Below are positions 1 to 64,000 of a DNA stretch of 64,000 bases, one piece after another. Below the pieces are notes generated by a model that saw only the letters and a program-made list of their open reading frames with translations, had not been told where the DNA came from and made no database searches. A program made the translations under genes and the position numbers. Each line of letters starts with the position of its first letter. Within the stretch, counting starts at the first letter, position 1. The DNA is from Actinomycetes bacterium (GTDB lineage Bacteria; Actinomycetota; Acidimicrobiia; Acidimicrobiales; RAAP-2): NCBI GenBank assembly GCA_021785695.1, contig JAJYEQ010000003.1, forward strand, positions 58,790 to 122,789. Direction: 5' to 3'.

Positions 1-109
1 ACAGCAGCATCGCGCCGATCAGCGACTCCTCGGCCTCCAGCGCGTGGGGGGGCACGCGGCTCCCCCCGGAAACCAGGGATGTCCCCCGCTCGGACTCAAC
101 CTGCGTCAT
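1..109 (-). CDS. dnaB: Replicative DNA helicase DnaB, N-terminal fragment truncated by window edge
   Basis: Reverse complement reads MTQVESERGTSLVSGGSRVPPHALEAEESLIGAMLL..., matching the DnaB N-terminal PPHxLEAEESLLGAML signature; located next to rplI as in other actinobacteria. Not in the ORF track because it is truncated. Confidence 0.88.
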   Translation of the reverse strand, partial: MTQVESERGTSLVSGGSRVPPHALEAEESLIGAMLL

Positions 110-222
110 AAGACCTCAACGGTCGCCGAACTCCCCTGTGCCCATCAAGAGCAACAACGTGTGCATTTGGCTGTGACTTACCACACCACCACTGTGGCGC
201 GCGGGTGTGACAGCCCGTGGGC

Positions 223-675
223 TCAGCTGGCCGCGACGACCTCGACGCCGACGGTCGCCACCACGTCGCCGAAGAGCGACACGGTCACCTCAGCGGGGCC
301 GACCGCCTTGAGGTGCTCGGCCATGTGCACGGAGGATCGCTCGACGCTCACGCCGGTGGCCGCCCGCAGAGCGGCCGCCACGTCCGCCTCGGTCACCGAG
401 CCAAAGAGGCGTCCGGTGGTCCCGGCGCGCGCCGTGATGGTCACCCGGGACGACTCCAGGGCCGCCTTCTGGACCAGGGCGGCGTCGCGGGTGCGCGCGT
501 CGCGCAGATCGCGCGACCGGCGCATCGATGCGGCCTGGGAGGCCATGGTGTCCGTAGCCCGCAGGGCCACCCCGGTGGGCAACAGGAAGTTACGGGCGTA
601 CCCGGCGGCCACCTCGACCACCTCGCCGCGCCGGCCCAGGCCGGCGACGTCGTCACGCAGCAGGACCTGCATCAC
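223..675 (-). CDS. rplI: 50S ribosomal protein L9
   Basis: [37 protein letters not shown] signature; operon context with rpsR/ssb/rpsF. Confidence 0.97.
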
Positions 676-1124
676 TCCTCCTCACCCGTCAGGGCCGCCA
701 CCGTCTCGCTGGCGTCGTCGACCACCGCGTCGTCGACCTCCACGACCTCGACCTCCCCGACCTCCTCGACCGACCCGGCACGAGCGGCATCGCGGTCGGG
801 ACGCGGCCCGCGACCGCGGTCGTCACGGCCGCGACCACCACGCCGCTCCGTGACGGTGCGCTGGGTGTAGGGCAGCAGGGCGAGCTCGCGAGCCGTCTTG
901 ATGGCCTCGCCCACGTCGCGCTGGTGCTGCTGGCAGTTGCCGGTCACGCGGCGGCCACGAATCTTGCCGCGGTCCGAGATGTACTTGCGCAGCTGGGCCA
1001 GGTCCTTGTAGTCGACCGACGACACGCCCTGCTGGCAGAACGCGCAGGGCTTCTTCTTCATCCCGCGGCGCGGGTCCAGCTTGGGAGCGCGCTTGGGGGG
1101 CTTGGGATTGTTGATGCGAGGCAT
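672..1124 (-). CDS. rpsR: 30S ribosomal protein S18 with long charged C-terminal extension
   Basis: [47 protein letters not shown] core; overlaps the rplI start. Confidence 0.95.
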
Positions 1125-1570
1125 TAGAAGGGCTCCTCATCGAAGGTGTAGGGCGTGGGGTCGTGGGGTCGGGCGCTCGCGGGGCGCTCTTCGCGGGCCG
1201 GGGCGTCCGGGCGCGGCGTGCGCGTCACCACCGCGGTGGCGAAGCGCAGCGACGGCGCGATCTCGTCGGCGTTGATCTCGACGACCGAGCGCTTCTCGCC
1301 GTTGTCGGTCTCCCAGCTGCGCTGCTCGAGCCGGCCGGTCACGACGACCCGCGTGCCCTTGGCCAGCGAGTTGGCGGCGTTCTCGGCCAGGGCACCGTAT
1401 CCGGTCACCTCGAAGTACGAGACGCGCTCCTCCCACTCCTGGGTCGTGCGATTCTGCCAGCGGCGGTTCACGGCGATGGAGATGCGCACCGCCGCCTGGC
1501 CGCTGTTGAGGAACTTGAGTTCCGGGTCCCGCGTCATGTTGCCGACCACGGTGATGGAGTTGTCCGGCAT
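1124..1570 (-). CDS. ssb: Single-stranded DNA-binding protein
   Basis: [40 protein letters not shown]-fold; acidic tail ending DEEPF. Confidence 0.97.
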
Positions 1571-1598
1571 GGGTGTCTCCTTGATCTCGCTGGGTTGC

Positions 1599-1916
1599 TT
1601 AGGCCGGCACCGGGCTGGTGCGGCCGGCGCGCTCGTTGCGCCGCAGGATCTTGAAGCGCAGGACCTCGTCGCTCAGGGTCAAGATGCGGTGCAGCTCGTC
1701 CACCGTGGACGCCGTTCCCGCGAACTCCACCACGACGTAGTAGCCCTCCTTGCGCTTCTTGATCTCGTACGCCAACGCGCGCTTCCCCCAACGGTCGAGG
1801 GCGCCCACGGTGCCGTCATGGGCCCGAATGGTGTCTAGGGCTCGATCCAAGGACGTCTGGATCGTCTGGGCGTCCACCGTCGTGTCGAACACGATCATGG
1901 TCTCGTAGGGCCTCAT
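1599..1916 (-). CDS. rpsF: 30S ribosomal protein S6
   Basis: MRPYETMIVFDTTVDAQTIQ... WGKRALAYEIKKRKEGYYVVVEF. Confidence 0.97.
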   Translation of the reverse strand: MRPYETMIVFDTTVDAQTIQTSLDRALDTIRAHDGTVGALDRWGKRALAYEIKKRKEGYYVVVEFAGTASTVDELHRILTLSDEVLRFKILRRNERAGRTSPVPA

Positions 1917-2025
1917 GGCCTGTTCCTTTCCCTCTGGTCCGGCTCCGCCGGGCTCCGTGAACTACGGAGCAGGGTTGCCCGTCAGCGACGGGAGGACAAG
2001 TCTACCGCGCCCGGCGAGGGGGCGG

Positions 2026-2847
2026 CTACTCGGACAGTCCGGCCGGCGTCGCGTAGGTCTCGGCCGGTCCGGGGAACCGACCCTCGCGCACGTCGTCGCG
2101 GTAGTGGGTCACCGCCTCGGTGATCGCCGAGCCCAGGTTGGCGTAGGCGCGCACGAACTTCGCGGTCGGCCGTCCCGAGAGCCCCAGCAGGTCGTGGAAC
2201 ACCAGCACCTGGCCGTCCGTGTCGGGTCCCGCGCCGATGCCGATGGTCGGGATCTCCAGCGCCTCGGTCACCGCCGTGCCGACCACCCCGGGCACGCCCT
2301 CGACCACGATGGCGTAGGCGCCGGCCTCCTGCACCGCGATCGCGTCCTCGACCAGCCGGTCGGCGGCCTCGCGGGTGCGGGCTTGCACCTTGAACCCACC
2401 GAAGGCCAGCATGCTCTGGGGTGTCAGCCCCACGTGGCCCATGACCGGGATCTCGGCGTCGATCAGCGCGTCGATGACCGCCACGCGCTCGCGGCCGCCC
2501 TCCAGCTTGACGGCCTGGGCGCCCGCGCGCACCAGGATCGCGGCGTTGCGCACTGCGTCGACCACGCCCAGGTGGTAGCTGAGCCACGGCATGTCGGCCA
2601 CGAGGTGCGCCTGCGGCCGGGCCGCGGCCACGGCGCGCACGTGGTGGGCGATCTCCTCGACGGTCACGTGCAGCGTGTCGGCCTGCCCCAAGACGACGTT
2701 GGCCAGCGAGTCGCCGACCAGGATCGCGTCGACCCCCGCGGCGTCGACGTAGCGCGCTGCGGGTTCGTCGTAGGCGGTGACCATGACGATCGGCGCGGCT
2801 CCCAGGCGGCGCTTGCGAGCACGCAGTTCGGGGGCAGAGGGGCTCAT
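2026..2847 (-). CDS. panB: 3-methyl-2-oxobutanoate hydroxymethyltransferase
   Basis: PIVMVTAYDEPAARYVDAAGVDAILVGDSLANVVLGQADTLHVT; KLEGG motif. Confidence 0.96.
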   Translation of the reverse strand: MSPSAPELRARKRRLGAAPIVMVTAYDEPAARYVDAAGVDAILVGDSLANVVLGQADTLHVTVEEIAHHVRAVAAARPQAHLVADMPWLSYHLGVVDAVRNAAILVRAGAQAVKLEGGRERVAVIDALIDAEIPVMGHVGLTPQSMLAFGGFKVQARTREAADRLVEDAIAVQEAGAYAIVVEGVPGVVGTAVTEALEIPTIGIGAGPDTDGQVLVFHDLLGLSGRPTAKFVRAYANLGSAITEAVTHYRDDVREGRFPGPAETYATPAGLSE

Positions 2848-2856
2848 GGCCCGAGC

Positions 2857-3267
2857 CTAGGCGCGCCCCCGCATCGGTCGCCGGGTACGCCCCCCCGCCG
2901 GCCAGCGCCGGGCCAGGTGGTGGAACGCGCACCCCCCGCAGACCTCCACCGCGTAGCACTGCACCGGCTCCTCGCGGCGCTCGAAGCGCGCCAGCTCCGC
3001 GCGCGTCGAGGGACAGGCCCCGCCGGCGGGCAGGCGCGGGCCGAAGACGTAGGTGACCTCGACCAGCTCGGGGCCGTGGCACACCGGGCAGCGCTCGCCG
3101 GTGCCGCGCCCGAAGTTGCGCGCCGCGCGCAGCAGTTCGGGGTGCGCGTCGCAGACCTCGTCACGAGACACCTGGCCGGCGGCCAGGCGGGCGAGGAGTG
3201 CGTGGCGCACCAGACCGAACTCGACCACCGCTCCAGCGGCGGAGGTCGTGCGCGGAGCCTGATGCAT
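2857..3267 (-). CDS. Small Cys-rich protein, DUF5318-like
   Basis: 136-aa ORF from MHQAPRTTSAAG; paired Cys motifs CPVCHGPE and CGGCAFHH; gene position next to the PadR/ino1 locus. Confidence 0.65.
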   Translation of the reverse strand: MHQAPRTTSAAGAVVEFGLVRHALLARLAAGQVSRDEVCDAHPELLRAARNFGRGTGERCPVCHGPELVEVTYVFGPRLPAGGACPSTRAELARFERREEPVQCYAVEVCGGCAFHHLARRWPAGGRTRRPMRGRA

Positions 3268-3321
3268 GTGCGCGAGACTATCCCTCGGGCGCGACCCGAT
3301 CGTGTCAGTGAGTTTGCTACA

Positions 3322-3342
3322 TCGATATATCGAGTTGATATA
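3322..3342. promoter_or_regulatory. Candidate PadR operator / promoter palindromes
   Basis: Perfect palindrome TCGATATATCGA (3322-3333) overlapping inverted repeat TATATC-GAGTT-GATATA (3326-3342), 10 nt before the GTG start. Confidence 0.55.
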
Positions 3343-3351
3343 ATCGACCGC

Positions 3352-3969
3352 GTGCTGGACATCGCCATCTTGGGACTGCTCATGGAGCGCGACCATCATG
3401 GCTACGAGCTGCGGGTGCAGCTGCGCGAACGGCTGGGCCTGGCGAGCAACGTCTCGTTCGGCTCCATCTACCCCGCCCTGGCCCGCCTGGAGCGCCACGG
3501 CAGCGTCGAGACCGTGACCAGTCCCGACGGCCGGCTGAACGCGCTGTCGACGGGCTCGCTGTCGGGCGAGCGCGCGAGCCTGCGATCGTTGCGCACCACG
3601 TCGGGTCTGGGACGGCGGGGCCGCAAGGTCTACCGGATCACCGAGCGGGGCCGCCAGGAGTTCGCCCGGCTGCTCGCCGACCCGACCACGATCGACTCGG
3701 GGCGCAGCTTCTCGCTGCGCGTGGCTCTGGCGCGCTACCTGACGCCGGCCCTGCGCGTGACCCTGCTGGACCGGCGCCGCGTGGCGCTGCTCGAGCGCTT
3801 GGAGGAGCTGCGCGCCAGCACCCAGGCGCCGGACCTGGACGCCTACGCGCGGGCCGTCATCGAGCACGGCGCGCGCGCCATCGAGTTCGAGCTGGCCTGG
3901 GTCGACGAGCTGCGCGCCCAGGAGCATCGCGTAGAGGACAAGGACAGCTTCGCGAGCGACGCGAGCTGA
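3352..3969 (+). CDS. PadR family transcriptional regulator
   Basis: [29 protein letters not shown]...[16 protein letters not shown] winged helix; GTG start; immediately upstream of ino1. Confidence 0.9.
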
Positions 3970-3988
3970 CGGACGAGGAAGGGAAGCA

Positions 3989-5098
3989 ATGGGGAAGATT
4001 CGCGTGGCGATCGCGGGCGTGGGCAACTGTGCCAGCTCGCTGGTCCAAGGAGTCAGCTACTACCACGACGCCAAGCCGGGCGAGCGCGTCCCGGGCCTGA
4101 TGCACGTGGTCCTGGGTGGTTACCACGTCCACGACATCGAGTTCGTGGCGGCCTTCGACGTCGACGCGTCCAAGGTGGGCAGCGACCTCGGCAAGGCCAT
4201 CGACGGGGGACAGAACAACACCATCCGCTTCGCGCCGGTCGCCTCGATCGGGGTCACCGTGCAGCGGGGTCCGACCCTCGACGGGTTGAACCGCTACTAC
4301 CGCGAGGCCATCGACGAGTCGCCGGCCGAGCCCGTCGACGTGGTCCAGGTGCTGCGCGACTCGGCTGCCGACGTCCTGGTGTCGTACCTGCCCGTGGGCT
4401 CCGAGGAGGCCCAGCGCTTCTACGCCCAGGCGGCGATCGACGCTGGCGTGGCCTTCGTCAACGCCATCCCGGTCTTCATCGCCTCGGACCCGGAGTGGGC
4501 GGCCAAGTTCCGCGACGCCGGCGTGCCGATCATCGGCGACGACATCAAGAGCCAGGTCGGCGCCACCATCGTCCACCGGATCCTGACCCGGCTCTTCGAG
4601 GACCGGGGCCTGGCGCTGGACCGCACCTACCAGCTCAACGTGGGCGGCAACATGGACTTCAAGAACATGCTCGACCGCGACCGCCTCGAGTCCAAGAAGA
4701 TCTCCAAGACCCAGTCGGTCACCTCGCAGATCGAGACCAGCCACATGGGGCCCGACGACATCCACATCGGTCCCAGCGATCACGTGCCGTGGCTCCAGGA
4801 CCGCAAGTGGGCCTATATCCGCATGGAGGGCCGCAACTTCGGTGACGTCCCCTTGAACCTCGAGCTCAAGCTCGAGGTCTGGGACTCCCCCAACTCGGCC
4901 GGGGTCATCATCGACGCCGTGCGCTGCGCCAAGATCGCCCTCGACCGGGGGATCGGCGGCCCGGTCATCGGCCCGTCGGCCTACTTCATGAAGTCCCCGC
5001 CGGTCCAGTACCACGACGACGACGCCCTCAAGCTGGTCGAGGCCTTCGCCGACGAGGGGGCGCCGAACCCCGCGTGGCCCGAGGTGCGCGCGAACTAG
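3989..5098 (+). CDS. ino1: Inositol-3-phosphate synthase
   Basis: [50 protein letters not shown]. Confidence 0.96.
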
Positions 5099-6534
5099 CC
5101 CGCTGACTCGGGCTGCTCGCTCCACCAGGCGAGCAGGCGAGCGCGGGCGTCTTCCGCACTGACCTCGCCCTCGTCCAGACGGATCTCCATCAGGTGGGCC
5201 AGGGCACGCCCGATCACCGGCCCGGGGGGGAGACCCAGCTCGGCCATGACCTGGTTGCCGTCCAGGGCCGGACGCAGACGCCGCAGGTCCTCCTGGGCCT
5301 CCAGCTCGACGATGCGCCGCTCGAGCTCGTCCATGCGGCGGGCGAACGTCGCCACCTTGCGGGCGTTGCGGGTCGTGGCGTCACAGCGCGTGAGCTCGTT
5401 CAGCTGCTCGAGCAGCGGCCCGGCGTCGCGCACGTAGCGGCGCACCGCGCGATCGGTCCAGCCCAGCTTGTAGGTGTGGAAGCGCAGGTGCAGCTCGACC
5501 AGGGCGCTCACGTCGTCGATGATCGCCTGGGGGTACTTCAGGGCCACCAGGCGCGCCCGGGCCATCTTGGCCCCGACCACCTCGTGGAAGCGGAACGTGA
5601 CGCCCTCGTCGCTGATGGCCCGGGTGCGGGGCTTGCCGATGTCGTGCAGCAGCGCGGCCAGGCGCAACGTGAGATCGGGCGACGCCTTATCGACCACCGC
5701 CATCGTGTGGCGCAGGACGTCCTTGTGCTGGTGGAGGGGATCCTGCTCGAGCTGCAGCGCGGGCAGCTCGGGCAGGAACTGGTCGGCCACCCCGGTGCGA
5801 ACCAGGAAGTCCAGCCCGATCGAGGGGCGCGGCGTCGCCAGCAGCAGATCCAGCTCGCCCCGCACCCGCTCCACCGACACCTTGGCCAAGGCGGGCGCCT
5901 CGGCCCGGGCCGCCTCCTCGATCGACGGGTCGATCTCCAGGGCGAAGCGCGCCGCGAAGCGAGCCGCGCGCAGCATGCGCAGCGGGTCGTCACGGAACAG
6001 CCCGCCCGGCTCGGCCGGCGTCCGCAGCCGGTGCGCGAACAGGTCGGCAATCCCGCCGTGCTCGTCGATCAGCGCGCGCGTGTCCGAGCGCTCCTCGGCC
6101 AGGGCGATCACGTCGAGGGCGATGGCGTTGATGGTGAAGTCCCGACGGGAGAGGTCCTCGGACAACGAGTCCCCCCACTGCACCGCGGGCTTGCGCGAGT
6201 GCGCCACGTAGGACTCGGAGCGGAACGTCGTCACCTCGACCTTGAGGCCCGAGGCCCGCACGATGCCCCCAATGGTGCCGAACTCGCGCCCCTGCTCCCA
6301 CAGGGTCGCGCACAGGGGCGCCAGCAGGAGCGTGATCTCCGGGGGGCGCGCATCGGTCGTGAAGTCGATCTCCTGCTCGTCGCGCGGCGCCACCCCGATC
6401 AGCGCGTCTCGGACGGCGCCACCCACCGCGAAGAGGGAGTGGCCGGCCTGGGCGAACCGCTCCGCCAGCGGTCGGGCCAGCGCCACCAGTTCGAGGAGGC
6501 GGTCGTGTGTCGAGTGGTCGGCAGGTGCGGGCAC
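5095..6534 (-). CDS. CCA tRNA nucleotidyltransferase (PcnA-like) with HD domain
   Basis: [13 protein letters not shown] nucleotidyltransferase motif; [15 protein letters not shown] motif [11 protein letters not shown] start at 6534 inferred. Confidence 0.93.
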
Positions 6535-6593
6535 TGGGCATGAAGGGTAGTTCTCCCATTCGCTGCGGGGGGACGCCGGTAGCCTTGGACAGC

Positions 6594-8537
6594 ATGGTCG
6601 GGCACAGGCCGCGGTGGCGGCGGTCGTGGTGGTTGCTCCCGCTCGCCCTCCTCGCTCTCCCGCTCCCCCTCCCCGCCTCGGCGGCGACCCCCGCAACGTT
6701 CCAGGTTCTGCGTCAGAGCCCGACGGCCAACCTGGTCCGCACGGGGGTGGGCCGCGTGGTGCTGGACCTGGCCCTGCCCGAGCGCACGGGGGCGAGCGTG
6801 CGGGCCACGATGTACCCCCGGCTGGTCATGCTCTCCCAGATCGGCCCGATCGTCGCGGGCACAGGCGTCGCGGGTCCGGGCCTGGCCTCGACGCCGCTGA
6901 TGAACCCGCGCTGCGGTCGACGCTCGGCGGCCGTCGTGGTCGCCGTGGTCGAGCAGGGTGCCCGGCCCCCGCGGACGCGATGCGGCGAGGGCGTGGTGCG
7001 CCTGCCGTGCCGGGGCTTCACCTGCGACGGCGTCTACCCGCTGCGCCTGCGCGTCGTCCAGGGCGGCCGTCTCGTGACCACCTGGTCGCTGCTGGCCGTC
7101 CAGGCCAGCCATGTGCTCCAGCCCGTCCGCTTCGCCTGGATCGCCACCCTCGACGCGTCGGCGTGGCAGCACCGCAAGCGCACCGAGGCGTTCCTCGACG
7201 CCCTGGCCCACCAGAGCGCCCTCCCCCTCACGCTCAGCGCCGACTACGACACCCTGGCCGCCGCGCTGACCTCGCCGATTGCCGGCCCGCGCTGGCGCCG
7301 GGCCCTGGCGCACGCGGTAGCCAGCCCCCTGCACCGCGCCGTCGCCGCCCCCCCGGCCCGGGCCGACCTCACCGGCCTGGCCAACGCCGGGCTGCACACC
7401 GAGCTGGTGCGCCAGGTCAACTTGGGCGCCCAGCTCTACGCGGCGGCCAGCGGGCGCTACGTCGACGGGCCGCTGCTGCTCAGCGGGCCCACGACGCCCG
7501 GCACGCTCGATGGCCTGGCCGGGGCCGGCGTCAGCGACGTCGTGCTGCCCGAGTCCGACTTGGGCACCGCGCCCTCGTCGACCCTGACGTGGGGCGAGCC
7601 CTTCCGGGTCACGGGAGCCACCGGCGTGACGGCCGTGGCCACCGACCAGCCCCTGTCCAATCTCCTCCTCGACAGCGCGATCGAGCCGGGTCGCCGTGCC
7701 GCCCTGGTCCTGGCCACGCTGGCCTTCTTGCACTTCGAGGCCCCCAACGCCACCGCGCCGCGCACCGTCGTCGTGGACACCCCCGCAGCCTCGGTCAGCC
7801 CCGCCGTGCTGGCCGACGTCGCCAGTGGCCTGACCGCCGATCCCTTCGTCGTGCCCACGGCCCTGGGACCAGCATTCGACTCGTCGCTGGTGGGGGCCGA
7901 CGGCGCGCCGACGGCGCGCGCGCTCGGCCCGTCGACGCCGAGCACCCTGTGGAGCCCCGCCAACGTGGCCGAGCTCCAGAGCGTGGCCAGTGAGGTTGAC
8001 GCCTTCACCGGCGCCATAACGTCGCGGGTCGAGTCGGTGGGACTGCGCGTGGCCCTGGCCGACGCCGAGGCCGTCGGGCCCGCCGGTGCGCGCCAGAGCC
8101 GCATCGCCGCGGTCGGGGCGCTGGTGGCCCACCAACTCGCGTACTTCTCCATCGACCCGGGCGCCATCACGCTGGCTGGCGCCGGCTCGGACCTGCCGAT
8201 CACCGTGCGCTCCGGCGCGCCCTACGCGCTGACCGGGGTCGTCCACCTGCTCACCTCGGATCTCACCTTCCCCAAGGGCTCGGCGGTCGCCGTGTCGGTG
8301 ACCCCGCCGATCACCGCCTTGCGGGTGCCCGTCGTCAGCCGAGGCGGCAGCCTGACCCTGCAGGTCAACCTGACGACGGCGAACGGCCAGCTCCTCATCG
8401 CCCACGCGGCCATCCAGGTGCGCGCCGCCGGAGCGTCACTGGTCGGCTACCTCCTGACCGCGGCGTCGATCCTGGTGCTGGCAGTCTGGTGGCTGCGCTC
8501 CTACCGCCGGCGGGCGCGGGGACGACACGCGCGATGA
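6594..8537 (+). CDS. DUF6049-like secreted/membrane protein upstream of murJ
   Basis: Signal sequence at MVGHRPRWRRSWWLLPLALLALPLPLPASAA, C-terminal TM plus Arg-rich tail; syntenic with the actinobacterial protein encoded before MviN/MurJ. Confidence 0.75.
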   Translation: MVGHRPRWRRSWWLLPLALLALPLPLPASAATPATFQVLRQSPTANLVRTGVGRVVLDLALPERTGASVRATMYPRLVMLSQIGPIVAGTGVAGPGLASTPLMNPRCGRRSAAVVVAVVEQGARPPRTRCGEGVVRLPCRGFTCDGVYPLRLRVVQGGRLVTTWSLLAVQASHVLQPVRFAWIATLDASAWQHRKRTEAFLDALAHQSALPLTLSADYDTLAAALTSPIAGPRWRRALAHAVASPLHRAVAAPPARADLTGLANAGLHTELVRQVNLGAQLYAAASGRYVDGPLLLSGPTTPGTLDGLAGAGVSDVVLPESDLGTAPSSTLTWGEPFRVTGATGVTAVATDQPLSNLLLDSAIEPGRRAALVLATLAFLHFEAPNATAPRTVVVDTPAASVSPAVLADVASGLTADPFVVPTALGPAFDSSLVGADGAPTARALGPSTPSTLWSPANVAELQSVASEVDAFTGAITSRVESVGLRVALADAEAVGPAGARQSRIAAVGALVAHQLAYFSIDPGAITLAGAGSDLPITVRSGAPYALTGVVHLLTSDLTFPKGSAVAVSVTPPITALRVPVVSRGGSLTLQVNLTTANGQLLIAHAAIQVRAAGASLVGYLLTAASILVLAVWWLRSYRRRARGRHAR

Positions 8538-10114
8538 GCGCCAGCCACTCCTCGCGCGTCGCCTCGATGGCCAGCGGGACCCTGGTGTCTCGCCTCACCG
8601 GGCTGGTGCGCGTCGTCGTGCTGGCGTGGGTCCTCGGGTTCACGCGACTGGCCGACGCCTTCAACCTGGCCAACACGATCCCGAACATGCTCTACGACCT
8701 GGTCCTGGGCGGGATCCTGATCGCCACGTACATCCCCGTCTTCGTCGAGCGCCTGGCCCTCGACGGGGAGCGGCGCGCCTGGCGATCCATCTCCAGCGTG
8801 CTCACCGCCTCGGTCCTGGTGCTCTTCGTCGGCTCGATCCTGGCCTGGGTGGCCGCCCCCTGGATCATCGACGCCTTCACGGCGCTGCACCAGCTGAGCT
8901 CGGCCCACGCGGCCGCCGTCATCGGCGCCGAGCGCGCCGTCGCGACCGGCCTGCTGCGGTGGTTCGTCCCCCAGATCTTCTTCTACGGCGTGATCGGGCT
9001 GGCCACGGCGCTGCTCAACGTCCGCCAGCGCTTCGGGGCCCCCGCCTGGGTGCCCCTGGCCAACAACTTCGTCGCCATCGCCGTGCTCATCTGGTTCCAC
9101 CTCATCGACCCGGCCCCGCGCCTGGGCGCGCTGCCGGGCAGCCGACCACTGCTGTGGCTCGGACTAGGCACGACGCTCGGGGTCGCCGTGCAGTTCCTGC
9201 TACTCCTGCCGTCTCTGGGCCGCAGCAACCTGGGGCACCTCCGCATCCGCCTCGACTTCGCCGACCCCGCGCTGCGGGCCATCACGCGCCTCGGCAGCTG
9301 GACCTTCCTCGTGGTGGTGGCCAACCAGGCGTCGCTGTACGTGATCTTGGCCCTGGCCTTCGGGATTGGCGGCAGCGGGCCCGTCAGTGCCTACACCTAC
9401 GGGTGGTCGTTCTTCCTGATGCCCTACGCCGTCGTCGTCGTCTCGGTCCTGAGCTCGCTGGGACCCCAGATGGCCGAGCTGGCCACCCAGCACGACTACG
9501 ACGCCCTCGGCGCCCGCCTGCGCTTCGGGCTGCGCCAGTCTCTGGTGATCATCGTGCCCACCACGGTGGCGTTCCTGGTCCTCAACCAGCCCCTCGTCGG
9601 GATCCTGCTCAACCGCGCCCACGCCAGCCAGCCGCTGGCCGCCGGCACCGTGCTGGCGGTGCTGGCCGTGGGGATGCCCGGCTTCACCCTGTTCATGCTG
9701 AGCATCCGCGGCCTCCAGTCGATGCAGCGCGCGCGCGTGGTCTTCGCCCTCTACGCGCTCCAGAACGGGCTCAACATCGCGCTGGCCTTCCTCTGGGGCC
9801 GCCACTCGCTGGCCGGCCTGACGGCCAGCGTCTCGGTGTCCTACACCGTGGCCGCGGTGGCCGCCCTCGGGGTCCTGGCCCGGCGCCACGTCATCGTGGC
9901 CCCGGCCATCTGGTCGGTGCACGTGCGCCGCAGCGCTCTGGCCTCGGTGGTGGCCGGCGTCGCCATGGCCGTCACCTACGTCCTGGGCAGCGCGACCGAC
10001 GGCGTCGGGCTGGTCGTCCGCTTCGTCGCCGCGGCGATGGTGGGCGCGGCCGTGTACGTGGCCGTCGTGGCCCTCGAGCAGCGCTCCGCTGGCCGCCGGA
10101 CCCGGAACGTGTAA
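8534..10114 (+). CDS. murJ: Lipid II flippase MurJ/MviN
   Basis: ASGTLVSRLTGLVRVVVLAWVLGFTRLADAFNLANTIPNMLYDLVLGGIL; multi-TM; ATGA overlap with upstream gene. Confidence 0.95.
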   Translation: MSASHSSRVASMASGTLVSRLTGLVRVVVLAWVLGFTRLADAFNLANTIPNMLYDLVLGGILIATYIPVFVERLALDGERRAWRSISSVLTASVLVLFVGSILAWVAAPWIIDAFTALHQLSSAHAAAVIGAERAVATGLLRWFVPQIFFYGVIGLATALLNVRQRFGAPAWVPLANNFVAIAVLIWFHLIDPAPRLGALPGSRPLLWLGLGTTLGVAVQFLLLLPSLGRSNLGHLRIRLDFADPALRAITRLGSWTFLVVVANQASLYVILALAFGIGGSGPVSAYTYGWSFFLMPYAVVVVSVLSSLGPQMAELATQHDYDALGARLRFGLRQSLVIIVPTTVAFLVLNQPLVGILLNRAHASQPLAAGTVLAVLAVGMPGFTLFMLSIRGLQSMQRARVVFALYALQNGLNIALAFLWGRHSLAGLTASVSVSYTVAAVAALGVLARRHVIVAPAIWSVHVRRSALASVVAGVAMAVTYVLGSATDGVGLVVRFVAAAMVGAAVYVAVVALEQRSAGRRTRNV

Positions 10115-10143
10115 GGCTGCCAGCAGCCCCTGAGGGAGGACCC

Positions 10144-11013
10144 GTGCCCCGCATTCGCGTGATGACCGACTCGGCGTCGGATCTGCCGGTCCCGCTGACC
10201 GACAGGCTCGGCATCGACGTGGTCTCTCTCACCATCCGCTTTGGCCACGAGGAGTTCGTCGACCGCGTCGAGCTCGCACCCGCCGAGTTCTGGCGCCGGT
10301 GCCGCGAGGCGGCCGTCCTGCCCGAGACCGCGGCGCCCGCGCCCGGAGCCTTCAGCGCCGCCTACGAGCAGGCCGCTGCCGCGGGCTACGACGGCGTCAT
10401 CGTCGCCACGCTCTCGGCCGCCCTGTCGGCCACCTACCAGTCGGCCATGGTGGCCGCCGAGACCGTGGCGGGACGCATCGACGTGCGGGTCGTGGACACC
10501 CGGGCGGTCACCATGGCCCAGGGTCTGGTCGTGATGGAGTTGGCCGAGCTCGCCCAGGCCGGCCAGATGACCCTGGACGAGATGGAGGCCCACGCCCGCG
10601 CGCTGGTCCCCCGCGCTGGCATCTGTGGCACCCTGGCCACCCTTGAGCACCTGGTCAAGGGGGGTCGCGTTGGCGGCGCGCGGGCCCTGCTGGGCCAGAT
10701 GCTGGCCATCAAGCCCCTGCTGGAGCTACGCGACGGCGTCGTCGCCGAACGGGGCCGCCAGCGGACCCGGGCGCGGGCCCTGGCCGCGGTCGCCGACGAG
10801 GCCCGGCGCCACGCGCCGCTGTCCCGGCTGGCCATCGTCCACGGCATGGCGCCCGACGCCCCCGACCTCGAGGCGCTGCTCGCGAGCACCGAGCTGGAGC
10901 ACCCCCTCGTGGTGGCCGACATCGGGCCGGTGGTCGGGACCCACTCGGGCCCGGGGATCCTCGGGGCCTGCTGGCTGGAGCGGGCCCGCGACACCGCTAC
11001 ATTCGTACCGTGA
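10144..11013 (+). CDS. DegV family (fatty-acid binding) protein
   Basis: VMTDSASDLP...; TLSAALSATYQSA; VVDTRAVTMAQGLVV; LVKGGRVGGARALLGQMLAIKPLL. Confidence 0.93.
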   Translation: MPRIRVMTDSASDLPVPLTDRLGIDVVSLTIRFGHEEFVDRVELAPAEFWRRCREAAVLPETAAPAPGAFSAAYEQAAAAGYDGVIVATLSAALSATYQSAMVAAETVAGRIDVRVVDTRAVTMAQGLVVMELAELAQAGQMTLDEMEAHARALVPRAGICGTLATLEHLVKGGRVGGARALLGQMLAIKPLLELRDGVVAERGRQRTRARALAAVADEARRHAPLSRLAIVHGMAPDAPDLEALLASTELEHPLVVADIGPVVGTHSGPGILGACWLERARDTATFVP

Positions 11014-11342
11014 GCACTCCCCCGCCGGCACCCGAGCCCCGGCCGGACCTGATCGATCGGCTGTTCGAGCTCCTCGACCACGGACTCGACGTGGTCCACG
11101 ACCGCGTCATCCGTCCCGTCCTCCTGATCGGCCGCACCATCGCGTTCCTCTTCGTGTTGGTCCTGGTGGCGCTGGTCCTCGTCGTGGTGACCCTCATCGG
11201 CGGCGTCCGCCTGCTCGACGTCTACGTCTTTGCCGGTCGCGTCTGGCTCACCGATGCCCTCATCGGCGTGCTGTTTCTGGCGGCGGGTCTGATCATCTGG
11301 CGCCGGCGGCGCCCCGTGACGCCGCGGGCCCCCCGTGACTGA
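11010..11342 (+). CDS. Small two-TM membrane protein of unknown function
   Basis: 110-aa ORF coupled by GTGA overlap to degV and overlapping the trxB start; TM segments [20 protein letters not shown] and [14 protein letters not shown]. Confidence 0.7.
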
Positions 11343-12291
11343 GCACACCTCCGTCCTGATCATCGGCTCGGGCCCGGCGGGCCTCACGGCGGCCATCTAC
11401 ACCGCGCGCGCCCAGCTGGCACCGATCGTCATCCAGGGCGAGCCGTCCTCCACCTCGGATCAGCCCGGTGGCCAGCTCATGCTGACCACGGAGATCGAGA
11501 ACTTTCCCGGCTTCCCCGACGGCATCGAGGGGCCTGAGCTGATGGCCAGCATGCAAGCCCAGGCCGAGAGATTCGGCGCCGACCTGCGCATCGACAAGGT
11601 CCGCGCGCTCGACGTCTCCTCGTCACCCTTTCGGGCCTGGCTCAGCGGGGACGAGGAGCCCAGCATCACCGCCGACGCCGTGATCCTGGCCACCGGCGCG
11701 CGATCCCTGATGCTCGACGTCCCCGGCGAGAGCCGCCTGCTCAGCCACGGGGTGTCCACCTGCGCCACCTGCGACGGCTTCTTCTTTCGGGGCCAGGACA
11801 TCGCCGTCATCGGCGGGGGCGACTCCGCCCTCGAGGAGGCCCTCTTCCTGACGCGCTTTGCCAACTCGGTCACGATCGTCCACCGGCGTGACGCCCTGCG
11901 CGCCTCCAAGATCATGCAGGAGCGCGCCCTCACCAACGAGAAGATCCGCTTCGCGTGGAACACCCAGGTCCTCGAGGTCCTGGGTCAGGATCGGGTGTCC
12001 GGCCTGCGCGTGCACGACACGGTCACCGGAGCCGAAAGCGAGCTCGACGTGACCGGCGTGTTCGTGGCCATCGGCCACGTGCCCAACACCGAGGTGGTCG
12101 CCGACCAGGTGGAACTGCTCGACAACGGGTACGTGCGCACGACGTTGGGCTCGTTCACCTCCGTCGACGGCCTCTTCGCCGCCGGCGACGTGCAGGACCA
12201 CCACTACCGTCAGGCCATCACCTCGGCGGGATCGGGCTGCATGGCGGCCATGGACGCCGAGAAGTGGCTGGAGGCCCGCCAGCACGGATAG
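11335..12291 (+). CDS. trxB: Thioredoxin reductase
   Basis: [82 protein letters not shown]. Confidence 0.96.
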
Positions 12292-12353
12292 GCCGCCGGC
12301 GCACCGCAGTCACTAAGGTAGTCACGCCAAACCAGCCGCCACCCGGAGGACCC

Positions 12354-12689
12354 ATGACCAGCCCGATCACGATTCTGTCGGACGCCACCTTCGACGAGAC
12401 CATTGGAGCAGCCGAGAAGCCGATGCTCGTGGACTTCTGGGCTGAGTGGTGCGGACCATGCAAGATGATCGCGCCGATCCTGGAGCAGTTCTCCGTGGAG
12501 CAGGCCGATCGCTTCACCATCGGCAAGCTGGATGTCGACAGCAATGTCGCCACGGCCACGCGCTTCTCTGTGATGAGCATCCCCACGCTTCTGCTGTTCA
12601 AGAATGGGCAGGTCGTCGCTCGCATCGTCGGGGCGCGTCCCAAGGGCGCGCTGCTCAACGAGATCACGTCGGCCCTGGCAAAGTCCTGA
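12354..12689 (+). CDS. trxA: Thioredoxin
   Basis: [40 protein letters not shown]. Confidence 0.96.
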
Positions 12690-13618
12690 TCACGACGGGT
12701 TGGCGAGTTGGCGCCGCGAGCCCGCAGATTCGCGAGCTCCACGAGCGCCTGGAGCGCCTGGGCTTCGGGCACCTCAGCGCGCTCGACGTCCTGAGCGATG
12801 AGTCGGTACGGCTGGTCGAGGCCTTCCAGCGCTCCCGGGGCCTGCGGATCACCGGGACCGTCGACGCCACGACGTGGGCCCGCCTGGTCGAGGCCGGCTG
12901 GCACCTCGGCGACCGCCTGCTCTACCTGGCTACGCCCCGGCTGCGGGGTGACGACGTCGCCGACCTGCAGGTCCGCCTCTCCCAGCTGGGCTTCGATCCC
13001 GGACGCATCGACGGCATCTTCGGGCCGCTGCTGCACACGGCCGTCAGCGAGTTCCAGCGCAACCGCGCCCTCGAGCCCAGCGGCGTGGTGACCTTGACCA
13101 CCCTGGTGGAGCTGCGCCGCGTGGCCGCCATCAGCGCGGACCGCTACCTCGTCACCGACGCGCGCGAGGGTGCCGGATTCGACGAGGTGGACTCGGGTCT
13201 GGTGGTGATCGCCGGCAGCAGTCCCCTGGCCGAGTGTGTCGCCGCCGCGTGGGCGGACCCCAGCCCGATGCTGCGCCTGACCAGCGACGATCCCGACGTG
13301 ATCGCGTCAGCCGCCAACCGGGCCGACGCCCGCCTGGTCCTGTCCTTCGCGCCCAGCCCCGACGTGCGCGGCGTGCGCCTGAACTACTGGGCCTCCTACC
13401 GATCCCACTCGCGGCGCGGTGAGCGCGTGGCCAGTGCCATCGCCTCCCGCCTGGCCAGCGAGCTGACGCTGCCCCGCGTCGAGGTCACCGGCATGGCCTT
13501 GCCGATCCTGCGAGAGACCCGCATGACGACGGTGCACGTGGAGCACGGGACCGAAGGTGACTTGACCCCGCTGGCCCAGGCCCTCTTGGAGGCCGTGGCG
13601 GCGACTCTCCACAAGTAG
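12686..13618 (+). CDS. CwlM-like protein: two peptidoglycan-binding-like repeats plus degenerate amidase_3 domain
   Basis: Two PG_binding_1-like repeats ([10 protein letters not shown]... and [32 protein letters not shown]) followed by an amidase_3-like fold; trxB-trxA-cwlM-parB synteny. No ATG/GTG/TTG start in frame; CTG at 12686 proposed. Confidence 0.8.
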
Positions 13619-13702
13619 CACCGGCGCGCGAGGCTGAATAACTCGCATCCGACCTGGAATTACTCCCTCAACTGCCCGTCCTGGGGCGCGGAACCCACAA
13701 CT

Positions 13703-13723
13703 TCGTCCACAAGTTGGGGATAA
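13703..13723. promoter_or_regulatory. Pair of DnaA-box-like sequences
   Basis: TCGTCCACA (13703-13711) and inverted TGGGGATAA (13715-13723), each one mismatch from TTGTCCACA / TTATCCACA. Confidence 0.35.
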
Positions 13724-13744
13724 CCTCAACGACAAGATGAGGTT
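13722..13744. terminator. Stem-loop in the convergent cwlM-like/parB gap
   Basis: AACCTCA-acgacaaga-TGAGGTT, 7-bp perfect stem between converging genes; no clear U-tract. Confidence 0.35.
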
Positions 13745-13756
13745 GAGGGTTGAAGG

Positions 13757-14683
13757 TCAGCGCACGTTCGCGATGGCGATGTAGAGCCGTTCGAGGTCAT
13801 CGAGATCCGCGAAATCGATAATTATCCTACCATTTCGGCCTTTTATGTCCACGTGAACCCGCGTGTTCAGGTAGTCCTCAAGCAGGTGCTCGAGCTCCGC
13901 GACGCTCGCATCGGGTACGGCCCGCAGTCGCGGCGCACCCGATACCTCCGGCTCGTCGGACACGATGAGCGGCGTCGGCTTGGGATCGAGGAACTGCCGC
14001 ACCGCCTCCTCCGTGGCCCGCACGGACAGCTCGCCCGCGATGACGCGGGCCACCATGGCCGCCTGAGCGGTGGCATCGCTGATGGCCAGGAGGGATCGGG
14101 CGTGGCCCGCCGTCAGATGGCCAGCCGCCAGCGCTGCCTGCGCCGCCTCCCCCAGCTGCAGCAGTCGCAGCGTGTTCGTGACATTGGCCCGGCTCTTGCC
14201 GACGCGCTGGGCCACCTGCTCGTGGGTCAGGTCGAATTCGTCAATGAGCTGCTGGTAGGCGGCTGCCTCCTCTAGGGGATGCAGATCGACGCGGTGCAGG
14301 TTCTCGACCACCGCCTGCTCCAGGGACAGCCGGTCGTTGACGTCGTCTTGGACCAGGACCGGCACCGTCTCGAGGCCCGCCAGGCTCGCGGCCCGCAGCC
14401 GGCGCTCGCCGGCAATCAGCTCGTAGGCCTCGCCGTCCTCCCCGGCGATCGGGCGCACGATCAGCGGCTGCAGGACACCCAGCTCGGTTACGGACGCTGC
14501 GAGTGCGTGCAGGCTCTCGTCATTGAAGTCCTTGCGCGGCTGGAAGGGATTTGGCCGGATGGCGTCGACGCGCACGTTGCGCAATGGGCTGGTGCTGGGA
14601 GGCGGAGGCGGCGCAGTCTCCGCGGTCGTCCCTTCGGGAATGAGAGCGCCCAGCCCTCGCCCGAGTCCTGGTTTCCTAGCCAT
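13757..14683 (-). CDS. parB: Chromosome partitioning protein ParB
   Basis: MARKPGLGRGLGALIPEG; NPFQPRKDFNDESLHALAASVTELGVLQPLIVRP; GERRLRAASLAG. Confidence 0.97.
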   Translation of the reverse strand: MARKPGLGRGLGALIPEGTTAETAPPPPPSTSPLRNVRVDAIRPNPFQPRKDFNDESLHALAASVTELGVLQPLIVRPIAGEDGEAYELIAGERRLRAASLAGLETVPVLVQDDVNDRLSLEQAVVENLHRVDLHPLEEAAAYQQLIDEFDLTHEQVAQRVGKSRANVTNTLRLLQLGEAAQAALAAGHLTAGHARSLLAISDATAQAAMVARVIAGELSVRATEEAVRQFLDPKPTPLIVSDEPEVSGAPRLRAVPDASVAELEHLLEDYLNTRVHVDIKGRNGRIIIDFADLDDLERLYIAIANVR

Positions 14684-15449
14684 TCATGATCTCCTCCGCT
14701 AGCGCCCGGTAGGCCTTCGCGCCCTTGGAGTTCGGGTCGAAGTAGGTGATGGGCTGTCCAAATGACGGGGCCTCCGCCAGCCGCACCGTTCGTGGGATGA
14801 CAGTTTGGCAGAGCTCGTTGGGGAAATGACGGCGCACCTCCGCGGCGACGTCACCCGACAGTGTGTTGCGCGAGTCGTACATGGTGAGGATCACCCTGGT
14901 GATCTGCAGCGTCGGGTTGAGGTTCTGCTGGACCAGCTCCACGATCCGGCGCAGTTGGGTCAGGCCCTCCAGCGCGTAGAACTCGGTCTGCACGGGCACC
15001 ATGATCTCGGTGGCCGCCGCGAACGCGTTGATCGTGATCAGTCCGAGAGATGGCGGGCAGTCGATGAAGATGTAGTCGAACTCGCCGTCAACCGATGCCA
15101 GTGCCCGCTTCAGGCGCAGCTCCCGTGAGATGACCGACGTGAGCTCCTGCTCGATCCCCGCCAAGTCCAAGGTGGCCGGGGCGACGAAGAGATTGACGAA
15201 GCCGGTGGGCTCGACAACGTCGGCGATCGGGACACCGTTGAGCAGGACGTCGTAGACGGAGTTCTCAAAGCGCCGACCGTCTACCCCTAGTCCCGTCGTG
15301 GCGTTTCCCTGGGGATCGAGGTCGATGACCAGAACCCTCTTTCCCGCTTGCGCCAGGGCCGCGCCCAGCGCCGTGGTCGTCGTCGTCTTCCCGACTCCAC
15401 CTTTCTGGTTGGCCACGGCGTAAATCGTCGTCCTAGCCTCTTGCGCCAT
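14676..15449 (-). CDS. parA: Chromosome partitioning ATPase ParA
   Basis: IYAVANQKGGVGKTTTTTALGAALAQAGKRVLVIDLDPQGNATTGLG deviant Walker A. Confidence 0.97.
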   Translation of the reverse strand: MAQEARTTIYAVANQKGGVGKTTTTTALGAALAQAGKRVLVIDLDPQGNATTGLGVDGRRFENSVYDVLLNGVPIADVVEPTGFVNLFVAPATLDLAGIEQELTSVISRELRLKRALASVDGEFDYIFIDCPPSLGLITINAFAAATEIMVPVQTEFYALEGLTQLRRIVELVQQNLNPTLQITRVILTMYDSRNTLSGDVAAEVRRHFPNELCQTVIPRTVRLAEAPSFGQPITYFDPNSKGAKAYRALAEEIMNG

Positions 15450-15528
15450 ACGCTTCTTCCCAACCGAGATCGGTGTCGTTCAGTACCTTGCCATTCAACA
15501 CGCCACCGCGGCATCCGTCAAGTATCGA

Positions 15529-15544
15529 CGTTTCACGTGAAACA
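15529..15544. promoter_or_regulatory. parS site 1
   Basis: CGTTTCACGTGAAACA; one mismatch from TGTTTCACGTGAAACA. Confidence 0.9.
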
Positions 15545-15626
15545 TTCCGTAGCCCTCTCTCGGCTCCGCAGCTATCCCCAGTGCGCGACCGAAAATCTGA
15601 CCCGCGGGTGCGCATTGCGCGCGCCG

Positions 15627-15642
15627 CGTTTCACGTGAAACA
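15627..15642. promoter_or_regulatory. parS site 2
   Basis: CGTTTCACGTGAAACA. Confidence 0.9.
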
Positions 15643-15928
15643 TTCGTGTGCGCCGGGTGTCGCTCGCCGTCGCCCGGAGTGGCCACCCCTTCCACCGTCC
15701 CCCAGCATCGGCACCCGCCGGCGGCCCACCCGTGCTGGAGGCGTCGTGGGGCCCCTGGACGGGCTCGCTAGCGCGTCCGCCGACACCGGGCATGCGCCCC
15801 GCCACGTCCCCACGACGCCGGACCGAGGGCGTGACCCTCCGGCGCAGCCAATGACCCGAGCGTCCCGAGCTGCCCGGAGCCCGCCGCCGACCCTGGGTTG
15901 GCCGTCTCGGGCCGCACCGCCGCCCCTA

Positions 15929-15944
15929 TGTTTCACGTGAAACA
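15929..15944. promoter_or_regulatory. parS site 3
   Basis: TGTTTCACGTGAAACA, perfect 16-bp palindrome. Confidence 0.95.
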
Positions 15945-16221
15945 CATCTCGGACCGGGGGAGAGGCCTCCTCGCGGCAGCACCACCCGTACTCCCGGAAG
16001 CACACCCGTGGTCCCCCGGCCTCGTTGGGGGGACGCTCCCGGGAGGTCCAGAAAGGGGGGTGACTCTGGAGGACCCTGATGCGCCGAGGGTCGCGCCCCT
16101 TGTTGACGCCATCGGTATCGCGCCCGGCGGCTCCACCGGGCCCACCCCCACGACTCCGGAGAGCCCCTGACCAGCTCAGCCACTCAGATTGTGCAGCGAG
16201 CGGTACGGATAGCGTTCTGCT

Positions 16222-16728
16222 ATGCCACTCATCCTCCGACCATTCGGTCCCGCTGATGAAGCCCCAGCACTCGCCGCAGCAACGGAGTTCAGTGGCACGG
16301 GTTTCGATTTCCTCGCCTTGGACTTTGACCCGCGAATGCCCTGGGAGCAGTGGACAGCCCTCATGGAGCGCTACCGACGAGGGATTGACCTACCCGAACA
16401 CCGAGTTCGAGGCGCATTCCTCGCGGCCGACGTTGATGGCCAGCTCGTGGGCCGTGCTTCGATCAGATTTGAATTGAACGAGTTCCTCGCTACCCGAGGA
16501 GGACACGTCGGCTACGGAGTCATCCCCGCGTTTCGTCGAAGAGGCTATGCGACCGCCATTTTGAACGAGTCCATCAAGATTGCCCGAAGTGAGGGCGTAG
16601 GCGCTCTCCTTCTTACCTGCGACGATGACAACGTGGGGTCCGCCAGTGTCATTGAACGATGCGGTGGCGTTCTCGAATCAATTGCCCTCGCAGACGACGG
16701 GACAGCTTTTCGTCGCTATTGGATCTAG
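16222..16728 (+). CDS. GNAT family N-acetyltransferase
   Basis: LILRPFGPADEAPAL...; GHVGYGVIPAFRRRGYATAILNESIKIARSEGVGALLLTCDDDNVGSASVIERCGG acetyl-CoA motif. Confidence 0.88.
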   Translation: MPLILRPFGPADEAPALAAATEFSGTGFDFLALDFDPRMPWEQWTALMERYRRGIDLPEHRVRGAFLAADVDGQLVGRASIRFELNEFLATRGGHVGYGVIPAFRRRGYATAILNESIKIARSEGVGALLLTCDDDNVGSASVIERCGGVLESIALADDGTAFRRYWI

Positions 16729-16744
16729 TGCCGTATCCCGATGC

Positions 16745-16766
16745 CTGACTGGCGAGTGGCAGTCAG
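16745..16766 (+). terminator. Possible stem-loop downstream of GNAT gene
   Basis: CTGACTG-gcgagtgg-CAGTCAG, perfect 7-bp inverted repeat 17 nt after the stop; no U-tract. Confidence 0.35.
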
Positions 16767-16794
16767 ATGGATACCCCTTCGAGCGAGATTGCCA

Positions 16795-16810
16795 TGTTCC
16801 ACGTGAAACA
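16795..16810. promoter_or_regulatory. parS site 4
   Basis: TGTTCCACGTGAAACA. Confidence 0.95.
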
Positions 16811-16874
16811 TATCTTGGACCGGGGGAGAGATGACGATCCACGTCCCCCACTCTCGTTGGGGGCACGGGAGCCA

Positions 16875-16890
16875 TGTTCCACGTGAAACA
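16875..16890. promoter_or_regulatory. parS site 5
   Basis: TGTTCCACGTGAAACA in second tandem unit. Confidence 0.95.
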
Positions 16891-17170
16891 TATCTTGGAC
16901 CGGGGGAGAGATGACGATCCACGTCCCTCACTCTCGTTGGGGGCACGGGAGCCAGGAATCCCCCGCACCACCGCCACGTGATACTTCCTGGTGGGAGACC
17001 ATCTCCAGCGATGCCGGCGCGCCGCGGGCGAGGCATCGCGCCTCAGCCACCTCGTCCGCCGCAGCGGCCGCCGTCCTGCTGGCTCCCCGCTCACGGTGAA
17101 TCGAGGGTGCGCGGCGGCTTCCCGGTCTTCGTCATCGATGTCACCTCACGGGGCGACTGTCCACGAACGG

Positions 17171-17788
17171 CTAGAACAGGGGGCGCTTCTGAGGAACCCC
17201 GACGCGACGCGGGTAGCGCACATTGGTAGCCGCATCCTTGACCAGGACGACGACGCCGTAGGGCTCGCGCCGCAAGACGCGCAGGCTCAGACCCAGCTCC
17301 GCCAGTCCCGCGGCCGGCCACCGATTCCCTTCGTCGGGCGGCTCCGAGACGATCAGCGCACCACCCACGCGCAAGAATCGGACCGCACACTCGGCCGTCG
17401 CCGCCGGCGGGGCAAACGAGCGCGCCGTGACCAGGTCGAAGGTCTCCTCAACGCCCGGCTGGCGTGCGAGAGCCTCGGCCCGCCCGGTCCACACTTCGCC
17501 TCCGGCAGGCGCATCAGCCTCGCCAACGACGTGCTCGAGGAACTCCGTGCGCCGGCGCATCGCATCGAGCAGGACCGTCCGGACTCCCCAGTGGGCGAGG
17601 AGCACCAGCCCCGGAACACCTCCGCCGCTGCCGAGGTCGAGCACGGCTGTGGGGGCGTCAGTACTCCAGGACTCCCAGGCCTCCCAGAACGCCGCCGCGT
17701 GGTCGATATGTCCCTGGACCGGGCCCGGGCCCAGGAATCCCCACTCCTGGGCGCTGTTCAGCGCTCGCAGGAGCCAGGGAGTGGTCAT
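17171..17788 (-). CDS. rsmG: 16S rRNA (guanine-N7)-methyltransferase RsmG
   Basis: VLDLGSGGGVPGLVLLAHWGVRTVLLDAMRRRTEFLEHVV; synteny parA-rsmG-jag. Confidence 0.94.
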   Translation of the reverse strand: MTTPWLLRALNSAQEWGFLGPGPVQGHIDHAAAFWEAWESWSTDAPTAVLDLGSGGGVPGLVLLAHWGVRTVLLDAMRRRTEFLEHVVGEADAPAGGEVWTGRAEALARQPGVEETFDLVTARSFAPPAATAECAVRFLRVGGALIVSEPPDEGNRWPAAGLAELGLSLRVLRREPYGVVVLVKDAATNVRYPRRVGVPQKRPLF

Positions 17789-17802
17789 CGGCTCCAGCGC
17801 GT

Positions 17803-18765
17803 CTACGCCGGTGAGATGACGATGAAGCGCCGTGGGTCCTCGCCCTCCGAGCGCGTCTGGACCAAGCTGTTGGAGGCCAAGGCGTCGTGGACGGCCTTGC
17901 GGTCCGCGGACGACATCGGCTCCAGCGCCCGCTCCTCGCCGCTACTCACGACTTCATCGGCCACCTGCTCGGCAAAGCGACCGAGCGCGGCGACGCGCCG
18001 CTCGCGGTAGCGGGCCACATCCACCAGGATACGATCGGTGCGACCGGTGCTCTTGATCTGGACGAAGGTCCGGGTGAGCTCCTGCAGGGCCGACAGCGTC
18101 GCCCCGCGCGATCCGACGAGCACACCCAGCTCAGATGGCGGATCGGCGTCGATGGACAGCTCGACCGTCTCGTCATCCACCTCGCGCCACGTCACCGTTG
18201 CTTGCAGGTTCATGGACTGGAGCAGACCCTCGAGGAACCCCTGGGCCACCTCGGCCTGCTCGGATAGGGAGACTCCGTTCGCCACGTCGCCTTCTTTCTT
18301 CTTCTCGGGCGAGGCCTTGCGGGATCGCTCCACTGGAGACTCGGCCTCGCGTAGCTCGTCCGCACCATCGGCGGCGGGACGCGAGGAGTTCGACGGAGAC
18401 TTGCGCTTGCGGGACTTGGACGAGCGCGATCGCGCCGGCGAAGGGGCGTCTCCCGCAGCGTCGGCATCCGTCGGCTCGGCCGACGGTCCCCCTTCGCGCG
18501 GCTTGCCGCCACCGCGGTGCGACTTGGACCCACCCTTGCCCTCTCGCCGCTCGGGACCGTGGTCACGCCGCGTCCGCTTGGGTCGTGGGCTCTTGGGGCG
18601 CACGCGCGCCCGCACGCGCGCCTCGCCCTTGACGCGGCCAAACAGGCCCGTGCGTGGCTCCTCGAGGATCTCAACCTCCGCGTCCTCGAGACCAATGCCC
18701 AGGTGCGCGATGGCGCGCGACGTCGCCTCGTCTACGGACTTTCCCGTCGCTTCCACCCAATCCAT
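17803..18765 (-). CDS. khpB: RNA-binding protein KhpB/Jag (Jag_N, KH, R3H)
   Basis: MDWVEATGKSVDEATSRAIAHLGIGLEDAEVEILEEPRTGLFG; KH LVGSRGATLSALQELTR; R3H-like RRVAALGRFAEQVADEVVSSGEERALEPMSSADRKAVHDAL. Confidence 0.92.
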   Translation of the reverse strand: MDWVEATGKSVDEATSRAIAHLGIGLEDAEVEILEEPRTGLFGRVKGEARVRARVRPKSPRPKRTRRDHGPERREGKGGSKSHRGGGKPREGGPSAEPTDADAAGDAPSPARSRSSKSRKRKSPSNSSRPAADGADELREAESPVERSRKASPEKKKEGDVANGVSLSEQAEVAQGFLEGLLQSMNLQATVTWREVDDETVELSIDADPPSELGVLVGSRGATLSALQELTRTFVQIKSTGRTDRILVDVARYRERRVAALGRFAEQVADEVVSSGEERALEPMSSADRKAVHDALASNSLVQTRSEGEDPRRFIVISPA

Positions 18766-18768
18766 GGC

Positions 18769-19725
18769 CTAACGTGCCTTTCTCTTCCGCTTCGTCCGCG
18801 AACGGCTCTGGGGGGCCGGCTTGGGACTTGAAGGTGAGGGTTTCGCCGCCGGACGCTCCTTCGGGGCCGGGGCCTCCGGCTCCGGCGCAGCGGGAATCTC
18901 CTTGGTGGCCCCGGGCAGCGCGCGCTCGCCGCCCTGACGTGTCGGGTTCGAGATCCCCGTGCGGAACATGATGTCCTGGGTGATGATGCGGATCAGGGTC
19001 GAAACCACCATGTAGAGGACGACGGCCGCCGGGATGATGATGTAGAAGTAGGCAAAGAAGATCGGCATGGCGCGCTGCAGCATCAGCTGCTGGCTCGGGA
19101 TCTGCTGCCCCGTCACCTTGTTACGGCTATTCATCTGGGCCATCTGGAAGTACTGCAGGGCCACGGCCACCGCAACCATCACGAAGAAGGGGATGGCGGC
19201 CAGCGCCGACGAGTGGTGGCTGAAGGGCTTGAGCGCCAGGTTGAAGCCGAACGACGTGATCTGCCCGTGGGAGGCGACCAGGTTGTGGTACATCTTCGAG
19301 GTCGTCGGGATGTAGCGCGGCTGGACGACCCCGCTCGCGGTCACGTTGGTCAGGCCGCGGATAACGCTATACAGGATGAATAGAAACGGAGCCTGGAGCA
19401 GCACGGGCAGGCAGCCGCCCACCGGGTTGGCGCCGGCCTCCCGGTACAGCCGCATCAGCTCCTCGTTGAGCACCTGCCGGTTCTCCGGGCCCTTGTACTT
19501 CTGCTGGAGCTTCTTGATCTCCGGCTGCAGCTTCTGCATCGCCATCATCGACTTCGTGCTCTTGACCGTGAAGGGCGTCAGGGCCCCCATGATCACGATG
19601 GTGAGCAGCGCGATGGCGATCCCGTAGTTGGGGATCAGCCCGTAGAAGAAGGCGAGGATCCACCCGAAGAGGTGAAAGATGGGCTGGAAGATCGATCCGA
19701 TCGAGTGGGTGATCGATCCCATCAC
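18769..19725 (-). CDS. yidC: Membrane protein insertase YidC
   Basis: [63 protein letters not shown]. Confidence 0.96.
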
Positions 19726-20021
19726 GCACCCCGCCGCGTCGAGCCCCGGGTGGGCACCAGGTCAATGCCGTGCGGGCCCAGGGGCCGGCACCGGCCGATG
19801 CGCCGCAGCGCCAGCCACGAGCCCCGGGCTGCGCCGTGCACCTCCAGGGCCTCGACGGCGTACGCCGAGCACGACGGGTAGAACCGGCACGGCGAGGGAC
19901 GCCCGGCCCGCAGGCGCTGGTACCCGCGAACCAACGCCACCAGAACTCGCGCGATCGGGGAGGACTCAGCGCGTGCTGGCACGACTGATGCTCTCTCGGA
20001 GATGGGTCCGGAGCTCTTCAT
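19722..20021 (-). CDS. yidD: Membrane protein insertion efficiency factor YidD (start uncertain)
   Basis: [59 protein letters not shown]; true start is probably internal because the ORF overlaps rnpA. Confidence 0.92.
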
Positions 20022-20295
20022 ACGTCAGATCTCTTGTTCCTATATCGCATTTGATCAGGTATAAGCCCTCAGGCATCGTGCCCTCGAGCTCCTGGAGTAC
20101 TGCCCGCAGCCGTCGCCGGATGCGGTTTCGCGCGACGGCCGACCCCACACGTCGTCCCACGGCGAAGGCCACCGCGACAGCGGCGTCGTCGGACTCGCGG
20201 GAGCAGTAGACGACCCGAATCGTCGCGCTGCGCGCCCGATGAGTCGACGCCGCCAATCGTTCGAAATCTCGGCGTCGGCGGACACTCTCAATCAC
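19966..20295 (-). CDS. rnpA: Ribonuclease P protein component
   Basis: [29 protein letters not shown] motif; between yidD and rpmH. Confidence 0.94.
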
Positions 20296-20298
20296 CGG

Positions 20299-20433
20299 TC
20301 ACACCGTGAGCCGGTGTCGACCCTTCAGTCGCCGTGCCTTCAAGACGGCGCGTCCTGCTTTCGTGCGCATCCGCGCGCGAAACCCGTGGGTCTTCGCGCG
20401 CCTGCGCTTGTTGGGCTGAAATGTCCGCTTCAC
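20299..20433 (-). CDS. rpmH: 50S ribosomal protein L34 (below ORF-track size cutoff)
   Basis: Reverse-strand translation [44 protein letters not shown], 44 aa, GTG start. Confidence 0.97.
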
Positions 20434-20589
20434 CTCGACCTCATCCTCGTCGCACCCGTTTGGAGCCACCACCCCGGGTGACCACGCATAGACCGGCCAT
20501 CTTATCTGAAGAATTCCCCCTCGTCTCTCACCGCTTCCAGGGTGTAACGTGACTCCAGCCCGACGCCCCTCACCCGAGTGCGAGAGGCT

Positions 20590-20598
20590 TGTGGATAA
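20590..20598. promoter_or_regulatory. Perfect DnaA box upstream of dnaA
   Basis: TGTGGATAA (reverse complement TTATCCACA). Confidence 0.8.
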
Positions 20599-20625
20599 TG
20601 GTTTTCAGAGCTGTGGAGGAGGGGT

Positions 20626-21996
20626 GTGAGCGACAGCGACGACCTTTGGCTCCGATTGAGCACATCCTTGAAAACTCAGGCATCTGACGCAGTCTGGTCG
20701 GCTGGCCTGAACAAGTTACGTCTTGTGGATTTCACCGGCGACGATCTGGTGTTGGGTGTGCCAAACCAGATCCAGCTCCAGCGCGTCCAGCAGCGCTACC
20801 TGCCCTTCATCACCGAGAACGCTCGGGCCGTGATCGGCCGCGACATCCACGTGTCCTTGACCATCGCCCAGCCCGGCGAGAGCGCGCTCGCCGAGTCCGA
20901 CGACGCGCCGGTCCCGTCGGCCGCCTACGCGCCCAGTGTCGACCGGCCCACCCGCTTGGACCCGCGGATGACCTTTGACTCCTTCGTCCCGGGACCCTCC
21001 AACCGGCTCGCCTTCGCGGCCGCCCAGTCCGTGGCCGAGACTCCGGGGCGGGCCTACAACCCTCTGCTCATCTACGGATCCAGCGGTCTGGGCAAGACCC
21101 ATCTGCTGCACGCCATCGGCAACTACGTCCACGAGAACTACCCCGACCGCCGCGTTCTCTACGTGTCTACCGAGACGTTCCTCAACGACTTCATCCGTGC
21201 GATCCAGACTCGCACCCAGCTGGCCCTCCACGAGCGCTACCGCGAGAACGACGTGGTCCTGATCGACGACATCCAGTTCATGGAGGCGCGCGGCGAGACC
21301 TTCCACGAGGAGATCTTCCACACCTACAACGCCCTGCACGGCGAGGGCAAGCAGATCGTCCTGACTTCGGACCGCTCGCCGCGGGACCTGGCCGGCATCC
21401 AGGAGCGATTCCGCAGCCGCCTCCTCCAAGGCCTGGTCACGGAGATCGACCGGCCCGACCTCGAGACGCGCATCGCCATCCTCCACGCCAAGTCGGAGGC
21501 CGAGGGGGTCCTGTTGCCCAGCGAGGTCGCCGAGTGGGTCGCGCACCGCGTGCGCGACAACATCCGTGAGCTGGAGGGCTCGGTGACAATGCTGCGAGCC
21601 TTCGCCAACCTGCGCCAGGAACCCATCACCCTGGAGCTGGCCAAGGCGCACCTCACGAATCTCGGGCACGAGCAGACGGCTCTGCGGCCCGAGACGATCA
21701 TCGAGGCCGTCTCGGACTACTTCGGCCTGTCGCCCAACGAGGTCCGGGGGTCCAAGCGGCTGCGGCCCCTGGTCCACGCCCGGCACATCGCGATGTACCT
21801 CATCCGCGAGATGCTGGACAACTACTCCTACCCGATGATCGCCAAGATCTTCGACGGCCGCAACCACACCACCGTGATCAGCGCCGTGGAGAAGATCAAG
21901 GAGCAGCTGCCCCGCGACAGCGAGCTCTTAGCCCAGATCAACCAACTGGCCAAGCGCCTCCAGGGCGACCTACCCGTCGACGTGTCAGCAAGGTGA
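20626..21996 (+). CDS. dnaA: Chromosomal replication initiator DnaA
   Basis: NPLLIYGSSGLGKTHLLHAIGNYV; VVLIDDIQFM; domain IV signature LVHARHIAMYLIREMLDNYSYPMIAKIFDGRNHTTVISA. Confidence 0.98.
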   Translation: MSDSDDLWLRLSTSLKTQASDAVWSAGLNKLRLVDFTGDDLVLGVPNQIQLQRVQQRYLPFITENARAVIGRDIHVSLTIAQPGESALAESDDAPVPSAAYAPSVDRPTRLDPRMTFDSFVPGPSNRLAFAAAQSVAETPGRAYNPLLIYGSSGLGKTHLLHAIGNYVHENYPDRRVLYVSTETFLNDFIRAIQTRTQLALHERYRENDVVLIDDIQFMEARGETFHEEIFHTYNALHGEGKQIVLTSDRSPRDLAGIQERFRSRLLQGLVTEIDRPDLETRIAILHAKSEAEGVLLPSEVAEWVAHRVRDNIRELEGSVTMLRAFANLRQEPITLELAKAHLTNLGHEQTALRPETIIEAVSDYFGLSPNEVRGSKRLRPLVHARHIAMYLIREMLDNYSYPMIAKIFDGRNHTTVISAVEKIKEQLPRDSELLAQINQLAKRLQGDLPVDVSAR

Positions 21997-22224
21997 GCAG
22001 ATCGTGTCGATGTCCCGTGGAAAATGCGCGCGTCGCCCACATCCAGCGACGCTTGTACCTTCAGGGTTGAAGGACCTGCCCACACCGCTGTGGACAACGC
22101 ATCCCTCAACGACCCACTCCTACCAGGTACTTTGCTCACTACCCACATCCCCACAGCCCTACTACTACCCACCTCTCTCCTCTATCACCGTGACGTACCC
22201 TGAGGAGTCGACGAAAGGCACGCC
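21997..22224. other. oriC: Putative oriC (dnaA-dnaN intergenic)
   Basis: dnaA/dnaN flanks; TGTGGACAA box at 22089-22097; further box-like GTGGAAAA near 22017 and TCCCCACA near 22150; trinucleotide run CTACTACTACCC at 22159-22170. Confidence 0.75.
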
Positions 22225-23325
22225 ATGAAGTTCCGATCCGAGCGCGACACGCTGGTCGACGCACTGGCCACCGCCAGCCGCGTCGTGGCCTCCCGGCTGG
22301 TGGGGGCCACGTCAGGCCTCCTGCTCACCGTGCAGGGTGACCGGCTGACGGTCACCGGCACGGACCTCGACATCACGGTGCGCACGACCGCGACCGTCGT
22401 GGGCCTCGAGGACGGCGCCGCCGTGGTGCCAGCCCGCCTGGTGGTCGACGCGGTCCGGTCCCTGGAGGCCGGCGCGGTGACGATCGCATCGGACGACGAG
22501 AGCGTCACGGTGTCACTCGGGCGTGCACGCTTCGCCCTGCGGACCTTCGCGGTGGGGGACTACCCCAACCTGCCACCCATAACCGGCGAGCTGCTCAGCG
22601 TGGCGGCCCAAGACCTGGTGCACGGTCTGACCCAGGTGGTGCGAGCCGCGGCCAGCGATGACGCGCGCCCACTGCTGACGGGCGTGCTCTTCACGGCGGA
22701 CAACGAGTCCCTGCGGCTGATCGCCACCGACTCCTACCGGCTCGCGGTCCGCGACGTTCCTGGCGTGCGGGCGCTCGGGCCGCACCGGGACCTGCTCGTG
22801 CCGGCGCGGGCCCTCCAGGAGCTGCAGCGCGCGGCCAGCGCGCTGAGCCCCGACGCCGAGATCGGCGTGACGGTGACCGAGTCGGAGATCTCCTTCGTCG
22901 TGGGCCAGACGAGCGTCGCGTCGCGTCTGATCGACGGGAACTACCCCTCGGTGCTCCAGCTGATCCCGCCGAGCTACCCGAACCAGCTGCGCGTGGCCAA
23001 GGACACCTTCTTGACCTCGCTGCGCCGCGCCCGCCTGGTCGCCAAGGACGCCACGTCATCAGTGCGTCTCAGCGTCCAAGATCGCGTCTTGGAGATCCGC
23101 ACCCAGAGCCAGGACACCGGCGGCGTCGAGGACACCATCGACGTCGACTACCAAGGTGAGGACCTGACGGTTGCCTTCAACCCGAACTTCCTGATCGACG
23201 GGGTTGAGGCCGTTCCGGGCGACGAGGTCGTCATCGAGCTGTCCGACGCGGTGCGCCCGGCCATGGTGCACGGACTGGACGACACCCGGTTCCGGTACCT
23301 GCTGATGCCGGTGCGCGTGCAGTAG
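22225..23325 (+). CDS. dnaN: DNA polymerase III sliding clamp subunit beta
   Basis: MKFRSERDTLVDALATASRVVASR...; RPLLTGVLF; ATDSYRLAVRDV; C-terminal YLLMPVR. Confidence 0.97.
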   Translation: MKFRSERDTLVDALATASRVVASRLVGATSGLLLTVQGDRLTVTGTDLDITVRTTATVVGLEDGAAVVPARLVVDAVRSLEAGAVTIASDDESVTVSLGRARFALRTFAVGDYPNLPPITGELLSVAAQDLVHGLTQVVRAAASDDARPLLTGVLFTADNESLRLIATDSYRLAVRDVPGVRALGPHRDLLVPARALQELQRAASALSPDAEIGVTVTESEISFVVGQTSVASRLIDGNYPSVLQLIPPSYPNQLRVAKDTFLTSLRRARLVAKDATSSVRLSVQDRVLEIRTQSQDTGGVEDTIDVDYQGEDLTVAFNPNFLIDGVEAVPGDEVVIELSDAVRPAMVHGLDDTRFRYLLMPVRVQ

Positions 23326-23328
23326 CCC

Positions 23329-24417
23329 GTGGGCCTGACCCACCTCACGCTGCGGGACTTCCGGACGTTCTCCGCGCTGGAGTTCAGCCCGGACCGTGAG
23401 TCGGTGACCGTGCTGGTCTCCCCCAATGGGACCGGCAAGACGTCGGTCCTCGAGGCGATCTTCGCCCTGGCGACCGCGGGCTCGTTCCGCACGACCAGTG
23501 GCGCCGACCTGATCCGGGCGGGAGCCCCGTACGCCGAGGTCCACGGCGTCGTCGAGCACCGCAGCCGGCGTGTCCAGATCGACCTGGTCGTCGAGCGCAC
23601 CGCGCGGGGCAGCCGCAAACGCATGCTGGTGAACGGTCAGCGCCCCCAGTCGCGCCTGGAGCTGGGCGACTCGCTGCCGCTGACGGTGTTCACCCCCGAG
23701 GGCGTCGACGTGATCCGCCAGGGACCAGAGCACCGCCGCGAGCTCGTCGACCACCTCCTGGTCGACGAGGCACCCCCGTGCGCCCCCGCCCTCGAGCGCT
23801 ACGCCCGCATCCTGTCCCAGCGCAACGCCGTGCTGCGACGGATCCAGGCGGCGGGAGCCACGCCACCGGATCGCGAGGAGCTGGCCACCTGGTCCGCGGA
23901 CCTGATCGAGGCCGGAGGCGCGGTGATCGAGCTGCGCCGCGGGCTCATCGCCCGGCTGGTCCCGCATCTGCGCCACTACCACCAGGAGCTCGCGGGCACG
24001 CACGACGAGGTCGCCGTGACCTACGACGCCACCTGGTCCGCGGACGCGGCCCGGTCCCTGGAGGAGAGCCTCGACGACGACATCGCCCGCGGGCACACCA
24101 CCCGGGGACCCCACCGTGACGACGTACGCATCTCCCTGGTCGGTCGCGACACACGCCGCCAGGCCTCCCAGGGCGAGCAGCGCACGCTGGCGCTGGCGCT
24201 GCGCCTCGCTGGCCACCAGGTCGTCATCGAGCACCGCGACGTGTCGCCGGTGATCCTGCTCGACGACGTGTTCAGTGAGCTGGACGCGGCCCGCAGCGAG
24301 CGGCTGCTGGCGCTGCTGCCCGGGGGCCAGACCATCGTGACGACCGCGGTGGCCCCACCACGCCAGCTCGCCACCGCGGCCATCGTCGACGTGCGCCAGG
24401 GATCGGGGGCCTCGTGA
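23329..24417 (+). CDS. recF: DNA replication/repair protein RecF
   Basis: VGLTHLTLRDFRTF...SPNGTGKTSVLEAIFALAT; TRGPHRDDVRI; QGEQRTLALALRLA; LLDDVFSELDAARSERLL. Confidence 0.96.
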   Translation: MGLTHLTLRDFRTFSALEFSPDRESVTVLVSPNGTGKTSVLEAIFALATAGSFRTTSGADLIRAGAPYAEVHGVVEHRSRRVQIDLVVERTARGSRKRMLVNGQRPQSRLELGDSLPLTVFTPEGVDVIRQGPEHRRELVDHLLVDEAPPCAPALERYARILSQRNAVLRRIQAAGATPPDREELATWSADLIEAGGAVIELRRGLIARLVPHLRHYHQELAGTHDEVAVTYDATWSADAARSLEESLDDDIARGHTTRGPHRDDVRISLVGRDTRRQASQGEQRTLALALRLAGHQVVIEHRDVSPVILLDDVFSELDAARSERLLALLPGGQTIVTTAVAPPRQLATAAIVDVRQGSGAS

Positions 24418-24713
24418 GCCAGGATCCCCGCCGCCTGGGCGACGTCTTGCGCGACGTGGCCAAGACCCTCGGCCGCGCCGATCTGGGCCAGGTCGACGAG
24501 CTGCGCCGCCGGTGGCGCGAGCACGCCGAACCCGAGCTCGCGACCTCGTGTGTCCCCCAGTCCCTCGAGGAGGGTCGCCTGATCGTGAGCGTCCCCACGG
24601 GGGCGCACGCCGAGCGGGTGCGCCGCCAGTCCACCGCGATCCTGGCCTGGTACGCCGACCTCGGCGGGCGGGCGCCGACCGCGGTGGTTCCCCGGGTGCG
24701 GCGCGGTTCGTGA
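24414..24713 (+). CDS. DUF721/DciA family protein
   Basis: DVLRDVAKTLGRADLGQVDELRRRWREHAEPELA...EGRLIVSVPTGAHAERVRRQSTAIL; between recF and gyrB. Confidence 0.85.
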   Translation: MSQDPRRLGDVLRDVAKTLGRADLGQVDELRRRWREHAEPELATSCVPQSLEEGRLIVSVPTGAHAERVRRQSTAILAWYADLGGRAPTAVVPRVRRGS

Positions 24714-24815
24714 GCTCGCGGGTGGGTGGGATGTCAGACCCCACCGGGTAGACTGGGGGGGCCGAATTGTGGCATCGGCCGCGTCGAGCTGAGCCCGTTG
24801 GTACACCAGACCTGA

Positions 24816-26759
<1,944 letters not shown>

Positions 26760-26777
26760 ACGCAGGACCGGAGGACC

Positions 26778-29252
26778 ATGGTTCGCAAGAAGACATCCCC
26801 GGGCGGGTCGACGACCGCCGGAACGGACATTCCCCTGGGCTACATCGAGCCCATCGAGATCAACCTCGAGATGGAGCGCTCGTTCCTCGAGTACTCGATG
26901 TCGGTCATCGTGTCGCGCGCGCTGCCCGACGTGCGTGACGGCCTCAAGCCCGTGCACCGGCGCATCCTGTACTCGATGTTCGACCAGGGCCTGCGGCCGG
27001 ACCGCCCCTACACCAAGTGCGCGAAGGTCGTCGGCGAGGTGATGGGCACGTACCATCCCCACGGCGACTCGGCGATCTACGACGCGTTGGTGCGCATGGT
27101 CCAGGACTTCTCGATGCGCCACCCGCTGATCGATGGCCACGGCAACTTTGGCGGGACCGGCCCCGACGAGGGCGCCGCGGCCATGCGCTACACCGAGTGC
27201 CGCCTGGCCCCCCTGGCCATGGAGATGCTCGACGCGATCGACGAGGAGACCGTCGACTTCGAGCCCAACTACGACAACACCAGCCAGCAGCCCTCGGTCC
27301 TGCCCTCGCGGTTCCCGAACCTGCTGGTCAACGGGTCCCAGGGCATCGCGGTGGGGATGGCCACCAAGATCCCGCCCCACAACCTGGGCGAGGTGATCGA
27401 CGCGACCCTGCACCTGCTGGCCCACCCCGACGCCCCGCTGGAGTCGCTGATGGCCTTCGTCAAGGGCCCCGACTTCCCCACGGGCGCCCACATCCTGGGG
27501 CGCCAGGGGATCCTCGACGCCTTCCGCACCGGGCGCGGCTCGGTCAAGATGCGCGCGGTCGCCGAGATCGAGGAGCATCGCGGCGAGACGCGGATCGTCG
27601 TGACCGAGTTCCCCTACGAGGTCTCGGTCGAGTCGGTCGAGGAGAAGATCTACGACCTGGTCAAGTCGGGTGATCTCGAGGGCATCGCGGCCGTCCAGAA
27701 CGACTCGGCGGGCCGCAAGGCGCGCCTGGTGATCCGGCTGAAGCGGGACGCCAACGCCAACGTGGTGCTGAACAAGCTCTACAAGAACACCAACCTGCAG
27801 ACGACCTTCGCGGTCAACATGCTGGCTCTGGTCGACGGGGCCCCCAAGACGCTCACCCTGACCCAGATGCTCCAGCACTACATCGCCCACCAGATCGAGG
27901 TCGTGACCCGCCGCACGCGCTACCGGCTGCGGCGGGCCGAGGAGCGCGCGCACGTCGTCGAGGGACTGCTGCGAGCGATCGACATGCTCGACGAGGTCGT
28001 CCAGGCGATCCGTCAGTCCGACGATCGGGCGGGCGCCCGCGCCGCGCTGATGGCCGCGCCGTTCTCCTTCAGTGAGGAGCAGGCCAACCACATCCTCGAC
28101 ATGACCCTGGGCCGCCTGACGCGCCTGGGCCGCAGCGAGCTGAACGACGAGATGGAGCGGCTCGGGGCCACGATCGCGGAGCTACGAGCGATCCTGGCCG
28201 ACGAGGCGACCTTGCGCGGTGTGATCGCCAGTGAGCTGGGCCAGGTGCGCGCACGCTTCGCCACCGACCGGCTGACCAGCATCGTCAACGACCCCGGCGA
28301 GTTGGGGGTCGAGGACCTCATCGAGGACGAGGAGATCGTCATCACGATGACCCGCGCCGGCTACGTCAAGTCGGTGGCCGCCGACGCCTTCCGCGTCCAG
28401 GGGCGCGGCGGACGCGGCGTCCAGGGGGCCAAGCTGCGCGACGAGGACTTCGTCGACCAGATCATCCATACCACCGCGCACGCCTACATCCTCCTGTTCT
28501 CGAACCGGGGGCGCGTCTTCCGGCTGCGCGGGTACGAGATTCCCCGCAAGGAGCGCACGGCCAAGGGCACCGCCATCGTGAACCTGCTCAACTTGCAGCC
28601 CACCGAGAGGATCCAGGCGGTGGTGGCGACGCCGGACTTCCCCGACGACCAGTACCTGATGTTCCTGACGGCTGCGGGCACGGTGAAGAAGACCGCGTTC
28701 AGCGAGTACGACAAGTCCCGGCGCGAGGGCTGGATCGCCATCCACCTGCGCGACGACGACGAGGTCGTGCGCGTCATGCCCACCACGGGCGGCGACGACC
28801 TCCTGGTCGTGACCAGCCAGGGCATGGCCATCCGCTTCGCCGAGTCCGACGTGCGCGAGATGGGGCGCGACGCCACCGGGGTACGGGGCATCCGGCTGCG
28901 GTCGGCGGACCGGGCCATCTCGCTGGACGTCGTTCGACCCGGTGCCGATCTCTTCTTGGTCACTGACTCGGGCTTCGGCAAGCGAGTCAAGACGGATCGC
29001 TTCACCACGCAGGGCCGGGGCGGCCAGGGGGTGCGGAGCATCCGGCTCACCGCCGCGCGCGGCTTTGTCGTCGCGGCGCAGATGGCCGAGCTGGACGACG
29101 AGGTGATGCTGGTCTCGACCGGCGGCGTGCTGATCCGCACCGCCGTGCGCGAGATCTCCTCCCAGGGGCGCGACGCGACCGGGGTACGGGTCATGAACCT
29201 GGACGACGGCGACGCCGTCGCCACCGCCGCCATCGTCGCCAGTGGCGACTAG
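26778..29252 (+). CDS. gyrA: DNA gyrase subunit A
   Basis: [70 protein letters not shown] catalytic region. Confidence 0.98.
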
Positions 29253-29311
29253 CGGCGCCGAGCGGCACCCGACGTGATGCGGCCGGCGCCACGCCCTCGG
29301 GGGGTGCCGGC

Positions 29312-30910
29312 GTGCTGATCGCGCGCGACCTCAGCGTCGAGATCGGCTCGCGCACGCTGGTCGCCCCCTGCGCGTTCTCCATCGGCGACGGCGAGAAGGT
29401 CGGCATCGTGGGACGCAACGGCGCGGGCAAGTCGACGCTCTTGGCGGTGCTGCGGGGCACCACGCCGGGCCACGTGCGCGTAGGCGGGTCGGTGGCCACG
29501 CAGGGCCGGGTGAGCCACCTGCCCCAAGAGCCCATCGGTGGCGGCCTGGGCGTCGACCCGATCGGGCTGTCCCACGTGCTGTCGGCCCGCGGGCTCGACG
29601 CCCTGGACGCGGAGGTCCACCACGCGCGCCACGCGATGGCCGAGGATCCCACCGACGAGACGATCGAGCGCTACACCTCGCTCGAGGTGGAGTTCGCCGC
29701 GCGCGGCGGCTACGAGGCCGAGTCCGAGGTGGGGCGTCTGGCGGCGGGCCTCGGGCTGCCCGAGGCCCTGCTCCTCGAGGACCTGTCCTCCCTGTCGGGG
29801 GGGCAGCGGCGTCGCGTCGACCTCATGCGGGTCCTCTACGAGCAGCCCGACGTCCTGGTGCTCGACGAGCCCACGAACCATCTCGACGCTGCCGCCAAGC
29901 GCTGGCTCTTCGAGGAGATCGAGCGCTTCGCCGGCACGGTCCTGGTCATCAGCCACGACCTGCCCCTCCTCGACCGGGTGATCGATCGGGTCCTGGCGCT
30001 GCGCGACGGGCAGCTGCGTGACTACCGCGGGACCTACTCGGACTACCTGCGCCAGGACGAGGAGCGACGGCGCAGTGAGCAGAAGCTGGCCACGGCCGAG
30101 TCGGCCGAGATCCACCGCCTGCGCACGCTGGCCGACTCGATGCGCGGCCAGACGGCCAAGCGCGCCCGCAAGGCCAAGGTCCTGGATCGGCGCGTGGAGC
30201 GGCTGGAGGCCGACCGCACCACCGTGCGCACCCGGGAGCGGACCGTGACCTTTCGCCTGCCCGCACCCCCGCGCAGCGGGGACGTGCCCGTGACCGTCGA
30301 GCACCTCGCCGTGCGCTACGGCAGCCACCGGGTCCTGCGCGACACGTCCTTCATCACCCGGCGCGGGGACCGGATCGTGATCGTGGGACGCAACGGCGCG
30401 GGCAAGTCGTCGCTGCTGCGCTGCCTGGTCGGCGTGCAGAAGGCCCAGGGCGGGACGGTGCGCCTCGGGGCCAACGTCGCACTCGGCTACTTCGCCCAGG
30501 AGCACGAGCAGCTCGACTTCTCGCGCACGGTGTTCGAGCACCTCCAGTCGACCACCATGCCCTCGGACGTACAGCGCCGAGCGCTCCTGGGCGCCTTCGG
30601 GCTGCCGGGCACGGCGGCCGAGCAGCGACCGGGATCGCTCTCGGGTGGGGAGCGCGCCAAGCTGTCCCTGGCGCTGCTGGCCGCATCCCGGGCCAACGTG
30701 CTGGTGCTCGACGAGCCGACGAACAATCTCGACCCGGCGAGCGTGGATGCCCTGGGCACGGTGCTGCGAAACTGGCACGGGACGATCGTGGCGGTCTCCC
30801 ACGAGATCGCCTTCGTGGAGCGCCTCGAGCCCACCCACGCCGTCTTGCTGCCCGACGAGCACTTCGACCTGTGGCGCGAGGAGTACGTGGACCTGATCGA
30901 GCAGCGCTGA
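29312..30910 (+). CDS. ABC-F family ATP-binding protein
   Basis: Duplicated Walker A (GRNGAGKSTLL, GRNGAGKSSLL) and signature motifs (LSGGQRRRVDL, LSGGERAKLSL), no TM; linker between domains. Confidence 0.93.
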   Translation: MLIARDLSVEIGSRTLVAPCAFSIGDGEKVGIVGRNGAGKSTLLAVLRGTTPGHVRVGGSVATQGRVSHLPQEPIGGGLGVDPIGLSHVLSARGLDALDAEVHHARHAMAEDPTDETIERYTSLEVEFAARGGYEAESEVGRLAAGLGLPEALLLEDLSSLSGGQRRRVDLMRVLYEQPDVLVLDEPTNHLDAAAKRWLFEEIERFAGTVLVISHDLPLLDRVIDRVLALRDGQLRDYRGTYSDYLRQDEERRRSEQKLATAESAEIHRLRTLADSMRGQTAKRARKAKVLDRRVERLEADRTTVRTRERTVTFRLPAPPRSGDVPVTVEHLAVRYGSHRVLRDTSFITRRGDRIVIVGRNGAGKSSLLRCLVGVQKAQGGTVRLGANVALGYFAQEHEQLDFSRTVFEHLQSTTMPSDVQRRALLGAFGLPGTAAEQRPGSLSGGERAKLSLALLAASRANVLVLDEPTNNLDPASVDALGTVLRNWHGTIVAVSHEIAFVERLEPTHAVLLPDEHFDLWREEYVDLIEQR

Positions 30911-31762
30911 TCAGGGCAGGCGAGCTCTCGTCGATGCGATGGCCAGGACGGAGGCCGCCCAGGGACCCCCCGCACGGGTGCCGGTGACGCGGTAGGTCGG
31001 CAGGAGCCAGATCGTCGCGTCGGCCAGCACGTAGGGCATCCAGGTCAGCGCGGCGTGCTCGATGCGCACGGGGGAGCCGGCCGAGCCAGCGCGCGCCGCG
31101 CGCAGCGCGGCCAGGGCATCGGCCGGTGCGCGCAGCCCCAGGTCGCGGCTGGTCGAGACCACGAAGGCCGGGCCCGCGGCGTGGGTGAGGAGACCGTCGT
31201 GCTGGACGATGCCGACGCGCAGCGCGCTGCGCGTCGCGTCCACGCTGACGGCGAGCGACGCGTGGGCCCGGTGCGTGGGGGGGACGGCCAGATCCCACTG
31301 GCGCGCGAGGAAGGCGCGCAGCGCGCCGACGGTGGGGCCCGCGCCGGGCGGTCCGTCGTAGGACCAGCGACTAACCCCGCGGGACGTGTCGTAGGTGACG
31401 CGCGCGCCGTTGGTCGCGACCAGCAGGTAGGCGGTGCCGTTGTAGACGCTGACCATCCCGCTCACGCCGAACAGGCGGGCCAGCTGGCCGAGCACGGTGA
31501 GGGGAGTGCCCGGCGCCGATATCTGGTAGCCGGCGGCGACGAAGGCCGGCGCGGACCACCCCGGGCCCGCGACGGGCGCGGCTGCCGTGACTAGCACCGG
31601 CCGGGTCGTCGCCGCCAGCGGCACCGCCGGCGAGCCGGCGCGGCCCAGCAGCACGCTGGCGGCCCCCGTCGCCACGGCGACGAGGACACCGACGAGGGGC
31701 GCGCCGAGGCGCAGGACGGCGGGCACGCGCGGGCGCGTCGGGACGGGGCTCGCGCCGCTCAT
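30911..31762 (-). CDS. Hypothetical membrane-anchored/exported protein
   Basis: N-terminal TM LGAPLVGVLVAVATGAASVLL; no recognised domain. Confidence 0.7.
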   Translation of the reverse strand: MSGASPVPTRPRVPAVLRLGAPLVGVLVAVATGAASVLLGRAGSPAVPLAATTRPVLVTAAAPVAGPGWSAPAFVAAGYQISAPGTPLTVLGQLARLFGVSGMVSVYNGTAYLLVATNGARVTYDTSRGVSRWSYDGPPGAGPTVGALRAFLARQWDLAVPPTHRAHASLAVSVDATRSALRVGIVQHDGLLTHAAGPAFVVSTSRDLGLRAPADALAALRAARAGSAGSPVRIEHAALTWMPYVLADATIWLLPTYRVTGTRAGGPWAASVLAIASTRARLP

Positions 31763-31802
31763 GGGCCCAGTCTGGCGCGCGCGACGCCCGGGGCGCGCTG
31801 GC

Positions 31803-32498
31803 TCAGCCCTTCGTCGGCGTCACGCACCCGTTCGTGCCATCCCCGCAGACTCCCGTGACGTGGAAGGTGACCGGACGGAAGGCGACGACGGGCCGACCCA
31901 CGTCGACCTGGACGACCCCCCCGGGGACCAGGACCGCCGCGCCGGGAGAGCCGGCCTGGCGGTGGCCGTTGACGAAGACCACCACGGGCCCGCGCGCCGG
32001 GCCCACGCGTGTCGCTGACAGCGGTTGCCCCCAGATCGCGAACAGCTCACCCAGGGTGAAGGTGCCGTGCCGGGGTGCCTCGACGTGGACGATCCCGTCG
32101 TTGGCGTGGGTGTGCAGCCAGTAGAGGCAGTCGTGGAGGCCGACGTCGACGAAGGTGCTGGCGCCCGAGCCGGTGGTCACCGCCGGGGAGGTGATACCGA
32201 TGCCCGCGGGCAGGCGCTCGGGCTGGCCGTCGACGTAGAGCGTGACCATCGTGTGGACGTGGTAGGTCACCGTCTCGCTCCCGATGCCGCGACAGGTGAT
32301 GTGGTCGACCGGGGCGCCGCTGGCGGCGCCGGCGGGAGCGAGCGCCGGGACCGGCTGGACCGCAACGCCTTCGGGTCCCGGCGTCGCGGCGGCCGGGGCG
32401 CCAGCAGAGCGCCACGCGGCCAGGGCGGCGACGATCACCAGCATCGCCAGCAGGGAGGCGGGGATCAGCCGGCGTCGAGAGACGGAGGGGAGATGCAC
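31803..32498 (-). CDS. Hypothetical exported His-rich protein
   Basis: N-terminal TM SLLAMLVIVAALAAW; motifs HVHTMVTLYVDGQ and CLYWLHTHANDGIVHVEAP. Confidence 0.75.
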   Translation of the reverse strand: MHLPSVSRRRLIPASLLAMLVIVAALAAWRSAGAPAAATPGPEGVAVQPVPALAPAGAASGAPVDHITCRGIGSETVTYHVHTMVTLYVDGQPERLPAGIGITSPAVTTGSGASTFVDVGLHDCLYWLHTHANDGIVHVEAPRHGTFTLGELFAIWGQPLSATRVGPARGPVVVFVNGHRQAGSPGAAVLVPGGVVQVDVGRPVVAFRPVTFHVTGVCGDGTNGCVTPTKG

Positions 32499-32528
32499 CG
32501 GCCCATGCTAGGCGGGCCCCCGTGGCAT

Positions 32529-33530
32529 TCAGGGGGTCGGGGGCGCACTCGGGGGCGCACTCGAGGGCGCACTCGGGGGCGCGGGCGGGGTGACGAGCAG
32601 CTCGCCCGTCATCGACCCGTCGGTGATGGCCTGGAGGCGCCGCAGCGCGTTCTCCATCGTGGTGATATTGCCGTCCAGGAAGATCGTGTTGCCCTGCGAG
32701 GAGCGGGCGACGTCGAGCAGGGTCTCGGTCCACATGGTGAAGGCCAGCAGCGCCGAGCTGATGCCACTCTCCTCGAGGAGATGGGCCGACTCGCTCAGAC
32801 CCTGGCTGAGAGCGGTGCGGAAGGCGGCCAGCCCCTGGCCGCGCAGGCGGGCCGCGGTGGCCTCGTTCTCGGCGGAGATGCGGATGGCGGCACCCTCGGC
32901 CTCGGCCTGCTTGGTGCGCGTGATGAGGAGCGCCTGGCCCTCGAACTCGGCGGCCCGCTGCGCGTTGGTCGCGGCCACGACCCGGCTCATGGAGTCCATC
33001 ACGGCCTGATCGAAGGTGATGTCGTTGATGGCCAGGTCGAGCAGGCTGTAGCCCCAGCCGGCCAGCTGCTCGTTGAGGCTCTCCTTGGCGTGCGTGGCGA
33101 TCTCCCCGCGCAGCCCGAGGATCTCGGCCTGCTTCTTGCCGGCCACGAACTCGCGCACCGACGCCTCCACCGCCGAGGTCAGCGCCGTCGTGAAGGACGC
33201 GGCGTTGATGAACTTGAAGGCGACCAGCTGGATGGTCTCGGGATCGTGGTCCGAGACCGCGAAGATGATGGTCGCGGTGAAGTGCACGGCCGCCTGGTCG
33301 TTGGTGATGGCCGCGAACTCCAGCTTGGACGTCTGGTTCTGGACCGGGATGCGCGAGTGGACGTGCTCGACGATCGGCATGATGAAGTGCAGACCAGAAC
33401 CGAAGGTGCGCCGGTACTGGCCAAAGCGCGTCACCACGCCCACCGAGGCCTGCCCGACGGTGCGGGCCGAGAGCCACAACAGCGCCACCAGGACGACGGC
33501 GACCACCGCCAGAGTGACGATCAAACCCAT
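32529..33530 (-). CDS. SPFH/Band 7 domain protein (stomatin-like)
   Basis: MGLIVTLAVVAVVLVALLWLSART...VGVVTRFGQYRRTFGSGLHFIMPIVEHVHSRIPVQNQTSKLEF; C-terminal Ala/Pro/Ser repeats. Confidence 0.88.
   Translation of the reverse strand: MGLIVTLAVVAVVLVALLWLSARTVGQASVGVVTRFGQYRRTFGSGLHFIMPIVEHVHSRIPVQNQTSKLEFAAITNDQAAVHFTATIIFAVSDHDPETIQLVAFKFINAASFTTALTSAVEASVREFVAGKKQAEILGLRGEIATHAKESLNEQLAGWGYSLLDLAINDITFDQAVMDSMSRVVAATNAQRAAEFEGQALLITRTKQAEAEGAAIRISAENEATAARLRGQGLAAFRTALSQGLSESAHLLEESGISSALLAFTMWTETLLDVARSSQGNTIFLDGNITTMENALRRLQAITDGSMTGELLVTPPAPPSAPSSAPPSAPPTP
32539..32586. repeat. 12-bp minisatellite (gggggcgcactc), about 4 units, inside SPFH C-terminus
   Basis: gggggcgcactc / gagggcgcactc / gggggcgcgggc read directly; encodes an APPS-type repeat. 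Confidence 0.85.
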
Positions 33531-33656
33531 CGGCACCTCCTCGTGGCGCACCCTAGCAGTGACGCGAAGAGCCACCGGTAGTCTGGTGGGCGATCGCGGT
33601 GGCCGAGAGGGTCACGGGACCTCGCGGGCCGAGCGCCCTCAGCAGATCGGACAGTC

Positions 33657-34403
33657 ATGGCAGCAGCTTCCTCGGATTCCTCGTCGCGCGGGCCGCGCCG
33701 CAGCACGCGCCTGGCCATCGCGACCCAGCGTCGGGCGTGGACGCGGCGGGTCGACACCTGGGACCGGCACAACGACGCCGGCATGGCCAAGGTGGCCGCC
33801 GCGGCCATCGACACGGTCGACCTGCGTCCCGGGCTCACGTGCGTGGACCTCGGCTGCGGCGGCGGGCGCCTGGCCCTGGAGCTGGCGCGGCGGGGGGCCA
33901 CGGTGGTGGGCGTCGACGTGAGCGCCGCCATGGTGGACCGGATGCTCACCCTGGCCCGCGAGGAGGGGCTCACCACGGTGACCGGGGTCGTCTCGCCGAT
34001 CGAGGAGTTGCGCCTGGACCCAGAGTCGGTGGACGTCGTGGTGTCCAACTACGCCCTGCACCACCTGCTGGATCCCGACAAGGCCCGTGTCGTGCGCGCC
34101 GCCTACGGGTGGCTCCGTCCCGGCGGCCAGTTCATCAACGCGGACATGATGCTGGGCCGCGGCACCAGTGCCCAGGACCGCCAGGTCATCGCCGGCAAGG
34201 TGCGGGCCATGGCCAAGAAGGGAATCCCCGGCCTGTGGCGCATCGCCAAGAACGCCGGCCGCTACCTCCTGCGCCTGCGCGAGCGGCCCATCACACCCGA
34301 GGCGTGGTCCCGCCTGCTGCGCGAGGCCGGCTTCACGCAGGTCGCTGCGCGCAACGTGGTCGCCGAGGCCAATGTGGTCAGCGGCGTCAAGCCGACCCCC
34401 TAG
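33657..34403 (+). CDS. Class I SAM-dependent methyltransferase
   Basis: CVDLGCGGGRLALELARRGATVVGVDVSAAMVDRM; VVVSNYALHHLLDPDKARVVRAAYGWLRPGG. Confidence 0.92.
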   Translation: MAAASSDSSSRGPRRSTRLAIATQRRAWTRRVDTWDRHNDAGMAKVAAAAIDTVDLRPGLTCVDLGCGGGRLALELARRGATVVGVDVSAAMVDRMLTLAREEGLTTVTGVVSPIEELRLDPESVDVVVSNYALHHLLDPDKARVVRAAYGWLRPGGQFINADMMLGRGTSAQDRQVIAGKVRAMAKKGIPGLWRIAKNAGRYLLRLRERPITPEAWSRLLREAGFTQVAARNVVAEANVVSGVKPTP

Positions 34404-35476
34404 CCCACGGGCGCGTCAGGACAGGTCCCGGCGACCGGAGGCAGCGCGCTCTGGCTGGTGAGGTGCGCCCGCCCGGCGACGTCGCCGGCCGCTCGCATGG
34501 CGGCCAGGGCGTCGGGGATGTGCTTGAGGTAGGCGTTGAGGAAGTCGATCGTGACCGCGGCCACCGTCGAGCGCGCCGGGCCGGCGGGGACGTAGGCGCT
34601 GAGGTGGTCCTGGCCGAGCATCGAGAGGTAGAAGCGCGGGCGCGGGGCCGCGTCGTACAGGGTGACCGAGCAGGTGACGGGGTTCATGACGTGGTCGGCG
34701 GTGCCCTGGACCACCAGGAGCGGAGCCGACCCGTCGGTGAAGTACGACCCGGGGAACCACGACAGCTCGGCGCCCGATAGCAGGATGGCCGCGCCGACAC
34801 GGCGATCGCGGCAGCAGGTGTTGGCCGCCACCGCCAGGCTGACGTCGCCGCCGTCGGACTGTCCGATGACGCCGATCGGGGCGGGCGCGATCATGCCCGC
34901 GAGGGGGCCGCTGGCGTGGTCGTCGGCCAGCAGGGTCGTCACCAGGAAGCTCAGATCAGCGGGATGGTGGACGATGTCGGAGCGCACGACGCCGCCGGCC
35001 GCGCCCGGCGACGTGTGGGGATAGGCGGGATCCGCGACCACGTAGCCGGCCGCGCTCCACGCGTCGAGCAGGCCGGCGTAGGCCTCGGGGGAGATGTCGA
35101 ATCCCTGCGAGAAGATCACCAGGGGGTAGGGACCGGGCCGCGGCGGGAGCCCGCTGCGCGCCTCGCCGACCGCACCGATGGCGGGGTAGCGAACCGTCAC
35201 CGGGAAGCTGCGGGCACCGCTCGAGGTCGTCGCGGGCTCGGTCACGGTGAAGGTCACCGCGCCCACCGCCACGGGTCCGGTCGTCGGGGGGGGCGTGGTC
35301 GTGGTCGCGGGTGCGGTCGAGGTGGTCGACGAGGTGGTCGGGGGGGTGCTCGGGCCGCGGCCGGGGCGTACGGCGAGGACCGTGGCCACCACGAGAGCGG
35401 CCACGATCAGGGAGAAGGCGCCGAGACGCTGGCGACGCCGCCGACTCAAGCGCCGACCGTGTCGCGCGGGGCCCAT
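34400..35476 (-). CDS. Membrane-anchored alpha/beta hydrolase with Thr/Pro-rich linker
   Basis: TM FSLIVAALVVATVLAV then TTSSTTSTAPATTTTPPPTTG; hydrolase motifs PLVIFSQGF, GVIGQSDGGDVSL, LLVVQGTADHVM, GQDHLS. Confidence 0.85.
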   Translation of the reverse strand: MGPARHGRRLSRRRRQRLGAFSLIVAALVVATVLAVRPGRGPSTPPTTSSTTSTAPATTTTPPPTTGPVAVGAVTFTVTEPATTSSGARSFPVTVRYPAIGAVGEARSGLPPRPGPYPLVIFSQGFDISPEAYAGLLDAWSAAGYVVADPAYPHTSPGAAGGVVRSDIVHHPADLSFLVTTLLADDHASGPLAGMIAPAPIGVIGQSDGGDVSLAVAANTCCRDRRVGAAILLSGAELSWFPGSYFTDGSAPLLVVQGTADHVMNPVTCSVTLYDAAPRPRFYLSMLGQDHLSAYVPAGPARSTVAAVTIDFLNAYLKHIPDALAAMRAAGDVAGRAHLTSQSALPPVAGTCPDAPVG

Positions 35477-35548
35477 CGCGCCGAGCGTAGCAGGGGCCCC
35501 CGCCAGCGGCCCCCCACCCCGTAGTGTGGGCGGCGCTGAGGGGGTGCG

Positions 35549-36187
35549 ATGCGGGTACGAGCGATGACCGACGCCGACGTGCGAGCCGCCGTCGCACTCC
35601 ACGTGGACGTCTTGCCCATGGAGTTCCTCACGCGCTTCGGCCCGCGCTTCTTGCGCACGTACTACCGGGCGTGGCGCGCGGCCCCCGGCGGGCTGGCCCT
35701 GGTGGCCGAGGAGGACGGCCGTGTGGTCGGCGCCCTGCTGGGCGCGACGGGGCCGGCCGAGCACACGCGCGCGATGGTGCGCCGCGATGGGTGGCGCCTC
35801 GGGCGCGACATCGGGCTGGCGCTCACGCGCGACCGGCCACTGGCGCGCGACCTGCTGGTGACGCGCGCGCGGCGCTACGCCGGCGGCCTGTACCGCCTGG
35901 CCCGGCGGCGCACGTCGGAGACCGGGTCGGCGGCGCCGGGTCCCGTCGTGGGCGAGGTCACCCACGTGCTGGTGGACGCGGCCCAGCAGGGTCACGGCAT
36001 CGGCCGCGCGCTGGTCGTCGAGGCCATCGCGCAGGCGCGCGCGGCGGGCGTCGCGCAGCTCGTTCTGGTGACGCCACCGGACCTGGCCGCCCAGCACTTC
36101 TACGACCGCCTGGGCTGGCGGCGCGACGGCGAGATCACCTCACGCAGCGGCGAGGTCTTCCTGCGCTACCGCTACGACGTGCGCTGA
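35549..36187 (+). CDS. GNAT family N-acetyltransferase
   Basis: MRVRAMTDADVRAAVALHVDVLP; THVLVDAAQQGHGIGRALVVEAIAQARAAGVAQLVLVT. Confidence 0.88.
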   Translation: MRVRAMTDADVRAAVALHVDVLPMEFLTRFGPRFLRTYYRAWRAAPGGLALVAEEDGRVVGALLGATGPAEHTRAMVRRDGWRLGRDIGLALTRDRPLARDLLVTRARRYAGGLYRLARRRTSETGSAAPGPVVGEVTHVLVDAAQQGHGIGRALVVEAIAQARAAGVAQLVLVTPPDLAAQHFYDRLGWRRDGEITSRSGEVFLRYRYDVR

Positions 36188-36203
36188 CGGGTGCGGCCCG
36201 CGC

Positions 36204-37910
36204 TCAGCGGCGGGGTCGGCGCGTGCGCGGGGGCTGGAGGCGCGGGTAGGCGTCCCGAGACGCCAGGCGCTGGTGGGCCCGGTGCCGGCGGCGCACCCGG
36301 CTGCGGGCCACCAGGGCGAGGGCGGCCGCGAGGACCAGCAGCACGATCAGCGCACCGCCCAGGAACGGGCGCGCCCGGCGAGCGAGAGACGGGCCGGCGG
36401 TCGTCGTGGTCACCGGCGTCGTCGTGGTGGTGGTCGTGGTGGGCGGGACGCTGGCCGCCAGGACCGCGGCGGCCCGGTGCGCCGCGGCACATCCGGGCGT
36501 CGGGATCGCGCTGGTCAGGGCGGGGGTGTGCGGCGCGGCGGCCGTGCCCAGCCAGGACGTCGGGATGGCGTTGGCCAGCGCGGTCTGACCGGCCACGTTG
36601 GGGTGCAGGTGGTCCTGGTTGAAGTACGCGGGGTAGGGCAGGGTCGGCTGGCAGGCGCCGTCGTAGACGTCACCCATGACGCTGGCCGCGTCGATCACGT
36701 GCGTGAAGCCCGAGTGCCCCGAGAGCAGCCAGGCGTTGACGGCATTGAGGACGGCCTGCTCGCTCGGACCCCAGTACTCGGCGATGACGTCGTCGCGCTG
36801 GTTGGCCGTCGAGGTGGCGCGGGGCAGCAGGGTCACGGCGTCGATGGGGATCCCGTGGGCCCGGGCCTGCGCGATGAGGGAGCGGTAGCCGGCTTCCAGC
36901 GAGGCGGCCGTGCCGTAGGGCGGGATGGGATGGCCGGTGAGCCCGCCCGCGCCGAACCAGATGTCGTTGATGCCCAGCAGCACCACGATGGAGCGAACGC
37001 CGGGCCAGCTCAGGGCATCGGTGGCGAAGCGGGTCACGCCGGGCCAGCCCCCCGAGTTGGCCGCGAAGGTGGTCCCGGCCGGGAACACGGTGAGCGTGTT
37101 GCCCGAGATGCCCTCGTTCACGACGGCCAGCTGGTCGCGCGCCGGGAGCGCGTCGAGCCGCTGCTGGAGCGCGGTGACCCAGCTGTAGCCCTGGTTCTCG
37201 TAGCCGTAGCCGTCAGTGATGGAGTCGCCGAAGGCGACCACCGTCCCGCGTGCGGGCGTGCCCGCAACCGTGATGCCCGACAGGAAGCGCAGGAACGGAC
37301 CGGTCAGCGACACGTTGAAGGGCAGGGCGGAGGTCACCGAGGTCTGGTCGCCCACGCCGTTAGCCGTCGCCCAGGTGTCGGTATGGCCGACGCAGCAGTA
37401 GTGGACGCTCACCGTGGCCCAGCCGGCGACGGCGATCGAGACGGCCAGCGTCTCGCCGCTGTGCACGGCCAGCGAGACGGGATCGCTGGTGACGCGGCCG
37501 TGAGCCGGGATCGTCACCGAGCGACGCCCGGCGAAGGTCACGGGGTGCAGCGTGCCCGCGACCAGGCTCGGTCCCGAGAGGTCCTCGGCCACGGTCACCG
37601 CCGCGAACGTGGTGGGCGTGGAGCTCCACAGGTTGGAGAAGGTCAGGGCCAGCCGCGTTCCGGCGACGGGGACCGTGGCGATGTCGCGGATGGTGGAGTT
37701 GTAGGTGCCACCGAGGGCCAAATCGGTCGGCGAGGTCCACGCGGTCACCCAGCCCGACGCGGCACCGCCCGCCCGGCCGCCCGGGGCGAACGGTGCCAGG
37801 ACCAGGGCGAGGGCGGCCGCCAGCGCGGCCAGCGCCCCGGGACGGCGGACGCGCCACGCGAGAGGGCGCCCGCTCCTCACTCGGAGGCGACGGCGTCGGA
37901 GGGCAGACAC
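36204..37910 (-). CDS. Secreted SGNH/GDSL hydrolase with C-terminal poly-Thr linker and TM
   Basis: GTVVAFGDSITDGYGYENQGYSW (block I), LLGINDIWFG, FNQDHLHPNVAGQ; tail TTTTTTTTPVTTTTAG then TM LGGALIVLLVLAAALALVA. Confidence 0.9.
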   Translation of the reverse strand: MSALRRRRLRVRSGRPLAWRVRRPGALAALAAALALVLAPFAPGGRAGGAASGWVTAWTSPTDLALGGTYNSTIRDIATVPVAGTRLALTFSNLWSSTPTTFAAVTVAEDLSGPSLVAGTLHPVTFAGRRSVTIPAHGRVTSDPVSLAVHSGETLAVSIAVAGWATVSVHYCCVGHTDTWATANGVGDQTSVTSALPFNVSLTGPFLRFLSGITVAGTPARGTVVAFGDSITDGYGYENQGYSWVTALQQRLDALPARDQLAVVNEGISGNTLTVFPAGTTFAANSGGWPGVTRFATDALSWPGVRSIVVLLGINDIWFGAGGLTGHPIPPYGTAASLEAGYRSLIAQARAHGIPIDAVTLLPRATSTANQRDDVIAEYWGPSEQAVLNAVNAWLLSGHSGFTHVIDAASVMGDVYDGACQPTLPYPAYFNQDHLHPNVAGQTALANAIPTSWLGTAAAPHTPALTSAIPTPGCAAAHRAAAVLAASVPPTTTTTTTTPVTTTTAGPSLARRARPFLGGALIVLLVLAAALALVARSRVRRRHRAHQRLASRDAYPRLQPPRTRRPRR

Positions 37911-38027
37911 GGGCGCCAGCGCATATCGGCACCCATCCTAACGGGAGCGTCCAGTGGGACCCGGAGCCCGGGGTGCGGCGCGTCGGCCACCGGCGCGCTA
38001 GAACGTCTTGGACACCGAGGAGGACGC

Positions 38028-38447
38028 ATGGCCACGACACGCACTGCCGACGCGCACTGGGAGGGGACGCTGCTCGAGGGGCACGGGACGGTGTCGCTGG
38101 TCTCCAGCGGCACGGGAGCCTTCGACGTGACGTGGGCCAGCCGTGCCCAGACGCCCGAGGGCCGCACCAGTCCCGAGGAGCTCATCGCCGCGGCGCACGC
38201 GGCGTGCTTCTCCATGGCGCTGTCGAGCGCCCTGGCCAAGGGGGGCACGCCGGCCACTGCCCTGGACACCTCGGTCGAGGTCGACTTCCAGCCGGGCGAG
38301 GGCATCATCGCCATCCGCATCGCGGTGGCCGGCGACGTCCCGGGGCTGTCGGGCGAGGCCTTCGCGGCGGCCGCCACTACGGCCAAGGAGAACTGCCCGG
38401 TGTCCCAGGCGCTGCGGGCTGTCCCGATCACGCTGACCGTGCGCTGA
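38028..38447 (+). CDS. OsmC/Ohr family peroxiredoxin
   Basis: SPEELIAAAHAACFSMALSSAL and NCPVSQAL catalytic-Cys motifs. Confidence 0.92.
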   Translation: MATTRTADAHWEGTLLEGHGTVSLVSSGTGAFDVTWASRAQTPEGRTSPEELIAAAHAACFSMALSSALAKGGTPATALDTSVEVDFQPGEGIIAIRIAVAGDVPGLSGEAFAAAATTAKENCPVSQALRAVPITLTVR

Positions 38448-38488
38448 TCGTCTTCGGCGGCGCGGCGCCGCGAACCTAGGGTGGGCTC

Positions 38489-40801
<2,313 letters not shown>

Positions 40802-40835
40802 GCCTGCGGACCGCTCACCCTAGAGTGGGTCGTTG

Positions 40836-42560
40836 ATGCTGTGGCGTCTGCTGCGTCCCTACCTCAGCCCGCGGTCAGGTCCGATCGTGCTCATCGTGGT
40901 GATGCTCGTCGCCCAGTCCCTGGGCAACCTCTACCTGCCCAACCTCAATGCCGACCTGATCAACCGGGGGATCGTCGAGGGCAACCTCGGGTACATCTGG
41001 GCGACGGGCGCCGAGATGCTCGCCGTGACCCTGGCCATCAGCGCCGTCGCGATCATCGGGGTCTACTGGGCCTCGCGCGTCTCGATGTCGGTGGGCGCCG
41101 ACCTGCGCCGGGACGTGTTCGGGGCCGTGCAGACCTTCTCGCTGCGGGACATGAGCGACTTCGGGACGCCGTCGCTCATCACGCGCAACACCAACGACGT
41201 CCAGCAGATCCAGATGGTCCTGCAGATCTCCCTGACGATGATGGTGGTCGCGCCGATCATGATGGTCGGCGGCATGATCTTCGCCATCCGCGAGGGGGCC
41301 CGGCTCCTGCCGCTGCTGGCGGTGGCGGTGCCGCTCATGGTCGTCTTCCTCGCGATCATGATGTCGCGGGTCGTGCCGCGATTCCGGGTGATGCAGGTCA
41401 AGATCGACCGCATCACCCAGGTGCTGCGCGAGCAGATCACCGGGGTTCGCGTGGTCCGCGCATTCGTGCGCGGACCCGATGAGGCACGCCGCTTCGACGA
41501 GGCCAACGCCGACCTCACCGCCACCACCCTCTCGGTGAACCGCCTCTTCGCGTTGATGATGCCCACGATGATGGCGATCTTGAACCTCACCAGCGTGGCG
41601 GTGATGTGGTTCGGGGGGCGTCTGGCGGCCGAGGGCTCGGTGTCCATCGGCAACCTCACCGCGGTGCTCTCCTACATCCTGCAGATCCTGATCGCGGTGA
41701 TGATGGCCACGATGCTGGCCATCATGGTGCCGCGCGCCATGGCCAGTGCGGAACGCATCGCCCAGGTCCTGGCCGCCACACCGTCCATCGTCGACCCGCC
41801 CACCGCCCGCCGCCCCGCGCACGTCGACGGGGCCGTCGAGCTCGCGGGCGTCCACTTCCGCTATCCGGGCTCGGAGCGGGCCGTGCTCGAGGACGTCACC
41901 GTGCACGTCGCGCCGGGCCAGATCAGCGCGGTGATCGGCGGCACGGGATCGGGCAAGTCCACCCTCCTCAACCTGGTGGCCCGCTTCCTGGACGTCTCGG
42001 CGGGCACCGTGCGCGTCAACGGGCTCGACGTGCGCGAGCAGTCGCGCGAGCAGCTGTGGGCGACGATCGGGCTGGTGCCCCAGGCCGCCTACCTATTCGG
42101 AGGCACCGTGGCGAGCAACCTGCGCCTGGGTGCCGAGGAGGCGGGCGACGAGGACCTGTGGCGGGCGCTGGCCGTGGCCCAGGCGTCGGACTTCGTCTCC
42201 GAGATGGGCGGCCTGAGCTCCCCCATCGACCAGGGAGGCACCAACGTGTCGGGGGGCCAGCGCCAGCGCCTGGCGATCGCGCGGGCCCTGGTGCGCCGCC
42301 CGGCGCTCTACCTGTTCGACGACTGCTTCTCGGCTCTGGACGCCGAGACGGATGCCCGCCTGCGGGCGGCCCTGCCCGCCTACACGGGGTCGGCCAGCGT
42401 GCTGGTGGTGGCCCAGCGGGTCTCGACGATCATGGGGGCCGACCAGATCATCGTCCTGGACGAGGGACGGGTCGCCGGCGTGGGCGCGCACGACGACCTG
42501 ATGTCGGCGTGCGACCCCTACCGGGAGATCGTCCTGTCGCAGCTGGGGCCGGTGGCGTGA
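40836..42560 (+). CDS. ABC exporter permease/ATPase, subunit 1
   Basis: Six-TM core; Walker A GGTGSGKSTLL; VSGGQRQRLAIARAL; LFDDCFSALD. Confidence 0.94.
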   Translation: MLWRLLRPYLSPRSGPIVLIVVMLVAQSLGNLYLPNLNADLINRGIVEGNLGYIWATGAEMLAVTLAISAVAIIGVYWASRVSMSVGADLRRDVFGAVQTFSLRDMSDFGTPSLITRNTNDVQQIQMVLQISLTMMVVAPIMMVGGMIFAIREGARLLPLLAVAVPLMVVFLAIMMSRVVPRFRVMQVKIDRITQVLREQITGVRVVRAFVRGPDEARRFDEANADLTATTLSVNRLFALMMPTMMAILNLTSVAVMWFGGRLAAEGSVSIGNLTAVLSYILQILIAVMMATMLAIMVPRAMASAERIAQVLAATPSIVDPPTARRPAHVDGAVELAGVHFRYPGSERAVLEDVTVHVAPGQISAVIGGTGSGKSTLLNLVARFLDVSAGTVRVNGLDVREQSREQLWATIGLVPQAAYLFGGTVASNLRLGAEEAGDEDLWRALAVAQASDFVSEMGGLSSPIDQGGTNVSGGQRQRLAIARALVRRPALYLFDDCFSALDAETDARLRAALPAYTGSASVLVVAQRVSTIMGADQIIVLDEGRVAGVGAHDDLMSACDPYREIVLSQLGPVA

Positions 42561-44503
42561 CGATCGGTGGCGGGCCCGGAGGCGCCTGGCGCGGGGGGAT
42601 GCGGCCCGGAGCGGCGCCCGGCGGCTCGGCCACCGACGCCCGGCGGTCGCTGGCCCGGCTGGTGGGCCGACTGCGCCCGGAGCGCCGGCCCCTGCTCGCC
42701 GCGCTCGTCCTGGGCGTGGCCGCGGTGGCCGCCAACGTCAGTGGACCCTGGATCCTGGGGCGGGCGACCAACGTGCTCTTCGACGGCATCATCAGCGCCC
42801 GACTGCCGCTCGGCCTCACGCGCTCCCAGGCGGTCGCCCTGCTGCGCGCCCACGGCCGTGGGCAGATCGCCCAGATGCTCTCGACGATGCCACTGACCCC
42901 CGGGGTCGGCGTAAACCTCCCGCGGCTGGGAAGCACCCTGGCCCTGGCGGCCGTGGCCTACCTGGTGGGCTCGGCGCTCACCTACGGGCAGGGCTACCTG
43001 ATGGCCGGGGTCGCCCAGCGCTCGATGTACCGGCTGCGCCGGGACGTCGAGGAGAAGCTGGCGCGCCTGCCCCTGGCGTACTTCGACACGCACCCGCACG
43101 GTGACGTGCTCAGCCGCGTCACCAACGACATCGACAACCTCACCACGACGCTGCAGCAGGGTCTCAGCCAGCTGCTGACCTCGGTGCTGACCATCGTCGG
43201 CGTGCTGGCGATGATGCTGTGGATCTCGCCCCTGCTGGCCGCGATCGCCGTCGTCACCATCCCGGTGGCCTTCGTCCTGACGATCCTGATCGCCCGGCGC
43301 AGCCAGGTGCACTTCACCACCCAGTGGCGCCGCACCGGCGAGCTCAACGCGATCGTTGAGGAGTCGCACACCGGCCACAGCCTGGTGCAGGTCTTTGGTC
43401 GGCGCTCCGCCACCTCCGCCCAGTTCGACGAGGTCAACGGACGCCTCTACCGCGCGAGCTTCAGGGCGCAGTTCCTGTCGGGCGCGATCCAGCCGACCAT
43501 GCAGTTCGTCTCGAACCTGAACTTCGTGGCGATCGCGGTGATCGGCGGCTACCGCGTGGCCTCGGGTCTGCTGTCCCTAGGCGACGTGACGGCGTTCATC
43601 CAGTACACGCGCCAGTTCACGATGCCGATCACCCAGATCGCCGGGCAGATGAACACCCTGCAGTCGGGCCTGGCCTCGGCCGAACGCGTCTTCGAGTTCC
43701 TCGACGCCAGCGAGGAGGCCGCCGACCTCGCGCCCCGGCCCGCCCGGCCGGGGAGCGGCGCCCTGTCGTTGCGCGCGATCAGCTTCCGCTACGACCCCGA
43801 CGTCGCGCTGATCGAGGACTTGAGCTTGGAGGTCGCGCCGGGCGAGACGGTGGCCATCGTCGGCCCCACGGGTGCGGGCAAGACCACGCTGGTCAACCTG
43901 CTGGTGCGCTTCTACGAGATCGACGGGGGCCACATCCTCCTGGACGGGCACGACTACCGGGAGCTCGGGCGCGACGAGGTGCGCCGGCACTTCGCGATGG
44001 TGCTCCAGGACCCCTGGCTGTTCGCGGGCAGTGTGCGGGAGAACATCGCCTACGGCCGACCGGGCGCGACCGAGGAGGAGATCGTGGCCGCGGCCCAGGC
44101 GGCGCACGTGGACGCCTTCGTGCGCACGATGCCCGACGGCTACGACACGGTGCTCGGCGACGACAGCGCCAACCTGTCGGCGGGACAGCGCCAGCTGCTC
44201 ACGATCGCTCGCGCGTTCCTCACCGACCCCGACGTCCTGATCCTGGACGAGGCGACGAGCAGCGTCGACACCCGCACCGAGGTCCTGATCCAGCGCGCGA
44301 TGGCGGCGCTGCGCGAGGGCCGCACGAGCTTCGTGATCGCTCACCGCCTCTCGACGATTCGCGACGCCCACATCATCGTGGTGATGGAGCACGGGCGCGT
44401 CGTCGAGCAGGGCGACCACAGCAGCCTGCTGGCGGCTGGGGGCGCCTACCACCGCCTGTACGCGGCGCAGTTCGCCGGATCGGCGGCGGAGCCCTCGGTG
44501 TGA
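42557..44503 (+). CDS. ABC exporter permease/ATPase, subunit 2
   Basis: GTG start overlapping previous stop; Walker A GPTGAGKTTLV; LSAGQRQLLTIARAF; LILDEATSSVD. Confidence 0.94.
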   Translation: MTIGGGPGGAWRGGMRPGAAPGGSATDARRSLARLVGRLRPERRPLLAALVLGVAAVAANVSGPWILGRATNVLFDGIISARLPLGLTRSQAVALLRAHGRGQIAQMLSTMPLTPGVGVNLPRLGSTLALAAVAYLVGSALTYGQGYLMAGVAQRSMYRLRRDVEEKLARLPLAYFDTHPHGDVLSRVTNDIDNLTTTLQQGLSQLLTSVLTIVGVLAMMLWISPLLAAIAVVTIPVAFVLTILIARRSQVHFTTQWRRTGELNAIVEESHTGHSLVQVFGRRSATSAQFDEVNGRLYRASFRAQFLSGAIQPTMQFVSNLNFVAIAVIGGYRVASGLLSLGDVTAFIQYTRQFTMPITQIAGQMNTLQSGLASAERVFEFLDASEEAADLAPRPARPGSGALSLRAISFRYDPDVALIEDLSLEVAPGETVAIVGPTGAGKTTLVNLLVRFYEIDGGHILLDGHDYRELGRDEVRRHFAMVLQDPWLFAGSVRENIAYGRPGATEEEIVAAAQAAHVDAFVRTMPDGYDTVLGDDSANLSAGQRQLLTIARAFLTDPDVLILDEATSSVDTRTEVLIQRAMAALREGRTSFVIAHRLSTIRDAHIIVVMEHGRVVEQGDHSSLLAAGGAYHRLYAAQFAGSAAEPSV

Positions 44504-44533
44504 GGCGGCCGAGTCCGGTGTGCTGGGTCAGCC

Positions 44534-46093
44534 CTAGCGGGCGCGGCGAGCGGCGGGCGAGCGCGGTGTGCGGTGCGCGGATCCGTGCGAGGAGGTCTCG
44601 CGGGTCCGCACGCTGGTGCGCACGTTGTGGGCCTCGCGGCCCTTGGGGCCGCGGACCTCGTCGAAGTGAATCCGCTCGCCCTTGGCCAGCGTGCGAAATC
44701 CCCCGCCGTCGATGCGCGTGTGGTGGATGAAGAGGTCGTCACCGCGCTCGTCGCGGGCGAATCCGTAGCCTCGCGTCTCGTTGAAGTAGGTGACGACGGC
44801 CTCGTTCTGACGGGGCCCGCGGTCCCGCGGCCGGCTTCGCGGCGCGTGGCCGTCACCGGTCGGCGAGGTCCCCGCGAAGGAGACCGGACGCTCGGCGCGC
44901 ACCGGGTGGCCCGATGGCGCCGCCGCGCGTGCCGGCTGGTCGCTGGCACTGGTGTCGGTCGGGGTCAGCGGGCGCTCCTCGGGGTGAGCGGACCCGGGCT
45001 CGGTGAGGCCACGGGGTAGTCCGAGGGCGCGCTGGAGTCGGTGCGCGGCGGCGACGGTCTCGTCGGTGACCAGGGAGATCACGGTGCCGCGCGCTCCCGC
45101 ACGGCCGGTGCGCCCCGAACGGTGGACGTAGTCCTCACTCTGGGTGGGCAGGTCGAAGTGGATGACGGCCGGCAGGGACTCGATGTGGAGCCCCCGGGCG
45201 GCCACGTCGGTCGCGACGAGGGCGTCGATCCGGCCGCCCGACAGGAGGGATATGGCGCGGTCGCGCTGGGCCTGGCTGCGGCCGCCGTGCAGGGCGGCGG
45301 TCGAGACGCCACGGTCGGCGAGCTGCTTGGCGAGCCGGTCGGCCCCGTGCTTGGTGCGCGTGAAGACGATCGCCCGACGGTGGGTGGCCAGGGTGCTGGC
45401 GACGACGGCGACGCGCTCGTCGCGCGGGACGCGCCAGAAGTGGTGGTCCACGTCACTGGGGGCCGACGTGTCGACGACGTCGTGGATGACGGCGTCGCGG
45501 GTGAAGCGCGTCACGAGACGCTGGATCGTCGGATCGAGCGTGGCCGAGAACAGCAGCGTCTGGTGGACCGGAGCGGTCTGGGCGATGATCCGCTGGACGG
45601 CTGGCAAGAAGCCCATGTCGCTCATGCGGTCGGCCTCGTCGACGACGACGATGGACACCTGGTCCAGGTGGAGCGTCTGGCGCTCGAGCAGGTCCTCGAG
45701 ACGTCCGGGACAGGCCACGACGACATCGACGCCGGCGGCCAGGGCCCGGCGGGTCGCGCCGTAGGGCGTGCCCCCGTAGATGCTGATGACCCGGCGGGGA
45801 TCCGAGTGCAGCGCGGCCAGGGTGCGCTGCACCTGGGAGGCCAGCTCGCGCGTGGGGGCCAACACCAGCGCGCGGGGGTGGAGGGGACGAGCCCGCTCCA
45901 GGCGCGCCAGGAGGGCGAGGCCGTAGGCCAGGGTCTTGCCCGAGCCGGTGGCGGCCTGGCCGATAACGTCGCGTCCGGCGAGCGCATCGGGCAGGGCAGC
46001 CTCCTGGATGGGGAAAGCGGCCGCGAGGCCGAGGTCGCCCAGGCGTTCGACCAGGTGGGTGGGCACGCCGAGCTCGGCGAAGGTGGGGGACAC
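44534..46093 (-). CDS. DEAD-box RNA helicase with C-terminal cold-shock domain
   Basis: FPIQEAALPDALAGRDVIGQAATGSGKTLAYG; VVDEADRM; VHRSGRTGRAGARG; C-terminal CSD AVVTYFNETRGYGFARDERGDDLFIHHTRIDGGGFRTLAKGERIHFDEVRGPKGREAHNVR. Confidence 0.93.
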   Translation of the reverse strand: MSPTFAELGVPTHLVERLGDLGLAAAFPIQEAALPDALAGRDVIGQAATGSGKTLAYGLALLARLERARPLHPRALVLAPTRELASQVQRTLAALHSDPRRVISIYGGTPYGATRRALAAGVDVVVACPGRLEDLLERQTLHLDQVSIVVVDEADRMSDMGFLPAVQRIIAQTAPVHQTLLFSATLDPTIQRLVTRFTRDAVIHDVVDTSAPSDVDHHFWRVPRDERVAVVASTLATHRRAIVFTRTKHGADRLAKQLADRGVSTAALHGGRSQAQRDRAISLLSGGRIDALVATDVAARGLHIESLPAVIHFDLPTQSEDYVHRSGRTGRAGARGTVISLVTDETVAAAHRLQRALGLPRGLTEPGSAHPEERPLTPTDTSASDQPARAAAPSGHPVRAERPVSFAGTSPTGDGHAPRSRPRDRGPRQNEAVVTYFNETRGYGFARDERGDDLFIHHTRIDGGGFRTLAKGERIHFDEVRGPKGREAHNVRTSVRTRETSSHGSAHRTPRSPAARRAR

Positions 46094-46445
46094 AATGCTC
46101 CTCGTTAGTGGTGAACCAACTCGGAAGACATCGGAATCGGCCCCCGCCCGGCAGTGCGCCAGACGGTCTTACCACTCTAGTGCGTGGCGGCGCACCCTCG
46201 ATCGCTCCGACGTCGAGGCCCGACGGGCCACCGCCCGTGCGGCCTCCCGGGGACGCCTGGCGCCGTAGCGGCGATCTCGCCAAATCCACCAGTCGCCGAT
46301 CGTCGCGGGCGCCGGTGCTGCGCGGGCACGCCACCGAGGCGATGGGGACCCACGATTGGGGGCAAAAAGGGACGCGGTCCGCCTCATTGTCACGGCTGTT
46401 TCGGGCGGCGCGCCCGGGCTCCCTCGTCGTGGTGGCGCCGGTGCC

Positions 46446-46532
46446 TGGTGGGCGAGGCGGGACTTGAACCCGCACGTCCTTTCGAACACAGGCACCTGAA
46501 GCCTGCGCGTCTGCCAATTTCGCCACTCGCCC
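46446..46532 (-). tRNA. tRNA-Leu (anticodon CAG), CCA encoded
   Basis: Reverse strand GGGCGAGTGGCGAAATTGGCAGACGCGCAGGCTTCAGGTGCCTGTG...GTGCGGGTTCAAGTCCCGCCTCGCCCACCA; 7-bp acceptor GGGCGAG/CTCGCCC, long variable arm, loop TTCAGGT. Confidence 0.95.
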
Positions 46533-46615
46533 GTGGACCCGTCAACCCTAGTCGAACTCAGGGAACGCCCGCGACGCCTACTGACGGGCGATATTCCCCG
46601 GTACGATGAGGACCT

Positions 46616-47263
46616 ATGGTTTTGCGGGCTGTGGAGAACCGCCTGGAGCGGCTCTTCGAACGGACGTTCTCCCGTTCGTTCTCGAGTGGTCTCCAACCCG
46701 TCGAGATCGCGACCCGCATCGTGCGCGAGATCGACTTGACCCGGCAGCTCTCGGCCGAGGGGCCCCTCTCGCCCAACGACATCAAGGTCTGGCTCGGACC
46801 CCGCGACGCGGCTCGCTTCGATGGCTTTCAGGCCGCCCTGGTGCGCGAGCTCGAAGAGACCGTGCGCCAGCACGCGCTGGCCGAGGGCTACAACTTCGTT
46901 GGCCCGGTGGCGGTCCACGTCTTCGTCGACGACGACGTGCGCGTCGGGGCCGTCGCCGTCGAGACGGCGTTCGTGGGCGGCGAGCGGGAGCCGCGCCTGC
47001 TGCTCGACGACGGGCGCTCCTTCGTCATCGCCGAGAAACCGCTGATCGTGGGCCGCAGTCCCGTGGTCCCGGTGGTCATCAACGACGCGAACGTCTCGCG
47101 CCAGCACGCCGAGTTCTGGCGCACCACCGATGGCGTTGCGGTGCGCGATCTGCACTCCACCAACGGCACGTTCGTCAACGGTCACCGAGTGAGCGCGGTG
47201 TCGCTGTCGCCGCGCGACGATGTGACGATCGGACCGATCCACCTGCGGATCGAGCTCGTTTGA
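46616..47263 (+). CDS. fhaA: FhaA-like protein (DUF3662 + FHA domain)
   Basis: N-terminal RAVENRLERLFERTFSRSFSSGLQPVEIATRIVREID; FHA VGRSPVVPVVINDANVSRQHAEF...DLHSTNGTFVNG; operon context. Confidence 0.9.
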   Translation: MVLRAVENRLERLFERTFSRSFSSGLQPVEIATRIVREIDLTRQLSAEGPLSPNDIKVWLGPRDAARFDGFQAALVRELEETVRQHALAEGYNFVGPVAVHVFVDDDVRVGAVAVETAFVGGEREPRLLLDDGRSFVIAEKPLIVGRSPVVPVVINDANVSRQHAEFWRTTDGVAVRDLHSTNGTFVNGHRVSAVSLSPRDDVTIGPIHLRIELV

Positions 47264-47703
47264 CGCTCGCGTCCACCAACTACGCGGCGGTGATCCGACC
47301 GCTCCAGTTGCTGGTCATGGTCATCGTCCTGCTGTTCTTCTTGCGCGTGCTGCGCGTGGCGGCGGTGCAGGCTCGACCAGTCGAGGGCCGCGGCGAGCGG
47401 CGCCGCCGGCGCGGGCCGCTGGCCCTGGAGTTCGTCGAGCCCCGGGATCGTGCGGGCGAGCGCGTGGAGGTGGAAGGGGCCGTCGTCGTGGGCCGAGGTT
47501 CGGACTGCGACATCGCCATCGGCGACTCCTACCTGTCGACGCGCCACGCGCGCTTCGCCAGCGCGGAGGGCGCGCTGTCCCTCGAGGACCTCAACTCCAC
47601 CAACGGCACCTTCGTGAACGATCGGCCCGTTCGCGGTCGCGTGGACCTGTCGCGGGGAGACCGGGTCCGCCTCGGCAGCGTGCTGCTCCAGGTGGTGCGG
47701 TGA
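47260..47703 (+). CDS. fhaB: FhaB-like membrane FHA-domain protein
   Basis: TTG start overlapping previous stop; N-terminal TM LQLLVMVIVLLFFLRVLRVA; FHA VGRGSDCDIAIGDSYLSTRHARF...LNSTNGTFVND. Confidence 0.9.
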   Translation: MTLASTNYAAVIRPLQLLVMVIVLLFFLRVLRVAAVQARPVEGRGERRRRRGPLALEFVEPRDRAGERVEVEGAVVVGRGSDCDIAIGDSYLSTRHARFASAEGALSLEDLNSTNGTFVNDRPVRGRVDLSRGDRVRLGSVLLQVVR

Positions 47704-48923
47704 CGCGCTGGCGCTTTGCCGTTAGCACCGATCGGGGTCTGGTGCGCGCGACCAACGAGGACGCCCTGCACGCCGACGCGACCATCGCGGTGGTGGCCGA
47801 CGGCATGGGGGGGCACGCGGCGGGCGAGGTCGCCTCGGCCCTGGCCGTCGCGACGCTGGTGCCCGCGTTCCACGCCGACGAGACCATAGAGGGACTGGTA
47901 CGGGCGGTCCAGGCGGCCAACGCTGCGGTGCACGCCGATGCCGCTGCTGACCCCGACCACGCCGGGATGGGGACCACCGCGATCATCCTGGCGCTGACCG
48001 CAGAGGGCTCGGGCCGTGTCGTCCCCACCGTCTGCAACGTCGGGGACTCGCGGGCCTACCAGCTCCGTGACGGGGCCTTGCGCCTGCTCAGTCGCGACCA
48101 CAGCGTGGTCGAGGAGTGGGTGCGCATGGGCCGGCTGACGGCCGAGGAGGCGGCCGTGCACCCCCGCCGCCACCAGCTGACCCGCGTCTTGGGGGTGGGT
48201 CCCGTCGTCGAGGTCGACGTGGACTCGATCGCGGTCCAGGCCGGTGACCGGGTGCTGCTGTGTAGTGACGGGCTGACCAACGAGCTCGACGCGAATCGCC
48301 TGGCCAGCCTGGCCAGCCCCCCCATGCCGTTGGAGGATGCGGCGGAGTTGCTGGTCAGCGCAGCGCGGGAGGCCGGGGGACACGACAACATCTCGGTTGT
48401 CCTCCTCGAGTTCGACGAGGTCGAGGAGGCCGTCCAGCCGGTGCACCGCACCGTGGCGACGGCCCCGGGCGTCGAGTCCCGGCCCCGCGCCCACACGCGC
48501 CGCCGGCCGCGCCGCGTCACCTGGCGCGCCGCCGCCGCCGTGGTGCTCTTCGCCGCCGTGGTCGCGGGGGCGGTCGGCGTCCTGCGGTGGTACGCGTACT
48601 CGAACTACTACCTGGCTGGCGACCAGGGCCTCATCACCGTGTACCGCGGCCAGCCCGCGGGGGTCCTGTGGTACCACCCGCGACGGATCCTGTCGACGAC
48701 GTATCCGGTCGCGCACCTGCGGCCCGTTGACCGGCGCGCCCTCGCCACCACGATCGCGGAGCCCTCCCTCGAGGCCGCGCTGAACTACGCGACCTACCTG
48801 AATCACGCCTGGCACCTGGCCCGCCAGTCCCTGGCCGCGTCCACGACCACCACCACGACGACCACCACGACTACGGTGGCGCCCACGACGACGACGACCG
48901 CACGACACGGCGCGGGGGGCTGA
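47700..48923 (+). CDS. pstP: PP2C-family Ser/Thr phosphatase PstP, membrane-anchored
   Basis: STDRGLVRATNEDAL; VADGMGGHAAGEVAS; NVGDSRAYQL; GHDNISVVLLEF; TM then poly-Thr tail. Confidence 0.93.
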   Translation: MTRWRFAVSTDRGLVRATNEDALHADATIAVVADGMGGHAAGEVASALAVATLVPAFHADETIEGLVRAVQAANAAVHADAAADPDHAGMGTTAIILALTAEGSGRVVPTVCNVGDSRAYQLRDGALRLLSRDHSVVEEWVRMGRLTAEEAAVHPRRHQLTRVLGVGPVVEVDVDSIAVQAGDRVLLCSDGLTNELDANRLASLASPPMPLEDAAELLVSAAREAGGHDNISVVLLEFDEVEEAVQPVHRTVATAPGVESRPRAHTRRRPRRVTWRAAAAVVLFAAVVAGAVGVLRWYAYSNYYLAGDQGLITVYRGQPAGVLWYHPRRILSTTYPVAHLRPVDRRALATTIAEPSLEAALNYATYLNHAWHLARQSLAASTTTTTTTTTTTVAPTTTTTARHGAGG

Positions 48924-48926
48924 GGC

Positions 48927-50426
48927 GTGGCCCGCCGACTCCAGGTCCTGGCCATCGGCCTGCTCGTCCTGTTCGCGATCCTGGCCGCCCAGGCGGTCAA
49001 TGTCCAGTACGTGCGGGCCCCGGGACTCGACGCCTCGCCGATAAACCCGCGCAACACCGAGGCCGGGCTGCAGTACCCGCGCGGGGAGATCGTGGCCGCG
49101 GACGGCTCGATCCTGGCCGAGTCGGTGCCCGCGACGACGGGCTACTACCGCTGGCGCCGGGTCTACCCCGACGGAGCCCTCACCTCGGGGCTGGTCGGCT
49201 TCGCCTCGCCGTCCTACGGCACGTGGGCCCTGGAGGCCGAGTACGACCAGTACCTGATCGCCCACGCCCAGCCCGCCCGCACCCTGGCCCAAGTGCTGGC
49301 CCCGACCAAGGCGGCGGACTCGGTGACGATCACGCTGCAGCCCCAGCTCCAGCGGGTGGCCGCGCGGGCACTGGCGGGCCGCAACGGGGCCGCGGTCGTG
49401 CTCGATCCGCGCAGCGGCGCGGTCCTGGCCATGTACTCCAACCCGACGTACAACCCGAGCCCCCTGACCTCGTCCTCCTTCGTCGTGGCCGAGCGCGCGT
49501 GGAAGAAGGACGTGACCAACAACGCCGCCGGATTCCCGCCGCTCGGACTTCTGGCGACCCAGCAGACGTTCCCGCCGGGGTCGACCTTCAAGATCGTGAC
49601 CACGTCGGCGGTCCTGGTCCACAAGCCCAGCCTGTTCCACGTCAGCTTCCCCGTGGTGGCGACGATCCACCTGCCCAACTCGAACAAGACGCTGTCCAAC
49701 TACGCCTTCATCCCCTGCGGCGGCACGATCGTCCAGATGCTGCCCCCGTCGTGCGACCAGGGCTACGCCCGGATCGGCCTGGACCTCGGCGGTGCCGCCC
49801 TGACGTCGACGGCGGAGTCCTACGGATTCAACAGCATCCCGCCCCTGGACCTTCCTGGCGTCCAGGCCAGCTCGTTCCCCTCGGCGGCGTCGTTCACCTA
49901 CAACGTGCCGGGTCTGGCCTACTCGGCCATCGGGCAGCAGAACGTCCGGGCCACCGCCTTGCAGATGGCGCTCGTCGCCGCGGCCGTGGCCAACGGGGGT
50001 CAGATGATGGCGCCGCACCTGCTCTCCTACATCAGCGCGCCCGACGGGTCGACCGTCAAGCGCTACCAGGACTGGGTGTGGCGCCACCCGCTGACGGCCA
50101 CGCAGGCGGCGGTCATCGTCCCGCTGATGCAGGACGTTGCCAAGTACGGGACGGCGGGCGGGATCTTCCCGCCCTGGGCCGACGTGGCCGCCAAGACGGG
50201 GACGTCCCAGGTGGGCAACGCCGTGCAGAACACCGACGACTGGATGATCGCCTTCGCGCCCGCCACCAACCCGACGGTGGCCGTGGCGGTGACGCTGCCC
50301 TACCAGGTGACCTCGGCGACCGGGGCCTCGATCGCGGGGCCGATCGTCAAGTGCCTCATCGAGGGCGCGCTGTCGCTCCAAGCCGGTCGCCCCGCCTCAG
50401 GAACGGCGACGACGTGTCCCTCGTGA
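48927..50426 (+). CDS. pbpA: Penicillin-binding protein (PbpA/FtsI-like transpeptidase)
   Basis: TM LLVLFAILAAQAV; PPGSTFKIVTT (SxxK); AAKTGTSQVG (KTG). Confidence 0.92.
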   Translation: MARRLQVLAIGLLVLFAILAAQAVNVQYVRAPGLDASPINPRNTEAGLQYPRGEIVAADGSILAESVPATTGYYRWRRVYPDGALTSGLVGFASPSYGTWALEAEYDQYLIAHAQPARTLAQVLAPTKAADSVTITLQPQLQRVAARALAGRNGAAVVLDPRSGAVLAMYSNPTYNPSPLTSSSFVVAERAWKKDVTNNAAGFPPLGLLATQQTFPPGSTFKIVTTSAVLVHKPSLFHVSFPVVATIHLPNSNKTLSNYAFIPCGGTIVQMLPPSCDQGYARIGLDLGGAALTSTAESYGFNSIPPLDLPGVQASSFPSAASFTYNVPGLAYSAIGQQNVRATALQMALVAAAVANGGQMMAPHLLSYISAPDGSTVKRYQDWVWRHPLTATQAAVIVPLMQDVAKYGTAGGIFPPWADVAAKTGTSQVGNAVQNTDDWMIAFAPATNPTVAVAVTLPYQVTSATGASIAGPIVKCLIEGALSLQAGRPASGTATTCPS

Positions 50427-50467
50427 CAGGTCGCTGTCGCGGCGCCACGGCGTAGGCTGGGGCCGAT

Positions 50468-52369
50468 ATGGAGGCAGTGACCGAGCAGCGCGTGTACTCC
50501 AATCGCTATCAGGTGACGCACCTGATCGCCCGCGGCGGGATGGCGCTCGTCTATCGTGCCCAGGACCTCCTGCTCAATCGGGCTGTCGCCTTGAAGATCC
50601 TCTACCCCGAGCTCTCGCTCGACGCCTCCTTCGTGGAGCGCTTCCGCCGTGAGGCCCAGGCCGCCGCCAACCTGTCGCACCCCAACATCGTCCCGGTCTT
50701 CGACTGGGGTCAAGACGGTGACACCTACTTCATCGTCATGGAGCTCGTCGAGGGCACCTCGCTGGCCGAGATGCTGCGGCGCTCGCACCAGCTGACCCCG
50801 TCGCGCGCCGCCCAGATCACCGCGCAGGTCGCCGCGGCGCTGGGCTACGCCCACCGGTCCGGCGTGGTGCACCGTGACATCAAGCCGGGCAACGTCCTCA
50901 TCACGCCCGACGGGCAGGTGAAGGTGACGGACTTCGGCATCGCCCAGGCCGTGGCCAGCGAGGACCACCTGGCCGAGGCCGGCTCGGTGATGGGCACCGC
51001 GACGTACTTCTCGCCCGAGCAGGCCGAGGGGGCCGCGGTCGACGGCCGCTCCGACGTCTACTCCCTCGGCGTCGTGCTCTACGAGTTGCTGGTAGGTCGC
51101 CCACCCTTCGTCGGCGACACGCCCGTCGCCGTCTCGAGCCAGCACGTCCACAGCACGGTGCCGCCGCCCTCGGAGTTCTCCACCACGGTCCCGGGTGACC
51201 TGGAGGCCATCGTGATGGTCGCTCTGGCCAAGTCGCCGGCCGAGCGTTACCAGAGCGCCGACGAACTGCGCGCCGACCTGGTTCGCTTCACCGACGGCCA
51301 GCCCGTGCACGCCGCGGCGCGCGACGGCGCCTACTTCGGCCCCGACGTCACGCGGGCGGTGAGCGCCGTGGCGCCCGCCGAGCGCACCCAGGCCGTGCCC
51401 GTGACCCCGTCGGGTCGCCCCCCCCGCCGCCAGCGCGAGCCCCGCAGCGGCGTCGCCGGACTGGTGATCACCATCATCGTCTTGATCCTGCTGGCCGGGG
51501 GCGGGTTCGCCTACCTGCGCCTGAGTGCCGCCCCGACCACGTTCGGCGTGCCCAACGTCGTGGGCCAGGACGTCACCACGGCGTCGGCCACCCTGATCGC
51601 GGACAACCTGATCGTGGGGACGACCAAGATGATCCACGCCCCCCAGGCCAACGGCACGGTGATCTCGACGATTCCCAAGGCCGGCAAGATGGTCAAGAAG
51701 GGCGCCATCATCACGATGACGATCAGCCAGGGCCCGGCCCCCGTGGCGGTGACGCTGCCCGACGAGACGGGCAAGCAGCTCTCGGTGGCCCTGAACACCC
51801 TCCAGCAGCTCGGGCTCACCGTCAAGGTCAACCAGGTGCAGAGCGCGCCGACGGCCGGGGCCCCCAACACCGTGCTGACGCAGGTTCCCGCCGGCGGGAC
51901 CCCGTCGCACAAGGGCGCCACAGTGACCCTGACGGTCCTGGCCTCGGGCGCGACGTTCCCGCTGCCCAACGTTCAGGGGCAGACGAACCTCCAGGCCGCC
52001 TCGTCGCTCGGCCAGTACGGGCTGTCGGTCAGCGCGACGACGACCTCGGCGTGCTCCAACTCCATCGCCACCGGCTCGGTGGTGCGCACGGTGCCCGCGG
52101 CGGGCCAGATGGTCAGCGCGGGCTCGTCGATCGAGCTGGTGACGTCGTCGGGAGTCTGCCAGGTCGTCGTGCCCAACGTGATCGGCAAGACGGTTCCGGA
52201 GGCCTCGAGCAACCTGGCGAGCCAGGGGCTGGTGCTCGGGCAGATCAGCGACGCGCTGCCCACCGACTGCCTCACGCCGGGAACCTCGGGCGAGATCACC
52301 AGTCAGAACCCCGGCCCGGGGATCATGGCGCCCTTCAACTCCACCGTCGACGTGACCGTCTGCCCGTAG
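50468..52369 (+). CDS. pknB: Ser/Thr protein kinase PknB with four PASTA repeats
   Basis: Kinase motifs HRDIKPGNVLIT, DFGIAQA; TM GLVITIIVLILLAGGGFAYL; four PASTA-like units beginning VPNVVGQ, VTLPDETGK, LPNVQGQ, VPNVIGK. Confidence 0.95.
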   Translation: MEAVTEQRVYSNRYQVTHLIARGGMALVYRAQDLLLNRAVALKILYPELSLDASFVERFRREAQAAANLSHPNIVPVFDWGQDGDTYFIVMELVEGTSLAEMLRRSHQLTPSRAAQITAQVAAALGYAHRSGVVHRDIKPGNVLITPDGQVKVTDFGIAQAVASEDHLAEAGSVMGTATYFSPEQAEGAAVDGRSDVYSLGVVLYELLVGRPPFVGDTPVAVSSQHVHSTVPPPSEFSTTVPGDLEAIVMVALAKSPAERYQSADELRADLVRFTDGQPVHAAARDGAYFGPDVTRAVSAVAPAERTQAVPVTPSGRPPRRQREPRSGVAGLVITIIVLILLAGGGFAYLRLSAAPTTFGVPNVVGQDVTTASATLIADNLIVGTTKMIHAPQANGTVISTIPKAGKMVKKGAIITMTISQGPAPVAVTLPDETGKQLSVALNTLQQLGLTVKVNQVQSAPTAGAPNTVLTQVPAGGTPSHKGATVTLTVLASGATFPLPNVQGQTNLQAASSLGQYGLSVSATTTSACSNSIATGSVVRTVPAAGQMVSAGSSIELVTSSGVCQVVVPNVIGKTVPEASSNLASQGLVLGQISDALPTDCLTPGTSGEITSQNPGPGIMAPFNSTVDVTVCP

Positions 52370-52399
52370 GCGCAGCCCGGTTCGCTAACATCGACGGCC

Positions 52400-52675
52400 A
52401 TGGCCAATCACGGGGGCAAGCGGCGCACCAGCAAGACGATGGGCCGGTACCAGTCGGCCGACCAGCGGGGTCGCTACACGCCGCCGCGGCCCGCGACGGC
52501 CAGCCACTCGGCCCACTGGTACGGCTGGATGCTGCTGGACATGCTGCTGTTCGGGCTGCTGGTCATCGTCCTGAACTACCTCCAGGTGCTGCCGGGATCG
52601 ACCTCGCCGTGGTACCTGGTGGTCGGACTGGTCTCGCTGTTCGCGGCCTTCTACCTGGCCACGCGCTACCGCTGA
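52400..52675 (+). CDS. crgA: Cell division protein CrgA
   Basis: Short two-TM protein: HWYGWMLLDMLLFGLLVIVLNYLQVLPGSTSPWYLVVGLVSLFAAFYLATRYR. Confidence 0.88.
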   Translation: MANHGGKRRTSKTMGRYQSADQRGRYTPPRPATASHSAHWYGWMLLDMLLFGLLVIVLNYLQVLPGSTSPWYLVVGLVSLFAAFYLATRYR

Positions 52676-53851
52676 TCAGCCCAGCCGCTCGATGATGGTG
52701 GCGTTGGCCATCCCGCCGCCCTCGCACATGGTCTGGAGGCCGTAGCGGCCTCCGGTGCGCTCGAGCTCGTTGAGGAGCGTCGCCATGAGCTTGGTGCCCG
52801 AGGCGCCGAGGGGGTGTCCCAGCGCGATGGCCCCGCCATTGACGTTGACCCGGTCGAGGTCCGCGTGGACCTCGCGCTGCCAGGCCAGGACGACGGGCGC
52901 GAAGGCCTCGTTGATCTCCACCAGGTCGATGTCGTCGATCGAGAGGCCCGCGCGGGCCAGCACCTTGGCGGTGGCCGGGATGGGGCCCGTGAGCATGCTG
53001 ACCGGATCCACTCCGGCCAGGGCGAAGGCGTGGAACCGGGCGCGCGGGCGCAAGCCGAGGGACGCGGCCCGCTCCTCGCTCATCACGAGGGCGGCGGACG
53101 CGCCGTCGGTGATCTGGGAGGAGTTGCCCGCCGTGATGCGTCCCCCCTCCACGAACGCGGGACGCAGCGCCGCCAGGGCCTCGAGCGAGGTGTCGGGCCG
53201 GATGCCCTCGTCGACGCGCAAGATCGTCTCGGTGTCGTGCCCCTCGTCGTCACGGATCGCGACGGGAAGGATCTCGTGGTCGAAGCGGCCCTCGGCGGTC
53301 GCGCGCGCCGCGCGCCGGTGGCTCTCGAGGCTGAAGGCGTCGAGCTCCTCACGACTCAGGCCCCACCTCTCGGCGATCATCTCGGCCCCCAGTCCCTGGT
53401 TGCGCAGACCACCCACCGGCTCGTAGCGCGCGTGCACGCGGGGTCCGAAGGGGTTACCGGCGTCGTGACCGATGGACGAGCCCATGGGGACGCGGGTCAT
53501 CACCTCGACGCCGGCGGCCACGACCACGTCGTAGGCGCCGGCCAGCACGCCCTGGGCCGCGAAGTGCAGGGCCTGCTGGCTGGAGCCGCACTGGCGATCC
53601 ACCGTCGTCGCGGGAACGGACTCGGGCCAGCCCGCCGCCAGCACCGCGTTGCGCCCGACGTTGAAGGCCTGCTCGCCGGTCTGGGAGACGCAGCCCATGA
53701 TGACGTCGTCGACCAGGCTGGGGTCCAGGTCGTTGCGCGCGGCCAGAGCGCGCAGCGCCTCGGAGGCCAGGTCGACCGCGTGCCAATTGCGCAGGCCGCC
53801 GTTGCGTCGGCCTCCCGGCGTGCGCACTACATCAACGATGACGGCACCCAT
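52676..53851 (-). CDS. Thiolase family acetyl-CoA acyltransferase
   Basis: VDRQCGSSQQALHFAAQGV active-site Cys; NVNGGAIALGHPLGASGTKL; CEGGGMANA. Confidence 0.95.
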   Translation of the reverse strand: MGAVIVDVVRTPGGRRNGGLRNWHAVDLASEALRALAARNDLDPSLVDDVIMGCVSQTGEQAFNVGRNAVLAAGWPESVPATTVDRQCGSSQQALHFAAQGVLAGAYDVVVAAGVEVMTRVPMGSSIGHDAGNPFGPRVHARYEPVGGLRNQGLGAEMIAERWGLSREELDAFSLESHRRAARATAEGRFDHEILPVAIRDDEGHDTETILRVDEGIRPDTSLEALAALRPAFVEGGRITAGNSSQITDGASAALVMSEERAASLGLRPRARFHAFALAGVDPVSMLTGPIPATAKVLARAGLSIDDIDLVEINEAFAPVVLAWQREVHADLDRVNVNGGAIALGHPLGASGTKLMATLLNELERTGGRYGLQTMCEGGGMANATIIERLG

Positions 53852-53906
53852 GATCCTCCCTCTCCCGGTGGACGTCCGTGAGCCTACCCGGCGGTAAAGT
53901 CAGGCG

Positions 53907-54374
53907 ATGACCGGGCGTGACATGGACCGCTGGCTGGGCGACGGAGGCATGGCCCTCGTGGGAGCGCTGGGGGCGAGCCTGCAGCGTTACGGCGTCGATG
54001 GCGAGGACCTCGGCTGGGTCGAGGGCGAGTTCTCGCCCACGGCCCTGGCCTGCAATCCCCACGGGCTGGTGCAGGCCGGCGTCCACGCCACGGTGCTCGA
54101 CGCGGCCATGAACTTCGCCATCAACGCGGCCCTCGGTGCGGGGGAGCGCGCCGAGGCCACCTTGGAGATCGGGACCGAGCTGCTGCGCGCCGCGCGCCAG
54201 GGCACGTCCTACGTGCTGCGCGGCGACGTCGTGCGCCTGACGCGCCGCATCGCCTTCGCCGAGGCTCGGGTCGTCGACGGGGACGGCCGGCCGATCAGCC
54301 GGGCCACCGCGACGTTCCTGGTGCGCCGGGCCGAGGGCGGGTCAGCCGAGGTGGGTGGCCGGGATCTGGCCTAG
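53907..54374 (+). CDS. PaaI/hotdog-fold thioesterase
   Basis: NPHGLVQAGVHATVLDAAMNFAINAAL; EIGTELLRAARQGTSYVLRGDVVRLTRRIAFAEARVVDGDGRPISRATATFLV. Confidence 0.85.
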   Translation: MTGRDMDRWLGDGGMALVGALGASLQRYGVDGEDLGWVEGEFSPTALACNPHGLVQAGVHATVLDAAMNFAINAALGAGERAEATLEIGTELLRAARQGTSYVLRGDVVRLTRRIAFAEARVVDGDGRPISRATATFLVRRAEGGSAEVGGRDLA

Positions 54375-55298
54375 ACGCCCGGCCTGGTAGTCGTCGAAGG
54401 CCTGGACGAGCTCGGCCCGCGTGTTCATGACGAAGGGGCCGTAGGCGGCGACCGGCTCACCGATGGGCTGGCCCCCGAGGACCAGCACCTCGAAGGCGGC
54501 GGTACGCGAGTCCTGCTGCTCGTCGGCCGCCATCACCAGGACGTCGCCGTCGCGGTGGACGGCCAGCTGGCTCGCGTGCAGGGGCCGGCGCTCGTCACCG
54601 ACGGTGCCCGAGCCGGCCAGCGCGTACGTCAGGGCGTTGAAGCTCGCGTCCCAGGGCAGCACCAGATGGGCGCCGGGCAGCAAGGTGACGTGCGCCAGGG
54701 CGATCGGCGTGTGGGTCACGCCGGGCCCGACGAAGCCGCCGATCGTCCCGGCCACTACCCGCACGATCACGTCGCCGTCCGGTGAGGTCACCAGGGGCAC
54801 GACCTGCGCCGCGATGTCCTGGTAGCGCGGCGGTGTCATCTTGTCACTGGCCGGCAGGTTGACCCAGAGCTGGATGCCGTGGAACCGGCCGCCGGAGGCG
54901 ACCAGCGACTCGGGCGGCCGCTCGATGTGCAAGATGCCTGCGCCGGCGGTCATCCACTGCGTGGCCCCGTTCTCGATGACGCCGCCCCCGCCGATGGAGT
55001 CCTGGTGCACGAAGATGCCGTCGATCATGTAGGTCACCGTCTCGAAGCCACGGTGGGGGTGCCACGGGGTCCCCTTGGGCTCACCGGGCGCGTAGTCGAC
55101 CTCCCCCATCTGGTCCATGTGCACGAAGGGATCCAGGTCGGCCAGGCTCACGCCAGCGAAGGCGCGATAGACGGGGAACCCCTCGCCCTCGAGGCCCGCA
55201 GGGGCGGTGGTGATCGTGGTGACGCGTCGCGCGCGCTGCGTGGGTCCCGGCGGGGCCAGGCGCGGCAACGTCAGCGGGTCAGCGGTGACGGCAGGCAT
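54342..55298 (-). CDS. Pirin family protein
   Basis: DLDPFVHMDQMGEVDYAPGEPKGTPWHPHRGFETVTYMIDGIFVHQDSIGGGGVIENGATQWMTAGAGILHIE cupin signature. Confidence 0.95.
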   Translation of the reverse strand: MPAVTADPLTLPRLAPPGPTQRARRVTTITTAPAGLEGEGFPVYRAFAGVSLADLDPFVHMDQMGEVDYAPGEPKGTPWHPHRGFETVTYMIDGIFVHQDSIGGGGVIENGATQWMTAGAGILHIERPPESLVASGGRFHGIQLWVNLPASDKMTPPRYQDIAAQVVPLVTSPDGDVIVRVVAGTIGGFVGPGVTHTPIALAHVTLLPGAHLVLPWDASFNALTYALAGSGTVGDERRPLHASQLAVHRDGDVLVMAADEQQDSRTAAFEVLVLGGQPIGEPVAAYGPFVMNTRAELVQAFDDYQAGRLGQIPATHLG

Positions 55299-55485
55299 GT
55301 CGCCAGGCTACGGGTGGTGGCTCCAGATCCGTGCTCACGAGACCACCGCCAAGCAGCGGGTGCCGCGCGGTCACGGTGGCGTGGCGTGCGGGCGTCCCCT
55401 CCACCTGGTGCGCGAGAGCGAACCCGGTGGTGAGGACGACGGCAAGGGCCGGGGGTGACAGCGCGATCGGACCGGCGTCTCGTCC

Positions 55486-56121
55486 CTAGCGGGGGGGACC
55501 GGCGAGGAAGGGACGCGGGTCGACGGCCACGAACAGCGCCTCGGCCTCGGCGACGAGGGTGTCTCGCGCCGCGACGCGCGCCTGGATCGTGAGCTTGCGG
55601 CCGTCGCGATGGGCCAGCCACGCGCGTGCGGTGACCGGCTGACCCAGGGGAGCCGCCGCCGTGAAGGTCACGTGGAGCCAGGCGGTCAGCGCGAAGACGC
55701 CGTGGTGGGCGAGCACCGTCCCCATGGTCTCGTCGATCACGGTGGCCACGATGCCGCCGTGGGCTCGTCCGGGCGCGCCGGCGAACGCCGGCCCGACGAC
55801 GGCCTCCACGACCGCGGTGTCGCCCTCCAGCCAGAGGCGCGCCCCCAGACCCAGCGGGTTGGTCTCGCCGGCCACGACGGCGTCGCCCGCCAGGTCGGCG
55901 AAGAGGGCCAGCGCGCCGCTCCCGTCCTCGATGGCCGTCGGGGCGTCGCGAGAGGATCTCGGGCGCTGGTGGCGCGGCGGGCTGGCCGTGACGCGCGCGG
56001 CCAGTGTCTCGAGCTCGTCGGCCAGCCACGCGAGATCGCCGTCGGCGACGTCATGGGCAACGACGCCGTGTCCCAGTCGGCGTATCGCGGCGGCCACGCG
56101 GGCTCGCGGCGACGGGGCCAT
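55486..56121 (-). CDS. PaaI/hotdog-fold thioesterase
   Basis: AFAGAPGRAHGGIVATVIDETMGTVLAHHGVFALTAWLHVTFTAAAPLGQPVTARAW. Confidence 0.87.
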   Translation of the reverse strand: MAPSPRARVAAAIRRLGHGVVAHDVADGDLAWLADELETLAARVTASPPRHQRPRSSRDAPTAIEDGSGALALFADLAGDAVVAGETNPLGLGARLWLEGDTAVVEAVVGPAFAGAPGRAHGGIVATVIDETMGTVLAHHGVFALTAWLHVTFTAAAPLGQPVTARAWLAHRDGRKLTIQARVAARDTLVAEAEALFVAVDPRPFLAGPPR

Positions 56122-56123
56122 CC

Positions 56124-57461
56124 TCAGCGCACGTGCTGGTCGGCGACGGCCAGGGCTCGATCGAGGCGTGACAGGCCATCGCGGGCCTCGTCGGCACTGA
56201 TCACGCACGGCGGCACGACGTGGAGGCGGTTGAAGTTGGCGAAGATCAAGAGGCCCTCGTCCCGGCAGGCCGCGATGACGGCGTCCATCGCGGGCGACGA
56301 CGAGCCGTAGGGCGCGAGGGGCTCGCGGGTCCTGCGATCGACGACGAGGTCGAGCGCGAAGAAGACACCGAGGCCGCGCACCTCGCCGATGCTGGGGTGC
56401 GCGGCGGCCAGGGCCCGCAGCCCGGGACCAAGGACTTCGTCACCGATGCGCCGAGCGTGCTCGACGACCTGGTCGCGCTCCATGACCTCGATGGTGGCCA
56501 CGGCGGCCGCGCAGGCCAGGGGGTGGCCCGAGTAGGTGAGGCCTCCGGGGTAGGCCCGGTCGTCGAACGCATGGGCGATGGCCTCGTTCAGCACGACGCC
56601 GCCGAGGGGCACGTAGCCCGAGTTCACACCCTTGGCGAAGGTCACGAGGTCCGGGGTCACGTCGAAGTGCTCGTAGGCGAACCAGGAGCCGGTACGCCCG
56701 AATCCGGCCATCACCTCGTCGGCGATGTAGACGATGCCGTAGCGGTCGCACAGCTCGCGTACGCCCGCGAGGTACCCGGGTGGGGGGACCAGGATGCCCG
56801 CGGTGCCCGGAACGGTCTCCAAGATGATGGCCGCGATGGTCTGGGGCCCCTCGAAGCCGATGACGTCCTCGAGGTGGGCCAGGGCGCGCGCGGACTCCTC
56901 CTCGGGTGTCGTGGCGTGGAAGGCGGAGCGGTAGAGGTGCGGCCCGAAGACGTGCACCACCCCGGAGGTCCCCTGGTCGCTGGGCCAGCGCCGCGGGTCG
57001 CCGGTGAGGTTGATCGACGTGGCCGTGGCGCCGTGGTAGCTGCGGTAGGCGGCCAGCACCTTGGGGCGCCCGGTCACCAGGCGCGCCATGCGCACGGCGT
57101 GCTCATTGGCCTCGGTCCCGCCGTTGGTGAAGAAGACCTTGGCCGCTCCGGCGAACGAGTGGTCCACGATCAGCTCGGCGGCCCGGTAGCGCGACTCGTA
57201 GCCGTGCTGGGGCGCGATGGTGCACAGGCGGGCGGCCTGGGCTGCGATGGCGGCCACGACGTCGGGATGCTGGTGCCCGAGGTTCGTGTTGACCAGCTGG
57301 GACGAGAAGTCGAGAAGGGTCTGGCCGTCCTCGGTGGTCACGTGGCACCCCGAGGCGCTACGCACCATCAGGGGGCGGATCGACGCCTGGGCGGACCAGG
57401 AGTGAAAGACCGAGGCTCGCTCGCGCTCCTGGCTGGTCATGGTCGATCGATCCGGGCTCAT
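56124..57461 (-). CDS. Class III PLP-dependent aminotransferase
   Basis: FFTNGGTEANEHAVRMAR; YIADEVMAGFGRTGSWFA; VTFAKGVNSGYVPLGGVVLN (PLP Lys). Confidence 0.94.
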   Translation of the reverse strand: MSPDRSTMTSQERERASVFHSWSAQASIRPLMVRSASGCHVTTEDGQTLLDFSSQLVNTNLGHQHPDVVAAIAAQAARLCTIAPQHGYESRYRAAELIVDHSFAGAAKVFFTNGGTEANEHAVRMARLVTGRPKVLAAYRSYHGATATSINLTGDPRRWPSDQGTSGVVHVFGPHLYRSAFHATTPEEESARALAHLEDVIGFEGPQTIAAIILETVPGTAGILVPPPGYLAGVRELCDRYGIVYIADEVMAGFGRTGSWFAYEHFDVTPDLVTFAKGVNSGYVPLGGVVLNEAIAHAFDDRAYPGGLTYSGHPLACAAAVATIEVMERDQVVEHARRIGDEVLGPGLRALAAAHPSIGEVRGLGVFFALDLVVDRRTREPLAPYGSSSPAMDAVIAACRDEGLLIFANFNRLHVVPPCVISADEARDGLSRLDRALAVADQHVR

Positions 57462-57595
57462 GGCGGCCTCCCTTCGCCAGCGACGCTAACCGACCGTTGC
57501 GCCCGGGGACGAGTCGCGCTCGCACGTGCGATGCTCGCCGGGTCGAGGGGCCCGACCCGCTGTAGGCTCGGCTGGTCAGGGGCGGGGAGGCGCAG

Positions 57596-58822
57596 ATGAG
57601 GGGGGCACGCTCCCGAGTCTTGGTCGGGATGTTCGCCGCCGCCGCCACGGCGCTGGGACTGCCGGGGGCCGCGCGGGCGGCGACGGTCGGGACACCCCGT
57701 CCGATCTCGCTGTCCTTTCCCACCGCCCAGGTCGGCTACGTCTTGTCGCTGGCCGACTGCGCGGGCCACACCTGCGTCACCCTCGAGCACACCCGCGACG
57801 GCGGAGCGCGCTGGACGGGCGTGCCCGTGCCCGGCGGCCTGGCCCGCAGCGTGGCGCGCGCGTCGTGGGGCTTCTACGGCGGCGCCGACGGGTACGTCAC
57901 GCTGAGCGTGCACTTCGCCGACGCTCGAGACGGCTGGATCTACGGGGCGGTGCCGGCTTCGACGACGTCCTCGAGCTACGTGAACCGGCTGTGGTCAACG
58001 CACACGGGGGGAGCGAGCTGGACGGGCATTCCCCTGGGACCGCTGCGCATCGGCTGGGGCGTCGTGACCATGGCGACACACGGGGCCTGGACCTACCTGT
58101 ACGGCGGGTCCTCGGGCCCCCAGGCATCGATCCTGGCCACCGTGTCCTCCCAGGACCGCTGGCGCAGCCGGGCCCGGGCGCCGCTGGTGCTGGAGATGCC
58201 TGCGGGCGGGACACCGCTGCAGGGGTTCTTCACGTTCGCGGGCCGCCGGGGGTGGTTCGTGGGGGGCAACGACCGGGGCATGGGGTTCGCCCGCCTCGGC
58301 GCGCACGGGATCTGGGTGCCCTGGCCGATGGCGTCGCTCGCCTTGCGCAGCGCGGGACTCCGACCGGTGGTCGCGACGTCTCCCGACGCGCTGGTGGTCG
58401 TGGCGTCGAGCGCGGGCTTCGGCTACCCCCCAGCATCCGCCGTGCCCCGGGGGTGGAACAGCGGGTCGACCTGGCTCTTCGCCTCTCGAGACGGGGGCCG
58501 GACCTTCGTGGCGCAGCGCGAGCTGTCCGCGTCGTACCACCTGGTGTTCCCCGCGGTCCCGGGACTGCCGGCGACGCCCGCTGCGGGGGTGCTGCTGGTG
58601 GAGCGCCAGACCAGTGGCGGTGCGTCCCAGCTGGTGCGCAGCACTGACGGAGGTGCGACCTGGCACGTCGTGGTGCGCCACTACATTCGCCAAGTCGAGC
58701 TGGGCACCAGGGGTCCGGGATTCGCGATCGCCCTGATCGGTCCAGCGACGTCGGTGGACTCGGTGCTGCTGCGCACGGTCGACGCCGGTGCGCACTGGAC
58801 TCCCGTCGTCCTGGGCGGGTAG
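57596..58822 (+). CDS. Secreted BNR/Asp-box beta-propeller-like protein
   Basis: Signal peptide MFAAAATALGLPGAARAA; repeated Asp-box-like motifs HTRDGGARWTG, THTGGASWTG, SRDGGRTFV, STDGGATWHV, TVDAGAHWTP. Confidence 0.75.
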   Translation: MRGARSRVLVGMFAAAATALGLPGAARAATVGTPRPISLSFPTAQVGYVLSLADCAGHTCVTLEHTRDGGARWTGVPVPGGLARSVARASWGFYGGADGYVTLSVHFADARDGWIYGAVPASTTSSSYVNRLWSTHTGGASWTGIPLGPLRIGWGVVTMATHGAWTYLYGGSSGPQASILATVSSQDRWRSRARAPLVLEMPAGGTPLQGFFTFAGRRGWFVGGNDRGMGFARLGAHGIWVPWPMASLALRSAGLRPVVATSPDALVVVASSAGFGYPPASAVPRGWNSGSTWLFASRDGGRTFVAQRELSASYHLVFPAVPGLPATPAAGVLLVERQTSGGASQLVRSTDGGATWHVVVRHYIRQVELGTRGPGFAIALIGPATSVDSVLLRTVDAGAHWTPVVLGG

Positions 58823-58991
58823 GCCGGCCCGAGCACGACACGGGAAGCTGTCCCGTGGGCTCGGCGTCCCGGGGTCCCGGGGTGGGTGGTCCGGCCCGTC
58901 ACGTGGACCCGCGGACGCGTCGAGACGCGCACCAGCGCAGCCACACCCCAGGCGCGAGATGATCGCCGGCGATCGTGGCCCCCGTGGGGTG

Positions 58992-59669
58992 TCAGGCGAG
59001 GCGAAGCCGTATCGCCGAGGCCTCAAGGACGGAGCCGTCCTTGGCCGAGCGGGAGTAGACGACCAGGTTGCCGTAGGTCCCCGTGGGCGTGGCGTAACTG
59101 AGGCTCGCCGAGAAGGGGCCCATCACCCCCATCGATCCGCCCAGGGCGGTCGCCGTGGCGATCGCGTGCGCGGATCCGTCGCGGTAGAGGGCCAGATTGA
59201 TCACGGCCTCGTAGGAGGTGCTCTGGCCGCGAACGGTCATCGGCGACGTTGCGCTAGACAGCGAGGCGGGCTCGGAGATCTCGAGGTCGCTGGCCACGGC
59301 CCCGATGACCCACCAGGTGTCGTCGGCGGTGAGCTGGCGAACCAAGATGGTCGTCACCGGGCCGCTCGCATCGGGCTGGATGGGGACCTCGCCCGAACGG
59401 GTGTCACCCTGTTGGAAGGGGTCGGCGACGGGTTGGGTCATCGCGAGGACGCGCGTCGCGAAGGCCAGGGCCGCCGAGCGCGGGCTGGTGTAGCGCGTGG
59501 TGCTCGCGGCATTGGGCCACAGGGCCATCCAGGTCGTGTCGGCGACGGTGGTCGAGGGAGCAGAGGTGGGTGTGCTTGAGCTGCGATGGGTGGCGTAGCC
59601 GCCGAGGAAGGCCACGCCGATCAGGGCGATGACCAGTACCACCAGGAGAGACCGACGTTGGCCCGTCAT
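58992..59669 (-). CDS. Hypothetical membrane-anchored exported protein
   Basis: N-terminal TM LLVVLVIALIGVAFLGGYATHRSSSTPTSAPSTTV; no recognised domain. Confidence 0.7.
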   Translation of the reverse strand: MTGQRRSLLVVLVIALIGVAFLGGYATHRSSSTPTSAPSTTVADTTWMALWPNAASTTRYTSPRSAALAFATRVLAMTQPVADPFQQGDTRSGEVPIQPDASGPVTTILVRQLTADDTWWVIGAVASDLEISEPASLSSATSPMTVRGQSTSYEAVINLALYRDGSAHAIATATALGGSMGVMGPFSASLSYATPTGTYGNLVVYSRSAKDGSVLEASAIRLRLA

Positions 59670-59797
59670 GGGCCCGTTCTACACCCGCGAGACGTCAGGC
59701 CCACGGCGGGACTGTTCGGCTGGCCTGCGGGGGCGCGTCGTCGAAGGCGGCTCGCGGGTCGGCTGCGCTCACCGGCGGAAACTGCCAACTGCGTCCA

Positions 59798-60410
59798 CTA
59801 GGCCGCGTCCTCGGAGTCGCCAAGGTCGATGCCCAGTACTTGACGAGAGCCGTCGATGCCGACCCCGGTGGCCACGACGACGGCGCGGCTGACGGCTCGT
59901 CCACCCACGTGGGCCTTCACGGAGGGGGTGGCGCAGAGCAGGTAGACAAGGGTCCGGTGGGAGAGGCTGCGAGCGCGAAAGGCGTTCATCTCCTCGGCGA
60001 GTGCCGAGCAGATCTCCGAGACCTCGGAGGTGGAGATCCCGGTGTCGACGCCGAGGGCCGAGACCAGGTCGTCGACCTTGCGCGGCGAGACCTCGTGGAC
60101 GTAGGTGCATGACGACGGCGTAGAGGGCCTGGTCGATGCGGTGGCGCTCGAGCACGCTCGGAATCAACGAGCCCATGGGGAGCTCGGGGATCTTGCGCTC
60201 CCCGTCGCCAGCCTTGGTGGTGAGCAACCTGGCCGTGATCCATTTGGCGGGGTGGTGGGCGACAGCGTGCGTTCGTGGCGCTCGGCCTGAACCACCTCGG
60301 TCGCCTCGGCGTAGATCAGCGCCTGGTGAGAAACGCGGCCATCTGGCGAATCAGATCACCGCTCTGGTCGCTCCTGAGTTGTTCGAGCACCGCGGACAGG
60401 TCAAAATCAT
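59798..60410 (-). pseudogene. Decayed IS256-family transposase remnant (boundaries approximate)
   Basis: Fragments in several frames: RSDQSGDLIRQMAAFLTRR*; IYAEATEVVQAERHERT; LLTTKAGDGERKIPELPMGSLIPSVLERHRIDQALYAVVM; RKVDDLVSALGVDTGISTSEVSEICSALAEEMNAFRARSL...VGGRAVSRAVVVATGVGIDGSRQVLGIDLGDSED; frameshifts and missing C-terminus. Confidence 0.85.
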
Positions 60411-60853
60411 AGTGAAGTATCGGAGTATTCCTTTCGTGTCATGGTTGACATATCAAGAACTACTCCGGTGGTCCGTTTTCACGACGGACCGACGTATTTG
60501 TACCAGTTCAGGGGACGTCGACCTGAGAGTTGACTTACCTTTGCTGTTGAAGGTGGGTGGAAGAATGTCGGTTTCTGTTTACTGTCGCAATAGGTAGTTT
60601 GGCAACGTGCGACGTCGTGGTGGCTCGACGTATGACCTGATCAATAGGTGTATTACCACCTCTGGACACCACCCCGCGTTCCGGACAAAACTCTCAATAC
60701 ACGTAACCCGACTCCCGTGGGGCGACTTCGTTCGCGACGCGGGCCGTTGGGGTATTTCGGACGGTTAGTGATCTTGCTCTGCTGCCGATGGCGTGAAATA
60801 GTGTCCGTGGGCTAAGGGAATGTGCTCGCATTTGGCGAGTTAGGGGGGCGTCA

Positions 60854-63800
60854 ATGGAAAGTCCAATGAAAAGAATGCGCCGCGCCGCTAATTCGTTCCT
60901 CGCAGTGTCGCTCATAGCGGGGGCTTCCATCATTGGTTCGCTCGTCGTCCCCGCGAGCGCCTCGGCTCAGACCCGATCTAGCTCGGCAGGTAGCGCCTCG
61001 TCTCGGGCGCGCTCTGGCTCGACCAGCCTTCGAGGGGGAAGTCCCCGGCAAGTTGCCGCGGGCGCGGAATCGCCGGCGCACCGCGTCACGGGCCAGTTCC
61101 TTCCCTCGAAGACAGGTTCGTCGCTGAAGGTCTCGGCGACGGGCCAGAAGTCCTTCACCCTCTCACTGGGGGGCAGCGGAGCGACCATTCGCGGGATTCC
61201 CACCCCGGCTGTCCAGCCGGCCCCCTCCCAGACCATCACCACGGTGCATCTCCTGGGATCTCGCGCCCAAGTCGCGGTACCGGCGAATGGGAAGGTCCCC
61301 TATGGCGAACTACTCACCGTCGTGGCCCAGGTCGACGAGACATCAGGCAACAAGCCGGTGACCTCGGGGATGGTCGACTTCACCGAGAACGGCACCTCCG
61401 TCAAGCCCGAGTTCGCCAGCGCGGCCATCTGCCAGGCGGTCCCGGTCGTGAAGGGCACGGCGTCGTGTGCGATTACGGCCCTGGCGGCCAGCTCCACCCC
61501 GTACCAATTCGGAGCCTCGTACACTGCGGCCCAAGGCTCTCTCACCTCGAGCAAGGTGACCTCGGCACAGGGCGTCGCGGTCACGGTCGTGCAGGCCTCC
61601 ACCAGCACCTCTCTCACCGGAGGGCCGGATCTGTCGTCTCCCGGCAACGTACGCCTCCAGGCCGTCGTGGCGGACACTTCGGCCGGTTCCAGCCTGGCGC
61701 CCACCGGCACGGTGTCCTTTGAGCACGGAGGCGTCGCGCTCGCCTGTTTGCAGGGACAGCCGGTTCTCACCGAAGCATCGTCTTCCACGTCCAGCGTGTC
61801 CTGCGATGTGCCGACCCCGAGCGGGACCACCACCTACACAGCCCTCTACATCCCCACCGACAGCAGCGACTTCGCTGCGTCAGGTCCGGTGGCGGTGACC
61901 GTGGCGTCCAGCATCGTCAGCGCACCGGTGGGAGGGTCTGGCGCGTCTTCGCCGGGAACGGCCTCCTCGGCCGGGTCGGTTGGGCCCTCGAGCGTGGCCG
62001 TCTATCCCCACACCGCTACCTCGTGCTCCCCGATCTTTTCCACCTTGTGGAACGACGGTGCCTCCGGTCCTACCACCCTGACCTTCGCGCCTGGGTCGTC
62101 CACGTTGACGCTCTTGGCGAACCTCTCTCTCACCGAGGCCCCGACCTCGGGTTCGTGCGACCCGTCCGCAAGCATCACGTTCAGCGGGGGCTCGCTGTCG
62201 TTCCTGGGAAACACTCTGAGCGGCAGTGGCCTCGGCGGAACCATCACGGACGTAACGGCATCTACAACATCACCTCAGCTGTGCATCACGTCGGGCAGCT
62301 TGGGGGGCGAAGGTCTGACCGTCAGCGGGAGCCTGTGCTTCTCGATCTCGGCAGCGACGAGTGCGGGCGGCACCGTTGACAACGTGAGCGGCGCATCGCT
62401 GAGCCAGGTTGGTCAGGTGAGCATCGCATCCGTTCTCACCTTGTCAGGGGTGAGCATCAACATCGGCAATGGCGCCGTCAACACTCCCCAGGGCTGTTCG
62501 TTGACTAATGCGAGCGACTGGTGGCTCACCGTGAGCGGGAATCTGGCTCTGTCACTCTCGACACCGAGCGTGTCGGCAAGCGCGACCGCGACAGGCTGCG
62601 TCGACCTCTCGGCGGGCACCAAGGGCACGCTGGAGCTGACCTCTGACCTGGGTCAAGTAGCCCTTGGTTCGTCGCTCACGCTCAACAACTTCGACGTGAC
62701 CCTCACCTACTCGTCCGCGAACTTCGGGGCACAGGGCACGGCGACCGCGACTATCAGTATGGGGAGCGGCGCGCAAGTGTCCGCGCAGCTGACGGTCGCT
62801 TTCGAGAGCTCGGGGACTCTGGTGGTCGGCGGTTCGGCCGACCTGTCGAATTTCCTCCCCTCCTCTTTGACCAGCGGCGGGAACGTCTCCGCGTTCGTGG
62901 CCTACGCCACTGCGGCGTATCCGAGTTTCGATACCGGGGTCACCAGCATCGGGACCATCGACCTGGTCCCGGGACTCAACTTCGCGATCTCCACGAGCCT
63001 TCCGTCTTCCATCACTCAGGCCCTCAGCGGGGCCAACATCACCTTGCCGAAGACAGTCCTGGCGATCGGGTCGTTCGACACCTCAGCGGACACCCTCAAT
63101 CTCGCCATTTCCGTCGAGTTCGCCACTCCGGTCCAACTCTTCGACTATCAGGGCGTGGCCCTCGATCTGAATTCGGCCAGCGTCACGCTCTCGGTGAGCC
63201 CTTCGCAGGTGAGTATCACCTTCTCCCTGAACGGGACGTTGTATCCGGACGGCCTTACGGGACAGCAAGTGGCCGTCTCGGGAACCCTCTCCGCCGTGGT
63301 CAGCGACAGTCCCTCCGTGTCGATCGGAGTCTCGGTGAACGAACCGTCGGTGGGCACCTGCGGCCAGGGCTCGGGCTGGTCCAACGCCTTCGGCGACACC
63401 GGACTCACCGTGCAGTGCGCTGAGTTGACGGTGGGCGTGACCGCCGCCTTTCCCTTCGTGACGGGCTCCATCAACGGGGTGATCACCCAGCTGCCCACGG
63501 GCATGGCCAACGCCATTGGCTATCAGCAAGGCGCGCCCATCGTCTTCGCGTTCGGATTCAACCCGTACTACTTGGACTTGAGCATCGGTACGTATGGTTC
63601 CCGTACGCCCGCCCTGGAACCTCTCGCCTTCATCGATAGTGGGAGCTACGCCTCGGACCTGCAGGTCGCCTACGCGCAGTTGTGTTTCATGCAGCCAGGT
63701 GCAGCCCCATTCACCCTGGGCGACGGGCTGACGTGTTCCCCCGGCTACGTCCTCGGATTCTCGGCAACGATCAACGTCTCCGTCTTCAATGGGCCGGTCA

Positions 63801-63958
63801 CGGTCAACGTCCTCTCGACGATGTCGATTGGCAACCCGACGAGCTTCGACTTCAGCGCCAACATCTCTCAGATCTGCGTATTCCGACGTAGTTGCACAGT
63901 CGTTCCGGAGTTGTTGAACACCGGTGGTGATGCTGTGCTGGTGAGCGCTGGTCCCTAA
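60854..63958 (+). CDS. Large secreted Ig-like/beta-rich surface protein
   Basis: Signal peptide (AANSFLAVSLIAGASIIGSLVVPASASAQT); Ig-like segments (e.g. TSGMVDFTENGTSV, PTGTVSFEHGGVAL); Ser/Thr/Gly-rich beta repeats to the stop. Confidence 0.8.
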   Translation: MESPMKRMRRAANSFLAVSLIAGASIIGSLVVPASASAQTRSSSAGSASSRARSGSTSLRGGSPRQVAAGAESPAHRVTGQFLPSKTGSSLKVSATGQKSFTLSLGGSGATIRGIPTPAVQPAPSQTITTVHLLGSRAQVAVPANGKVPYGELLTVVAQVDETSGNKPVTSGMVDFTENGTSVKPEFASAAICQAVPVVKGTASCAITALAASSTPYQFGASYTAAQGSLTSSKVTSAQGVAVTVVQASTSTSLTGGPDLSSPGNVRLQAVVADTSAGSSLAPTGTVSFEHGGVALACLQGQPVLTEASSSTSSVSCDVPTPSGTTTYTALYIPTDSSDFAASGPVAVTVASSIVSAPVGGSGASSPGTASSAGSVGPSSVAVYPHTATSCSPIFSTLWNDGASGPTTLTFAPGSSTLTLLANLSLTEAPTSGSCDPSASITFSGGSLSFLGNTLSGSGLGGTITDVTASTTSPQLCITSGSLGGEGLTVSGSLCFSISAATSAGGTVDNVSGASLSQVGQVSIASVLTLSGVSINIGNGAVNTPQGCSLTNASDWWLTVSGNLALSLSTPSVSASATATGCVDLSAGTKGTLELTSDLGQVALGSSLTLNNFDVTLTYSSANFGAQGTATATISMGSGAQVSAQLTVAFESSGTLVVGGSADLSNFLPSSLTSGGNVSAFVAYATAAYPSFDTGVTSIGTIDLVPGLNFAISTSLPSSITQALSGANITLPKTVLAIGSFDTSADTLNLAISVEFATPVQLFDYQGVALDLNSASVTLSVSPSQVSITFSLNGTLYPDGLTGQQVAVSGTLSAVVSDSPSVSIGVSVNEPSVGTCGQGSGWSNAFGDTGLTVQCAELTVGVTAAFPFVTGSINGVITQLPTGMANAIGYQQGAPIVFAFGFNPYYLDLSIGTYGSRTPALEPLAFIDSGSYASDLQVAYAQLCFMQPGAAPFTLGDGLTCSPGYVLGFSATINVSVFNGPVTVNVLSTMSIGNPTSFDFSANISQICVFRRSCTVVPELLNTGGDAVLVSAGP

Positions 63959-64000
63959 CTCACCTCCTTTCGAGCGATCGTAGGCCAGATCATCCGTTGG

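Follow-up and report, generated by a model that had tools for sequence, protein, structure and literature searches.

Organization of the parS locus

The window, by which we mean the whole 64-kb stretch of DNA analyzed, lies within contig C9 of a metagenome-assembled genome (MAG; 1.77 Mb, 38 contigs, 92.6% complete) whose closest named relatives are uncultured Actinomycetes/Acidimicrobiaceae MAGs. The source genome and the relatives with which it was compared are all metagenome assemblies. Gene order in the window, checked with Pfam, is parB-parA-(parS)-rsmG-jag-yidC-rnpA ... dnaA-dnaN-recF, so that the parS cluster sits between parA and rsmG at a distance of 4-5 kb from dnaA. The features are as follows.

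13757-14683, minus strand: parB (Pfam ParB_N, HTH_ParB, ParB_C)
14676-15449, minus strand: parA (Pfam AAA_31, 4.1e-61)
15529-15544, no strand: parS1, its position kept in most genomes of the genus, about 80-95 bp from parA
15627-15642, no strand: parS2, with an orthologous site in L078, L079 and L080
15925-16036, plus strand: diverged, earlier copy of the 80-bp unit (parS3 and its 3' flank, an inserted stretch, then a GTCCCCC...GGGGG block)
15929-15944, no strand: parS3, a perfect 16-bp palindrome
16222-16728, plus strand: GNAT acetyltransferase gene (Pfam Acetyltransf_1, 1.2e-14), between sites 3 and 4
16748-16778, plus strand: one lone terminal repeat (right end) of a transposon-like family, found as inverted pairs in relatives
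16791-16870, plus strand: 80-bp tandem unit, copy A (TRF period 80), holding parS4
16795-16810, no strand: parS4, inside copy A
16871-16950, plus strand: 80-bp tandem unit, copy B (one mismatch, T16928; a further GCCA follows), holding parS5
16875-16890, no strand: parS5, inside copy B
17171-17788, minus strand: rsmG (gidB; Pfam GidB, 1.1e-14)
20626-21996, plus strand: dnaA (Pfam Bac_DnaA, 3.8e-64), marker of the origin region

The hallmarks of a ParABS system are present, namely a gene for a Walker-type ParA ATPase beside a gene for a three-domain ParB, and consensus 16-bp parS sites near the origin; we read the system as an ordinary, canonical chromosomal ParABS. An Rfam search of positions 12000-22000 of the window returned no known RNA families.

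All five parS sites lie within one mismatch of TGTTTCACGTGAAACA, where dinucleotide shuffles give a chance expectation of 0.00. A preliminary description of this DNA had reported five 16-bp parS palindromes between parA and rsmG. All five are present where it placed them, but only site 3 is a perfect palindrome over 16 bp; sites 1 and 2 are perfect across the inner 14 bp, and sites 4 and 5, which both read TGTTCCACGTGAAACA, have one asymmetric base. Because the sequence of sites 4 and 5 is identical to the B. subtilis parS consensus as quoted in PMC7614844, ParB is likely to bind the new copies. A scan of the whole assembled genome (92.6% complete), allowing 1 mismatch to the 14-bp core, found no parS beyond these five.

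The 80-bp tandem duplication

Sites 4 and 5 had been described as lying in two adjacent 80-bp units with one mismatch, and Tandem Repeats Finder (TRF) recovered exactly this arrangement at 16791-16950 (period 80, 2.0 copies, score 321; sub-periods of the same array score 122-123). The second-best tandem array in the 64 kb scores 85, and, sub-periods of the same array aside, the 80-bp pair is the sole tandem repeat in the window with a period above 21. The units are arranged head to tail and are 79/80 identical (98.75%), differing only at unit position 58 (C16848 versus T16928), and a 4-bp GCCA stands at every unit boundary, including the end of the array. Together with the presence of a single copy in the sister genome L078 (see below), the identity, orientation and 4-bp junction homology uphold the earlier proposal of a recent segmental tandem duplication, which is our best reading of the parS4 and parS5 units.

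When the 80-bp unit was compared with the whole genome, it matched both units and one further place, at site 3 (37 bp, 92%, E 5.5e-9). A second block homologous to the unit, GTCCCCC...GGGGG, follows site 3 (block families D1 and D3), and a 21-bp duplication lacking parS adjoins the same site. Site 3 thus holds an earlier copy of the 80-bp segment that has since diverged, a point the preliminary description had overlooked. Sites 1 and 2, by contrast, are older sites, conserved in position and each with its own flanks, so the proposal that the sites are not independent applies to the copied segments at sites 3-5 but not to sites 1 and 2.

The GNAT gene and transposon-like ends

Sites 3 and 4 are separated by the GNAT gene and one transposon-like end (16222-16778), also overlooked previously. 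The GNAT gene had no match in the parA-rsmG intervals of any of the relatives examined, and a search of the window for a left terminal repeat of the GNAT segment found none scoring above shuffles. In relatives, the end sequence of about 30 bp occurs as inverted pairs 0.4-1.8 kb apart, some flanked by 8-bp direct repeats. One genome, G012, has a GNAT gene with the same right end at another locus (L073, 852-1437), 75% identical to that of the window and broken by an in-frame stop. Since both elements recur together there, the GNAT gene and the right end probably moved together at some time.

The transposon-like family has terminal inverted repeats of about 25-30 bp, with CGAGTGGCAGTCAGATGGATACCCC as its right end, and a length of 0.4-1.8 kb; its members lie at 1501-2214 in L032, 1501-2376 in L158, 1501-1910 in L027 and 1148-2990 in L076. 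In L032 and L158, 8-bp AT-rich direct repeats (AAAATCTT and AAAAACAA) stand outside the ends. The stretch between the L076 ends encodes a secreted-looking protein; an obvious transposase is lacking.

Comparison with the nearest relatives

Sister genome L078 is close to the window in protein sequence (ParA 99% identical, RsmG 92%). Both 80-bp units of the window align to one single place in L078, the position of site 5, and the L078 interval lacks a GNAT gene. Across rsmG and its flank, from site 5 onward, the two genomes are 81% identical (19% different), compared with a difference of 1.25% between the units. This disparity, and the single copy in L078, indicate that the duplication in the window is young and postdates the split from L078.

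The relatives have copied segments of their own. L078 carries a copied parS segment linking sites 3 and 4 (94% across 84 bp with the core masked), sites 4 and 5 of L079 have a short flank in common (17/17 bp), and L080 has a 263-bp unit in 2.5 copies, the first of which contains a parS that has apparently decayed to CTTCTCGTGAAATA. The window, L078, L079 and L080 thus have the habit of duplication in common, but mostly not the duplicated sequence. Given that L078 and L079 also have five parS sites each, the ancestor of the window may have had five, and site 4 in the window lineage may have taken the place of an earlier site without raising the total.

In L078 and L079, remnants of the 3' portion of rsmG are located between parS sites; a search of the window found none. 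They perhaps derive from an older, larger tandem duplication into rsmG, of which such relics would be expected.

Recurrence across the genus

Each of 67 distinct parA-rsmG intervals from the genus was compared with itself (parS cores masked, E<=1e-3), using 335 shuffled intervals as the null. Self-similarity was present in 13 of the 67 and was in step with the parS sites in 12, whereas no shuffled interval (0/335) gave any. Copy-to-copy distances range from 66 to 633 bp, and the strict set of 12 genomes entails at least eight changes on the tree. Orthologous stretches of near relatives aside, the repeated flanks are not common to different genomes. The same duplication process has operated repeatedly, and separately in different related species, which had gone unnoticed in the preliminary description; comparison of the interval across relatives bears out its duplication proposal, with a single unit in L078 and parS-bearing copies elsewhere in the genus.

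TRF arrays with a period of at least 40 number three in 39.9 kb of intervals versus none in 249 kb outside, the latter being mostly coding. Among 55 complete intervals, the longer ones hold more parS sites (Spearman 0.78), from three in compact intervals of about 237 bp to between four and eight in longer ones, the eight sites of L091 being spaced mostly at about 118 bp. In the rest of the order there are 0 to 4 parS per locus, and copies in step with parS occur in 2 of 29 loci (L186 and L198). The 33 parA loci examined from other lineages gave no self-similarity, a weak control since most of these loci have few parS.

Two further observations concern individual lineages. The clade of L082, L087, L123 and L039 (L083) has intervals of 1.9-2.5 kb with six parS and no detectable copied flanks, reflecting either old duplications or another route of site gain. 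In place of the usual GTTTCACGTGAAAC, all three parS of L044 and most of the five of L068 have the palindromic variant GTTCCACGTGGAAC, and ParB specificity in these two may have shifted along with it.

Ends of the copied blocks and a possible route of site copying

Our main reading, to which we assign a probability of roughly 0.82, is that the window holds an origin-proximal ParABS centromere whose rsmG-side half grows and shrinks by recurrent segmental tandem duplication, the event that gave parS4 and parS5 included. Four things can be read from the DNA itself: the duplication, its being derived relative to L078, the earlier copy at site 3, and the recurrence in related species. At such a centromere ParB would load at parS and spread, and ParA would move it. 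In the window lineage, one parS (TGTTCCACGTGAAACA) together with 64 bp of neighboring DNA was recently duplicated head to tail to yield parS4 and parS5, and parS3 represents an earlier copy of this segment.

The ends of copied blocks were located by outward extension from pairs of parS sites, with cores unmasked, and were scored by hand. By this scoring, 8 of 12 genomes have a parS core at one or more ends of the copied block, and a core is found at 9 of 21 usable block ends versus an expected 14.6% (P 0.0016). In the window the left end lies 4 bp outside the parS core; there is no parS at the right end of that block, or at the block ends of L047, L080 and L119. As block ends meet a core in eight of the 12 genomes, it is possible that existing parS sites help to copy themselves. 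We infer that parS cores may often act as short repeats for slippage or unequal exchange. Taken further, the centromeres of the genus may be satellite-like, exchange or slippage at parS cores duplicating and deleting units while selection keeps a floor of about three sites; we put this forward tentatively, well short of even odds.

Alternative explanations

A contender only a little below even odds is neutral turnover, in which near-origin intergenic DNA duplicates and decays at random and carries parS along, with neither directed copying nor benefit. The sizes and positions of parS-copy units vary freely, as this would have it, and the decayed parS copy of L080 and the parS-free 21-bp duplication beside site 3 fit equally well. 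In C. glutamicum, moreover, one parS is enough: a single site gives near-normal segregation, and additional sites are thought to give robustness (PMC7083940). Against this, parS is overrepresented at block ends, all 12 strict cases (12/12) are in step with parS, and parS cores stay intact in the copies while their flanks drift.

Two other explanations would do away with the duplication altogether, and we consider both very improbable. One holds that the second 80-bp unit was made by the assembler. The sequence is indeed a metagenome assembly, and one of the related duplication cases, L122, lies at a contig end, but a distinguishing base separates the two units, and like arrays are present in genomes that come from several projects and were built with several assemblers. 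The usual assembler error with such repeats, besides, is to collapse them, not to create them. The other takes the GGGGGAG 3' flank to be a functional part of an extended binding site, so that sites 3-5 are alike through selection rather than copying. GGGGGAG does follow sites 3-5 in the window and is also found in L078 and L079; the remaining flank, however, differs among these three, the motif is not beside parS in L080 or at sites 1 and 2, and selection on a short motif gives no account of 79/80 identity across whole units. Recurrent segmental duplication is our preferred reading. Separately, GGGGGAG beside sites 3-5 was considered as an ori-to-ter polar motif and dropped, strand bias about the origin being absent in the window.

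Relation to known systems and implications

Some plasmid centromeres, such as F sopC, are tandem repeats, and these too have partition sites in tandem; the closest counterpart here is L091, with its eight sites at about 118 bp. Unlike plasmid centromeres, the arrays described here belong to a chromosomal system with the universal parS site and are irregular, young and species-specific.

With the chromosomal ParABS of B. subtilis, C. glutamicum, P. aeruginosa and Caulobacter, the window system has in common the same proteins, the 16-bp site, multiple sites per chromosome and placement beside parAB, near dnaA. The published accounts considered here describe dispersed single sites (C. glutamicum has ten parS in 35 kb; PMC7083940), whereas here several parS are visibly copies of one another, flanks included. 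New parS are tolerated mainly close to native sites (PMC5815017), and a permissive-zone model (PMC5815017; PMC7333895, section 5) likewise accounts for new parS surviving only near old ones. That model says where parS are tolerated; segmental duplication adds how parS arise beside old ones.

A review has posed as an open question why parS numbers vary and what drives clustering (PMC7333895). In the open-access literature, of which our coverage is incomplete, we found no account of chromosomal parS undergoing recurrent segmental duplication. What we take to be new is direct evidence for how parS clusters expand: one concrete route by which a bacterial centromere may grow, with parS copied together with the surrounding DNA. 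Satellite-like evolution, if true, would account both for the clustering of parS and for the variation in their number between species. The genus offers a natural series, with three to eight sites in one conserved interval and copies of varied age, in which the birth, copying and decay of centromere sites are directly readable and testable.
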